42,860 nucleotides of DNA from Bacteroidota bacterium (lineage in GTDB: Bacteria > Bacteroidota > Bacteroidia > B-17B0 > Aurantibacillaceae): assembly GCA_013816895.1 (NCBI GenBank), contig JACDDR010000025.1:1-42860 (forward strand). Reading direction: 5' to 3'. Below are positions 1 through 42,860 of the stretch, in pieces (within the stretch, counting starts at the first letter, position 1; each line of letters opens with the position of its first letter). Under the pieces are notes generated by a model that was not told the DNA's origin, did not search any database, and saw nothing but the letters and a program-made list of their open reading frames with translations. Position numbers and translations under genes: made by a program.

Positions 1-413
1 ATGTAATTGTTCATGACGTAATGCTAGAAAAAAAAAACACTTCGGAAATATTAAAAGAATATGATATTGTGATTGATGGATGTGACAACTTCGAAACACG
101 ATATATCGTTAACGATGCCTGTGTTGATTTAGGAAAACCCCTTGTATATGGCAGTATTCTTGGATTTGAAGGTCAGGTAGCGGTGTTTAATCATAAGGGT
201 TCCAGAAATCTTCGTGATCTTTTTCCTGAGCCGCCCAACTCCGAGGATGTTCCGGACTGCTCTGAAAACGGCGTGCTGGCAACTGTTCCGGGGATTGTAG
301 GAACAATGATGGCCAATGAATGTCTTAAAGTAATTTTGGGAAAAGAAATGTTGGGAAATAAATTTGTCATACTTGACTGTTTAACATTGGAAACTTCTAT
401 CCTTAATTATTAG
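1..413 (+). CDS. ThiF/MoeB-family sulfur-carrier adenylyltransferase, C-terminal part (cut by window edge)
   Basis: The reading frame is open from base 3 to the TAG at 411, so this is the 3' end of a longer gene; the first in-frame ATG at 21 is internal. Visible residues include DIVIDGCDNFETRY, then NDACVDLGKPLVYGSI and FEGQVAVF, and later PDCSENGVLATVPGIVGTMMA. This is the order seen in the second half of E1-like enzymes that adenylate the C-terminal glycine of ThiS or MoaD. The Cys in PDCSENG sits where family members carry a conserved cysteine. The nucleotide-binding N-terminus is outside the window, so ThiF and MoeB cannot be separated. A C-terminal rhodanese domain, present in some relatives, is absent because the protein stops after LDCLTLETSILNY. 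Role in thiamine or molybdopterin synthesis is inferred from the family. Confidence 0.88.
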   Translation, partial: VIVHDVMLEKKNTSEILKEYDIVIDGCDNFETRYIVNDACVDLGKPLVYGSILGFEGQVAVFNHKGSRNLRDLFPEPPNSEDVPDCSENGVLATVPGIVGTMMANECLKVILGKEMLGNKFVILDCLTLETSILNY

Positions 414-426
414 AAAACATTTTCCC

Positions 427-434
427 TATATTTG
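427..434 (+). promoter_or_regulatory. Putative -7 promoter box (TATATTTG) upstream of dxr
   Basis: TATATTTG matches the Bacteroidota sigma-ABfr -7 consensus TAnnTTTG. It lies about 114 bases before dxr, just after the upstream stop codon. No clear TTG -33 element is seen at the expected distance, so the call rests on one box. Confidence 0.35.
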
Positions 435-547
435 ACCACCAATCATAAGATCCAACGAGTGTTACGTATTGAGAAAAGTCTTAAAACCCTTATAAACAAA
501 ACCGTGAAGGTCCTTTCAATATAGAATTAACTTCCTGAATTAATTAA

Positions 548-1711
548 ATGTCTGAAAAAAAGAAAAATATTGCAGTACTTGGAAGCACCGGTAGCATTGG
601 TACACAAGCACTCGAAGTAATTCGCGAAAACCCCGATTACTTTTGCGCGGAGGTATTGGTAGCGAATAGCAACTCAACTCTTCTTATTGAACAGGCATTG
701 GAATTTACCCCCAATGCTGTGGTAATTGCTGATGAATCAAAATACAAAGAGGTAAAGGCCGCTCTGGAACCAAAAGACATTAAAGTGTTTGCGGGTACAA
801 AAGCAATCGAGCAAATTGTAGAAATGGATACGATTGATATTGTCCTCGCGGGAATAGTTGGCTATGCCGGTCTGGCAAGTACGATGAATGCAATTAAACA
901 CGGCAAGCAAATTGCTCTGGCTAATAAAGAAACGCTTGTAGTGGCCGGAGAGCTTGTAACAGGCCTGGCACGCCAGTATGGAGTAAATATATATCCTGTC
1001 GACAGCGAACACTCCGCAATCTTTCAATGCCTGGCAGGTGAATGGGATAATAAGATCGAAAAAATTTATCTGACAGCAAGCGGCGGACCCTTTCGCGGAA
1101 AAAAAAGAGAAGAACTTTTAACCATTACCAAGGCCCAGGCACTCAAACATCCCAACTGGAGCATGGGTGCAAAAATAACCGTCGATTCCGCAAGCCTTAT
1201 GAATAAAGGTCTGGAAGTTATCGAAGCAAAATGGCTCTTTCATTTACAACCCTCGCAGATTGATGTGATTGTGCATCCTCAAAGCATTGTTCACAGCATT
1301 GTTCAATTTGAAGATGGGAGCATGAAAGCACAAATGGGTTTGCCCGACATGAAACTTCCTATCCAATACGCGCTCGCGTATCCCAACCGCATTAAAAACA
1401 CTTTTCCAAGATTTGATTTTATTAATTATCCGAACCTGAGTTTCGAAAAACCCGACCTCGATACGTTTACCAATCTTAAACTTGCTTTTGATTCCATGCA
1501 CAAAGGCGGCAACATGCCCTGCATTTTAAATGCCGCGAACGAAATAGCTGTTCAGGCTTTTCTCGAGGATAAAATAGGTTTCCTTCAAATGAGCGATGTG
1601 GTAGGTTCTACCATGGAAAAAATGACTTTCATTAAATCGCCCGATTATAATCAATATGTAGAGTGCGACCAGGAAGCAAGAAGAATTGCCCGAATGCAGT
1701 TCAATTCCTAA
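548..1711 (+). CDS. dxr: 1-deoxy-D-xylulose 5-phosphate reductoisomerase
   Basis: This cytoplasmic enzyme catalyses the second step of the MEP isoprenoid pathway: NADPH-dependent rearrangement and reduction of DXP to 2-C-methyl-D-erythritol 4-phosphate. At 387 residues it has the usual full length. The NADPH-binding loop GSTGSIG is at residues 12-18. ANKETLV follows, then the metal and substrate-binding PVDSEHSAIFQC near residue 150, ASGGPFR near 177, and NWSMGAKITVDSASLMNKGL near 200, with HPQSIVHS and the C-terminal NAANEIAV block. The ATG at 548 gives the normal N-terminus directly before the nucleotide-binding strand. The gene stands between the ThiF/MoeB gene and rseP; the dxr-rseP neighbourhood is common in bacteria. 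No odd features are seen. Confidence 0.98.
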   Translation: MSEKKKNIAVLGSTGSIGTQALEVIRENPDYFCAEVLVANSNSTLLIEQALEFTPNAVVIADESKYKEVKAALEPKDIKVFAGTKAIEQIVEMDTIDIVLAGIVGYAGLASTMNAIKHGKQIALANKETLVVAGELVTGLARQYGVNIYPVDSEHSAIFQCLAGEWDNKIEKIYLTASGGPFRGKKREELLTITKAQALKHPNWSMGAKITVDSASLMNKGLEVIEAKWLFHLQPSQIDVIVHPQSIVHSIVQFEDGSMKAQMGLPDMKLPIQYALAYPNRIKNTFPRFDFINYPNLSFEKPDLDTFTNLKLAFDSMHKGGNMPCILNAANEIAVQAFLEDKIGFLQMSDVVGSTMEKMTFIKSPDYNQYVECDQEARRIARMQFNS

Positions 1712-1828
1712 TATTGCTAAAAACCCCTAATATTACTTTAAAATCATCCAAATAACTGTAACTTTACCAGGCTTTGCTGATTACAGGAATATGTACTCTT
1801 GGCCTAAAGCGCTTAATTAATTTATACT

Positions 1829-3160
1829 ATGTTTATACAAATTGCTCAGCTTTTTCTTAGTCTCACCATACTTGTTACTCTTCACGAATTCGGTCACTTC
1901 TGGTTTGCAAAACGTTTCGGTTGCCGGGTAGATAAATTTTACCTTTTCTTCGATTTTCTTTTTCCATTTGCCAACATGCTTAATTTTTCGCTGTTCAAGA
2001 AAAAAATTAATGGCACTGAATATGGTATTGGCTGGTTCCCTTTTGGCGGATATGTTCAGATTGCCGGAATGGTAGATGAGCAAATGGATAAATCGATCAT
2101 CAACTCTGAACCACAACCCTGGGAGTTACGCAGTAAACCGGCGTGGCAGCGTTTACTGGTAATGCTTGGAGGAATTCTTGTGAATCTTATACTCGGTGTA
2201 TTCATTTTCTGGATGATTCTTTTAACCTGCGGAAAAGAAACACTTCCGGTAGCTAATTTACCTCACGGACTTGCTGTTGACAGTACCGCGTACAACCTCG
2301 GACTTCGTAACGGCGATTATATTACGTCTGTTGGCGGAAAATACGTAAGCTCCATTAATCGCATTCCTATTGAATTGGTGATGAATGGCGCCGCTACAAT
2401 TGATGGTGTTCACGCGAACGGAGAAAAATTTTCCCTCCCTGTTACCAATGAAGACAGGGGACTTATCTTAAAGCGTCTGAAAAAATCACCGTTCGTTAAG
2501 CCCCGCGTTATTGTTATGGTAGACAGTGTTCTGGCTGAAAATTACGCTGCTAACTCAGCGCTTAAAAAAGGTGATTATATTATCGCAATTAATGGAACAC
2601 CCGTTAAGTATTTTAATGACATAACAACAGAACTTCTTAAAAACAGAGCTAAAAATACACAACTTACATTATTACGCGGTAAAGAAACGTTGACCACCCA
2701 AACAATGGTTTCGGAAAGCGGGATCATTGGCTTTTCTCCTAAAATTGTAGGATTACCTAAAGTGGAAGTTCAGCATTTCAACATTTTCACTTCTCTTGTG
2801 CAGGGCGTAAAAGATGGAATGGAATTACTCGTGATGCAGGCCAAACAGATCGTTGTTATTTTTACTGTTAAAGACGCGCATACGCAAATTGGCGGCTTCT
2901 ACACCATGGTTCAGCAAATGAATACGGAGTGGGACTGGGAAGCCTTCTGGCGCTTTACCGCACTTCTTTCACTCGGACTTGCCTTTATGAATTTTTTACC
3001 AATTCCTATGCTGGATGGCGGTTACATCATGTTTATTTTATGGGAAATGGTAACCGGAAAAAAAGTAAGCGATAAAGTAATTTACTACGCCAACAATGTC
3101 GGACTCTTCATTGTACTTGGTTTAATGATCTACGCGAATACCGACTGGTTGAGAAAATAA
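1829..3160 (+). CDS. rseP: RIP metalloprotease RseP (site-2 protease family)
   Basis: This is an inner-membrane zinc protease that cuts transmembrane segments, classically of anti-sigma factors and leftover signal peptides. The first transmembrane segment carries the zinc motif HEFGH at residues 19-23. The second active-site block NFLPIPMLDGG is near residue 387, where the Asp is the third metal ligand. Between them lie hydrophobic segments and two PDZ-like regions: the GLRNGDYITSVGG stretch near residue 150 and the LKKGDYIIAINGTPV stretch near 245. Length (443) fits the family. The ATG at 1829 places the HExxH motif at the usual distance from the N-terminus. An unknown secreted protein starts 11 bases downstream, so the two are probably co-transcribed. 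The local anti-sigma substrate is not visible in this window. Confidence 0.96.
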   Translation: MFIQIAQLFLSLTILVTLHEFGHFWFAKRFGCRVDKFYLFFDFLFPFANMLNFSLFKKKINGTEYGIGWFPFGGYVQIAGMVDEQMDKSIINSEPQPWELRSKPAWQRLLVMLGGILVNLILGVFIFWMILLTCGKETLPVANLPHGLAVDSTAYNLGLRNGDYITSVGGKYVSSINRIPIELVMNGAATIDGVHANGEKFSLPVTNEDRGLILKRLKKSPFVKPRVIVMVDSVLAENYAANSALKKGDYIIAINGTPVKYFNDITTELLKNRAKNTQLTLLRGKETLTTQTMVSESGIIGFSPKIVGLPKVEVQHFNIFTSLVQGVKDGMELLVMQAKQIVVIFTVKDAHTQIGGFYTMVQQMNTEWDWEAFWRFTALLSLGLAFMNFLPIPMLDGGYIMFILWEMVTGKKVSDKVIYYANNVGLFIVLGLMIYANTDWLRK

Positions 3161-3171
3161 AATATTGCAGA

Positions 3172-3963
3172 ATGAATCAAAAGAAAATATTCCTCGGTTC
3201 AATTTTCAGCCTTTTTATATTTAGTTCTTTTGGCCAGACCAAAACAATTAATTCAAAAGACAACACAAGTCGTGAAGACCCTTCTGCTCATAAAGTAATG
3301 CTAATTCCATTTGAACCCCGTCTTTACCTGGGCGAAATTGATCATAACATTAATCTCGAAACCAAGTTAAGCGCGAAGGAAATAAAATACAAGTTCAGAG
3401 ACGGGCTCAACGAACAACTTTATAAAGCATTTAAAACAAATAAATTTAACGTGGTGGATCTCATGGACGATACCACTAAATATAAAAAAGATATAGAAGG
3501 AATTTATCAGTATCTCAGCTACGATTTTCAGAAAGTGCCCGACCAGGCCAATTATCAGCCACCTAAAAAAGAAAAAGACCAGAAAAAAATTGAAAAGGGT
3601 CAATTGAATGTGGAGTCAAACACTGATGCGCGTTTTATGAATGCAAAGGTGACAAATGCCAAAGTTATTCCGCTACTTTTCGGGAAATACAAAACAGATC
3701 TTTTTGTGTTCATCAATCAGCTTGAGATAAAGGCCAGCAATAGCCGTGGTCCCGCCGAATTAGGAGAAGGCAATGGAAATCGACACATTGTTGTGCATTA
3801 TACAATTTACACTCACGATGCAAAGGAAATTAATTCAGGAATCGCCGAAGAAGAATTTGAAGCGACGCTTAATAATCCTAAAAAAATAATTGATAAATAT
3901 TTTTCTAAGATCGCTGCTACTATTGTTCAGCGAACAAACAAAGGCTTGAGTGCCATCAAATAA
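3172..3963 (+). CDS. Secreted protein of unknown function, downstream of rseP
   Basis: I do not recognise a named family. The 263-residue product starts with a typical Sec signal peptide (MNQKKIF, a hydrophobic run, then SSFGQ), with cleavage likely after SFG, about residue 21. The mature part is hydrophilic and lysine-rich. It opens with a strand-like HKVMLIPFEPRLYLGEI segment, followed by a helical LSAKEIKYKFRDGLNEQLY, a basic linker near residues 125-145 (PPKKEKDQKKIEKG), and a second alpha/beta part ending in KKIIDKYFSKIAATIVQ. It has no lipobox cysteine and no transmembrane helix beyond the signal, so a periplasmic location is inferred. It begins 11 bases after rseP and is likely in the same transcript; any functional link to RseP is conjecture. 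Confidence 0.8.
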   Translation: MNQKKIFLGSIFSLFIFSSFGQTKTINSKDNTSREDPSAHKVMLIPFEPRLYLGEIDHNINLETKLSAKEIKYKFRDGLNEQLYKAFKTNKFNVVDLMDDTTKYKKDIEGIYQYLSYDFQKVPDQANYQPPKKEKDQKKIEKGQLNVESNTDARFMNAKVTNAKVIPLLFGKYKTDLFVFINQLEIKASNSRGPAELGEGNGNRHIVVHYTIYTHDAKEINSGIAEEEFEATLNNPKKIIDKYFSKIAATIVQRTNKGLSAIK

Positions 3964-3976
3964 TTAAATTTCTGAA

Positions 3977-3993
3977 AACACAGAAGCTGTGTT
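3977..3993 (+). terminator. Short hairpin after the rseP unit, possible terminator
   Basis: AACACAG-AAG-CTGTGTT is a perfect 7-base stem with a 3-base loop, 14 bases after the stop codon of the secreted protein gene. It lacks a following T-run, so rho-independent termination is uncertain. Confidence 0.35.
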
Positions 3994-4028
3994 AATTACA
4001 GTAACCGTCTTTGCGATGGCTTTTTGGC

Positions 4029-4061
4029 CGAAGCAATCTCATTTATGGCAAGATTGTTTCG
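4029..4061. repeat. Imperfect inverted repeat (CGAAGCAATCT / AGATTGTTTCG)
   Basis: Two 11-base arms separated by 11 bases pair with a single mismatch that would be a G-U pair in RNA. They sit between two convergent genes. The arm resembles a palindromic intergenic repeat with CGAAGCAATCTC/GAGATTGCTTCG arms that I recall from several Bacteroidota genomes. A third GCAATCTC copy follows at 4064-4071. It could be a degenerate mobile repeat or a terminator-like element. Confidence 0.4.
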
Positions 4062-4116
4062 CTGCAATCTCAAGAACGTAAGCCCCGCTTTACAAACTTT
4101 TTTTTTCTTGAACCGA

Positions 4117-5097
4117 TTAATATTTCGGTATCAACCCTCTCAGACCCATATCCACAACATACTCCCCGGCAGAAGGCTCAAATAATCCGTCAAAAGTAAT
4201 TTCTTTCCATTCAAAACTCTTGTTGGTTGAAAGTGAAATTGTAATTACAATATCGTTGGTCTCTGTTCCCGTAATTACCAAAGGTGCTCCGGTTCCGGGA
4301 TTAGCAAACTGCTCGAACGCACCCGTTACCAGACAGCTTCCGGCAGGTATCGGCGAGTTGGCAAAATTCGGATTAACCACTGTAGTTTGCGCGGCCTGGC
4401 CGTCAGACTTGTAAGTAAAGCCAGATACTGTTGTTAAGAAGCCCCAGTAACCCTGCGCGTGATTTCCTGCTCCGCCACCAGCTGTTGGTGTCATTACAGC
4501 ACCTTTCATTTTATATTGTGTCACGTAGGTATTAAACCCCACGAACGAGCCAATCGTTCCGGTAATATTCTGGTTATTGGCCCTTACCTTAATATCGTAA
4601 TTCTGGTACGCAAGCGATACGCGCAGCCATTTGTACGAGCCGGGTGTAATCGAACTTATAGGAATTGCAAAACAAACATCCCCTTCTTTTGATACAACCG
4701 ACTTGCAAAAAGTAATCGCCTTTGATCCACCACACATTGTTTCTTCAGCTTTATATAATACTTTTCCTCCGCCTACAGGCGTTAAATCATTAGGCGCAAG
4801 CTCTATGTAATGTGCGCTCATGCCATTAAATATTGGCGATTGAGCCGCATTTGTGGAAGGCACAGTAGAGGGCATACCAAAACTATTTAAACGAACCTGG
4901 GTGCTATCAAACTTAAATTTAAAGATCAATTTTGGTCCCGTTCCGCTTTGCGTAAATACGGTGTCAGGGAAAGTGCAGGTAGGACAATTGTTTACCACCG
5001 GCGTAGGTGTTGGTTCCGGCTCAGGTTCCGCAGTTGTTTTCTTCTTACACGAAACAATCACAGTAACAATAAGTGCGGCAATTACTAATTTCCTCAT
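4117..5097 (-). CDS. Lipoprotein of unknown function
   Basis: The 326-residue product begins MRKLVIAALIVTVIVSCKKK, a lipoprotein signal peptide with the lipidated cysteine at residue 17 followed by lysines, the usual form for Bacteroidota lipoproteins. A low-complexity acidic/proline linker (EPEPEPTPTP) comes next and probably spaces the globular part from the membrane. The rest is rich in Gly, Thr and Val with several cysteines (a CPTC pair near residue 40, TMCGG, TFCK). It looks like a beta-rich extracytoplasmic domain; I know no family for it. Start chosen at ATG 5097, 33 bases from the divergent dtd start, with a TATATTTG box just upstream. It converges on the secreted protein downstream of rseP. 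Confidence 0.8.
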   Translation of the reverse strand: MRKLVIAALIVTVIVSCKKKTTAEPEPEPTPTPVVNNCPTCTFPDTVFTQSGTGPKLIFKFKFDSTQVRLNSFGMPSTVPSTNAAQSPIFNGMSAHYIELAPNDLTPVGGGKVLYKAEETMCGGSKAITFCKSVVSKEGDVCFAIPISSITPGSYKWLRVSLAYQNYDIKVRANNQNITGTIGSFVGFNTYVTQYKMKGAVMTPTAGGGAGNHAQGYWGFLTTVSGFTYKSDGQAAQTTVVNPNFANSPIPAGSCLVTGAFEQFANPGTGAPLVITGTETNDIVITISLSTNKSFEWKEITFDGLFEPSAGEYVVDMGLRGLIPKY

Positions 5098-5113
5098 TTT
5101 ATTTTATTTTTAC

Positions 5114-5121
5114 CAAATATA
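5114..5121 (-). promoter_or_regulatory. Putative -7 box (TATATTTG) for the lipoprotein gene
   Basis: On the minus strand the sequence is TATATTTG, an exact TAnnTTTG match. It lies 16 bases before the lipoprotein ATG in the 32-base gap to the divergent dtd. No -33 TTG is evident at the usual spacing. Confidence 0.5.
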
Positions 5122-5129
5122 TAAAATTT

Positions 5130-5582
5130 ATGCGATTAATAATTCAGCGGGTACAGAAGGCTTCTGTGAGTATCAACGGTTTGGTAACCTCAGAGATCGG
5201 GCAGGGATTGCTGGTTCTGGCAGGGATAGAAGAAAATGATACCGAAGAGGATGTAAAATGGCTCGCTGCAAAAACATGTTCGCTGCGGATTTTTTCTGAT
5301 GATGAAGGAAAGATGAATCTTGATCTTTTACAAATAAAAGGCGAAATTTTACTGGTCAGCCAGTTCACGCTGTTCGCTTCAACAAAAAAAGGCAACCGGC
5401 CTTCCTTTATTAAAGCTGCACGGCCGGAAAAAGCCGTTCCACTTTATCAGGACCTGATAAAAGAATTTGAGAACGTATTGAATAAGCCTGTAAAAACAGG
5501 GCAGTTCGGAGCCGATATGAAAATAAGCCTGGTGAATGACGGACCTGTGACTATTTTCATGGATAGTAAGTTACGGGAATAG
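5130..5582 (+). CDS. dtd: D-aminoacyl-tRNA deacylase (Dtd)
   Basis: Dtd hydrolyses the ester bond of D-aminoacyl-tRNAs, recycling tRNAs mischarged with D-amino acids or glycine in the cytoplasm. The ATG at 5130 was chosen over an upstream in-frame ATG at 5073 because it gives the family's characteristic start MRLIIQRVQKASV and a normal 150-residue length. The SQFTLFA active-site motif is near residue 78 and the NDGPVTIFMDS motif, the Gly-cisPro-type element, is near the C-terminus. The upstream extension would run into the divergent lipoprotein gene and its promoter. The gene appears to be monocistronic. Confidence 0.96.
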   Translation: MRLIIQRVQKASVSINGLVTSEIGQGLLVLAGIEENDTEEDVKWLAAKTCSLRIFSDDEGKMNLDLLQIKGEILLVSQFTLFASTKKGNRPSFIKAARPEKAVPLYQDLIKEFENVLNKPVKTGQFGADMKISLVNDGPVTIFMDSKLRE

Positions 5583-5602
5583 GGTATTTGAGTGGATAAA
5601 AT

Positions 5603-5632
5603 TTGCGTTCATTTTTAATTATGTTATATTCG
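5603..5632 (+). promoter_or_regulatory. Putative promoter for the WG-repeat gene (TTG-N19-TATATTCG)
   Basis: A TTG at 5603-5605 is followed after exactly 19 bases by TATATTCG at 5625-5632, one mismatch from the TAnnTTTG box. The spacing is that described for Bacteroidota vegetative promoters. Transcription would start near 5637-5640, downstream of the TTG codon at 5635. This argues for the GTG at 5653 as the true start. Confidence 0.55.
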
Positions 5633-5652
5633 GCTTGGTTAAAATCTCTTTC

Positions 5653-8600
5653 GTGAAAAAACACATCTCCCTCCTACTGCTTGCAGTTTCACTTAACTGT
5701 GTTTCTCAAAATATACTCACGTTCCGTATGACCAATTACGGAATAAAAAATTATACTACTAAAAAGGTAATTGTTAAGCCCATTTATTCATTTATAAAAG
5801 AAATAGGTAAAGGTTATTTTGCCTTTACATTAACCGGAAGTCCATCCGTGGCGAATGGAAGTACCATGCTGTTTGGAATTATGGATTCTACTGGGAAAAT
5901 ACTTGTAAAACCTAAATACAAAAGAGTATCTATGCTTAACGCTGATACCACATTCCTTTGTGCGATAGCCGGCAGGCCCGCAATGGATTTGTCAGATATA
6001 AAAGGAAATATACTGAATCCACAGAAATTTACATTTTTGAGTTGCGGAGAAACTTTTTGTCCACAGCAATTTATAGGATATCCACCAAACGCCAACGGCC
6101 GCAATATTAAATGCGCAATAATAAATTCTAAAGGAAAAGTTCTAACGGATGATCTAAATAGAAACGACATTCAGTTCATCACGGAAGATAAAGTGATAAA
6201 AGTAACTTTAAAGGACGGCACCAAAAATATTTATCAATTCGGAAAACAGCTCAACCCAGTTCCTTTAAAGAAAATTATTTCATTGAGCAATCTTAATTCT
6301 GAAGCTGTGTACCTTTACAAATGTTACGGGCTGGGAATAAATGGCGAATTCTATCGCTTCGCCCTTGAGGAAAAGGAAGGATTTCTCATAAGAACCTTAG
6401 CCACTGATGTGACAGACATTGAGGCGACTTATTTACAGAATGTTTATTTTGTAAAGGGCCAAAAAAACGCACTGAAACCATGTCTTGTTAAAACGGCTTT
6501 TAAAAACGATTCTATAATTGACACCCCCGTGAAACCCGTATATGATTCACTTTTGGGATATAACGAAGACGACAGGATTATTTATTGGGCTATGAGTAAA
6601 AACAATAAAAGCATTGTAATAACCAGTGAAGGATTAACTATAGATACTTTAAATAACAAATCGCTTAGTGATGCCATAGCGGATTACAAAGCGCGGCTCG
6701 CAAAAACAGAAAGATTAAAAAAAGCCAAGTTTGCTGTTTATCAGAATTCCAGCGATACCCAAAAATCCGCACTGGCAAACTATTGGGAAGATACTCTACT
6801 GACAGGTTTTATTTTTAGAGAAGCGAAAATTTATAATAAAAAATATTTTTCATGCATCGCTGATTCAAACGCTAATTGTACCCTACTCGACTCCAATCTT
6901 AAAACCATAATTCCTTATAATAAATTCTCAGACATTATTTTATCTCAGGATTCCAGATATGCTTCGGTAGCCAGCATGTATTATCCGGTGAGGATTAAAA
7001 CGTATCCAACCAACAACACCGATACAACTACGGAAGAAATACAAAGAAGAAAATGGGGGGTTTACGATTTAAAAAACGATAAAATGATCCTGCCATTTAA
7101 ATACGCTTATATCGGAAAAATAACAAAAGAAGGTTTCGCGCCGTTTAATGAAGGGGGGCACTTATATCCGCACGGCCAGGGGGGCTTGTTCGGCGTGCTG
7201 AATATTAACGGACAGATAATCTGCAAGCCGCGTTATACATTTATAGGTGATTTTAATGAAGCGCAACTCGCTCTTGCCATGGCAGGCGGGTTTAATGATG
7301 ACATCGTGTACGGCGGAAATTTTATAGCTATCAATAAAAATGGCGAAAACATTAAACCAAATTTCAGTGTAATAGAAGATCCACTGATTAAAACCATTGC
7401 AACAAAAACAAATGAAAGATCTGAATTTTTAAATTCGAAAGAATTAAATGAACTAATGCATTTTAAATCCGGTACATCAGAAAAACAAAAAGATTCTTTA
7501 TTTGCATTGATTTACGAAACGGTTCCTGTGGAGGATAATCACGCCAGTTTTACGGAATATGGAGAGGAAATAAATAATCCTTATACTAAATATGACATTT
7601 ATCAGCACAACAGCAAAGTAACTTTAGCAGAGCCGCTTCCTTCCAATGTTAAATACACTTACTTTCCCGAAGGCCCGGTTAAAAACTGGGGCAAGTATAC
7701 AGCCTACCAAAATAAGAACAACCTGCAGTACGATGTGTTTACGCACCCGGCCAATAGTCCCCTATCCGCTTTTTATTCAAAAGACAGTATTTATATCTCA
7801 GATATGGATACATTAAGGTTGGACTACGAATACCCTGGAATAGCCTCGCAAAACAATAAAGTATTAAATACAAAGTTTTTTTCCGACATGCGAACAAAAC
7901 AAGATTTGTATTATAAAATATATTCGGAAGGTCTCATTTATCATTATAACAGCTCTGACACCCTCACTTATAGCGTTAAGGGACAGTGTGACTCAATTGC
8001 CATTGTTATGCAGTTTTGCAATTCATGTTCCAGATCAACTGGTGAGATTTTCCAAAAAACGTATTATAAGAAAAACTTTGGACTGCTTGTTGATCAGGTT
8101 GTAGAGCTGCCGCCGGTTTATAAATACATCACTCAGGTGTCAGCCGATCAGTTAATTTTAATTGATACATTAAATAAAATTTATTCGTACGATATTAAAA
8201 AAAGACAAGCCTCTCCTTTAAACGAAACGTTTTCGCAATTTTTCAGCAAAGGAAACAATGGAGAAAGTCCAGATACATATACTCCTAAAATTCTAGTGAC
8301 AAAAACAAACGATAGAAAAGCCCATATTTATAGCCTGGCAAACGGCTTCAATTATCTGGCAGATAGCCTTAAACTCTTGAATCAGTCAGAAGGTGAGATT
8401 GTGGACAGCGACGGAAATGTTACTTTCGGCAACTATTTGAATTTCTATACGGAGCCTTATTATCGCAGCGATTATGATTTAGCGGTATTGAGGAATGATT
8501 CAATATTTAGTTTTTCAGCTCAGGGAATTCCATCGTTTAACCAAATGTTACCGCGCGCGCAAATTGTAAGAGTAAATCACGCGCTTACTAAAACAAATTC

Positions 8601-9591
8601 TTCAACTACAATAAATAAAATAAAGTACAAACGTTACTATTATGCTAACAATTATTACTTACTTGAGGTTGGCGCTAACCAATATGCTTATTCCAATGGC
8701 ACTTACGTTACTGTTAACTCAATCAAAGCAGATTCCGTTAAACAAATTGCCCCTTACCCTGTTTATTATTACAGGAATAGAATGTTTATTTCGCGCCTGA
8801 CATATAAAAACGTAAAAACTCCAAACGGAAATACAGTTAAATATTATATAACTCCATTTGATTCAGCTAAACATATCGAGATCGTCACCAAATACAACGA
8901 GTACGGGAACACACTTAATGAATTATACGCGGCCGATGGAATAATAAAAAACGCGATAAGTGACAAAAAGATAGAGTTTCTATCTTCCAACTTTAAAACG
9001 CTTCCGACCCAACAATACCAACTTTACTATTATGATGACGAGAAAAATATTATACGACCGCGAATAGCTTATCTTATAAAAGAGAAAGAAAAAAACTACC
9101 TCTGCCGACTCAAAAAAACGGAACTAATTACAGTGGATGAAAATATCGCAAAAATAGCAGAAGATCAATTAGAAAAACTTGATTCAGCGCAAAATTTCAA
9201 TTTCCGTAACGCGAATAAACCCTCGTTACTGTATGGCGAATCATATAGGCATAACACAACCTATTTGGCCGATGGGATTTTGAAATCAGGTACAAGTTTC
9301 ATTAAACTGCCTTTTAATAAAGGCGATTCGGCTCTGCTTCTTAGCGGAAAGTATAATATTGAAGTGTATGGCGTGTACACTGAAAAAAAATGGAAGATTG
9401 CCTTAATAAACTCACAAAAGACAGGCGAGTTCAAAATCCTTCCCGAATACAGTTTTACTTCGTTTCCTGAACTAAAAAAGATGTTATATCCGCACGACAG
9501 GGATAATTGCGAAAAAAATATATTACGAACTGGTTTTGAACGCACTCTAAATGAATTTAGCGAAAAAGCCGCGAACAATGTCGGCTGGTAA
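5653..9591 (+). CDS. Large secreted WG-repeat protein
   Basis: The product is about 1,312 residues if started at the GTG at 5653. That start gives MKKHISLLLLAVSLNCVSQ, a normal signal peptide with cleavage near SQ. A TTG at 5635 is also in frame but adds a poor extension and lies inside the predicted promoter. WG-like repeat units are visible: NYGIKNYTTKKVIVKPIY near residue 28, FGIMDSTGKILVKPKY near 73, WGVYDLKNDKMILPFKY near 466 and FGVLNINGQIICKPRY near 511. They follow the pattern (W/F)GhhD..G..h..P.Y. The remaining two thirds is beta-rich, Tyr/Asn/Lys-rich and unassigned. WG repeats are thought to form beta-structured binding surfaces, but the ligand is unknown. No C-terminal sorting domain is visible, so a periplasmic or outer-membrane location is inferred. 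An OmpA-type gene follows. Confidence 0.85.
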   Translation: MKKHISLLLLAVSLNCVSQNILTFRMTNYGIKNYTTKKVIVKPIYSFIKEIGKGYFAFTLTGSPSVANGSTMLFGIMDSTGKILVKPKYKRVSMLNADTTFLCAIAGRPAMDLSDIKGNILNPQKFTFLSCGETFCPQQFIGYPPNANGRNIKCAIINSKGKVLTDDLNRNDIQFITEDKVIKVTLKDGTKNIYQFGKQLNPVPLKKIISLSNLNSEAVYLYKCYGLGINGEFYRFALEEKEGFLIRTLATDVTDIEATYLQNVYFVKGQKNALKPCLVKTAFKNDSIIDTPVKPVYDSLLGYNEDDRIIYWAMSKNNKSIVITSEGLTIDTLNNKSLSDAIADYKARLAKTERLKKAKFAVYQNSSDTQKSALANYWEDTLLTGFIFREAKIYNKKYFSCIADSNANCTLLDSNLKTIIPYNKFSDIILSQDSRYASVASMYYPVRIKTYPTNNTDTTTEEIQRRKWGVYDLKNDKMILPFKYAYIGKITKEGFAPFNEGGHLYPHGQGGLFGVLNINGQIICKPRYTFIGDFNEAQLALAMAGGFNDDIVYGGNFIAINKNGENIKPNFSVIEDPLIKTIATKTNERSEFLNSKELNELMHFKSGTSEKQKDSLFALIYETVPVEDNHASFTEYGEEINNPYTKYDIYQHNSKVTLAEPLPSNVKYTYFPEGPVKNWGKYTAYQNKNNLQYDVFTHPANSPLSAFYSKDSIYISDMDTLRLDYEYPGIASQNNKVLNTKFFSDMRTKQDLYYKIYSEGLIYHYNSSDTLTYSVKGQCDSIAIVMQFCNSCSRSTGEIFQKTYYKKNFGLLVDQVVELPPVYKYITQVSADQLILIDTLNKIYSYDIKKRQASPLNETFSQFFSKGNNGESPDTYTPKILVTKTNDRKAHIYSLANGFNYLADSLKLLNQSEGEIVDSDGNVTFGNYLNFYTEPYYRSDYDLAVLRNDSIFSFSAQGIPSFNQMLPRAQIVRVNHALTKTNSSTTINKIKYKRYYYANNYYLLEVGANQYAYSNGTYVTVNSIKADSVKQIAPYPVYYYRNRMFISRLTYKNVKTPNGNTVKYYITPFDSAKHIEIVTKYNEYGNTLNELYAADGIIKNAISDKKIEFLSSNFKTLPTQQYQLYYYDDEKNIIRPRIAYLIKEKEKNYLCRLKKTELITVDENIAKIAEDQLEKLDSAQNFNFRNANKPSLLYGESYRHNTTYLADGILKSGTSFIKLPFNKGDSALLLSGKYNIEVYGVYTEKKWKIALINSQKTGEFKILPEYSFTSFPELKKMLYPHDRDNCEKNILRTGFERTLNEFSEKAANNVGW

Positions 9592-9617
9592 AAGTTTTTA
9601 AACAATAACAAAAAAAA

Positions 9618-9648
9618 TTGCCAGTACTTCATTATTATTTTAATTTAG
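9618..9648 (+). promoter_or_regulatory. Putative promoter for the OmpA-type gene (TTG-N20-TAATTTAG)
   Basis: TTG at 9618-9620 and TAATTTAG at 9641-9648 are separated by 20 bases; the latter has one mismatch to TAnnTTTG. The box ends only 4 bases before the ATG at 9653, so the transcript would be leaderless or nearly so. One mismatch keeps confidence moderate. Confidence 0.45.
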
Positions 9649-9652
9649 TGAA

Positions 9653-11542
9653 ATGAAATTTTTTGTCCTTTCTATTTATGCAATCCTCTTTAGCTGCTCA
9701 ACGCTCTTCGGTCAAAAGGAAATAAAAACGTTTTTACTTAACAAGGAAGAATATAAATATTTTGAAACCAACAATCTCCTTGTAACAAAAGCCATTGAGA
9801 ACGCTTTTGGTTCACCAAACAAACAAAACTTTTACAAGCTCGATATTAACCAGGTAGATGCCTGGAACGATAAAGTGAACGAGTTCAAGTATTATCCCGC
9901 CACTAATGGCGATCCTAAAAAACCGCTGCTTAAATCCACGGTTGTTGCAGCCAAAGAAAATACCGCTATAAAGCTGAGAGTAACCATTAACCCTGAAAAA
10001 TCAACCCTTAACGATGCCATTACGCTCTACCTGGATGCGAAAAATTCTTTTGTTTTAAACCTGGTGGTAGTAGGTGATGCTCACATTCGAGTTTCGGAAG
10101 CTGTGGATAAAACTGCCTTCCTTACTATTATTGATGAAAAAAGTTTTACTGAAAAAGCATTCAAGAATTTCTTTGGTGAAAATCCAAAAAAACAGAATTA
10201 CAATATTATGTTTGAAAACATGACTGCCTGTCTTGTGAAAAACATTATCAGCGGTGCATGCGCCGAACAATTTAACGGAGCTTCCTACGATAAATTCGCA
10301 GAAAAAGTAACCACCGCCGAATACAGCGCATCTTTTATTCTGATCGACCTTCATATTATCCGTGAAAAATCAACGCTCACACCCGCTATTGAAGCTGCTG
10401 TTATCAAAGAAGCCGACGGAACGGAACATCTTAAATTTTATTTTTGCATTCCGAAAGACAACATAAGGCCCAAAAAGAAAAAAGATCTGACTATTGAAGG
10501 AAAAATAATTTCAGGGGCAAAACTTCCTGTAAAAGGCCTTACCATTTATTTACGTGACGCTTCCAATTCAGTGATTGCAACCGAAACAACCGACAACAGT
10601 GGTCTCTTTAAATTCGAAAAGTTAAAAGAAGGATTAGCCTATAGTTTATTCATTGATAATTCCTGTAAAGAATCGTCGCTGTTTTTGTATGATAAAAAAG
10701 ATGTGATGGTGGGCCAGTATAAAAAAACAGATATTGGTTACGAATATAAATTAATGGACGCCGATATTGTAAGGCTGTCGGATATTCAGGAAACCGATCC
10801 TACCCTTGATTTCCAGGCTTCGGTAAAAGGCAGGATGCTTTCGGTAACGGATAAAATAAATCCTATTTCCAACCAACTCATCGAATTAAAAAACAGTGGT
10901 AACCAGGTCATCCAATCTCAAAAAACAGATGGCAACGGAAATTTTGCCTTCACCAAAATTGATCCAAAGGCCAATTATTCCATTGAATTGCCCAATTATG
11001 TTGCTGTTTCAAAAATTGAAAAAGTTTATCTTGCCAACGCGAAAAATGAGTTGATCAAAGAATTTAAAAGAGATGCCAATAACAAGTTCTCATACAAAAT
11101 AGTTCCGGCCGATATGCATTTGTTAAGCACCCTCGACGAAACAGATGTAGAAATGACATTTACCTCACAGAAAAATGCCAACAAAAAAGAAATTGTGATT
11201 CATGATTTCATTTACTTTAATCTGAATTCATTCCAGATCTCGCCACAATCAAAACCTACGCTTGACAAGATTGCAAAACTTGTGAATGAAAATCCTGCTT
11301 ATAAAATGGATATTATTTCGCATACCGATAGCCGCGGCGAAACTGCCGAAAATCAGAAACTCTCCGAAAAACGAAGCATCTCCGTTATGAATTATCTCAT
11401 TACAAAAAGCATAGAGGCAAAACGTTTAAAGTCGGTGGGAATGGGTGAATCGAAACCGCTCAACAATTGTGTGGATGGTGCCAGCTGCCTGGAAGACGAA
11501 TACAAAATGAACCGGAGAACGGAGTTTAGGTTTTACAAATAG
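9653..11542 (+). CDS. OmpA-family outer-membrane/peptidoglycan-binding protein with carboxypeptidase-regulatory-like domains
   Basis: The 629-residue product has a signal peptide (MKFFVLSIYAILFSCSTLFGQ, cleavage near FG/Q). A long N-terminal region of unassigned fold follows. Two beta-sandwich domains of the carboxypeptidase-regulatory/Cna-B type are near residues 277-335 (TIEGKIISGAKLPVKGL, ending GLFKFEKLKEG) and 388-445 (SVKGRMLS, GNGNFAFTKI). A C-terminal OmpA domain covers roughly residues 515-629, with YFNLNSFQISPQSKPTLDKI, the peptidoglycan-binding HTDSRG and LSEKRSISVMNYL segments, and a closing NRRTEFRF. The OmpA domain binds diaminopimelate-containing peptidoglycan, so the protein probably ties the outer membrane or a surface complex to the wall. 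The architecture resembles PorE-like proteins, but I cannot confirm orthology. Confidence 0.88.
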   Translation: MKFFVLSIYAILFSCSTLFGQKEIKTFLLNKEEYKYFETNNLLVTKAIENAFGSPNKQNFYKLDINQVDAWNDKVNEFKYYPATNGDPKKPLLKSTVVAAKENTAIKLRVTINPEKSTLNDAITLYLDAKNSFVLNLVVVGDAHIRVSEAVDKTAFLTIIDEKSFTEKAFKNFFGENPKKQNYNIMFENMTACLVKNIISGACAEQFNGASYDKFAEKVTTAEYSASFILIDLHIIREKSTLTPAIEAAVIKEADGTEHLKFYFCIPKDNIRPKKKKDLTIEGKIISGAKLPVKGLTIYLRDASNSVIATETTDNSGLFKFEKLKEGLAYSLFIDNSCKESSLFLYDKKDVMVGQYKKTDIGYEYKLMDADIVRLSDIQETDPTLDFQASVKGRMLSVTDKINPISNQLIELKNSGNQVIQSQKTDGNGNFAFTKIDPKANYSIELPNYVAVSKIEKVYLANAKNELIKEFKRDANNKFSYKIVPADMHLLSTLDETDVEMTFTSQKNANKKEIVIHDFIYFNLNSFQISPQSKPTLDKIAKLVNENPAYKMDIISHTDSRGETAENQKLSEKRSISVMNYLITKSIEAKRLKSVGMGESKPLNNCVDGASCLEDEYKMNRRTEFRFYK

Positions 11543-11580
11543 TTGAAAGTTATCAGTTGGGAGTTCACAGTTGGGAATTA
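11541..11580. repeat. Short tandem-like intergenic repeat (CAGTTGGGA units)
   Basis: The gap before pyrR contains AGTTGAAAGTTAT then CAGTTGGGA at 11554-11562 and again at 11568-11576, a 14-base period. This kind of AGTT-rich low-complexity repeat is common between Bacteroidota genes. No function is assigned. Confidence 0.4.
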
Positions 11581-11623
11581 GAGTTACCCGGTAAAAAAGC
11601 ATTATCTTTAAAGTCAATAAAAA

Positions 11624-12160
11624 ATGGTAAAGCCAAAAATACTTTTAGAAAAAGACCAGTTTGATGTTACTATAAAACGTCTTTGTCACCAGTTGATCGA
11701 GATTCATAATGACTTTAAACACTCTGCCATTATTGGATTGCAGCCGCGTGGCATTTACCTAGCGCATCGGATAAAAAAAGAACTTGAGAGTATTCTTAAA
11801 GTAAAAAAAATCAATTGCGGCGAACTTGATATTACTTTTTACCGCGATGACTTCCGCAAAAAAGAACTTATCCCCAATAAAACAAATATTGATTTTATCA
11901 TCGAAGATCAAAATGTTGTTTTGATAGACGACGTACTTTTTACCGGACGCACCATTCGCGCGGGACTTGACGCCATGCTTGCTTTCGGCAGGCCAAAGGA
12001 TGTGGAACTGCTTGTGCTGGTTGACAGGAGGTTTTCCCGTCATGTTCCCATACAGGCAAAGTATGCAGGTATTACCATCGACTCCATTGAAACTCAAAAT
12101 GTAAAAGTGGATTGGAAAGAAACCGACGGGAAAGACAGGGTTACACTGTTGAATAAATAA
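11624..12160 (+). CDS. pyrR: PyrR: pyrimidine operon regulator / uracil phosphoribosyltransferase
   Basis: The 178-residue protein has a type I phosphoribosyltransferase fold. The PRPP loop VVLIDDVLFTGRT is at residues 98-110, with two adjacent Asp residues for Mg-PRPP. IIGLQPRGIYLAHRI near 36-50 and LVDRRFSRHVPI near 144 match PyrR, where the basic surface binds pyr mRNA. In Firmicutes PyrR attenuates pyr transcription in response to UMP and has weak uracil phosphoribosyltransferase activity. Linkage to pyrB two genes downstream supports a pyrimidine role. I did not find an obvious PyrR-binding attenuator hairpin before pyrB, so RNA regulation here is family-based inference. The ATG at 11624 gives the usual N-terminus. 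Confidence 0.95.
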   Translation: MVKPKILLEKDQFDVTIKRLCHQLIEIHNDFKHSAIIGLQPRGIYLAHRIKKELESILKVKKINCGELDITFYRDDFRKKELIPNKTNIDFIIEDQNVVLIDDVLFTGRTIRAGLDAMLAFGRPKDVELLVLVDRRFSRHVPIQAKYAGITIDSIETQNVKVDWKETDGKDRVTLLNK

Positions 12161-12166
12161 AACATT

Positions 12167-12240
12167 ATTGACAATTGATTAATTGACAATTTACAATTAA
12201 CAGATTATCAATTCAAAAAATCTACAATTCAAAAATTTAC
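12167..12240. repeat. AATTGACAATT-type low-complexity intergenic repeat
   Basis: The pyrR to DinB gap is made of related short units: ATTGACAATTG at 12167-12177, AATTGACAATTT at 12181-12192, TACAATTAAC, then ATTCAAAAAATCTACAATTCAAAAATTTAC. These A/T-rich arrays are common between Bacteroidota genes. No hairpin with a T-run is seen. Confidence 0.4.
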
Positions 12241-12243
12241 TAC

Positions 12244-12768
12244 ATGCTGCCACCAAAAGGAACTTACCCCGAATATTACGAAAATTACATTCCGCTTGTC
12301 AAACAATCCACAGTTATGGAAGCGCTTCATGAAAACAAAGACGAAACACTTTCCTTTTTCGAAGCCATTCCTGAAAACATGGCCAATCATGCCTATGCTG
12401 AGGGTAAATGGACGATTAAAGGCGTTTTAAGCCACATCATAGATACGGAACGCATCTTCTCTTACCTTGCTTTACGTTTCGCCAGAAAGGATTACACCCA
12501 GCCCCTGCCCTACGAACAGGACGATTACGTGGCCAATGCCGAACTTGAAAAGAGGAGTCTGGCCAATATGGTTGCTGAATTTAAAACAGTAAGGCAGGCT
12601 TCTATTAGTCTATTTGCCAGTTTCAGCAAAGAAGCCCTTGAAAGAATTGGCCAAACCGCAGCGGGAAAAGCGAGCGTAAATGCCATAGGATTCACTATCT
12701 GCGGGCATTCCATCCACCACATCAACATTGTGAGGGAACGTTACCTAAAAAATAATTTCGCCGTTTAA
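12244..12768 (+). CDS. DinB/YfiT-fold putative metal-dependent hydrolase
   Basis: The 174-residue soluble protein has the DinB four-helix pattern. The first putative metal ligand is in the helix WTIKGVLSHIIDTERIFSY, and the last two His are in a C-terminal helix reading CGHSIHHINIVRERYL, giving the three-histidine set typical of DinB/YfiT proteins. Family members are often thiol-dependent S-transferases or hydrolases; no substrate can be read here. There is no signal peptide, so it is cytoplasmic. It lies between pyrR and pyrB on the same strand but is separated from both by spacers and has no evident link to pyrimidine metabolism. The N-terminus MLPPKGTYPEYYENYI supports the ATG at 12244. 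Confidence 0.88.
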   Translation: MLPPKGTYPEYYENYIPLVKQSTVMEALHENKDETLSFFEAIPENMANHAYAEGKWTIKGVLSHIIDTERIFSYLALRFARKDYTQPLPYEQDDYVANAELEKRSLANMVAEFKTVRQASISLFASFSKEALERIGQTAAGKASVNAIGFTICGHSIHHINIVRERYLKNNFAV

Positions 12769-12778
12769 ATATTAAAGC

Positions 12779-12786
12779 TAACTTTG
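12779..12786 (+). promoter_or_regulatory. Putative -7 box (TAACTTTG) for pyrB
   Basis: TAACTTTG is an exact TAnnTTTG match 30 bases before the pyrB ATG and just past the DinB stop codon. It suggests that pyrB can be transcribed independently of pyrR. No -33 TTG is clear. Confidence 0.5.
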
Positions 12787-12816
12787 ATTTTTGAAGTTTA
12801 AGATTTCAAAAAAATA

Positions 12817-13743
12817 ATGAGCCACCTCAGCGTTAATCACCTCCTCGGAATAAAAGACCTTACCAGAAACGACATTGAACTTATTTTAAGTACCGCTCAG
12901 AATTTCAAGGAAGTCATCAACAGGCCCATTAAAAAAGTTCCCTCTTTACGCGACATTACCGTTGCCAATTTATTTTTCGAAAATTCAACACGCACCAAGT
13001 TATCCTTTGAACTCGCGCAAAAACGTTTGAGCGCCGATGTGATTAATTTTTCAGCTTCGGGCTCTTCTGTAAAAAAAGGCGAAACACTTATCGATACGGT
13101 AAATAACATTCTGGCCATGAAAGTGGACATGATCGTGATGCGGCACGCGAGCCCGGGAGCAGCTGTTTTTCTTTCCAAAAAAGTAAATTCAAAAATAATA
13201 AATGCCGGCGACGGCGCCCATGAACATCCTACGCAGGCATTGCTTGATGCTTTTTCCATCCAGGAAAAACTAGGAACTGTAAAAGGAAAAAAGATTGTTA
13301 TTGTAGGAGACATACTGCACTCCCGCGTTGCGCTCTCAAACATCTTCTGCCTTCAAAAACTTGGCGCTACAGTTAAGGTATGCGGACCAGCAACACTCAT
13401 TCCTAAATTTATAACTTCACTTGGTGTGGAAGTAGAACCTGACCTTCGCAAAGCCCTTGAGTGGTGCGATGTAGCCAACATGCTTCGCATTCAACTTGAG
13501 CGGCAGGATATTAAATACTTTCCTTCTTTACGTGAATACACAATGATGTACGGATTGAACAAGGAGATCCTGGATAGTCTTTCTAAAAAAATTGTGGTGA
13601 TGCACCCTGGCCCTATTAACCGCGGCGTAGAGATAACGAGCGATGTGGCAGATAGCAAACAATCCATTATTCTTGAACAGGTAGAAAACGGTGTAGCAGT
13701 CCGTATGGCTGTTATGTTTCTTCTTGCCGGAAGGCAGCCTTAA
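12817..13743 (+). CDS. pyrB: Aspartate carbamoyltransferase catalytic subunit
   Basis: This enzyme joins carbamoyl phosphate and L-aspartate to form N-carbamoyl-L-aspartate, the committed step of pyrimidine synthesis, in the cytoplasm. The carbamoyl-phosphate loop FFENSTRTKLSFELAQKRL is near residue 50. MRHASPGA, then HPTQALLDAFSIQEK, carry the substrate-binding His and Gln, and HPGPINRGVEI is near the C-terminus. Length (308) is normal. STRTK instead of STRTR is a tolerated variation outside the residues that contact carbamoyl phosphate. No pyrI regulatory subunit gene is adjacent, so the enzyme is probably of the unregulated trimeric kind, with control through PyrR or transcription. Confidence 0.97.
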   Translation: MSHLSVNHLLGIKDLTRNDIELILSTAQNFKEVINRPIKKVPSLRDITVANLFFENSTRTKLSFELAQKRLSADVINFSASGSSVKKGETLIDTVNNILAMKVDMIVMRHASPGAAVFLSKKVNSKIINAGDGAHEHPTQALLDAFSIQEKLGTVKGKKIVIVGDILHSRVALSNIFCLQKLGATVKVCGPATLIPKFITSLGVEVEPDLRKALEWCDVANMLRIQLERQDIKYFPSLREYTMMYGLNKEILDSLSKKIVVMHPGPINRGVEITSDVADSKQSIILEQVENGVAVRMAVMFLLAGRQP

Positions 13744-13760
13744 TCCTATTCCTATCCCGT

Positions 13761-13768
13761 TACCTTTG
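13761..13768 (+). promoter_or_regulatory. Orphan -7 box (TACCTTTG) after pyrB
   Basis: TACCTTTG matches the TAnnTTTG consensus exactly and points rightward, but no plus-strand gene follows for over 500 bases. It may be fortuitous, drive a small RNA, or be what remains of the promoter of a lost gene. No -33 TTG is seen. Confidence 0.3.
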
Positions 13769-13865
13769 CAGCGGGAACAAACCGCATAGGCCGCAAACAA
13801 AAAATTACAACACAGAGTAAAAGAGAATACAAAGGGCGCAGAGATTATTAAATCTCCTTTCAATG

Positions 13866-13913
13866 TCAGTTCGAGTAGCTTTGTAGCGGAGCGGAAAGCG
13901 TATCGAGAACTGA
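13866..13913. repeat. Intergenic inverted repeat (TCAGTTCGAG ... TCGAGAACTGA)
   Basis: TCAGTT at 13866-13871 pairs with AACTGA at 13908-13913, and the inner CGA/TCG bases extend the pairing with a bulge. The arms enclose about 30 bases. The TCAGTTCGAG/TCGAGAACTGA pair looks like a dispersed Bacteroidota intergenic palindrome. Copy number elsewhere in the genome cannot be seen. Confidence 0.5.
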
Positions 13914-13940
13914 TTATATCCTGCGGAACTCCGGGATAAT

Positions 13941-14105
13941 TTAAGCTGTTTTCTTTCGCGACTTTTTTTGGCTATTAGGCCTTATTTTCTTCGGATTAGA
14001 TTTTAATTTCTTAATGAGTTTACTAAATTCCTTTTTTTCAGAAGAACTCCAGGGTTTATCTATTATATAAAAATCAACGTTTTTCGGCTCTTTAATCAAT
14101 CCCAT
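13941..14105 (-). CDS. Small ORF, 54-residue basic protein of unknown function
   Basis: A short minus-strand frame runs from ATG 14105 to TAA 13941 and reads MGLIKEPKNVDFYIIDKPWS, then a Lys-rich helix and tail ending in SRKKTA. The MGLIKEP-x-x-VDF start followed by a Pro-Trp and a charged helix resembles short conserved hypothetical proteins I recall from Bacteroidota genomes; I know no function. It is soluble with no signal peptide. A TAACTTTG box lies on the minus strand at 14159-14166. The 16 codons directly before its ATG end in a coding-like YSEAAERLIKQYFKK tail with a TAG 5 bases before the start, so it may once have followed another gene. Antitoxin-like size and charge are suggestive only. 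Confidence 0.55.
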   Translation of the reverse strand: MGLIKEPKNVDFYIIDKPWSSSEKKEFSKLIKKLKSNPKKIRPNSQKKSRKKTA

Positions 14106-14158
14106 GATTTCTACTTTTTAAAATATTGTTTAATCAATCTTTCTGCTGCCTCGCTGTA

Positions 14159-14166
14159 CAAAGTTA
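14159..14166 (-). promoter_or_regulatory. Putative -7 box (TAACTTTG) upstream of the small ORF
   Basis: On the minus strand this is TAACTTTG, an exact TAnnTTTG match, about 54 bases before the 54-residue ORF. No -33 TTG is found at the usual spacing. Confidence 0.35.
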
Positions 14167-14292
14167 GTTAAAAATTTAAACGTATCCACTCCTGGTTCCA
14201 ACCGGGGCGCCATGAAACCACGATGTAAGGGCCATGGATACATACAACTATGGTTATTATAAAAGCTAAACAAACCCCACCTACGGTGTACC

Positions 14293-14584
14293 GAAGGTTT
14301 TCATTCAGAAAAAGCGGAAGAAATTGAATATATTTGAATATGAAAAGAAACCGGGGTTCGGATCCCTATTTCTCCGCCGTAAAAAAATCATCAGCTTTGT
14401 TATTCTGAAAAAAGAAAAGGAAAAACACGAAGCGGTTGTCCTCTTAAAAGAACACCTTGAAAAAAAACTGCCCTATTATATGGTCCCCGGTGATTTTGTT
14501 TTTCTTGATCAGTTTCCTCACAGCATTAGCCATAAGGTGGATAAGAACGCGTTAATACGCGATTATCTGCGTGCAATGGAATAA
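14293..14584 (+). pseudogene. Remnant of an adenylate-forming enzyme (AMP-binding C-terminal subdomain)
   Basis: The frame from 14324 (TTG) to the TAA at 14582 encodes about 86 residues. Their second half, ISFVILKKEKEKH then LKEHLEKKLPYYMVPGDFVF, LDQFP and ISHKVDKNAL, matches the C-terminal subdomain of acyl-CoA synthetases, DltA and NRPS adenylation domains. The Lys in SHKVDK aligns with the catalytic Lys of the A10 motif (NGKVDR). The large N-terminal adenylation domain is absent. Just upstream, in a different frame, 14293-14334 reads EGFHSEKAEEIEYI and stops; this resembles the A8 motif GFRIELEEIE and suggests a frameshift near 14330. There is no ATG start and no promoter box. I read it as a decayed gene end; a standalone small protein is possible but less likely. 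Confidence 0.65.
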
Positions 14585-14654
14585 TTTAACGGTTTATAGG
14601 GTTAAAGATTACCAATTTCCGAATCCGGCCTCAGGTTAAGGGCTTTGTTTGTTT

Positions 14655-14662
14655 TATATTTG
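14655..14662 (+). promoter_or_regulatory. Putative -7 box (TATATTTG) for the 115-residue protein gene
   Basis: TATATTTG is an exact consensus match ending 17 bases before the ATG at 14680. Transcription would begin about 10 bases before the start codon. Confidence 0.5.
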
Positions 14663-14679
14663 TAGAAATTCCCCTATTC

Positions 14680-15027
14680 ATGTTCACCAAGTATAATATC
14701 CGCCGTGGCAATATCCTGGCCCCTGTTTCAGAAGACATTCTCATAAGCTCCGAACTTTCTTTTTTTGTTGTGACGGAAGTAACCAATCAAAGTCTTAGTG
14801 GTATTGTTGCCGACTTTGAACCTTTCAAATTTTCTTTAAAAGGCAAACAACTCCAAGATTATTTAATGCGCGGAAAGATTGGCGTTCTCTTAACTAAAAA
14901 ATGGATCAGCATTTTTGGAATGGAACATTTTGCGTATGCCTTTGAAGAAGAAGTCGCCAAAATGCAATACGTGCACGAATTTCAGAACTTCTTTAATCAA
15001 AAAACGGATTTGGATCTGAGTTTGTAA
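14680..15027 (+). CDS. Small protein of unknown function (115 residues)
   Basis: I do not recognise a family. The product starts MFTKYNIRRGNILAPVSEDI. Alternating hydrophobic strands follow (ELSFFVVTEVTNQSLSGIVADF), then a short amphipathic helix with KLRG-like spacing (KGKQLQDYLMRGKIGVLL), and a C-terminal helical part rich in Phe, Gln and Glu. There is no signal peptide or transmembrane segment, so it should be cytoplasmic. The ATG at 14680 is well placed behind a TATATTTG box, which supports a real gene. It converges on the hydrolase gene, whose stop codon is 12 bases away, and follows the decayed adenylate-forming enzyme. Confidence 0.7.
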   Translation: MFTKYNIRRGNILAPVSEDILISSELSFFVVTEVTNQSLSGIVADFEPFKFSLKGKQLQDYLMRGKIGVLLTKKWISIFGMEHFAYAFEEEVAKMQYVHEFQNFFNQKTDLDLSL

Positions 15028-15039
15028 CACAATCCTTAA

Positions 15040-16380
15040 TTACTTCGCAGTAACTATCTCCACAAGCTTATCGGTAATCTTTTTCGAAACATGATTTGGT
15101 TTCACTGCATCTTCGGGCTTACCTTTTCCAAGTCCCTCAAAAAACATGTGATCCAGATCCTCATACCAGTATGATTTAAAGTTTGGCTTTCCTGTCATAG
15201 CGTTGGTCCATAAATCATAATCTGTTTTAGTAACGTTATAATCTCTTCCGCCCTGCAATAAATAAACAGGCAGGGTTAATTTTTTTGCCTCTTCCAGCAC
15301 TTTATAATTCCGGTCCATTAACCAGTACTTGGGTTTGGCGCCAAAAGGCAGCATCACCTTACTCTTTAAATTGAGATCGGGTTTCAAAGCGTTTTTAACC
15401 TGCCATTTAATTGCGTTGCTTATTTCTTCCGATCTCGCTTTGTCCTGTGTAACAAAAGTGTTCACATAATCCAATTGTTCCGGGATAATTTCGAGCAAGC
15501 TTCTTCCGGGCGCTGCAAGCAAAATTAAGCCCTTCAATCCTTTGCATCCTTTGGCTATCAATGGTCCGCACAAAGCCCCCTGGCTATGCCCACCAATATA
15601 GATTCTACTTGTATCAATATCTTTAAATGTTTTCGCCAGTTTAAACGCCGCCACTGCATCATCAACCGTCTCCGAATAATAATCCATACTGTCCATCGGA
15701 AATGGATCGTGATACTGGTAAACATAGGTCCGCTTGTCGTATATCAATACCGAAACACCTTTCTGTACAAGATCAAGCGCCATGTCTAAGAACACTTTGT
15801 TTTTTCCAACACTCACATTGCGGTCTTGGGGACCACTGCCGTGGACCAGAATTACCATCGGGCTTTTTTTATTTCCGTTGGGTACATACAGGCTGCCAGG
15901 CAGTCGGATAAATGCGTTGGGCTCAATAACGATTTCTTTTCGCGTAAAATTTTTATTTGTGATTAGGCCAGGTACATAAAACCATTGCTGGTCAAAGGTG
16001 TCAACCGCGAACCGTTGTATACGTTCGGCCTGATCGAAATAATGATACCACAAAAATTTTCCCTTCGCCGTTTTAATACTGGTGCAGGTAGCCATCTTAC
16101 AGCCTTGTGTATCAGCCACCGTTTTTTCAATTGCCACAATTGGTCCCTTTTCGTTTAAAAAGTCTTCCACCATTTTCTGCGTTTGAGCTGAAATGGCCTT
16201 GCCGTAAAAACTCGAATCGAAAAACCGGTGATTTTTATGATATTCGTTACGCTTAACAGCGCCTATAAATTGTTTGGCCAGTTTTATATATGGATCCTTG
16301 ACCGGCTCTTCCTGCGCATTAGAGGTAAGCAGCGAAAAAATAAAGAGAAAAATAAGCGAAGAATAGCGTAACTTTATCAT
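15040..16380 (-). CDS. Secreted alpha/beta hydrolase with an N-terminal DUF3887-like domain
   Basis: The start was set at ATG 16380 because it gives MIKLRYSSLIFLFIFSLL and a signal peptide ending in SNAQ. The open frame continues upstream to 16650, but that part overlaps dnaG and precedes the signal peptide. In the 446-residue product, the first 120 or so mature residues look like the NTF2-like DUF3887 domain often found before hydrolases. The hydrolase fold follows, with the oxyanion segment VILVHGSGPQDRN, a nucleophile elbow GGHSQG with Ser266, an acid in LQGGRDYNVT and a His in DLDHMFF near the C-terminus. Ester or peptide hydrolysis in the periplasm is inferred; the substrate is unknown. 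The gene is divergent from dnaG with a 48-base gap. Confidence 0.9.
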   Translation of the reverse strand: MIKLRYSSLIFLFIFSLLTSNAQEEPVKDPYIKLAKQFIGAVKRNEYHKNHRFFDSSFYGKAISAQTQKMVEDFLNEKGPIVAIEKTVADTQGCKMATCTSIKTAKGKFLWYHYFDQAERIQRFAVDTFDQQWFYVPGLITNKNFTRKEIVIEPNAFIRLPGSLYVPNGNKKSPMVILVHGSGPQDRNVSVGKNKVFLDMALDLVQKGVSVLIYDKRTYVYQYHDPFPMDSMDYYSETVDDAVAAFKLAKTFKDIDTSRIYIGGHSQGALCGPLIAKGCKGLKGLILLAAPGRSLLEIIPEQLDYVNTFVTQDKARSEEISNAIKWQVKNALKPDLNLKSKVMLPFGAKPKYWLMDRNYKVLEEAKKLTLPVYLLQGGRDYNVTKTDYDLWTNAMTGKPNFKSYWYEDLDHMFFEGLGKGKPEDAVKPNHVSKKITDKLVEIVTAK

Positions 16381-16428
16381 TAATTTATTTTTAGATTTAA
16401 ATAAGATTTTCCCTAAAATTACACTTTT

Positions 16429-18423
16429 TTGATACCTAAAGAAACTGTTGATAAGATCATTGATGCCGCAAGGGTTGAGGAAGTCGTTGGAGAATTTGTG
16501 ACTCTCAAAAAACGGGGAGCCAATTACCTTGGTCTTTGTCCGTTTCATGGCGAAAAAACACCTTCGTTTACTGTTTCTGCTGTAAAAGGCATCTATAAAT
16601 GTTTTGGCTGCAGTAAAGCGGGCAACTCCGTCAATTTTATCATGGACCACCTGCAGCTTTCCTATCCTGAGGCATTGCGCTGGCTGGCGAAAAAGTATTC
16701 CGTAGAAATTGTTGAGCGCGAAATAACGCCTGAAGAAAAAGAACGCAATACCGAGCGCGATAGTTTAATGATCGTGATGCAATACGCGCAACGCTATTTT
16801 ACTGATAAGATGCTTAACGGTGATGAGGGTCGTTCCATTGGTCTCGGTTATTTTCAGGAACGCGGATTGCGTGATGACATCATTCAGAAATTCCAATTAG
16901 GCTATAGTCTCGAAGCCCGCCGCGCATTTAGTGAGGACGCAGTGAAAGCGGGCTATCAGGCCAAATACCTTGTAAAAACAGGTATGAGCATTTTAAGTAA
17001 TAATCATGCTGAAGGCACTGAAATAACTGTAAAAGATATTTTCGACAGGTACGCAGGCCGTGTGATGTTTCCTATACAGGACGATGGCGGCCGCGTGGTT
17101 GCCTTTGGTGGAAGAACACTTAGCAGCGATAAAAAAATAGCGAAGTATATTAATAGTCCCGAAACCGACATTTATAACAAGAGTAAAATTTTGTATGGAT
17201 TATGGCTCGGGAAAAAATCCGTTCAGAAAGAAGACTGCTGTTACCTTGTGGAAGGCTACATGGATGTGATAGCGATGCATCAGGCAGGCGTTGAGAATGT
17301 TGTGGCTTCAAGCGGAACATCTTTAACGGTTGACCAGATAAAATCCATTCACCGTTTTACAAACAACATCATTGTATTGTATGATGGTGATGAAGCAGGC
17401 CAAAAGGCCAGCAACCGTGCCATTCCTCTGTTACTTGAGGAAGGAATGAATGTGAAATTGCTGATGTTTCCGGATAATGACGATCCGGATTCATTCAGCA
17501 GAAAAGTGACGATTGAAGAATTTCAAAGTTACATTAAAGAGAACGCACAGGATTTTTTAATGTACAAGGCAAAAAAAATTACTGCCGAAACAAAAAATGA
17601 TCCAATAAAACGCGCCGGTGTAATTAAAGATATTGTTGAGAGTATTTCTTTAATTCCGGATAATATCATCCGGAGCATTTACATTAAGGATTGCGCCAAC
17701 GTGATGGAGATCGAAGAATCCATTCTACAGATGGAGGTGAACAAGATCAGGAGAAAAATTGCTTCGAAAGGTAAACCAGGTTCAACTCCGGAAAGCTATA
17801 CTGAGCCTAACATTACCACATCCGAAATACTTGAAGATCTTACCGTTGACACAAAAGAAAAAGAACCTTTAAATTTTGATGCTGAAGAAAAAGAATTGTT
17901 ACGCATCATGCTCACGCATGGAAACATTCTAATCACCATTGATGCAGAAGACGAGAACCAGGAAAAACACGATCTTGAAATAACGCTTGCCGAATTTATT
18001 CTATTTGAATTATGGAGGGATGAGATCACATTTGAAAACCCGATTCATCAAACCGTACTCGACGAATACATTAAAGAACTTTCAGAACAACGTTTGCCCA
18101 ACCTCCAGCATTTTTCAATGTCTCAGGATCCTATCATAAGCAGTTTTGTAATTAATCACGTCATGAATAATTATGAGCTGAGCGGAAAGTGGGCGCATTT
18201 TGGTGTACATGTTTCAAACGAACTTTCAAACATAAAAAAAACATCACAACACTTGTTGTTTAGTCTTAAAGAAAAAAAACTTCATCATTACATTTCGTTA
18301 AAACAGGAGCTTTTAAAAGACTGCACGCCTGAAGAAACACAGGGGATTTTGCAGGAAATTCTGCACCTCACCACCCTCAAAAGTCGCGTAAATAAACTTT
18401 TGGGCCGTATCGTGGTAAAATAA
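16429..18423 (+). CDS. dnaG: DNA primase DnaG
   Basis: DnaG makes the RNA primers for DNA replication. The start is a TTG at 16429; it yields MIPKETVDKIIDAARVEEVV, the standard N-terminus of the family, so TTG is preferred over any later ATG. The CHC2-type zinc finger has C37, H40, C58 and C61 in GLCPFHGEKTPSF and YKCFGC. The core carries the RNA-polymerase basic motif region and the TOPRIM segment from about residue 270, with VEGYMDVIAMHQAG, ASSGTSLT and LYDGDEAG supplying the metal-binding Glu and Asp. The last 200 residues are the helical DnaB-interacting domain. Length (664) is normal. The gene is divergent from the hydrolase and alone in its transcript as far as I can see. Confidence 0.97.
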   Translation: MIPKETVDKIIDAARVEEVVGEFVTLKKRGANYLGLCPFHGEKTPSFTVSAVKGIYKCFGCSKAGNSVNFIMDHLQLSYPEALRWLAKKYSVEIVEREITPEEKERNTERDSLMIVMQYAQRYFTDKMLNGDEGRSIGLGYFQERGLRDDIIQKFQLGYSLEARRAFSEDAVKAGYQAKYLVKTGMSILSNNHAEGTEITVKDIFDRYAGRVMFPIQDDGGRVVAFGGRTLSSDKKIAKYINSPETDIYNKSKILYGLWLGKKSVQKEDCCYLVEGYMDVIAMHQAGVENVVASSGTSLTVDQIKSIHRFTNNIIVLYDGDEAGQKASNRAIPLLLEEGMNVKLLMFPDNDDPDSFSRKVTIEEFQSYIKENAQDFLMYKAKKITAETKNDPIKRAGVIKDIVESISLIPDNIIRSIYIKDCANVMEIEESILQMEVNKIRRKIASKGKPGSTPESYTEPNITTSEILEDLTVDTKEKEPLNFDAEEKELLRIMLTHGNILITIDAEDENQEKHDLEITLAEFILFELWRDEITFENPIHQTVLDEYIKELSEQRLPNLQHFSMSQDPIISSFVINHVMNNYELSGKWAHFGVHVSNELSNIKKTSQHLLFSLKEKKLHHYISLKQELLKDCTPEETQGILQEILHLTTLKSRVNKLLGRIVVK

Positions 18424-18478
18424 CCTGTTGACACATAGTAGATTAGTTAAAAACACGGCTTTTTTCATCAAAAAATGA

Positions 18479-18486
18479 TAATTTTG
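18479..18486 (+). promoter_or_regulatory. Putative -7 box (TAATTTTG) for accA
   Basis: TAATTTTG matches TAnnTTTG and lies 25 bases before the accA ATG, followed by CCCCCC and TAACTAACAC. No -33 TTG is found at 19-21 bases. Confidence 0.5.
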
Positions 18487-18511
18487 CCCCCCTAACTAAC
18501 ACACATTATTA

Positions 18512-19474
18512 ATGACTTATTTGGATTTTGAAAAGCCAATACAGGATTTAGAAAGTGAATTAACAAAGCTTAAAGAAGTTTCAACAAAAAGCAAAGTTGA
18601 TCTCACCGATAAAATCAAGGAATTGGAAAATCATGTTCTTGAAAAAACCAAGGAACTGTACTCTAATCTAACTCCCTGGCAGCGTGTGCAGGTAAGCAGG
18701 CATCCTGAACGCCCTTATACCCTTGCTTACATAGAACATCTCAGCAATAAAAGTTTTATCGAACTACATGGCGACCGAACAGTTGGCGACGATAAGGCGA
18801 TGGTTGGCGGGTTTGGTGAGATAGACGGACAAACGGTGATGTTCATTGGTCAGCAGAAAGGAATCAATACCAAGATGCGCCAGATCCGAAGGTTTGGAAT
18901 GGCTAACCCTGAAGGTTACCGTAAGGCCTTACGATTGATGAAGATGGCTGAAAAATTCAACAAACCCATTGTTACTTTAATTGATACACCGGGAGCCTAT
19001 CCTGGCCTGGAAGCAGAAGAGCGCGGACAGGGAGAAGCCATTGCCCGCAATTTACTGGAAATGGCCCAGCTTAAAGTTCCTGTTATTTGTATCATCATTG
19101 GCGAAGGAGCCAGCGGTGGCGCTTTGGGAATAGGTATTGGTGATAAAGTGTTGATGCTCGAAAATACATGGTACTCAGTTATTTCTCCGGAAAGCTGTTC
19201 TTCCATATTATGGAGAAGCTGGAATTTTAAAGAAAAAGCAGCGGAAGCATTAAAACTAACTGCTGAAGATATGACCAAAAATGGTCTTATTGACGGAATG
19301 ATAAAAGAACCCGTGGGTGGTGCGCACAGGAACCCTGAAGAAATGTTTGCTACCGTTAAGGCCGAAATTCTAAAACATTTGAAAACACTTGGAAAGCAGG
19401 ATGCTCTTAAACGTGTAAATGCAAGGATTGAAAAATTCGCGGCCATGGGCGTTACACACGACCTGGAAGCCTGA
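18512..19474 (+). CDS. accA: Acetyl-CoA carboxylase carboxyltransferase subunit alpha
   Basis: AccA is half of the carboxyltransferase that moves CO2 from biotin carboxyl carrier protein to acetyl-CoA, giving malonyl-CoA for fatty acid synthesis. The N-terminus has the [18 protein letters not shown] coiled region typical of the subunit. The crotonase-like core follows with [62 protein letters not shown] and [13 protein letters not shown]. Length (320) is normal. A TAATTTTG promoter box precedes it, and efp begins 57 bases after its stop, possibly in the same transcript. accD is not in the window, as is common outside enterics. Confidence 0.98.
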
Positions 19475-19530
19475 TGGGATAAAAAATACTATCTTTAAAA
19501 CTCGAATACTAAAAACAAAAATAAATTAAA

Positions 19531-20094
19531 ATGGCAGACACAGGCGATATTGGGATAGGATCAGTGATCCGGTTTAACGGCGAATTAGTTCAGATCATGG
19601 AGTACCAGCACAGAACTCCGGGAAACCTGCGTGCTTTTTACCAGGCAAAAATGAAGAACTTAAAAAACGGGAAACAAACTGAAAACCGTTTTCGTAGTGG
19701 AGAATTGGTGGAAGTAGTTCGCGTGGAATATAAAATGATGCAATTTATTTATCCTGAAGGCGATTTTGCGGTTTGCATGGATAATGACAATTTCGAGCAG
19801 GTGCATATTCCTATGCTTATGTTTGGAGATGGCGCCAAATTTTTAAAAGAAGGAATGGAAGTAAAAGTAAGCTTTGAAGGCGATGAACCGATTATTGCCG
19901 AAGCGCCTACCTTTATTGAATCGATGATCACCTACACCGAACCAGGTGTAAAGGGTGACACGGCAACAAACACTTTAAAACGCGCAACTATTGATACTGG
20001 TACTGAAATTATGGTTCCATTGTTTTTTAACGAAGGCGATTGGGTCAAAATAGATACACGTACCGGCAACTACGTGGAACGCATCAAAAAATAA
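19531..20094 (+). CDS. efp: Translation elongation factor P, with an atypical tip loop
   Basis: EF-P binds stalled ribosomes between the P and E sites and rescues polyproline synthesis. The 187-residue product has the three beta-barrel domains, including the C-terminal signature TYTEPGVKGDTATNTLK and the closing VPLFFNEGDWVKIDTRTGNYVER. The domain I loop that normally reads PGKGxA and carries the modified Lys34 here reads TPGNLRAFYQ: Asn32 takes the Lys place, and an Arg sits two residues on. I recall HRTPGNLRAFYQ-like loops in other Bacteroidota EF-Ps, so this is probably a lineage variant, not an error. No EpmA or EarP-type modification gene is nearby. A bidirectional terminator follows. 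Confidence 0.96.
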   Translation: MADTGDIGIGSVIRFNGELVQIMEYQHRTPGNLRAFYQAKMKNLKNGKQTENRFRSGELVEVVRVEYKMMQFIYPEGDFAVCMDNDNFEQVHIPMLMFGDGAKFLKEGMEVKVSFEGDEPIIAEAPTFIESMITYTEPGVKGDTATNTLKRATIDTGTEIMVPLFFNEGDWVKIDTRTGNYVERIKK

Positions 20095-20115
20095 TTAAAT
20101 AAAAATACTGAATAC

Positions 20116-20155
20116 AAAAAAAAGAGGCTTCCCTAACAGGAAGCCTCTTTTGTTT
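20116..20155 (+). terminator. Bidirectional rho-independent terminator between efp and the convergent surface-protein gene
   Basis: AAAAGAGGCTTCC at 20120-20132 and GGAAGCCTCTTTT at 20139-20151 form a perfect 13-base stem with loop CTAACA. An A-run precedes it and a T-rich run follows, so it can end transcripts from both strands. Confidence 0.92.
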
Positions 20156-20170
20156 TAAAATCTTTTTGTT

Positions 20171-23100
20171 TTAGCGGATCAAAGAAACATGTCCTGTTTT
20201 TTCAAAGAAAGGCTTTACTCCTCCGTTTCCTTTACGTTTCGCACGAATCAGGTACACGTACACATCCGGCTTGCAAAGCACACCTTTATAATATCCTGTC
20301 CATTTTGTTTTTACATTATCGCAAACAAAAATCTGCTCGCCCCATTTATCAAAAATATACATTTTATATTCTTTGAATTCGCATAATGTAATTGGTCCAA
20401 AATCTTCATTCATATTATCTTCATTTGGAGTGAAGGAATTAGGTATAAACACCTCGCAGCAGTTCTCCGATTTCCCTACGCGAATGGAATCAAGGTTAGA
20501 GCAGCCCGTCTCGCTGTTATATCCGCTTAATACATAAAGAAAATTTTCTTCCACAACTATTTCGATAGAAGGTGTTGTTACTCCGGATTGCCATGTGTAG
20601 GATGTAGCGCCACTTCCGGTGAGTGTAATTCTCTCTCCATCGCACTTGGTTGAATCTCCAAGAATTTGAACAGCCGGTAATTCATAAACCTGTACTTGAA
20701 CTGTTTTTGTTGTGGTGCATCCCGTTGAAATTTCCGTGGAAGAAACATTATAGTTGGTAGTTCCCTGCGGAAAAACTGATATCTGACTTGTGGTCTCCCC
20801 GGTATTCCATAAATAATTGGTAAAGCCGCTGGCGCTAAGTTGCGTGCCTGTTCCCTTACAAATACTAACACTATTTGGATTTATGGTTATTTGAGGAGCC
20901 AATAGAACCGTTGCCAAAACAGTATTTGTAATACTGCATGCGGTTGAAGTACCATATCCCGTAACCGTATAAACCGTTGAAACAATAGGCGATACCAAAA
21001 CTGTGGAAGTACCAGCCCCGTTACTCCATAAATAGGAAGAAGAACCGCTGGCGGACAGTAATAACGATTGGCCCCGGCATACTGTTCCATTATTAACACT
21101 TAATGACGGCATTGCGCTGACGGTTACTGTTACAACCTGGCTGTTCGTGCATCCTGATAAAGTATTCGTACCAATCACAAAATAACCGCTGGTAGTGGCT
21201 GGCGTTAAACTTACAGCAGAGGTAATAGCTCCTGTACTCCAGGAATAAGTATCGGCACCTCCTGCACTAATATTGGCAGGATTGCCACTGCACACCACGG
21301 GGTTTCCGGAAATGGTAAGGACAGGTAAAGGATTAACGGTAACAGCAAATGTTTGCGAATTTGCGCAACCGGTGGAATTATCCGTTCCAGTAACTGAATA
21401 CAAGCTGCTGGAGACAATATTCGGAATTGTTATGGAAGATGAAACATTACCGCTACTCCAGGTGTAGGAATTGGCACCGCCGGCGCTTAATAATAAATTC
21501 TGACCATAACAAACCTGGCTTAAACCGCCTATGGTAATGTTAGGCGGATTAAGAGAGCCGACACTAACGGTTTGCGTGCTTGTGCATCCATTGGAATTCG
21601 CACCGGATACAGAATATGTTCCTGCGGTACTTATTGTTGTTGTTGCAGTTAAGGCGCCTGTATTCCAGGTATAGGAATTCGCTCCTGAAGCTGTAACAAC
21701 AGTTGATTGATTAGGGCACAAGGATGCGCTTGTAACGGACAGAACCGGATATGGAATCACATTAACTATTATTGTTGTAGTGCCATTACAGCCCGTTAAA
21801 TTTGATCCCGAAAGAGTATAGGACGAAGTAACTAAGGGAGTTACATTAATACTTGCTGAATTTGATCCATTATTCCAGGTGTAAGTATTAGCGCCATTAC
21901 CCGTTAAGGTCACCTGGCCACCTGCGCAAACAGTCCCTGGTCCTGTTATTGTTATCGGAATAAAATTATTAACGGTAACAGTGATTGTTTGAGTAGCTAA
22001 ACATTGTATTCCTGTTGCATTGCCGCTAACAATATATTGTGTTGTGCCTGGAGGTGATACAATTATGGTATTTGCCTGTGAACCCGTGTTCCATGTATAG
22101 GTATTAGCGCCATTTGCAGTTAAGGTGGCAGATGAGCCCACACATATCGTATTGTTTCCGGTTATTGTGACTGTTGGGGAGGGCCCTGCATTTACGCTGA
22201 CGGTCTTAGTATTGATGCAGCCTGAAGCATTTGTTCCGGTAACCGTATAAATTCCCGGCGAATTTACAGTTATTGACGCACTGGTTGCAGAAGTATTCCA
22301 GGAATAACTGGCAGCGCCACTCGCTCCTATCGAGGCGAAGGCACCGGGACAAATTGTTGTGTTTGGTGAGACGGTTATAGAGAAAGGTGAAGGTTGTGTG
22401 ATCGTTAATGTTTTTGTAATAGAACAATTTCCTGAACTCACTATTACTGAATAATTACTTGCAGTTAAGCCATTTGCTACATTGGAATTTCCCCCCGAAG
22501 GTAACCATGTATAAGTATTAGGGGCGGAACTGCCTGTTGTTGTAACAGTAGCAGACCCGTTTGAAAGTCCATTACAGCTAACGTTACTCGCCGACACTGA
22601 TCCGGAGAAAGGCACACCAACCGTTGTATTTAATGTTTGATTAGCTTGCGCGAGTAATGCTTCCCACGTCGGGGGAGGGTTTTGTCCGGACCGGACATGA
22701 ATAATTACAGAATTGCTTCCGGACTGCCAGTTGTTGCATAAGGATTTTGAAACCCCTCCAAAACTGTTATATCCTGAATTGTAATAAGAGTTTGTGCTTG
22801 GACTTGTGTAATTTATTATACCATTTACGAAGATCTCATAAACGCAATTATCAGAATAAAAATCAAATGAAAGACAATACGTACTTGGTGTTGCGATAGA
22901 CTGACCGCAGGCTGTAGGCGGCAAATTAAAAGTTAACTTATAATATATATCCTGATTACCAGGCAGACAACTATGATCCGCAGGGTCAGTTGGTGAGCAC
23001 GTGTGCGGATAGCTAATCCAATTCGCGTTTGCGAATGGTGAATTAACCCAACAACAAGGCGCTTGATTAGCGCAGCTAACAGCCGACACATAAGGACCGA

Positions 23101-23278
23101 GACTATTTGTTAAAGCCGCCGTCCAGTTAAGATCAGTAGCCCCTATTGGCAGCGTACCGGTATTTGTAGCGTTTGTAGCAGTATTGAAATTGGATGGATT
23201 CGGAAACTGCGCCTTCCCTGAAAAGAAAAATAATAACAGAAAAGAAATAATTAAAGATATTTTAAAATTATGCGTCAA
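20171..23278 (-). CDS. Large secreted Ig-like repeat surface protein with gliding-associated (type IX type B) C-terminal domain
   Basis: The 1,035-residue product starts at a TTG at 23278; an in-frame stop lies two codons upstream, so no other start fits. MTHNFKISLIISFLLLFFFSG is a signal peptide ending in KAQ. An N-terminal Cys-containing globular region (residues about 25-215) resembles a lectin or jelly-roll type domain but is unassigned. About ten Ig-like/PKD-like repeats of 75-80 residues follow, each marked by a Tyr-x-Trp-(N/S)-x-G strand such as NTYTWNTG or NSYTWSSG. The last 85 residues are the gliding motility-associated C-terminal domain: IPNSFTPNEDNMNEDFGP, FDKWGEQIF, WTGYYKG and DVYVYLIRA. 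That domain directs export by type IX secretion. No PorP/SprF gene is adjacent. Adhesin function is inferred. Confidence 0.92.
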   Translation of the reverse strand: MTHNFKISLIISFLLLFFFSGKAQFPNPSNFNTATNATNTGTLPIGATDLNWTAALTNSLGPYVSAVSCANQAPCCWVNSPFANANWISYPHTCSPTDPADHSCLPGNQDIYYKLTFNLPPTACGQSIATPSTYCLSFDFYSDNCVYEIFVNGIINYTSPSTNSYYNSGYNSFGGVSKSLCNNWQSGSNSVIIHVRSGQNPPPTWEALLAQANQTLNTTVGVPFSGSVSASNVSCNGLSNGSATVTTTGSSAPNTYTWLPSGGNSNVANGLTASNYSVIVSSGNCSITKTLTITQPSPFSITVSPNTTICPGAFASIGASGAASYSWNTSATSASITVNSPGIYTVTGTNASGCINTKTVSVNAGPSPTVTITGNNTICVGSSATLTANGANTYTWNTGSQANTIIVSPPGTTQYIVSGNATGIQCLATQTITVTVNNFIPITITGPGTVCAGGQVTLTGNGANTYTWNNGSNSASINVTPLVTSSYTLSGSNLTGCNGTTTIIVNVIPYPVLSVTSASLCPNQSTVVTASGANSYTWNTGALTATTTISTAGTYSVSGANSNGCTSTQTVSVGSLNPPNITIGGLSQVCYGQNLLLSAGGANSYTWSSGNVSSSITIPNIVSSSLYSVTGTDNSTGCANSQTFAVTVNPLPVLTISGNPVVCSGNPANISAGGADTYSWSTGAITSAVSLTPATTSGYFVIGTNTLSGCTNSQVVTVTVSAMPSLSVNNGTVCRGQSLLLSASGSSSYLWSNGAGTSTVLVSPIVSTVYTVTGYGTSTACSITNTVLATVLLAPQITINPNSVSICKGTGTQLSASGFTNYLWNTGETTSQISVFPQGTTNYNVSSTEISTGCTTTKTVQVQVYELPAVQILGDSTKCDGERITLTGSGATSYTWQSGVTTPSIEIVVEENFLYVLSGYNSETGCSNLDSIRVGKSENCCEVFIPNSFTPNEDNMNEDFGPITLCEFKEYKMYIFDKWGEQIFVCDNVKTKWTGYYKGVLCKPDVYVYLIRAKRKGNGGVKPFFEKTGHVSLIR

Positions 23279-23378
23279 CGGTTATTTAAAAAGTATGGTT
23301 TCCTTGATTAGGTCCTTAAAAATAATTAAATCCGCTCTATTTACCTACACTTTCACTCATTCAAACCATAGGTTCAAA

Positions 23379-23404
23379 AAAAAGGACTTCCGAAGAAGTC
23401 CTTT
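23379..23404 (-). terminator. Rho-independent terminator after degQ
   Basis: AAAGGACTTC at 23381-23390 and GAAGTCCTTT at 23395-23404 form a perfect 10-base stem with a 4-base loop. On the minus strand it is followed by a run of T, 18 bases after the protease stop codon. Confidence 0.88.
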
Positions 23405-23422
23405 ATCTAAAATCTAAATTTT

Positions 23423-24874
23423 TTACATCTCAAAACCATAATAGGCCCGGGCGCCATTCGGATAAAAGCCCTCAATTAAAACCGCCCCACTTTTATTGGA
23501 TAAAAGTGTTTTAATATCATCAACCTTGCTCACCTTCTTCTTATCAATACTTGTAATAATAAAACCTTCTTTTATTCCAACCTGTGCAAGTTTTCCGTTA
23601 TTCAACTTGTTAATCTTCACTCCGTTTTCAATTCTTAATTTCGAAAGTTCATCACTGCTTACTTCTATAAAATCAGCGCCTAACGCGGTAACCGAGTTAT
23701 TAATTATTTCGCTCTTTTTCACAAGCCTGGTAGTGTTATCCAATGTTTTTAAAACCACTTCAAGATTTAATTCTTTATTGTTACGTAAAACAGTAGCATT
23801 GATCTTATCTCCTGGTCTGTATTTACTAACCTGCTCCTGCAATTCACTTACACTCTTCACCGTAACATCCTGGATCTTTGTAATTACGTCCCCTTCTTCA
23901 ATACCTGCATCCTGCGCACTTCCACCCATCGTTATGCCTTTCACATAAATGCCGTTGAGCCGTTTGATGTTTTTTTCCTGCGCAAAACGGGCATCAATAT
24001 CCATAATATTTACACCAAGATAAGCGCGCTGAACCGTTCCGAATTCTACAATATCACTCACAACTTTCTTTACAATGTTTACCGGTACGGCAAACGAATA
24101 ACCCTGATATGCCCCGTTGTTAGATGCAATAGCAGTGTTAATGCCGATCAATTCGCCATTCGTATTTACTAAAGCGCCGCCGCTATTGCCCGGATTAACT
24201 GCCGCATCCGTTTGAATAAACGATTCTATTGGTCTTTTGTTATTGTCAAGAATATTATTCCGACCCTTAGCGCTAATAATCCCTGCCGTAACTGTGCTTT
24301 CAAGGTTGAAAGGGTTACCCACCGCAAGTGCCCACTCGCCCACTTTTACAAAATCACTGTTTCCATAACTTAAAAACGGCAAGCCCTTTTCTTTAATTTT
24401 CACCAAAGCTACGTCTGTGCTGGCATCAGTGCCAATAACTTCTCCAACGTACGTGCGCCTGTCGTTAAGCACTACTTCTATTTTATCAGCACCAGCCACT
24501 ACATGGTTATTTGTGACGATGTATCCATCATCACTGATGATCACACCGCTCCCACTTCCTTGTTGGATAAAATTCTGTTGGCGCTTTTGTGGACCGAAAA
24601 ACCATTCAGCAAAGGGATCATAATTCAAATTATTAACCTGTTCACTCGTGGTTTTAATATGCACCACAGCGTTCACCGATTTTTCTGCCGCCATTGTAAA
24701 ATCAGTGCCCATTCCAGCTATTCCAGAATTGCCGGAAGTGAGGACGTAATTGGATTTATTGGGTTGAAAAACCTGGCTTACATTCGAATTTTCCATAGGC
24801 AGGAAGTGTGATCCGGTAAGAGCCACAAAGCCCCCGAAACAAGCCACCATTAATGTTGAAACTAACTTTTTCAT
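23423..24874 (-). CDS. DegQ/HtrA-family periplasmic serine endoprotease
   Basis: A Do-like protease that degrades or refolds damaged envelope proteins. The start was placed at ATG 24874 (MKKLVSTLMVACFGGFVAL) because it begins a signal peptide; an upstream in-frame ATG at 24922 adds a non-signal extension that covers the promoter box. In the 483-residue product the catalytic triad is His124 (VTNNHVV), Asp154 (STDVALVKI) and Ser231 (NPGNSGGA). Two PDZ domains follow, the first with YLGVNIMDID and GSAQDAGIEEGDVITKI, the second shorter, with KLAQVGIKEGFIITSIDKKKV. The glutamine-rich loop LA (FGPQKRQQNF) is typical of the family. A TAATTTTG box and a strong terminator make it a monocistronic unit. 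Confidence 0.96.
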   Translation of the reverse strand: MKKLVSTLMVACFGGFVALTGSHFLPMENSNVSQVFQPNKSNYVLTSGNSGIAGMGTDFTMAAEKSVNAVVHIKTTSEQVNNLNYDPFAEWFFGPQKRQQNFIQQGSGSGVIISDDGYIVTNNHVVAGADKIEVVLNDRRTYVGEVIGTDASTDVALVKIKEKGLPFLSYGNSDFVKVGEWALAVGNPFNLESTVTAGIISAKGRNNILDNNKRPIESFIQTDAAVNPGNSGGALVNTNGELIGINTAIASNNGAYQGYSFAVPVNIVKKVVSDIVEFGTVQRAYLGVNIMDIDARFAQEKNIKRLNGIYVKGITMGGSAQDAGIEEGDVITKIQDVTVKSVSELQEQVSKYRPGDKINATVLRNNKELNLEVVLKTLDNTTRLVKKSEIINNSVTALGADFIEVSSDELSKLRIENGVKINKLNNGKLAQVGIKEGFIITSIDKKKVSKVDDIKTLLSNKSGAVLIEGFYPNGARAYYGFEM

Positions 24875-24907
24875 ATTATAAGTTTTGTGTTTTGTATGTT
24901 TATAATG

Positions 24908-24915
24908 CAAAATTA
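24908..24915 (-). promoter_or_regulatory. Putative -7 box (TAATTTTG) for the DegQ-type protease gene
   Basis: The minus strand reads TAATTTTG, matching TAnnTTTG, 33 bases before the protease ATG. It lies in the gap to the divergent plus-strand run beginning at 24998. Confidence 0.5.
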
Positions 24916-24997
24916 CAATCAAAGTCAGGCGACTAAATTCTTTTTAACAAACCTTAACCGGTGCCATTTTTTTGACTAAATTTACGAGAGCAATTCC

Positions 24998-25630
24998 ATG
25001 AGACTTAAGCGTAAAATTCCAACATTCATTTTTGGCGTATCCATAGGATTAGTCATTGGTGTGGGTATTTTCATTTTTAAAATCACTGACATTTTCAACA
25101 ATCTAAAGGACGCCGCGAAAGAACAGATTACCGTCATACAACAACCCGTAAAAAATGTTAAGGACGAAGGTGAAGAAGTAAAGAAAAAAGATAAAGAACG
25201 ATTTAAAATTCATCTCGGAAGCACAACTAAAGTAAATTACCACGAAGTAGACAGTCTTATCAAACAAGACTCGGAACTTAATGTAGCTACCGATGAGCTT
25301 CTTTCCGTTAAAAATATAAAGATCATCAATATCGGAGATCCATCTCCGCAGGATACAAGCGCCTCTAAAAATGCGGGCGTTGAAACAAACTATTCAAATC
25401 TTTACTTTGTGGAATTCTGGCGAACTCCTTTAAATTCCAAAGGATATCGTTTCTCAAAAAATAAAATTATGCTTTACGGTTTTATGGATTATACCAACGT
25501 ATCACTGTACCAGCTTGAGAATGAATTTTACATCAAATGTACCGACCAGGTATATAAAATACAATTTGGAAGCGATTTTAAACAGCTTGAGCGCGTGGTG
25601 GACTCTGATCTTCTTGCAAAAATAAATTAA
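24998..25630 (+). CDS. Membrane-anchored protein of unknown function, first gene of the dapF-mltG run
   Basis: I do not recognise a family. The 210-residue product has a basic N-terminus (MRLKRKIP) and one transmembrane helix at about residues 9-29 (TFIFGVSIGLVIGVGIFIF). A charged coiled-coil-prone stretch with many Lys and Glu (VKDEGEEVKKKDKERF) follows. The C-terminal half is folded-looking, alternating strands with Tyr and Phe (NLYFVEFWRTPLNSKGY, KNKIMLYGF, EFYIKCTDQVYKIQF). An N-in, C-periplasm topology is inferred from the basic N-terminus. It ends 10 bases before dapF and heads a packed run of genes, several of them for the cell envelope. A TAAATTTA box at 24977-24984 is one mismatch from consensus. 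Confidence 0.75.
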   Translation: MRLKRKIPTFIFGVSIGLVIGVGIFIFKITDIFNNLKDAAKEQITVIQQPVKNVKDEGEEVKKKDKERFKIHLGSTTKVNYHEVDSLIKQDSELNVATDELLSVKNIKIINIGDPSPQDTSASKNAGVETNYSNLYFVEFWRTPLNSKGYRFSKNKIMLYGFMDYTNVSLYQLENEFYIKCTDQVYKIQFGSDFKQLERVVDSDLLAKIN

Positions 25631-25640
25631 GCATTATTCC

Positions 25641-26429
25641 ATGCAATTGAATTTTTATAAATACCAGGGTACAGGTAATGATTTTATTTTGGTGGATAAC
25701 CGGCAACATTCAATTACTCTGACTCCTGAACAAATTAATTTTCTTTGTGACCGCAGGTTCGGCATAGGCGCAGATGGCTTAATGCTTCTTGAACTGGAGC
25801 CCGGCTTTGATTTTAAAATGGTTTATTTTAACAGCGATGGAAATCAAAGCAGTATGTGCGGAAACGGCGGCCGGTGCATCACCGCTTTTGCTTCACAGCT
25901 GGGCCTGATAACTGACAAATGCCATTTTCTCGCGATTGACGGCCCCCATGAAGCTACTCTACTTCAGGATGGTTTAGTCTCCTTAAAAATGGCAGATGTA
26001 AAAGAAGTTGAAATAAATACCGACCACTATTACTTAAACACCGGTTCGCCGCATTATGTAAAAGCCGTGAGCGATATAAAAAATTTTGATGTTGTAAACG
26101 AAGGAAAAAAAATACGTTACAGTGAGCGGTTTAAAGCTGAAGGCACCAACGTTAATTTTATTGAGAGAACCGATGAAGGCATTTTTGTAAGAACATACGA
26201 ACGTGGTGTTGAAGATGAAACTTTTTCATGCGGCACAGGTGTTACCGCTGCCGCTCTTGTGGCGGGAATGGAAGGAATGCTTACTACAAAAAATCATTGC
26301 CTCGTTAAAACGCTTGGCGGTAACCTGGAAGTGAAATTTGAAAAAGTTCTTGACCGTAATTTTTATAACATCTGGTTACAGGGCCCGGCGGAATTTGTGT
26401 TTAAAGGAACTATCGAATTAAAAGAGTGA
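25641..26429 (+). CDS. dapF: Diaminopimelate epimerase
   Basis: DapF interconverts LL- and meso-diaminopimelate, supplying lysine and peptidoglycan precursors. The two catalytic cysteines are Cys73 in NQSSMCGNGGRC and Cys197 in DETFSCGTGVTAAA. KYQGTGNDFILVDN at the N-terminus and GIGADGLMLL are also standard. At 262 residues it is normal length. It starts 10 bases after the membrane-anchored unknown, and its TGA overlaps the GTG start of the next gene (GTGA, 26426-26429), which suggests translational coupling. The presence of mltG and an OmpA domain protein in the window fits a diaminopimelate-type wall. Confidence 0.97.
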   Translation: MQLNFYKYQGTGNDFILVDNRQHSITLTPEQINFLCDRRFGIGADGLMLLELEPGFDFKMVYFNSDGNQSSMCGNGGRCITAFASQLGLITDKCHFLAIDGPHEATLLQDGLVSLKMADVKEVEINTDHYYLNTGSPHYVKAVSDIKNFDVVNEGKKIRYSERFKAEGTNVNFIERTDEGIFVRTYERGVEDETFSCGTGVTAAALVAGMEGMLTTKNHCLVKTLGGNLEVKFEKVLDRNFYNIWLQGPAEFVFKGTIELKE

Positions 26430-26980
26430 TCACTCAGAACATATTCATAACCATTGAAACAAAAGAATTCCAGCAGGATTTACTGTCGAAAGGAAGCTGG
26501 CTTGTGATTCTTCATGCAGAACGCTTTCCGCCACACGCGGGCCTCTTGTTCAACGGCAGTTACAACTCTTTAACTATCAAAGAAGCGGAATTAGATATTA
26601 ATAAAGAAGTTCTTTTTAAAACCATTTCTCAAAAAAAAATAAAGAGTTTTCTTCTGAAACTCCTCCCTCATCCTGTTTTCAGTCTCGATCATCAAAAAGA
26701 AATGTTCCAGGAGGAATTAAAAAAAGCGGGTTCAGTAAAACATAATCAAGCCACCTGTCTTAGTCCAATTAAACTTTTCTTTAAAGATTTTTATGGCATT
26801 CAGTCTGCCCCTGAAGAATTATTATTTGATTTCATCCGACAACTAGTCGGAAACAGTTATGTTGAATACGCCTTAAGCCTCCACATTCAGGCAGTTAACG
26901 GGATTGACTTACCCTTTTACACGCATGAAGAGCTTAACGAAAAAATAAAAACCGAACGTCAAACATATTATAGCAACTGA
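26426..26980 (+). CDS. Protein of unknown function, translationally coupled to dapF
   Basis: I do not recognise a family. The 184-residue product uses a GTG start at 26426 inside the dapF stop (GTGA). There is no signal peptide or transmembrane helix. It is helical in the second half, with hydrophobic and basic residues (KKIKSFLLKLLPHPVFSL, LFDFIRQLVGNSYVEYAL). The N-terminal part has strand-like ITIETKEF and SWLVILHAERFPPHAGLLF; the latter, ending in a PPHAGLL turn, is the most distinctive segment. Its stop overlaps the ATG of the acetyltransferase by one base, so it is embedded in the co-translated run. Function unknown. Confidence 0.72.
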   Translation: MITQNIFITIETKEFQQDLLSKGSWLVILHAERFPPHAGLLFNGSYNSLTIKEAELDINKEVLFKTISQKKIKSFLLKLLPHPVFSLDHQKEMFQEELKKAGSVKHNQATCLSPIKLFFKDFYGIQSAPEELLFDFIRQLVGNSYVEYALSLHIQAVNGIDLPFYTHEELNEKIKTERQTYYSN

Positions 26981-27510
26981 TGTTTTTAAAATCCAAACAT
27001 ATTCATTTACGGGCTGTAGAGCCTCAAGACGCTGAACTACTGTACGAATGGGAAAACGACCGAAGCATATGGGCGGTAAGCAATACACAGATTCCCTTTA
27101 GCAAATTTGTATTGGAAGAATTCACCAACACTTCACATCAGGATATTTATACTAATAAGCAACTACGTCTGATGGCAGTGGAAGCCGCGAGCGGAGAAAC
27201 CATAGGCTGTATTGACATTTTCGAATTTGATCCGCAGCATGCGCGTGCGGGAATTGGAATTTACATTCATAAAAATTTTCGGGAAAAAGGGCTTGCCAGC
27301 GAATGCCTCGAACTTGTTTCAGATTACGCCTTTAAAACACTTCACTTAAAACAGATATTTTCCCATATAAGTGCCAGCAATGTGGCAAGTGTAAATCTTT
27401 TTGTGAAAGCAGGCTTTGAAAAAACGGCGCTGAAAAAAGCATGGCATAAAACCGCTTTAAATATGTTTGAAGATGTGTGGTTTCTCCAACTCATAAATTA
27501 CGGTGAGTAA
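26980..27510 (+). CDS. GNAT-family N-acetyltransferase, RimJ/RimL-like
   Basis: The 176-residue product begins MFLKSKHIHLRAVEPQDAELL, the standard opening of RimJ/RimL-type acetyltransferases. The acetyl-CoA pyrophosphate loop is in GIYIHKNFREKGLASECLEL near residues 90-110, and the C-terminal NVASVNLFVKAGFEK block completes the GNAT fold. It should acetylate an amine in the cytoplasm; the substrate could be a ribosomal protein, antibiotic or small molecule and cannot be read. It shares one base with the preceding stop (TGATG), and the next gene starts at a GTG inside its last codons, an 8-base overlap. Confidence 0.92.
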   Translation: MFLKSKHIHLRAVEPQDAELLYEWENDRSIWAVSNTQIPFSKFVLEEFTNTSHQDIYTNKQLRLMAVEAASGETIGCIDIFEFDPQHARAGIGIYIHKNFREKGLASECLELVSDYAFKTLHLKQIFSHISASNVASVNLFVKAGFEKTALKKAWHKTALNMFEDVWFLQLINYGE

Positions 27511-29554
27511 AGCCCTGCACATACTTTCAATTGCCGTTCCAATTCTTTCACTCGCATTAACGCTATGCGACTATAACTCAAAAAAAGAAAAAAAAAATAT
27601 TCCCGCAGAACCCGTTTCTGCTTATCTCAATCATTCCGATTCCGCTAAATATGTTGGCATGAACACCTGCAAAGGTTGTCACCAGAAGATTTACAACACC
27701 TTTATTGAAACCGGGATGGGCAAATCCTTTGACATTGCCACGCGTAAAAAATCATCGGCCGATTTTACCAAAGCCAGTGTGTTTGACAAGATTTCGGATT
27801 ATCATTACCTCGCTTCATGGAAGAACGATAGTCTGTTTTTTAAAGAATACCGGGTTCAGCAAGGTGATACCATTCATTCGAGAACCGAGCAGGTAAATTA
27901 TATCATAGGATCAGGTCAGCATACCAATTCACACATTCAAAACGTGAATGGTTATTTTACGCAAATGCCAATGACCTTTTACACGCAAAAAAAACACTGG
28001 GATCTACCACCGGGATTTGAAGGTGGATTCAACACGCATTTCACCCGAAAAATTGGCCTGGAGTGCATGAGCTGTCATAACGGCTATCCGGACTTTGTAG
28101 TTGGCTCTGAAAATAAATACCGCAGTGTGCCCCGCGGCATCGATTGTGAACGGTGTCACGGACCCGGCAGTGCGCATGTGCAACAACGTTCAACAACCGG
28201 GATTGTTGATACATCTTTATACATTGATTACTCCATTGTAAATCCTGCTAAACTTTCCATCGATCTTCAGTTCGATATTTGCCAGCGCTGTCACCTGCAG
28301 GGAAACGCTGTTTTAAAAGAAGGGAAATCATTTTACGATTTTAAACCCGGTAAAAAACTCAGCGATTTTCTTTCTGTTTTTCTTCCCAAATATAAAGGAG
28401 CAGATGATGAATTTATAATGGCATCACACGCCGACCGTTTAAAACAAAGTCCCTGCTTCATACAGTCTTTGAAAAAAGCTAAAGACAATAAAAGTTTGCG
28501 TCCCTATAAAGATGCAATGACATGTATCACATGTCATAATCCGCATGTGAGCGTGAAACACACAAATACCAACGTTTTTAACGACGCCTGCAACGGTTGT
28601 CACAAGGCCTCCGGGAAATCGCAGCTTCCATGCACCGATAAAAATATTGTGGCTGCGAGAAATTCAAAACCCGGTCACGCGCCTGAAAAATTTAAAAACT
28701 GTGTCAGTTGTCACATGCCTGTTTCGGGCGCAACAGATATTCCACATGTTTCTGTTCATGATCATTATATCAGGAAACCCGTTACTGAAAAAGAAAAAGA
28801 AAAAATTAAAACCTTCCTTGGATTATATTCCATCAATGAAAAAAATCCTGACAGATTAACCCGTGCCAAAGCCTACATCAATCAGTATTCCAAATTCGAT
28901 CAAAACCCTTCATTTCTTGATTCCGCGCAGGCATTATTAAAAGACGATAACATCATGGATCTTTACAAAAACATAAGACCCTTACTGGAACTTAACTTTA
29001 TAAAACAGGATTACAAGAACCTATTGGCACTGATAAACAGGGCAGGTGAATTAAAATGTTTAAATACATTGTTTATTAAATCATCCTATGATAACGCCGA
29101 TGCATGGGCCTGTTATCACGTTGCGGAAGCCAATTATTATACAGGCAATATTACAAACTCCTTGAAATGGTTCCGTGGGGCTATTAAACTCGCGCCTTAT
29201 GTACTCGACTTCCGGAATAAATTTGGATCGGCGCTGGCGGCTACGAACGATATGAAGGCAGCTTCTGATGAATTTGAGTTTATTTTAAAAGAAAACCCCA
29301 AACATGTTTCCGCATACACCAATTTGGGCTTCATTAAACTCCGGCAAGGCTTCCCTGCTGAGGCGATACGATTATACACAATTGCTGTTAAAATAGATCC
29401 CGACTATGAACCATTATTATTAAATTTAGCGGGCTATTATGCTTTTCAAAAAGATAAAAAACAGGCGGTAATTTATCTTCAAAGAATTCTGAAAAAAAAT
29501 CCGGGTAACCAGAAAGCAAAAATGGCGTTACAACAAGTGAACAGTTTGATATGA
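27503..29554 (+). CDS. Seven-heme c-type cytochrome with C-terminal TPR repeats, probable lipoprotein
   Basis: The 683-residue product (GTG start) opens with a hydrophobic signal ending LTLCDYNSKK, so Cys22 is a likely lipidation site. Seven CxxCH heme motifs follow: CKGCH (residues 56-60), CMSCH, CERCH, CQRCH, CITCH, CNGCH and CVSCH, the last near residue 400. Spacing and HGPG/HNPH contexts resemble the cytochrome c554/NrfA-like multiheme group. From about residue 540, four TPR units (ANYYTGNITNSLKWFRGAIK, LGFIKLRQGFPAEAIRLY) form a helical protein-binding tail. Electron transfer in the periplasm or at the outer membrane is inferred; no terminal reductase or maturation gene is seen. It overlaps the acetyltransferase by 8 bases and mltG by 4, an unexpected place for a heme protein. 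Confidence 0.9.
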   Translation: MSKALHILSIAVPILSLALTLCDYNSKKEKKNIPAEPVSAYLNHSDSAKYVGMNTCKGCHQKIYNTFIETGMGKSFDIATRKKSSADFTKASVFDKISDYHYLASWKNDSLFFKEYRVQQGDTIHSRTEQVNYIIGSGQHTNSHIQNVNGYFTQMPMTFYTQKKHWDLPPGFEGGFNTHFTRKIGLECMSCHNGYPDFVVGSENKYRSVPRGIDCERCHGPGSAHVQQRSTTGIVDTSLYIDYSIVNPAKLSIDLQFDICQRCHLQGNAVLKEGKSFYDFKPGKKLSDFLSVFLPKYKGADDEFIMASHADRLKQSPCFIQSLKKAKDNKSLRPYKDAMTCITCHNPHVSVKHTNTNVFNDACNGCHKASGKSQLPCTDKNIVAARNSKPGHAPEKFKNCVSCHMPVSGATDIPHVSVHDHYIRKPVTEKEKEKIKTFLGLYSINEKNPDRLTRAKAYINQYSKFDQNPSFLDSAQALLKDDNIMDLYKNIRPLLELNFIKQDYKNLLALINRAGELKCLNTLFIKSSYDNADAWACYHVAEANYYTGNITNSLKWFRGAIKLAPYVLDFRNKFGSALAATNDMKAASDEFEFILKENPKHVSAYTNLGFIKLRQGFPAEAIRLYTIAVKIDPDYEPLLLNLAGYYAFQKDKKQAVIYLQRILKKNPGNQKAKMALQQVNSLI

Positions 29555-30588
29555 GTACCAGAAAAAAAACGCGTTGGATATTATATATAGTCGTTATTTT
29601 ATTGGCTGCCGGAGGCTTTTATATTTATCGCGAATTCTTTGGCCCATCTGTAAAACTCAATAAGAACTATACATTTGTTTACATTGAAACAGGTGATAAC
29701 CTTGATGATGTAGCCGAACAGGTAAATTCAGAAAAGATAATTGAAGACGTAAAAGCATTCCGCTGGCTGGCTGGTAAAATGGAACTCGAAAAAAACATTC
29801 ATCCCGGCAAATACCGTATTATTAACGGCATGAGCGTCCGGCAGATCATTAACCTTATTAAATACAGCAAAGAAGAAAAAGTAAAACTCACTTACAATTC
29901 TCAAATTCATAACCTTGACGAATTTGTGACCTATACAGCTGACAAGCTTGAAATGAATGAGGGAGAAATCGAGGATTACCTGAGCGATGACAAAAAACTC
30001 AATGACAAATTCGGACTTGATCCCGATAACGCATTCGCATTGATTACGCCGGGTGTATATGAAGTAAGCTGGGCTTTAAACACAGACGATTTATTTGAGC
30101 TACTCAGCAAAAAATACCGGGAGGTGTGGAATGACAAGCGCCTTGCCAAAGCAAAGAAATCGGGATTCTCTGTTCCTGAAATAATTACGCTTGCTTCTAT
30201 TGTTCAGAATGAAAGCAGCATTGAAAGCGAACAGCAAAAAATCGCAGGTGTTTATATTAACCGTTTAAACAAGGGAATGTTACTGCAAGCCGATCCTACA
30301 TTAAAATTTGCGAATAAAAACTACGACGCACAACGCGTTTGGGATACCGATAAGGAAAGTAATTCGCCTTACAATACCTATAGATTTAAAGGCCTCCCGC
30401 CAGGGCCGATAAGTCTCGTAGGCACCCAGGCCATTGATGCAACATTAAACTACAGTAAGCACAACTATATTTTCTTTTGCGCGAAGTGCGAACTCAATGG
30501 TTATTCAGATTATTCAAACACTTACGAACAACACAGAAAATTTGCTGACAAGTACCAGAAAGCCATGGATAAGCGGGGGATTAAATAA
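29551..30588 (+). CDS. mltG: Endolytic peptidoglycan transglycosylase MltG (YceG family)
   Basis: MltG cuts nascent glycan strands in the inner membrane and sets their length. The 345-residue product has an N-terminal transmembrane helix at about residues 9-25 (WILYIVVILLAAGGFYIY) and a LysM-like part. The catalytic domain has ASIVQNES with the conserved Glu221, then IAGVYINRLNKGMLLQADPT, NSPYNTYRFKGLPPGPIS and a terminal FCAKCELNGYSDYS. Relatives usually read ASIVEKET, so the first acidic residue is Gln here while the second, likely catalytic, one is kept. The start ATGA overlaps the cytochrome gene stop by 4 bases. The neighbours dapF and the membrane anchor suggest a wall-synthesis context. 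Confidence 0.95.
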   Translation: MSTRKKTRWILYIVVILLAAGGFYIYREFFGPSVKLNKNYTFVYIETGDNLDDVAEQVNSEKIIEDVKAFRWLAGKMELEKNIHPGKYRIINGMSVRQIINLIKYSKEEKVKLTYNSQIHNLDEFVTYTADKLEMNEGEIEDYLSDDKKLNDKFGLDPDNAFALITPGVYEVSWALNTDDLFELLSKKYREVWNDKRLAKAKKSGFSVPEIITLASIVQNESSIESEQQKIAGVYINRLNKGMLLQADPTLKFANKNYDAQRVWDTDKESNSPYNTYRFKGLPPGPISLVGTQAIDATLNYSKHNYIFFCAKCELNGYSDYSNTYEQHRKFADKYQKAMDKRGIK

Positions 30589-30611
30589 ATATAATTTGTA
30601 ATTTTAAAGCA

Positions 30612-31607
30612 ATGGAAAAAGAGATTCTCGACAAAATAAAATTACTGGAAAATAAATACGCCCAGATGGGCCAGGATCTGAACAGTTACCTCGAGGGGTT
30701 ATTGTTATCCAACTATTTAACGTATTGGGATTATACAAAAATTGATACTCTGCTTACTTTACAGAATCCCAAAACCGATTTTCCTGACGAGCTCATTTTT
30801 ATTATTTATCACCAGATAACGGAATTATATTTTAAGCTTTCGCTTCATGAACTGGATCAGATTGCTCATAACGGCAGGGACATTCGGCCAGACGGACAAG
30901 ATAACGGGTGGAAGGAGAAAATAGATCCTGTATTTTTTGCTGAGCGTATTACGCGTATAAACCGCTACTTCGAGTCACTTACCAAATCATTTGAAATTAT
31001 GGTTGACGGTATGGAAAAGGAACAATTCCTGCGTTACAGAATGGCCTTGCTTCCTGCAAGTGGTTTTCAAAGCGCTCAATACAGGCTGATTGAAATGAGT
31101 TGCTCCGATTTCATTAACCTGGTGGATAAAGATCAGAGGGAGCAATTTCATGGCAAAACACCGTCTTTTGAAGAATTATTTAAACATATTTACTGGAACA
31201 AAGGCGCAACAGAATTAGCATCCGGAAAAAAAACGCTGACCTTAAAACAGTTCGAGAAAAAATATTCGGAGCAGTTTATTGAACACGCCACTGAATATAA
31301 AGACAAAAATGTTTGGCAAAAATATCTGAGTCTGCCTGAATCCGACAGGCAAAATCCCAAGCTCATCAATGCTTTGAAGATCCTTGACATAAACGTCAAC
31401 GTGAACTGGCCGCTTATGCATTACAAAAGCGCGGTACGTTATTTACAACAAAACACAGGAGATATATCCGCAACCGGCGGCACAAACTGGCAGAAATATT
31501 TACCTCCGCGTTTTCAAAAACGCATTTTCTTCCCTGATATATGGACCGAAGAAGAAAAAGAAGAATGGGGAAAAGGATGGGTTGAAACAAATGTGTACAA
31601 AAACTAA
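30612..31607 (+). CDS. Tryptophan 2,3-dioxygenase family protein
   Basis: This heme enzyme family opens the indole ring of L-tryptophan to N-formylkynurenine. The 331-residue product shows YLTYWDYTKIDTLLTLQNPK, then DELIFIIYHQITELYFKLSL with His67. RYRMALLPASGFQSAQYRLIEM carries the substrate carboxylate-binding Arg. LMHYKSAVRYL has His270 as the probable proximal heme ligand, and SATGGTNWQKYLPP corresponds to the GTGGSSG loop. It is longer than the usual 270-290 residues because of insertions around residues 180-250. No kynurenine formamidase or kynureninase gene is adjacent, so full tryptophan catabolism cannot be claimed. It lies 23 bases after mltG. Confidence 0.9.
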   Translation: MEKEILDKIKLLENKYAQMGQDLNSYLEGLLLSNYLTYWDYTKIDTLLTLQNPKTDFPDELIFIIYHQITELYFKLSLHELDQIAHNGRDIRPDGQDNGWKEKIDPVFFAERITRINRYFESLTKSFEIMVDGMEKEQFLRYRMALLPASGFQSAQYRLIEMSCSDFINLVDKDQREQFHGKTPSFEELFKHIYWNKGATELASGKKTLTLKQFEKKYSEQFIEHATEYKDKNVWQKYLSLPESDRQNPKLINALKILDINVNVNWPLMHYKSAVRYLQQNTGDISATGGTNWQKYLPPRFQKRIFFPDIWTEEEKEEWGKGWVETNVYKN

Positions 31608-31640
31608 ATACTAACCGGCGGGCATTACACCGTAACAATC

Positions 31641-32546
31641 ATGTCGATAATTGTAAATAATATTTCTAAAACTTACGGCACTCAAAAAGCATTGAACAAT
31701 GTTTCTTTTGAGGTAGGAAGTAATGAAATTGTTGGGCTGCTTGGCCCTAACGGGGCCGGTAAAAGCACGATGATGAAAATTCTTACCTGTTACATCCCGC
31801 CTACAAGTGGTTCTGCAAAAGTGAGCGGTTTCGACATTCATGAGCAAACCCTTGAGGTAAGAAAACAAATTGGCTATCTGCCCGAGCATAATCCATTGTA
31901 TTTAGACATGTATGTGAAGGAATTTCTGGAATTTGTTGGCGGCATTTATAAAATAAAAAATCCGAAAAATCGGGTTAAGGAAATGATAGAACTTACCGGT
32001 TTGCAGGTTGAGCAGAACAAAAAAATCGGCGCTCTGAGCAAAGGTTACCGCCAACGTGTTGGATTGGCGCAAGCAATGATTCACGATCCAAAGGTTTTGA
32101 TTATGGATGAGCCTACTACCGGACTTGACCCGAATCAGCTGGAAGATATCCGCATGCTGATTATTTCACTCGGCAAACACAAAACCGTTATGCTTAGCAC
32201 GCACATCATGCAGGAAGTAGAGGCAGTGTGCAAAAAAGTGATCATTATTAATAAAGGAGAAATTGTAGCGAATGACGAAACAAAAAATCTTCAGAAAAAC
32301 TCCACACGCCAGGTTATTACTGTGGAATTTGACAAACTAATCGACCTTGAAAAAATAAAAAATATTCGCAACATCCAGGAAGTAAAAAACATGGGGGGCA
32401 ACATCTGGCAATTATTGTCAAACTCATCGGAGGATATGCGAAAAGAAGTTTTTGACTTTGCGGTCGCCAACAAGCTGAGTGTTCTTACACTGAACAAAGA
32501 GGAACAACGTATGGAAGATGTGTTTAAAGAACTTACGAAGGATTAA
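31641..32546 (+). CDS. gldA: ABC transporter ATP-binding protein, GldA-type
   Basis: The 301-residue ATPase has the Walker A motif GPNGAGKST at residues 35-43, a Q-loop, the signature LSKGYRQRVGLAQAM near 132, Walker B LIMDEPTTGLDP near 152 and the H-loop in STHIMQEVEAV. Stretches such as YIPPTSGSAKVSGFDI, GYLPEHNPLYLDMYV and INKGEIVANDE match GldA, the ATPase of the GldA-GldF-GldG transporter linked to gliding in flavobacteria. The gldF/gldG permease genes are not in the window. The last bases of the gene (TTAA at 32543-32546) also encode the stop of the convergent GldN-like gene. Confidence 0.92.
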   Translation: MSIIVNNISKTYGTQKALNNVSFEVGSNEIVGLLGPNGAGKSTMMKILTCYIPPTSGSAKVSGFDIHEQTLEVRKQIGYLPEHNPLYLDMYVKEFLEFVGGIYKIKNPKNRVKEMIELTGLQVEQNKKIGALSKGYRQRVGLAQAMIHDPKVLIMDEPTTGLDPNQLEDIRMLIISLGKHKTVMLSTHIMQEVEAVCKKVIIINKGEIVANDETKNLQKNSTRQVITVEFDKLIDLEKIKNIRNIQEVKNMGGNIWQLLSNSSEDMRKEVFDFAVANKLSVLTLNKEEQRMEDVFKELTKD

Positions 32547-33355
32547 TCCTCGTAAAGGTCGCTCTCACTGTTATTTATTTTTCCCTGGATCACATCGCTC
32601 TCCATTGATGCTTCGCTGTTATAGGTAGCTTTAACAGACCTTCCAAAAATATTACTCTGCTTGCTGATCCTGGAAAAGTAATATTGATTTTGTAAAGCAT
32701 ACGCATAACTTATTCTTTTAGAGTCCTTAATATTCCTGGCTTCGAACAGGTTGAGCAATTCATTCCATTCGCGGTAATACAGCCAGAAAACCGGCCGTAT
32801 GCGCTCGCTCTTTTTATCATAGATCAGCGGCGCAAATGCAATAATTCGTTTTTCGAGTTTCCCGCTATAGCTGTTTATGAACCAATCCTCCTTCAACAGG
32901 TACGTTTTAATATCAGTATTCTGAAGATAACGGCTTTCAATTTTTATCACTGTTGTTTCGTTCCCTGATGCATCGAATGTAACTGTTGTAATTGTATCCT
33001 TTATTTTTAGCAAGCCCGTTAACTCGGCTTCAGTAAGACGGTTTTTTTCAGAAGCGTTAAAATCATCACTCATGAAAGCATTTAGTTTCATTTCAAACAA
33101 TCCGAATTTTATCACTTCAAAAAAACCAATGTTCACACATTTATTATTGGTGGCCAGCAATTCCTTATTTTGCTTGTTCTCAAGACTAATGCTGCGCCAT
33201 ATTCTCTGGCCTTTAAAAATGGAATTTGGTTTAATTGAATCCTTCTTTATTCCGCCTTTATATTTTTTATCGGCAAAGCAGTCCTTCACATTAAATTCAT
33301 AAGTGCCAGGCGTTTCTACCCCGCCTCCACTCTGGGCAGAAGCTTTAAACGACAC
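32543..33355 (-). CDS. GldN/PorN-like protein (type IX secretion-associated), orphan copy
   Basis: The 270-residue frame resembles GldN, a periplasmic ring component of type IX secretion. SIFKGQRIWRSISLENKQNK matches the VxWSKRVWRxIDLREK block, FFEVIKFGLFEMKLNAF the next, YLLKEDWFINSYSGKLEKRI and RPVFWLYYREWNELLNLFEA the core, and ESDLYED the usual EHDLWE-like end. GTG at 33355 is the first ordinary start, but it cuts the signal peptide. In-frame codons upstream to about 33388 read IKKLIYILSFLV and complete a signal ending in ASAQ, so translation probably begins upstream at a non-ATG codon such as ATC or CTG. A TATATTTA box is at 33392-33399 on this strand. It converges on gldA with shared stop bases. 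Confidence 0.75.
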   Translation of the reverse strand: MSFKASAQSGGGVETPGTYEFNVKDCFADKKYKGGIKKDSIKPNSIFKGQRIWRSISLENKQNKELLATNNKCVNIGFFEVIKFGLFEMKLNAFMSDDFNASEKNRLTEAELTGLLKIKDTITTVTFDASGNETTVIKIESRYLQNTDIKTYLLKEDWFINSYSGKLEKRIIAFAPLIYDKKSERIRPVFWLYYREWNELLNLFEARNIKDSKRISYAYALQNQYYFSRISKQSNIFGRSVKATYNSEASMESDVIQGKINNSESDLYED

Positions 33356-33512
33356 TAAAAATGACAGAATATAAATCAGTTTTTTGATGATTAAATATAG
33401 AAAAAATTCAGTAATTAAGCCTATATTTATTCCCGGTTTTAAAGGAAGCAGAAATATATTCTATCCCTTATGGGACGGGCTTTACAACCTGGTATTACAA
33501 ATTTAAAAGCAA

Positions 33513-35936
33513 ATGAAAATTTCTTATAACTGGCTTAAAACGCTTATCAATATCACTTCTTCAGCGGAAGAAGCTGCCGATCTTTTAACCTCTTCGGGCC
33601 TTGAAGTTGAAGGGATAGAATCGTTCGAATCGTTAAAAGGCGGATTAAAAGGACTTGTTATCGGCCATATTGTTGAGTGCGCAAAACATCCTGATGCTGA
33701 CCGTTTAAGTTTAACGAAGGTAGACATCGGCACAGGCGAACCGCTTTCCATTGTTTGTGGCGCGCCAAATGTAGCTGCAGGACAAAAGGTAATTGTAGCC
33801 ACTGTAGGAACAAAACTTTATCCTATTACTGGCGAACCATTTGAAATAAAAAAATCGAAGATCCGTGGCGCGGCGAGCGAAGGAATGATATGCGCCGAAG
33901 ATGAAATAGGATTAGGAAGCAGTCATGCGGGAATCATGGTGCTCCCCGAAACTACAAAAACCGGAATGGAAGCGTCGGAATATTTTAAAATTGAAAGCGA
34001 TTCTGTTTTTGAAATCGGCTTAACGCCTAACCGCAGCGATGCCGCTTCCCATCTTGGTGTGGCGAGGGATCTTTCAGCAATCATTAACTCTGCAAACAAC
34101 AATCAGGAGTTAAAAATAAGATTGGTTGGACTGAATGAATTACAGGAGTCAAACGAAAGCTCTAAGGTGACTGTTACCATTGAAAACCACGAGGGCTGCA
34201 AACGTTACTCAGGACTTGTAATTAGCGGAATCACGGTAAAGGACAGTCCGGAATGGCTTCAAAACCGTTTAAAATCTATAGGTGTAAGGCCAATAAATAA
34301 CATCGTTGACATTACAAATTTTGTTCTTCACGAACTGGGACAACCATTGCACGCGTTTGATCTTGAAAAAATAACCGGCAATAAAATAATTGTAAGGAAC
34401 GCGAAAGAAGGCGAAAAATTTAAATCGCTCGACGGAGTTGACAGAACGCTGAAAGGAACGGATCTCATGATCTGTAACGAAGCGTCGCCCATGTGCATTG
34501 CCGGCGTTTTTGGTGGAGCCGAGAGCGGAGTAACTAAAACAACCACTGCGGTATTTATCGAGAGTGCATACTTTGACCCCGCGCACATCCGGAAATCATC
34601 CAAAAACCATTCGTTAAAAACAGATGCTTCATTCCGCTTTGAAAGAGGGACAGATCCTGACATGACCTTAATTGCTCTCACAAGGGCTGCCAATCTCATT
34701 ATTGAGCTCGCTGGCGGCAGTATTTCAATGTCACCGGTAGACATGTACCCTGAAAAAATGGCGCCTTACCGCGTCGCCTTTTCTAATACCAATTGCAATG
34801 CACTCATTGGTAAGGAAATTGATATGAATGTTGTGAAAAATATTATTACAAACCTTGGAATAGAAATTGAATCGGAAGGCAGTGACGGATTACTGTTACA
34901 AGTACCGCGATACAAAACAGACGTTACCCGCGAAGCAGATGTGATAGAAGAAGTGATGCGCATTTACGGTTACAACAACGTGGAGGTGAGCAAGTCTATT
35001 AGCTACACTGCGTTTAATGAGCCTAAGAACTTTGACAGCACACTTGAAAATAAAACCGCAGGTATTCTCGAAGGTTTTGGCTTTAATGAAATTATGAGCC
35101 TGTCCTTAACCAAAGAATCGTATTATCCTGAAAATACTTCCATGGTTAAAGTTGTTAATCCGTTAAGCAATGATTTAAACGTGTTGCGCAGCGATATGAT
35201 TTATAGCGGCCTTGAAGCGATCGCTTACAATATTAACCGCAAGAACAGCGATCTCAAATTATTTGAAATTGGCCGGGTTTATTCGGTAAATCCCAACGCG
35301 GAATTCAAATACGCGGAACAAAAGCAATTGGCAATGTTTTTAACAGGCAAACTTTTCAATGAAAATCCATATAAACTCGATCAAACAAGTGAACTTTCTT
35401 TCTTAAAGGCGGCCTTGTTTAATCTTTTCGAAAAATGCGGGTTAACAAATATCAAAAGCATCGACAGTGATTATAAAAACTTTGACTCCGGACTTAACTA
35501 CACGCTCAACGGAAAGCCGCTGGCATGTTTGGGAAGTATTAATAAATCGGTTTTAAAGACTTTTGACATTTCACAACCTGTATTCTACGCAAGCGTTGAA
35601 TGGAATGTTCTTTTAAAAGCATTTTCTAAAAATAAAATAGAATTCGAGGAAATAAGTAAATTCCCTGCTGTGAGGCGCGACCTGGCTTTGTTAATAGACA
35701 AATCAATAAAGTATGCGCAGATAGAAGAGCTGGCCTTTAATACTGAGAAAAAATTACTTAAGAAAGTGAATCTCTTTGATATTTATGAGGGAGAAAAATT
35801 AGGAAATAAGAAATCGTATGCTGTTAGTTTTACTTTAATGGATAAAGAAGGCACCCTTACCGATAAACAGATAGATCACGTAATGGAGAAACTGATTACC
35901 ACCTACAAAGAAAAATTAGGAGCCGAATTAAGATAA
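33513..35936 (+). CDS. pheT: Phenylalanyl-tRNA synthetase beta subunit
   Basis: PheT, with PheS, charges tRNA-Phe. The 807-residue length is normal. The N-terminal EMAP-II/OB-type tRNA-binding domain contains LVIGHIVECAKHPDADRLSL (about residues 50-69). The B3/B4 editing domain follows with IESAYFDPAHIRKSSKNHSL and the SFRFERGTDP segment. The B5 domain has EADVIEEVMRIYGYNNVE. The catalytic-like core contains LSLTKESYYP and NPLSNDLNVLRSDM, and the C-terminal FDX-anticodon-binding domain has KFPAVRRDLALLIDKS. pheS is not in the window, as in other Bacteroidota where the genes are apart. A TPR gene begins 16 bases downstream. Confidence 0.98.
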   Translation: MKISYNWLKTLINITSSAEEAADLLTSSGLEVEGIESFESLKGGLKGLVIGHIVECAKHPDADRLSLTKVDIGTGEPLSIVCGAPNVAAGQKVIVATVGTKLYPITGEPFEIKKSKIRGAASEGMICAEDEIGLGSSHAGIMVLPETTKTGMEASEYFKIESDSVFEIGLTPNRSDAASHLGVARDLSAIINSANNNQELKIRLVGLNELQESNESSKVTVTIENHEGCKRYSGLVISGITVKDSPEWLQNRLKSIGVRPINNIVDITNFVLHELGQPLHAFDLEKITGNKIIVRNAKEGEKFKSLDGVDRTLKGTDLMICNEASPMCIAGVFGGAESGVTKTTTAVFIESAYFDPAHIRKSSKNHSLKTDASFRFERGTDPDMTLIALTRAANLIIELAGGSISMSPVDMYPEKMAPYRVAFSNTNCNALIGKEIDMNVVKNIITNLGIEIESEGSDGLLLQVPRYKTDVTREADVIEEVMRIYGYNNVEVSKSISYTAFNEPKNFDSTLENKTAGILEGFGFNEIMSLSLTKESYYPENTSMVKVVNPLSNDLNVLRSDMIYSGLEAIAYNINRKNSDLKLFEIGRVYSVNPNAEFKYAEQKQLAMFLTGKLFNENPYKLDQTSELSFLKAALFNLFEKCGLTNIKSIDSDYKNFDSGLNYTLNGKPLACLGSINKSVLKTFDISQPVFYASVEWNVLLKAFSKNKIEFEEISKFPAVRRDLALLIDKSIKYAQIEELAFNTEKKLLKKVNLFDIYEGEKLGNKKSYAVSFTLMDKEGTLTDKQIDHVMEKLITTYKEKLGAELR

Positions 35937-35952
35937 CCCTAAACCCAATCTG

Positions 35953-37212
35953 ATGAAAAAGCTCCATTCCTTTATTTTTGTTCTTTTTGTAAGTCAGGCA
36001 CTACACAGCCAATCAAACAAACTCGATAAAAAACTTGAGAAGACTTACGAACTAGTAGAAAAAGGAAAGCTGAAAGAGGCTGATGAGCACACGGAAAAAA
36101 TACTTTCTGCAAATCCTGAATATGGAAAAGGATGGGACTTGCTGGCAAAAATCCGTTACAAGGAATACCAGGACAGTAAAGCCTCGGATAATCTTTTAAA
36201 AAACATGACTGTTACCACTAAGGATAAAAATGGCAAGCAGTCTCCTAAAGACGATTCTCTTACAAAAGCATTTACAGATTTATTAAGCAACCTCAGCTTG
36301 TCTAAAATAGCGTATAATAAATATACTTATACGTTACGCAAAGCAATGCTTACTTCCGATGACGCGTATCTTTCTTCAGCCTTGTTACGTAATATTTTTA
36401 TTGATGTAGATGTGGACACATTGGTGAGCAAAAAAGCACTTAAGCATTTTAATGAGGCGGAAGAAGAATTCGCAAAAAAAAATTACGATAACGCTGCTAA
36501 AATATATAAGCGCGCCATTGAAGAGCAGCCCAATTTTTACAAAGCAAATATGTACATGGGAGATTGCTTTTATTTTACCGGTAATTATGAAAGTGCAGTA
36601 GGATGTTTCAGGGAAGCCATCAACCAGCATCCAAATCTGCTGGAGCCACGAAAGTACATTATCGACACCTACTTAAAGGCACATCTTTACGATAAAGCAA
36701 TTGATGATGCGATAGATGCCATGACGGTTTATCCTGATTTGTCCATAGCCGTTAAAATGGAGGATGCCGTTTATTATTCTCAAAAAAAGATTGATATTAA
36801 ATGGTTACCGCGCGAGGTATTTCCCAATAAAATAAAACAAGATAGTTTAAAGTCTACACTGAACGATTACAATGAGCCCAAAACACCTGAAGTTAAAGGT
36901 ATTTGGATATCTTATAAAAACTCTCTTTCAAAAATAAAACCATTTTGCAACGAAAAGGGAATTATTAATAGGACTAATTCTTTGACGGCCTCTAAATACA
37001 TGGAAGTATTTGCCTGGGAGGAAATGCTTAAGAACAGTGCAAGTGCGGATCTTGAGCAGGCGAAAAAAATGCAGAAAGATGGTTTCCTGGATTGTTATGT
37101 ACTCGTAACTTGTTTTCACTACGACTTTTACGATCAATACAAGGATTTTGCCAAGGCCAATAAAAATAAAATAAGAGAATATTACAAAAAGTACATCGTT
37201 GAAAAAAACTGA
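35953..37212 (+). CDS. Secreted TPR-repeat protein of unknown function
   Basis: The 419-residue product has a signal peptide (MKKLHSFIFVLFVSQALHS, cleavage near HS/QS). A first TPR-like pair lies at about residues 27-75 (LEKTYELVEKGKLKEADEHT). Canonical TPR units cover about residues 160-265 (FAKKNYDNAAKIYKRAIEEQ, GNYESAVGCFREAI, LYDKAIDDAIDAMTVYP). The C-terminal 130 residues are helical and unassigned. TPR proteins usually scaffold other proteins, here in the periplasm. It begins 16 bases after pheT, and its last 14 bases overlap the TTG start of the CoA-transferase gene, so the three are probably in one transcript. Confidence 0.85.
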   Translation: MKKLHSFIFVLFVSQALHSQSNKLDKKLEKTYELVEKGKLKEADEHTEKILSANPEYGKGWDLLAKIRYKEYQDSKASDNLLKNMTVTTKDKNGKQSPKDDSLTKAFTDLLSNLSLSKIAYNKYTYTLRKAMLTSDDAYLSSALLRNIFIDVDVDTLVSKKALKHFNEAEEEFAKKNYDNAAKIYKRAIEEQPNFYKANMYMGDCFYFTGNYESAVGCFREAINQHPNLLEPRKYIIDTYLKAHLYDKAIDDAIDAMTVYPDLSIAVKMEDAVYYSQKKIDIKWLPREVFPNKIKQDSLKSTLNDYNEPKTPEVKGIWISYKNSLSKIKPFCNEKGIINRTNSLTASKYMEVFAWEEMLKNSASADLEQAKKMQKDGFLDCYVLVTCFHYDFYDQYKDFAKANKNKIREYYKKYIVEKN

Positions 37213-38296
37213 TTCCATTACTGATATTTTCAAGGACCTTAAAATTATTGAGTTGGCAGGCGTTTTAGCTGGGCCAAGCGTCGGATTTTTTTTTGCAGAA
37301 CTTGGCGCTCATGTTTTAAAAATTGAAAACTCTAAAACTAACGGCGATGTTACCAGAAGCTGGAAACTAAAAAATGAGGATCCTAAGGACGAATTCAGCT
37401 CCTACTTCTGGAGCGTTAATTCATTAAAAGAATTTGTTTCGTTAGATATTTCCGTACCCGCGCAATTACAAAAACTTTACAATTTAGTAAAAGACGCTGA
37501 TATCGTTATTTCCAATTATAAAAACGGAGATGATGAAAAATTAAAAGTGGATTATAAAACCCTTTCCAAGATACAGCCTAAATTAATTTACGCATCCATT
37601 AACGGCTTCGGCGCGGATAGTCCTAGAACGGCGTATGATCTGGTCTTACAGGCTGAGAGCGGGTTTATGTTTATGAATGGGGAAGCAGGCAGTAAGCCCG
37701 TTAAAATGCCGGTTGCTCTCATTGATCTTATAGCGGGACATCAGTTAAAGGAAGCGATATTAATAGCGTTAATTAATCTTTATAAGAACAAAAAAGGAGC
37801 GCATGTTTCAGTCTCTTTATTTGACAGCGCCTTAGCCTCCCTTGCCAATCAGGCAACCAATTGGCTTATAGCAGGTCATCTTCCAAAACAAACAGGAAGT
37901 CTTCACCCAAACATTGCTCCGTACGGCGAGCTATTTGAAACACGCGATAACCATATGATCACTTTTGCCATTGGCAGCAACAGGCAGTTCATGCAATTGT
38001 GCGATCTTATCAGCTATCCTTCGCTTTCACAGGATCCAAAGTACAAATCCAATCATTCCCGTGTTTTAAACCGGATTCAGCTATACCATATTTTGTACAA
38101 TTATATCCGCGAATTTAATTTTAATGACCTTTATGAAAAATGTCTTGAAAAAGAAATTCCCGTGGGGAAAATCAGGAATTTAAAAGAAGTTTTCGAATTG
38201 CCGGAAGCAAAAGCTATGCTCAGAAAGTTTGAACACAAAGGAAAAAAAATCACTACGGTTTCCAACATTGCCTTTAAGTTTATGAATGATGTTTAA
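37199..38296 (+). CDS. CaiB/BaiF family (family III) CoA-transferase
   Basis: Family III enzymes move CoA between organic acids. The product is 365 residues with a TTG start at 37199, the only start that keeps the N-terminal KIIELAGVLAGPSVGFFFAE block. DADIVISNYKNG, SINGFGADSPRTAYDLVLQA with the likely catalytic Asp147, MPVALIDLIAGHQ and HPNIAPYGELFE follow in family order. It is a little shorter than the usual 390-410 residues, the loss being at the C-terminus. The start lies inside the TPR gene (14-base overlap), and the end overlaps the following GNAT gene by 11 bases. The substrate is not readable. Confidence 0.92.
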   Translation: MKKTDSITDIFKDLKIIELAGVLAGPSVGFFFAELGAHVLKIENSKTNGDVTRSWKLKNEDPKDEFSSYFWSVNSLKEFVSLDISVPAQLQKLYNLVKDADIVISNYKNGDDEKLKVDYKTLSKIQPKLIYASINGFGADSPRTAYDLVLQAESGFMFMNGEAGSKPVKMPVALIDLIAGHQLKEAILIALINLYKNKKGAHVSVSLFDSALASLANQATNWLIAGHLPKQTGSLHPNIAPYGELFETRDNHMITFAIGSNRQFMQLCDLISYPSLSQDPKYKSNHSRVLNRIQLYHILYNYIREFNFNDLYEKCLEKEIPVGKIRNLKEVFELPEAKAMLRKFEHKGKKITTVSNIAFKFMNDV

Positions 38297-38744
38297 AATT
38301 TACGAAGCAAAAACACAAAAAGAGATTGACCAGGTCATCGCCCTTCGCGTAGAAGTTTTGCGTAAACCCTGGAATCAGCCCGCTGAGACAGCTACAGATG
38401 AACTCGAACAGAAAAGCGTTAATGCGTTTATTTTGAATGACAACGGTAAAGCTATTGCCTGTGGCCGCCTACAGGAAAACGAAAACAAAGTTGGCCAGAT
38501 TCGTTTTATGGCTGTTAGTAAAGATTACCAGGGAAAAGGACTTGGAAAAAAAATGGCGCAGTTCCTTGAAAATAAAGCAAAAGAACTGGGGCTTCACACG
38601 GTTGAGTTGCAGGCACGTGAAAACGCCGTTCATTTTTATGAAAGTTGCGGTTACGTGGTTAAGGAAAAATCTTTTTTACTCTGGGGACTGATCCAGCATT
38701 TTCTGATGGAGAAAAAAATACCTGATTCCGGATTTAAAAATTAA
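38286..38744 (+). CDS. GNAT-family N-acetyltransferase, ElaA-like
   Basis: The 152-residue product has the GNAT fold: IYEAKTQKEIDQVIALRVEV, AIACGRLQENENKVGQIRFM, the acetyl-CoA loop in VSKDYQGKGLGKKMAQFLEN, and ENAVHFYESCGYVVKEK. The RVEVLRKPWNQP opening is typical of ElaA-like acetyltransferases. Two consecutive ATG codons at 38286 and 38289 are both possible starts. It overlaps the CoA-transferase gene by 11 bases at its start and the convergent trmN6 by 11 bases at its end. The substrate is unknown. Confidence 0.9.
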   Translation: MMFKIYEAKTQKEIDQVIALRVEVLRKPWNQPAETATDELEQKSVNAFILNDNGKAIACGRLQENENKVGQIRFMAVSKDYQGKGLGKKMAQFLENKAKELGLHTVELQARENAVHFYESCGYVVKEKSFLLWGLIQHFLMEKKIPDSGFKN

Positions 38745-39447
38745 GGTAGTAGTCTTTTGTCAGCTCACGATATTCTTCGGAATATTTCATGTTCCGGTCG
38801 CTTTCGATTACAAGTGTTGATTCAGAAAACTCGGTTTCCTTAAATTCAAATTGCATGATATGTCGCTTTTCAGAATCTTTGTCAGAACGTGTACGTATTC
38901 GCAGAAGTTTTGAAATGTACAGTCCTTTCTGTTTGGCCATATCGCGAAAAAGAGAAGCTTCATTTTTTGGAAGGATCAAACAGAATTTTCCCTTTTTTTC
39001 AAGTAATTTCTGAACTCCCGCGATTAGGTCTTCAAAAGGAAGAAGATCCGCATGACGGGCGATAGTGCGGTTTCCATCGTTACTTTTTAATGAATCAATA
39101 AAATAAGGAGGGTTGGTAACAATAAGATTAAACTTCTCTTCACTGGTTTGAGCGAGCACCTGTAAGGAAAGATTTTGAACTTCAATATTACGGAAATTAC
39201 TTTCGGAGACATTCAATTTTGCCTGATCTGTACTTTCTTTGTCAATATCAATTGCTACAATTTGAGCCGAAGATTTCTGCGCCAGCATTAAAGCGATGAT
39301 GCCTGTACCTGTACCAATGTCGAGAATTTTTTTACTGCCGTTAGGAGTTATCCACGCGCCCAGTAAAACCGCGTCTGTACCCACTTTCATGGCACAACGA
39401 TCCTGCTTTATTGTAAACTGTTTGAACGCGAAACTCCCATTGGACAT
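38734..39447 (-). CDS. trmN6: tRNA1(Val) (adenine(37)-N6)-methyltransferase
   Basis: This SAM-dependent enzyme methylates A37 of a valine tRNA. The 237-residue product starts MSNGSFAFKQFTIKQDRCAM, followed by KVGTDAVLLGAW, the standard N-terminus of the YfiC/TrmN6 group. The SAM-binding motif I DIGTGTG is at residues 43-49 and the N6-adenine motif NPPY at 112-115. LPFEDLIAGVQKLL and FCLILPKNE complete the fold. The closeness to E. coli YfiC is by recalled pattern; other HemK-like N6 methyltransferases share NPPY. It converges on the ElaA-like gene with an 11-base overlap. Confidence 0.92.
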   Translation of the reverse strand: MSNGSFAFKQFTIKQDRCAMKVGTDAVLLGAWITPNGSKKILDIGTGTGIIALMLAQKSSAQIVAIDIDKESTDQAKLNVSESNFRNIEVQNLSLQVLAQTSEEKFNLIVTNPPYFIDSLKSNDGNRTIARHADLLPFEDLIAGVQKLLEKKGKFCLILPKNEASLFRDMAKQKGLYISKLLRIRTRSDKDSEKRHIMQFEFKETEFSESTLVIESDRNMKYSEEYRELTKDYYLNF

Positions 39448-39517
39448 AGACCATTATTGTTTTTCGTTATTACTAAATTACTAAACAAATAGGGAGAAGT
39501 CAAGAAATCGGCAAAAT

Positions 39518-39539
39518 AAAAAAGCGCCGGAGCGCTTTT
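39518..39539 (-). terminator. Rho-independent terminator after the porP/sprF unit
   Basis: AAAAGCGC at 39520-39527 pairs with GCGCTTTT at 39532-39539 around a 4-base loop. On the minus strand a TTTTTTATTTT run follows. It begins 5 bases after the PorP/SprF stop codon. Confidence 0.85.
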
Positions 39540-39544
39540 CATTT

Positions 39545-40591
39545 TTAATAGGAAGCTTTTGTGTCTCCTCGGCCCAGGTTTTTACCGTAACCTGGAGACA
39601 TGTTATATCGTAACATTACCTCCATGGCACCATTGCGTTTAGAAGCTGGCGTAAGAGCAGAAACATTTATATCATATGCAAGCCCAAAAGCATATTTATC
39701 ATATTGCATTAAAACGCATGGAATGATCGCATCCTTGTAACGATACTGAACACCGATAGCGAATGCCGAAGGCTTTACCTTATCGGTATACATCGACTGA
39801 TCCTTCAAAATAAATTTATACAGTGCACCGATCACAAACTCCGTACTTTTTCCCTGGCGCATGTAAAGAAAGCTTGGCATCACCGCGTTTTTTGTTCCGG
39901 GAATGTTAATGTCGGCATTTGCATACACGCAGTAACGGGTATACAATTTTTCACTTGAACTAAAAAAGGAATTTCTTGGAATCTGATAGTGAAAGGCTGA
40001 GAAGCCCATGTTAAATTTGTTTCCGTCTTTGGCACTGATGAATTTTTCACTTTGCGCGTAGCTGTAGTTAAGGCCACCGCCAAGGTCGTAAGAAGTAATG
40101 GCACTTCTCGGAACAGCTTCGCCGGTTGGCAAAGAAGGATCATACTCATAACCGTTAAACTGGTTGTTCCATCTTAATTTTGAAATATCAATCGTACGAT
40201 ACACAAAACCGCCCTGTATTCCACCAGAGAGCTTTTGTTGCTTATTTATTTTTACGATATAAGCTATTCCAAAGTTAGGATTCATCATCCCCATTTTTGC
40301 ATCTCCCGCAAGATCCCTGTAAATATTTCCGCTAACCGCAAAATAACTGCCGCGTAGTTTTTTATGTTTAATGGCTTGTTCGAAAGAAACTCCGTATGTG
40401 TTATAAGCTTTAGCTACACTCCCCCATTGAGTTCGGTACTGGCCAATAACACGCGTATCATAATTAACTCCTGCAAGAGCAGGGTTAATATTACTTGGAA
40501 TCTCCGTGTACTGCGAAAAATGAATATCCTGCGCTTTTACCTGAAAAATCAAGGCGCAAACAAATCCAAAAAGTATATATTTTTTCTGCAT
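39545..40591 (-). CDS. PorP/SprF family type IX secretion membrane protein
   Basis: The 348-residue product has a signal peptide (MQKKYILFGFVCALIFQVKA, with AQ cleavage). The mature N-terminus QDIHFSQYTEIPSNINPALAG is the hallmark of the PorP/SprF family, with the FSQY and NPAxAG motifs. The rest is a beta-barrel-like alternation of aromatic residues (YRTQWGSVAKAYNTYGVSFE, YRYKDAIIPCVLMQYDKY). These outer-membrane proteins partner with surface proteins that carry the gliding-associated C-terminal domain. The gene lies 6 bases downstream of such a gene, matching the SprB-SprF arrangement. A terminator closes the unit. Confidence 0.93.
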   Translation of the reverse strand: MQKKYILFGFVCALIFQVKAQDIHFSQYTEIPSNINPALAGVNYDTRVIGQYRTQWGSVAKAYNTYGVSFEQAIKHKKLRGSYFAVSGNIYRDLAGDAKMGMMNPNFGIAYIVKINKQQKLSGGIQGGFVYRTIDISKLRWNNQFNGYEYDPSLPTGEAVPRSAITSYDLGGGLNYSYAQSEKFISAKDGNKFNMGFSAFHYQIPRNSFFSSSEKLYTRYCVYANADINIPGTKNAVMPSFLYMRQGKSTEFVIGALYKFILKDQSMYTDKVKPSAFAIGVQYRYKDAIIPCVLMQYDKYAFGLAYDINVSALTPASKRNGAMEVMLRYNMSPGYGKNLGRGDTKASY

Positions 40592-40597
40592 AATCTT

Positions 40598-42860
40598 TTA
40601 TCTGACTAGTGTAATATTTCCCTTCATGGTATAGGCTTTACCATCGTATGTTTTCCCCTCAAGCCTGAATACGAAAACACCTGTATTCATGAGTTCGCCT
40701 TTGTATGTGCCATCCCATCCAACATTCTTGTCGTTTGTTTCAAACACTTTTTCGCCCCATCTGTTAAAGATCATGAACGTCAAAGTTTCTAAACATTGCC
40801 CACGTACATGCAGCACATCGTTCATTCCATCAGCATTCGGAGAGAAAGCATTCGGAACAAACATTTCACCACAATCTTCAATCACGATAACATTTATCGT
40901 ATCAGTAGAATAACAATTCTTACTGTTGTAGGCTGTTACGTGGTATTGCGTAGTTTGTAAGGGATGAACAGTCACAATTGAGCCGGTCATCGGAGATATA
41001 TTATACGGAGGGTCCCACACATAACTTGATGCATTGGTTGCTGTTAGCACTATTGAACTCGCGAATCGTATGATCGTATCTTTTGGCGACATTTGAAAAA
41101 TAACCTTAGGCAAAATCCGCGGGTTTGGAATATCCACAACCTTGATCATGTTCAGGTAACCTCTGGTATAACAACTTCCAGGTGGAACAGTATGCTTCGG
41201 ATATGGGTTACACACCTGCAGCAATACATTGAACTTGCCCGGTAAATTATAACAGACCGTAGGATTTTTTAAATTGGATGTGGCCGGATTTCCTCCGGAG
41301 AACGTCCATGTATAAGACATAGGTCCGCCAAACGTGGTGTCAGCCGGTGCAAGGAAGGTGACGCATTGCCGCGAACATATCGTATCATTTACTGTAGCTG
41401 TAGTAAATGAGAATGGTGTAACTGATCTGCAATCAACCGATATTACTGAAACTGTATCTATTTCGCGGCAGCCCGGTATGCCATTCCAGCCCGCGACCAC
41501 TGTAAAGGTGACGGGGGTAGGCGTTCGCTGAGGTGCTGAAACTATAATACAGGATTGAGGACCGTTAGTTGGGTTAGCCGATATGATCGGTCCGCTAGTG
41601 CTTGTATACGTAGGTACCCAGGTAAATGTAGGGTCGTACTGAGGTGGTAAACTGTTAGTGTTATTCGCGCACAGGTTTAACGTTACATTGGGGTAACCGG
41701 TGGAATTACCCACAAAACAAACTGTATTGGTAGGAACTCCATTAATTGTTGGAATGGACACCGCCATTGTTGGGCGAGGCACTACAGTTACAGTGACAAG
41801 TTTTTCAACGGAAATACATCCGCGCGAATCCAGTACCTCTGTGGTATAGGTAATTGTTCGCGGCAAAGAAGTGGTATTCGTTGGGTAAGCCGTTACCGAA
41901 AAATCAAGTGGATTATACAGACTGATTGGCTCCGGATCAGCCCAGCTATATGCAAATGGAGCAATAGAAACTGAACCGATATTTGCTACTTTTAAAACAA
42001 TGGAATCGCCGGTACACATAATCGGTATAGGAGGCTTAACTGTAATGGTGTATTGCGGAATAACTGTTACGCAGATGACCGCCGAACCTGAACACACCGC
42101 TGAATTTCCTGTAACGGTATAGCACGTTGAGGTAGGAGGTCTTACCTGCACTACAGGACCAAGACAAATTGAAATAAACTGATTACAAGGAAACCAGTTG
42201 TAAGAAGAAGCTCCGGTTGCGCTTAATTGCACAGGCTTGGAGAATTTAGGAAAATTATTTGCAACGCAGGTCGTAAATGTGTTTTGAGAGAGAACAACGT
42301 TCAGAGGAGGCGCCAGGCCAATAGTAATAACGGTTTGGGAGGCACAGGTTGAACCGTTAGAGCCCTTGAGGGTGTATGTTCCGGGGCCAACAGCCACGGA
42401 GGTTTGATTTACAGCAGCAGTAAAGGTAGAGCCAGTCCATGTATACGAAGTTGCGCCGGATGCCGTTAATGTGGCTGAGAAGCCAGTACACACTGCCGAA
42501 GCCGTTGAAACAACCTGTACGTTTGGAGCTGAGCCCATGTTGATGGTGATAAAGCCGCTCCCGTTGCAACCAGCGCCATCATTACCAACCACCGAATATG
42601 TGGTGGGAATCAATGGTGTTGCAGTGGTAGCCGACCCTGTTGTAGTGCTTAAACTACTTCCAGGCGACCAGGTGTAGTTAACACCGCCTAAAACCGTAAG
42701 ACCTACTGTTTGTCCGGGACATACAGTAGTAGCAGTTGCACCAAGGGTATAAGTAACATTGCTTGTTATTGATATTGAAATAGTTTGTGTTCCGGTGCAG
42801 GATCCGTTACTACCGGTAACAGTATAAGTTGTATTAACCGCAGGGTTTACAACCACACTC
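40598..42860 (-). CDS. Large Ig-like/PKD surface protein with gliding-associated C-terminal domain (5' part beyond window)
   Basis: The frame is open to the right edge; the GTG at 42856 is internal (upstream bases continue in frame with Ser-Val), so the N-terminus and signal peptide are missing. The visible 754 or so residues contain repeated Ig-like units with YTVTGSNGS, NYTWSPGS, TSYTWTGS and SYNWFPCN strands. A longer PKD-like region has FSFTTATVNDTICSRQC and YTWTFSGGNPATSNLKNPTV. The final 90 residues form the type B sorting domain: MFVPNAFSPNADGMNDVLHV, MIFNRWGEKVFE, GWDGTYKGELMNTGVFVFRL and a closing TLVR. Export to the cell surface by type IX secretion follows from that domain. The adjacent porP/sprF gene is its likely partner. 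Confidence 0.92.
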   Translation of the reverse strand, partial: SVVVNPAVNTTYTVTGSNGSCTGTQTISISITSNVTYTLGATATTVCPGQTVGLTVLGGVNYTWSPGSSLSTTTGSATTATPLIPTTYSVVGNDGAGCNGSGFITINMGSAPNVQVVSTASAVCTGFSATLTASGATSYTWTGSTFTAAVNQTSVAVGPGTYTLKGSNGSTCASQTVITIGLAPPLNVVLSQNTFTTCVANNFPKFSKPVQLSATGASSYNWFPCNQFISICLGPVVQVRPPTSTCYTVTGNSAVCSGSAVICVTVIPQYTITVKPPIPIMCTGDSIVLKVANIGSVSIAPFAYSWADPEPISLYNPLDFSVTAYPTNTTSLPRTITYTTEVLDSRGCISVEKLVTVTVVPRPTMAVSIPTINGVPTNTVCFVGNSTGYPNVTLNLCANNTNSLPPQYDPTFTWVPTYTSTSGPIISANPTNGPQSCIIVSAPQRTPTPVTFTVVAGWNGIPGCREIDTVSVISVDCRSVTPFSFTTATVNDTICSRQCVTFLAPADTTFGGPMSYTWTFSGGNPATSNLKNPTVCYNLPGKFNVLLQVCNPYPKHTVPPGSCYTRGYLNMIKVVDIPNPRILPKVIFQMSPKDTIIRFASSIVLTATNASSYVWDPPYNISPMTGSIVTVHPLQTTQYHVTAYNSKNCYSTDTINVIVIEDCGEMFVPNAFSPNADGMNDVLHVRGQCLETLTFMIFNRWGEKVFETNDKNVGWDGTYKGELMNTGVFVFRLEGKTYDGKAYTMKGNITLVR

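Follow-up and report, generated by a model that had tools for sequence, protein, structure and literature searches.

Relation to described multiheme cytochromes

As outlined in PMC6703420, OcwA from Thermincola potens (PDB 6i5b) is a nine-heme surface protein of a Gram-positive organism, with a three-helix bundle at its C-terminus. According to the same account hemes 2 and 5 are open and the protein has nitrite and hydroxylamine activity, heme 9 is His/Met ligated, and hemes 1-4 superpose on cytochrome c554. A beta-sheet domain at residues 75-156 is described there as common to OcwA and MccA, the latter having a heme-copper site (PMC6703420). For SirA, the account in PMC6976685 gives an atypical heme site of the CX12NKGCH type. 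In the part of the open-licence PMC literature covered here we recognised no description of a family that combines seven hemes with tetratricopeptide repeats (TPRs).

The protein described here is encoded in a window of 42,860 nucleotides (the whole stretch of DNA that was analysed) and is a so far uncharacterised protein of Bacteroidota, related to known multiheme reductases. When a profile of its heme-binding half was searched against the PDB, OcwA was found at E 8e-14, the decaheme conduit chain of 6r2q, which we take to be MtrA, at 6e-12, NrfA at 2.7e-7, and 6qvm, presumably OmhA, at 6.1e-7. Structural comparison by VIA-align, run as a second look at the Foldseek list, gave a Z score of 12.3 over 313 of 404 residues for OcwA and of 9.6 over 270 residues for 6qvm. 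MccA (Z 6.5 over 259 residues) and c554 (Z 4.6 over 149 residues) stayed below the tool's value of 8, and TvNiR reached 2.8. In resemblance to the heme half OcwA thus comes first, followed by OmhA and MccA. The AlphaFold2 (AF2) model of the heme half alone had a mediocre mean pLDDT of 69.3, and Foldseek returned no match to it at E 0.001; MccA was second at 0.074 and OcwA was not among the 50 matches listed. The profile and VIA-align results would place the modelled heme half in the OcwA/MccA/c554/NrfA structural superfamily, with the Foldseek result and the pLDDT of 69 speaking against it. Among Pfam models, Cytochrom_c3_2 and Cytochrome_C7 scored above their cut-offs, as did Cytochrome_C554 over residues 186-220 (29.1 bits, cut-off 20.8).

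In both the window protein and OcwA a beta-sheet domain separates heme 1 from heme 2, and through OcwA this insert is also shared with MccA/SirA, the octaheme sulfite reductase (4rkm). There are differences as well. OcwA as described has nine hemes and a three-helix bundle, where the window protein has seven hemes, an arm of TPRs and probably a lipid anchor. In MccA/SirA the hemes number eight, one of them at an atypical site; no NKGCH occurs in the window protein. The undecaheme S-layer cytochrome of Carboxydothermus ferrireducens (6qvm) has eleven hemes and no TPRs. The original prediction had proposed comparison with the folds of c554, NrfA and hydroxylamine oxidoreductase. Both c554 (1bvb) and NrfA (3ubr) were recovered, the former by VIA-align and the latter in the profile search; they have four and five hemes, respectively, and lack TPRs. 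Membership of the NrfA family is contradicted by the absence of a CxxCK motif and of the NrfA Tyr feature and by seven CxxCH motifs instead of five hemes. Hydroxylamine oxidoreductase and its octaheme group have eight hemes, which does not agree with the constant number of seven motifs described below. The GSU2203 and DmsE decaheme NCBIfam models gave 55.9 and 39.7 bits, below their curated scores of 325 and 192.2.

Gene and protein architecture

The open reading frame (27503..29554, + strand, as are all features of the gene and its cluster given below) starts with GTG and encodes a heptaheme cytochrome c-TPR protein of 683 amino acids. Its CxxCH motifs are CKGCH, CMSCH, CERCH, CQRCH, CITCH, CNGCH and CVSCH. 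The heme-motif DNA pattern TGYNNNNNNTGYCAY occurs 151 + 140 (291) times in the 4.09-Mb genome, compared to 108 + 115 (223) times for the same pattern read backwards as a control. The 291 occurrences correspond to about one per 14 kb with both strands counted, so seven CxxCH motifs in one frame within about 1 kb are far beyond chance. With its start at 27503 the gene overlaps the end of the upstream acetyltransferase gene (27510) by 8 bases, and with its stop codon, ending at 29554, it overlaps mltG, whose ATG is at 29551, by 4 bases.

At the N-terminus a hydrophobic signal helix (27503..27568; residues 2-22 in the AF2 model) ends in Cys22, the presumed lipid attachment site, which is a Cys in 146 of 148 aligned rows. 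A canonical lipobox with Gly, Ala or Ser at -1 and a hydrophobic residue at -3 was found in 38 of these 146 rows. The window protein has a non-canonical Leu at -1, a position that is often Phe, Ser, Tyr or Gln in the other rows. Since the Cys is conserved and the -1 position is mostly non-canonical, lipidation of Cys22 is probable, not certain.

The C-terminal part (residues 449-681; 28847..29545) forms a helical arm with TPRs, as indicated by Pfam, AF2 and fold searches. The TPR_2 model scored 44.3 bits against a cut-off of 27. In the AF2 model (mean pLDDT 83.4 at full length) irregular helices span residues 451-523 of the arm, and four regular helix pairs, at about residues 532-665, are accompanied by a cap helix. 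Fold searches with the whole model were filled by TPR proteins and were uninformative for the heme half; a viral structure library likewise returned only TPR and Sel1 proteins. The seven heme motifs, the four TPR units and the overlaps with both neighbouring genes that had been read from the DNA earlier are thus confirmed, and the lipidation Cys proposed at the same time is conserved, albeit in a mostly non-canonical lipobox. The heptaheme gene product is probably a membrane-anchored periplasmic protein with a protein-binding arm.

Conserved residues and candidate heme ligands

Relatives were aligned in 148 rows, not all of them distinct, after omission of a broken gene (L072) and a split frame (L131). 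In these two loci the cytochrome copies (L072, 5283-6569; L131, 2187-4148) lie in several frames, as if decaying or mis-assembled. Exactly seven CxxCH motifs are present in all 148 rows. The heme 1 motif CKGCH (residues 56-60; 27668..27682), found in every row, is followed by Met72 (27716..27718), a presumed distal heme ligand that is Met in 147 rows and aligns with a His of OcwA. Between hemes 1 and 2 lies the beta-rich insert (about residues 85-175; 27755..28027), which includes a GSGxxTxS motif and has AF2 strands at residues 92-167. The alignment further locates the heme 2 motif CMSCH (188-192; 28064..28078), a candidate open site by comparison with OcwA, c554 and MccA, and the heme 3 motif CERCH (215-219; 28145..28159), followed by His225 (28175..28177), another presumed distal ligand. 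The motifs of the remaining hemes are CQRCH for heme 4 (260-264; 28280..28294), CITCH for heme 5 (341-345; 28523..28537), followed by an invariant His348, CNGCH for heme 6 (363-367; 28589..28603) and CVSCH for heme 7 (400-404; 28700..28714).

Outside the motifs, H225, H348, H415, H421, R182, R312 and C318 are each kept in all 148 rows, and H309 in 144, with Gln in the other four. The segment H309-R312-S316-C318 (28427..28456) corresponds in the profile alignment to the HH281/282 region of OcwA and, with a numbering offset that we infer, appears to lie near the place of these two residues. C318 is an invariant non-heme Cys; it is also Cys in 18 of 18 further proteins (a comparison from which L218 was left out) and in a relative from Granulicella. 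A Sinorhizobium relative has Met at this position, and the OcwA alignment has no Cys opposite C318. The position of H309 is not kept in the Granulicella relative and that of H415 is not kept among relatives lacking TPRs, so the pairing of hemes and ligands is ambiguous across the wider family. An MccA-like copper site formed by C318 and a second Cys was considered and rejected, since a Cys between hemes 6 and 7 occurs in 137 of 148 rows and the pair is therefore not obligatory.

By comparison with c554 we assume that the position of Met72 serves heme 3 and that the His after heme 3, H225, serves heme 1. With this assignment no obvious conserved ligand remains for heme 2. By analogy with the related enzymes, heme 2 may be open and the protein may be an enzyme. 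Alternatively, it could be a plain electron carrier in which all seven hemes are six-coordinate and the TPR arm docks one fixed periplasmic redox partner, with no catalysis. M72, H225, H309, H348, H415 and H421 would be enough candidates to ligate six of the hemes, with C318 as a possible ligand of the seventh; the match to the decaheme conduit chain of 6r2q and the Cytochrom_c3_2 and Cytochrome_C7 hits also agree with a carrier. However, the closest fold in VIA-align is that of OcwA with its two open hemes, and the invariant non-ligand elements GSGxxTxS, R182, R312 and C318 suggest a pocket. We consider a plain carrier possible, if somewhat unlikely. Of the membrane-tethered electron carrier in the original prediction, the probable tether and the TPR arm stand, whereas carriage of electrons is one option only, given the open heme sites of OcwA.

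Distribution and relatives lacking the TPR arm

The cytochrome is widespread in the bacterial family of the window: in tblastn searches 83 of 87 genomes (G000-G086, window included) gave a match at E 1e-130 or better. The exceptions are G031, with a fragment at a contig end, and G010, G056 and G072, with no matches or only matches at the level of the TPRs; in G010 the mltG match begins at base 1 of a contig, and G056 and G072 are only 66% and 56% complete. Among other families of the class 30 of 63 genomes gave a match at E 1e-60 or better, the match in one of these 30 (G142) being broken by stops. In an even draw over the phylum the heme-half profile matched 55 of 395 genomes at E 1e-15. Nineteen of these 55 had open frames of 356-482 amino acids only, and nine of the 19 that were examined encode seven hemes and no TPRs. 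The search of phages gave no match to the cytochrome.

Position 72 is His in all nine of these TPR-less proteins and Met in 39 of 41 TPR-bearing rows, the exceptions being His in the Sinorhizobium protein and Lys in L069. On a 50-row tree, which used 30 of the 148 aligned rows and left out L218, the presence of TPRs changed once, on a branch with 99% support; the tree has long branches and its root was not inferred. Gain or loss of the TPRs thus goes in step with Met or His at position 72, two TPR-bearing rows excepted.

The Granulicella and Sinorhizobium proteins, both plasmid-encoded and annotated as 'tetratricopeptide repeat protein', resemble the window protein in having a heme half plus TPRs, and the Granulicella protein also has the seven motifs and Met at position 72. 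They differ in their low identity of about 25% or less, in the residue at position 72 of the Sinorhizobium protein, and in their loci, where the neighbours are an arylsulfatase and an EAL protein.

The surroundings of the TPR-less relatives were also inspected. FG-GAP/ASPIC proteins are encoded near five of the nine (L204-L208), and the TPR-bearing loci covered by the same search gave no ASPIC match. GH30 enzymes occur at L205 and L207, a PAP2 protein at L206 and L208, and SusC/SusD-like genes, identified by eye only, near TPR-less relatives. At a different locus, L214 (6487-10478), two seven-heme proteins of the family, of 626 and 705 amino acids, are encoded in tandem.

Gene neighbourhood

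The gene order at the locus is dapF, orf184, GNAT, cytochrome, mltG, a Trp_dioxygenase family gene and an ABC ATPase gene. The cluster includes dapF for diaminopimelate epimerase (25641..26429; E 1.2e-42), orf184 (26426..26980), a member of the conserved cluster without Pfam match, the GNAT acetyltransferase gene (26980..27510; Acetyltransf_3, E 7.7e-22) and mltG of the YceG family (29551..30588; E 7.8e-68). Close to the cluster, on the opposite strand (32543-33355), lies a gene of the GldN family (E 7.9e-33), assigned to gliding or type IX secretion.

Among loci of the window's family that could be tested on both sides, GNAT upstream and mltG downstream were both found in 28 of 40 and at least one of them in 36 of 40; for other families of the class these numbers were 6 and 15 of 26. 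In 12 loci of the window's family the cytochrome and mltG matches abut. Among doubly testable named loci both flanks were present in 24 of 69, at least one in 37 and neither in 32; these adjacency sets overlap, with some genomes behind the named loci counted in another set too. On a tree of 147 rows (138 different sequences; L060, identical to locus L027, was dropped here and kept in the adjacency counts) the position beside the wall genes changed 13 times, compared to a mean of 39 in shuffles. This fits an old position with repeated relocation, the change counts giving no direction. The cluster also exists without the cytochrome: 29 genomes in which the cytochrome was not found, a set that left out G111, G122, G135, G139 and G146 with no or doubtful match, gave 28 testable mltG loci. 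In 13 of these GNAT is the gene immediately before mltG, and in another 4 dapF without GNAT precedes it.

Twenty neighbours of relocated copies were scanned with Pfam. They include TyrS, 3-dehydroquinate synthase, BipA, MltA, WG-repeat and type IX-sorted proteins, and no respiratory proteins were among them. Searching 183 loci with CcmB, CcmC, CcmF, COX1 and an NrfD-type subunit from the window's own genome gave a single match, a ccmF about 3 kb from the cytochrome gene in L119. In the same locus genes for a HigB-type toxin and a probable antitoxin (6258-6986) separate the cytochrome from an upstream gene. A two-motif protein is encoded near the cytochrome gene in L101, and in L139 (8815-9975) the neighbour of a relocated cytochrome is MltA, whose lytic transglycosylase family differs from that of MltG. 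In ten loci (L119, L123, L127, L130, L132, L137, L138, L146, L152 and L153) a predicted secreted, beta-barrel-like protein of about 205 amino acids without Pfam match is encoded directly downstream on the same strand. As a conserved partner this protein was dropped for the window, where no such neighbour is present; a search of the own genome, which had no positive control, found no relative either.

The downstream barrel, together with the resemblance to OcwA and the Carboxydothermus cytochrome, both surface proteins, could point to extracellular electron transfer, with the cytochrome as part of a cytochrome-porin path through the outer membrane. In the window, however, the neighbours are GNAT and mltG and no porin partner is found. 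A barrel of this size also looks too small for a heme wire, and at least two acidic residues at positions +2 to +6 after Cys22 occur in only 28 of 146 rows, which gives no clear surface-export signal. Extracellular electron transfer strikes us as quite unlikely.

Redox input into wall synthesis, with the protein sensing redox state or supplying it to MltG or its partners, would agree with the frequent wall-gene flanks, the limited number of changes on the tree and the copy beside MltA. Against it stand the loci without either neighbour, the persistence of the cluster where the cytochrome is absent, and other neighbours such as tyrS, 3-dehydroquinate synthase and BipA; a slow rearrangement of gene order would account for these observations. 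We regard such an input as highly improbable. The setting is conserved and not obligatory, and the link to the wall is one of position. For the cytochrome the wall cluster seems to be a location, not a role. The proposal that expression is tied to wall synthesis, or a role there, is not supported, given the 32 named loci with neither neighbour, the 13 relocations on the tree and the GNAT-mltG pairs in genomes taken to lack the cytochrome. Two outcomes that would have spoken against the original prediction were not encountered: the wall-gene setting is not peculiar to the window genome, and, far from always lying in respiratory operons, the gene had a match to the tested maturation and respiratory queries nearby in one of 183 loci. 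A role in cytochrome c maturation, with TPRs acting as in CcmH/NrfG, seems extremely improbable, because the TPR_CcmH_CycH model (PF23914) reached 27.8 bits, below its gathering cut-off of 42 and behind many other TPR models, and apart from the L119 ccmF no ccm gene was found beside the cytochrome in the tested loci with the CcmB, CcmC and CcmF queries.

Proposed function and significance

Genes read as ccmB, ccmC and ccmF are present on contig C81 of the window's own genome, and a single match each to COX1 and to the NrfD family lies on C109. The hemes can thus be attached, with the electron source elsewhere in the genome. Phylogenetic profiling against maturation and oxidase genes gave no information, as PF01578 is found in 69 of 70 genomes and COX1 in 67 of 69.

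The reading that we prefer, and to which we give an even chance, is that the gene encodes a c-type cytochrome lipoprotein with seven hemes, which belongs to the OcwA/MccA/c554/NrfA superfamily, carries its TPRs in a C-terminal arm and acts as a periplasmic electron relay with either catalysis at heme 2 or transfer to a TPR-bound partner. The seven motifs, the anchor with its conserved Cys, the OcwA-like heme half with its beta insert, and the TPRs are read from sequence and models. The protein would be anchored to a membrane facing the periplasm, which in Bacteroidota would most likely be the outer membrane at its inner face. It would take electrons from periplasmic carriers there and pass them along hemes 1-7. 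A small molecule could then be reduced at heme 2, in a distal pocket lined by H309, R312 and C318, or a partner bound to the TPR arm could receive the electrons. In the TPR-bearing branch one heme would have a higher potential owing to Met instead of a distal His at position 72. The gene often travels with the dapF-orf184-GNAT-mltG cluster but does not depend on it.

A more specific form of this relay, which we hold to be unlikely, is an undescribed class of Bacteroidota redox enzymes. These would have a seven-heme, OcwA-like core in which an open heme 2 works with C318, which may be an axial thiolate or part of a Cys or Cys-metal site. The replacement of His by Met, raising the potential of one heme, would have arisen together with a TPR arm that selects the redox partner on the inner side of the outer membrane.

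The role of the arm can be tested by way of the relatives that lack TPRs and of the alternation between Met and His at position 72. The presence of the gene in 83 of 87 genomes of its family, together with the naming of two plasmid relatives by their TPRs only, indicates that the repeat annotation probably conceals a conserved redox protein. Should heme 2 be open, a multiheme reductase would be encoded outside the respiratory operons of many bacteria that are presumed to be plain aerobes.
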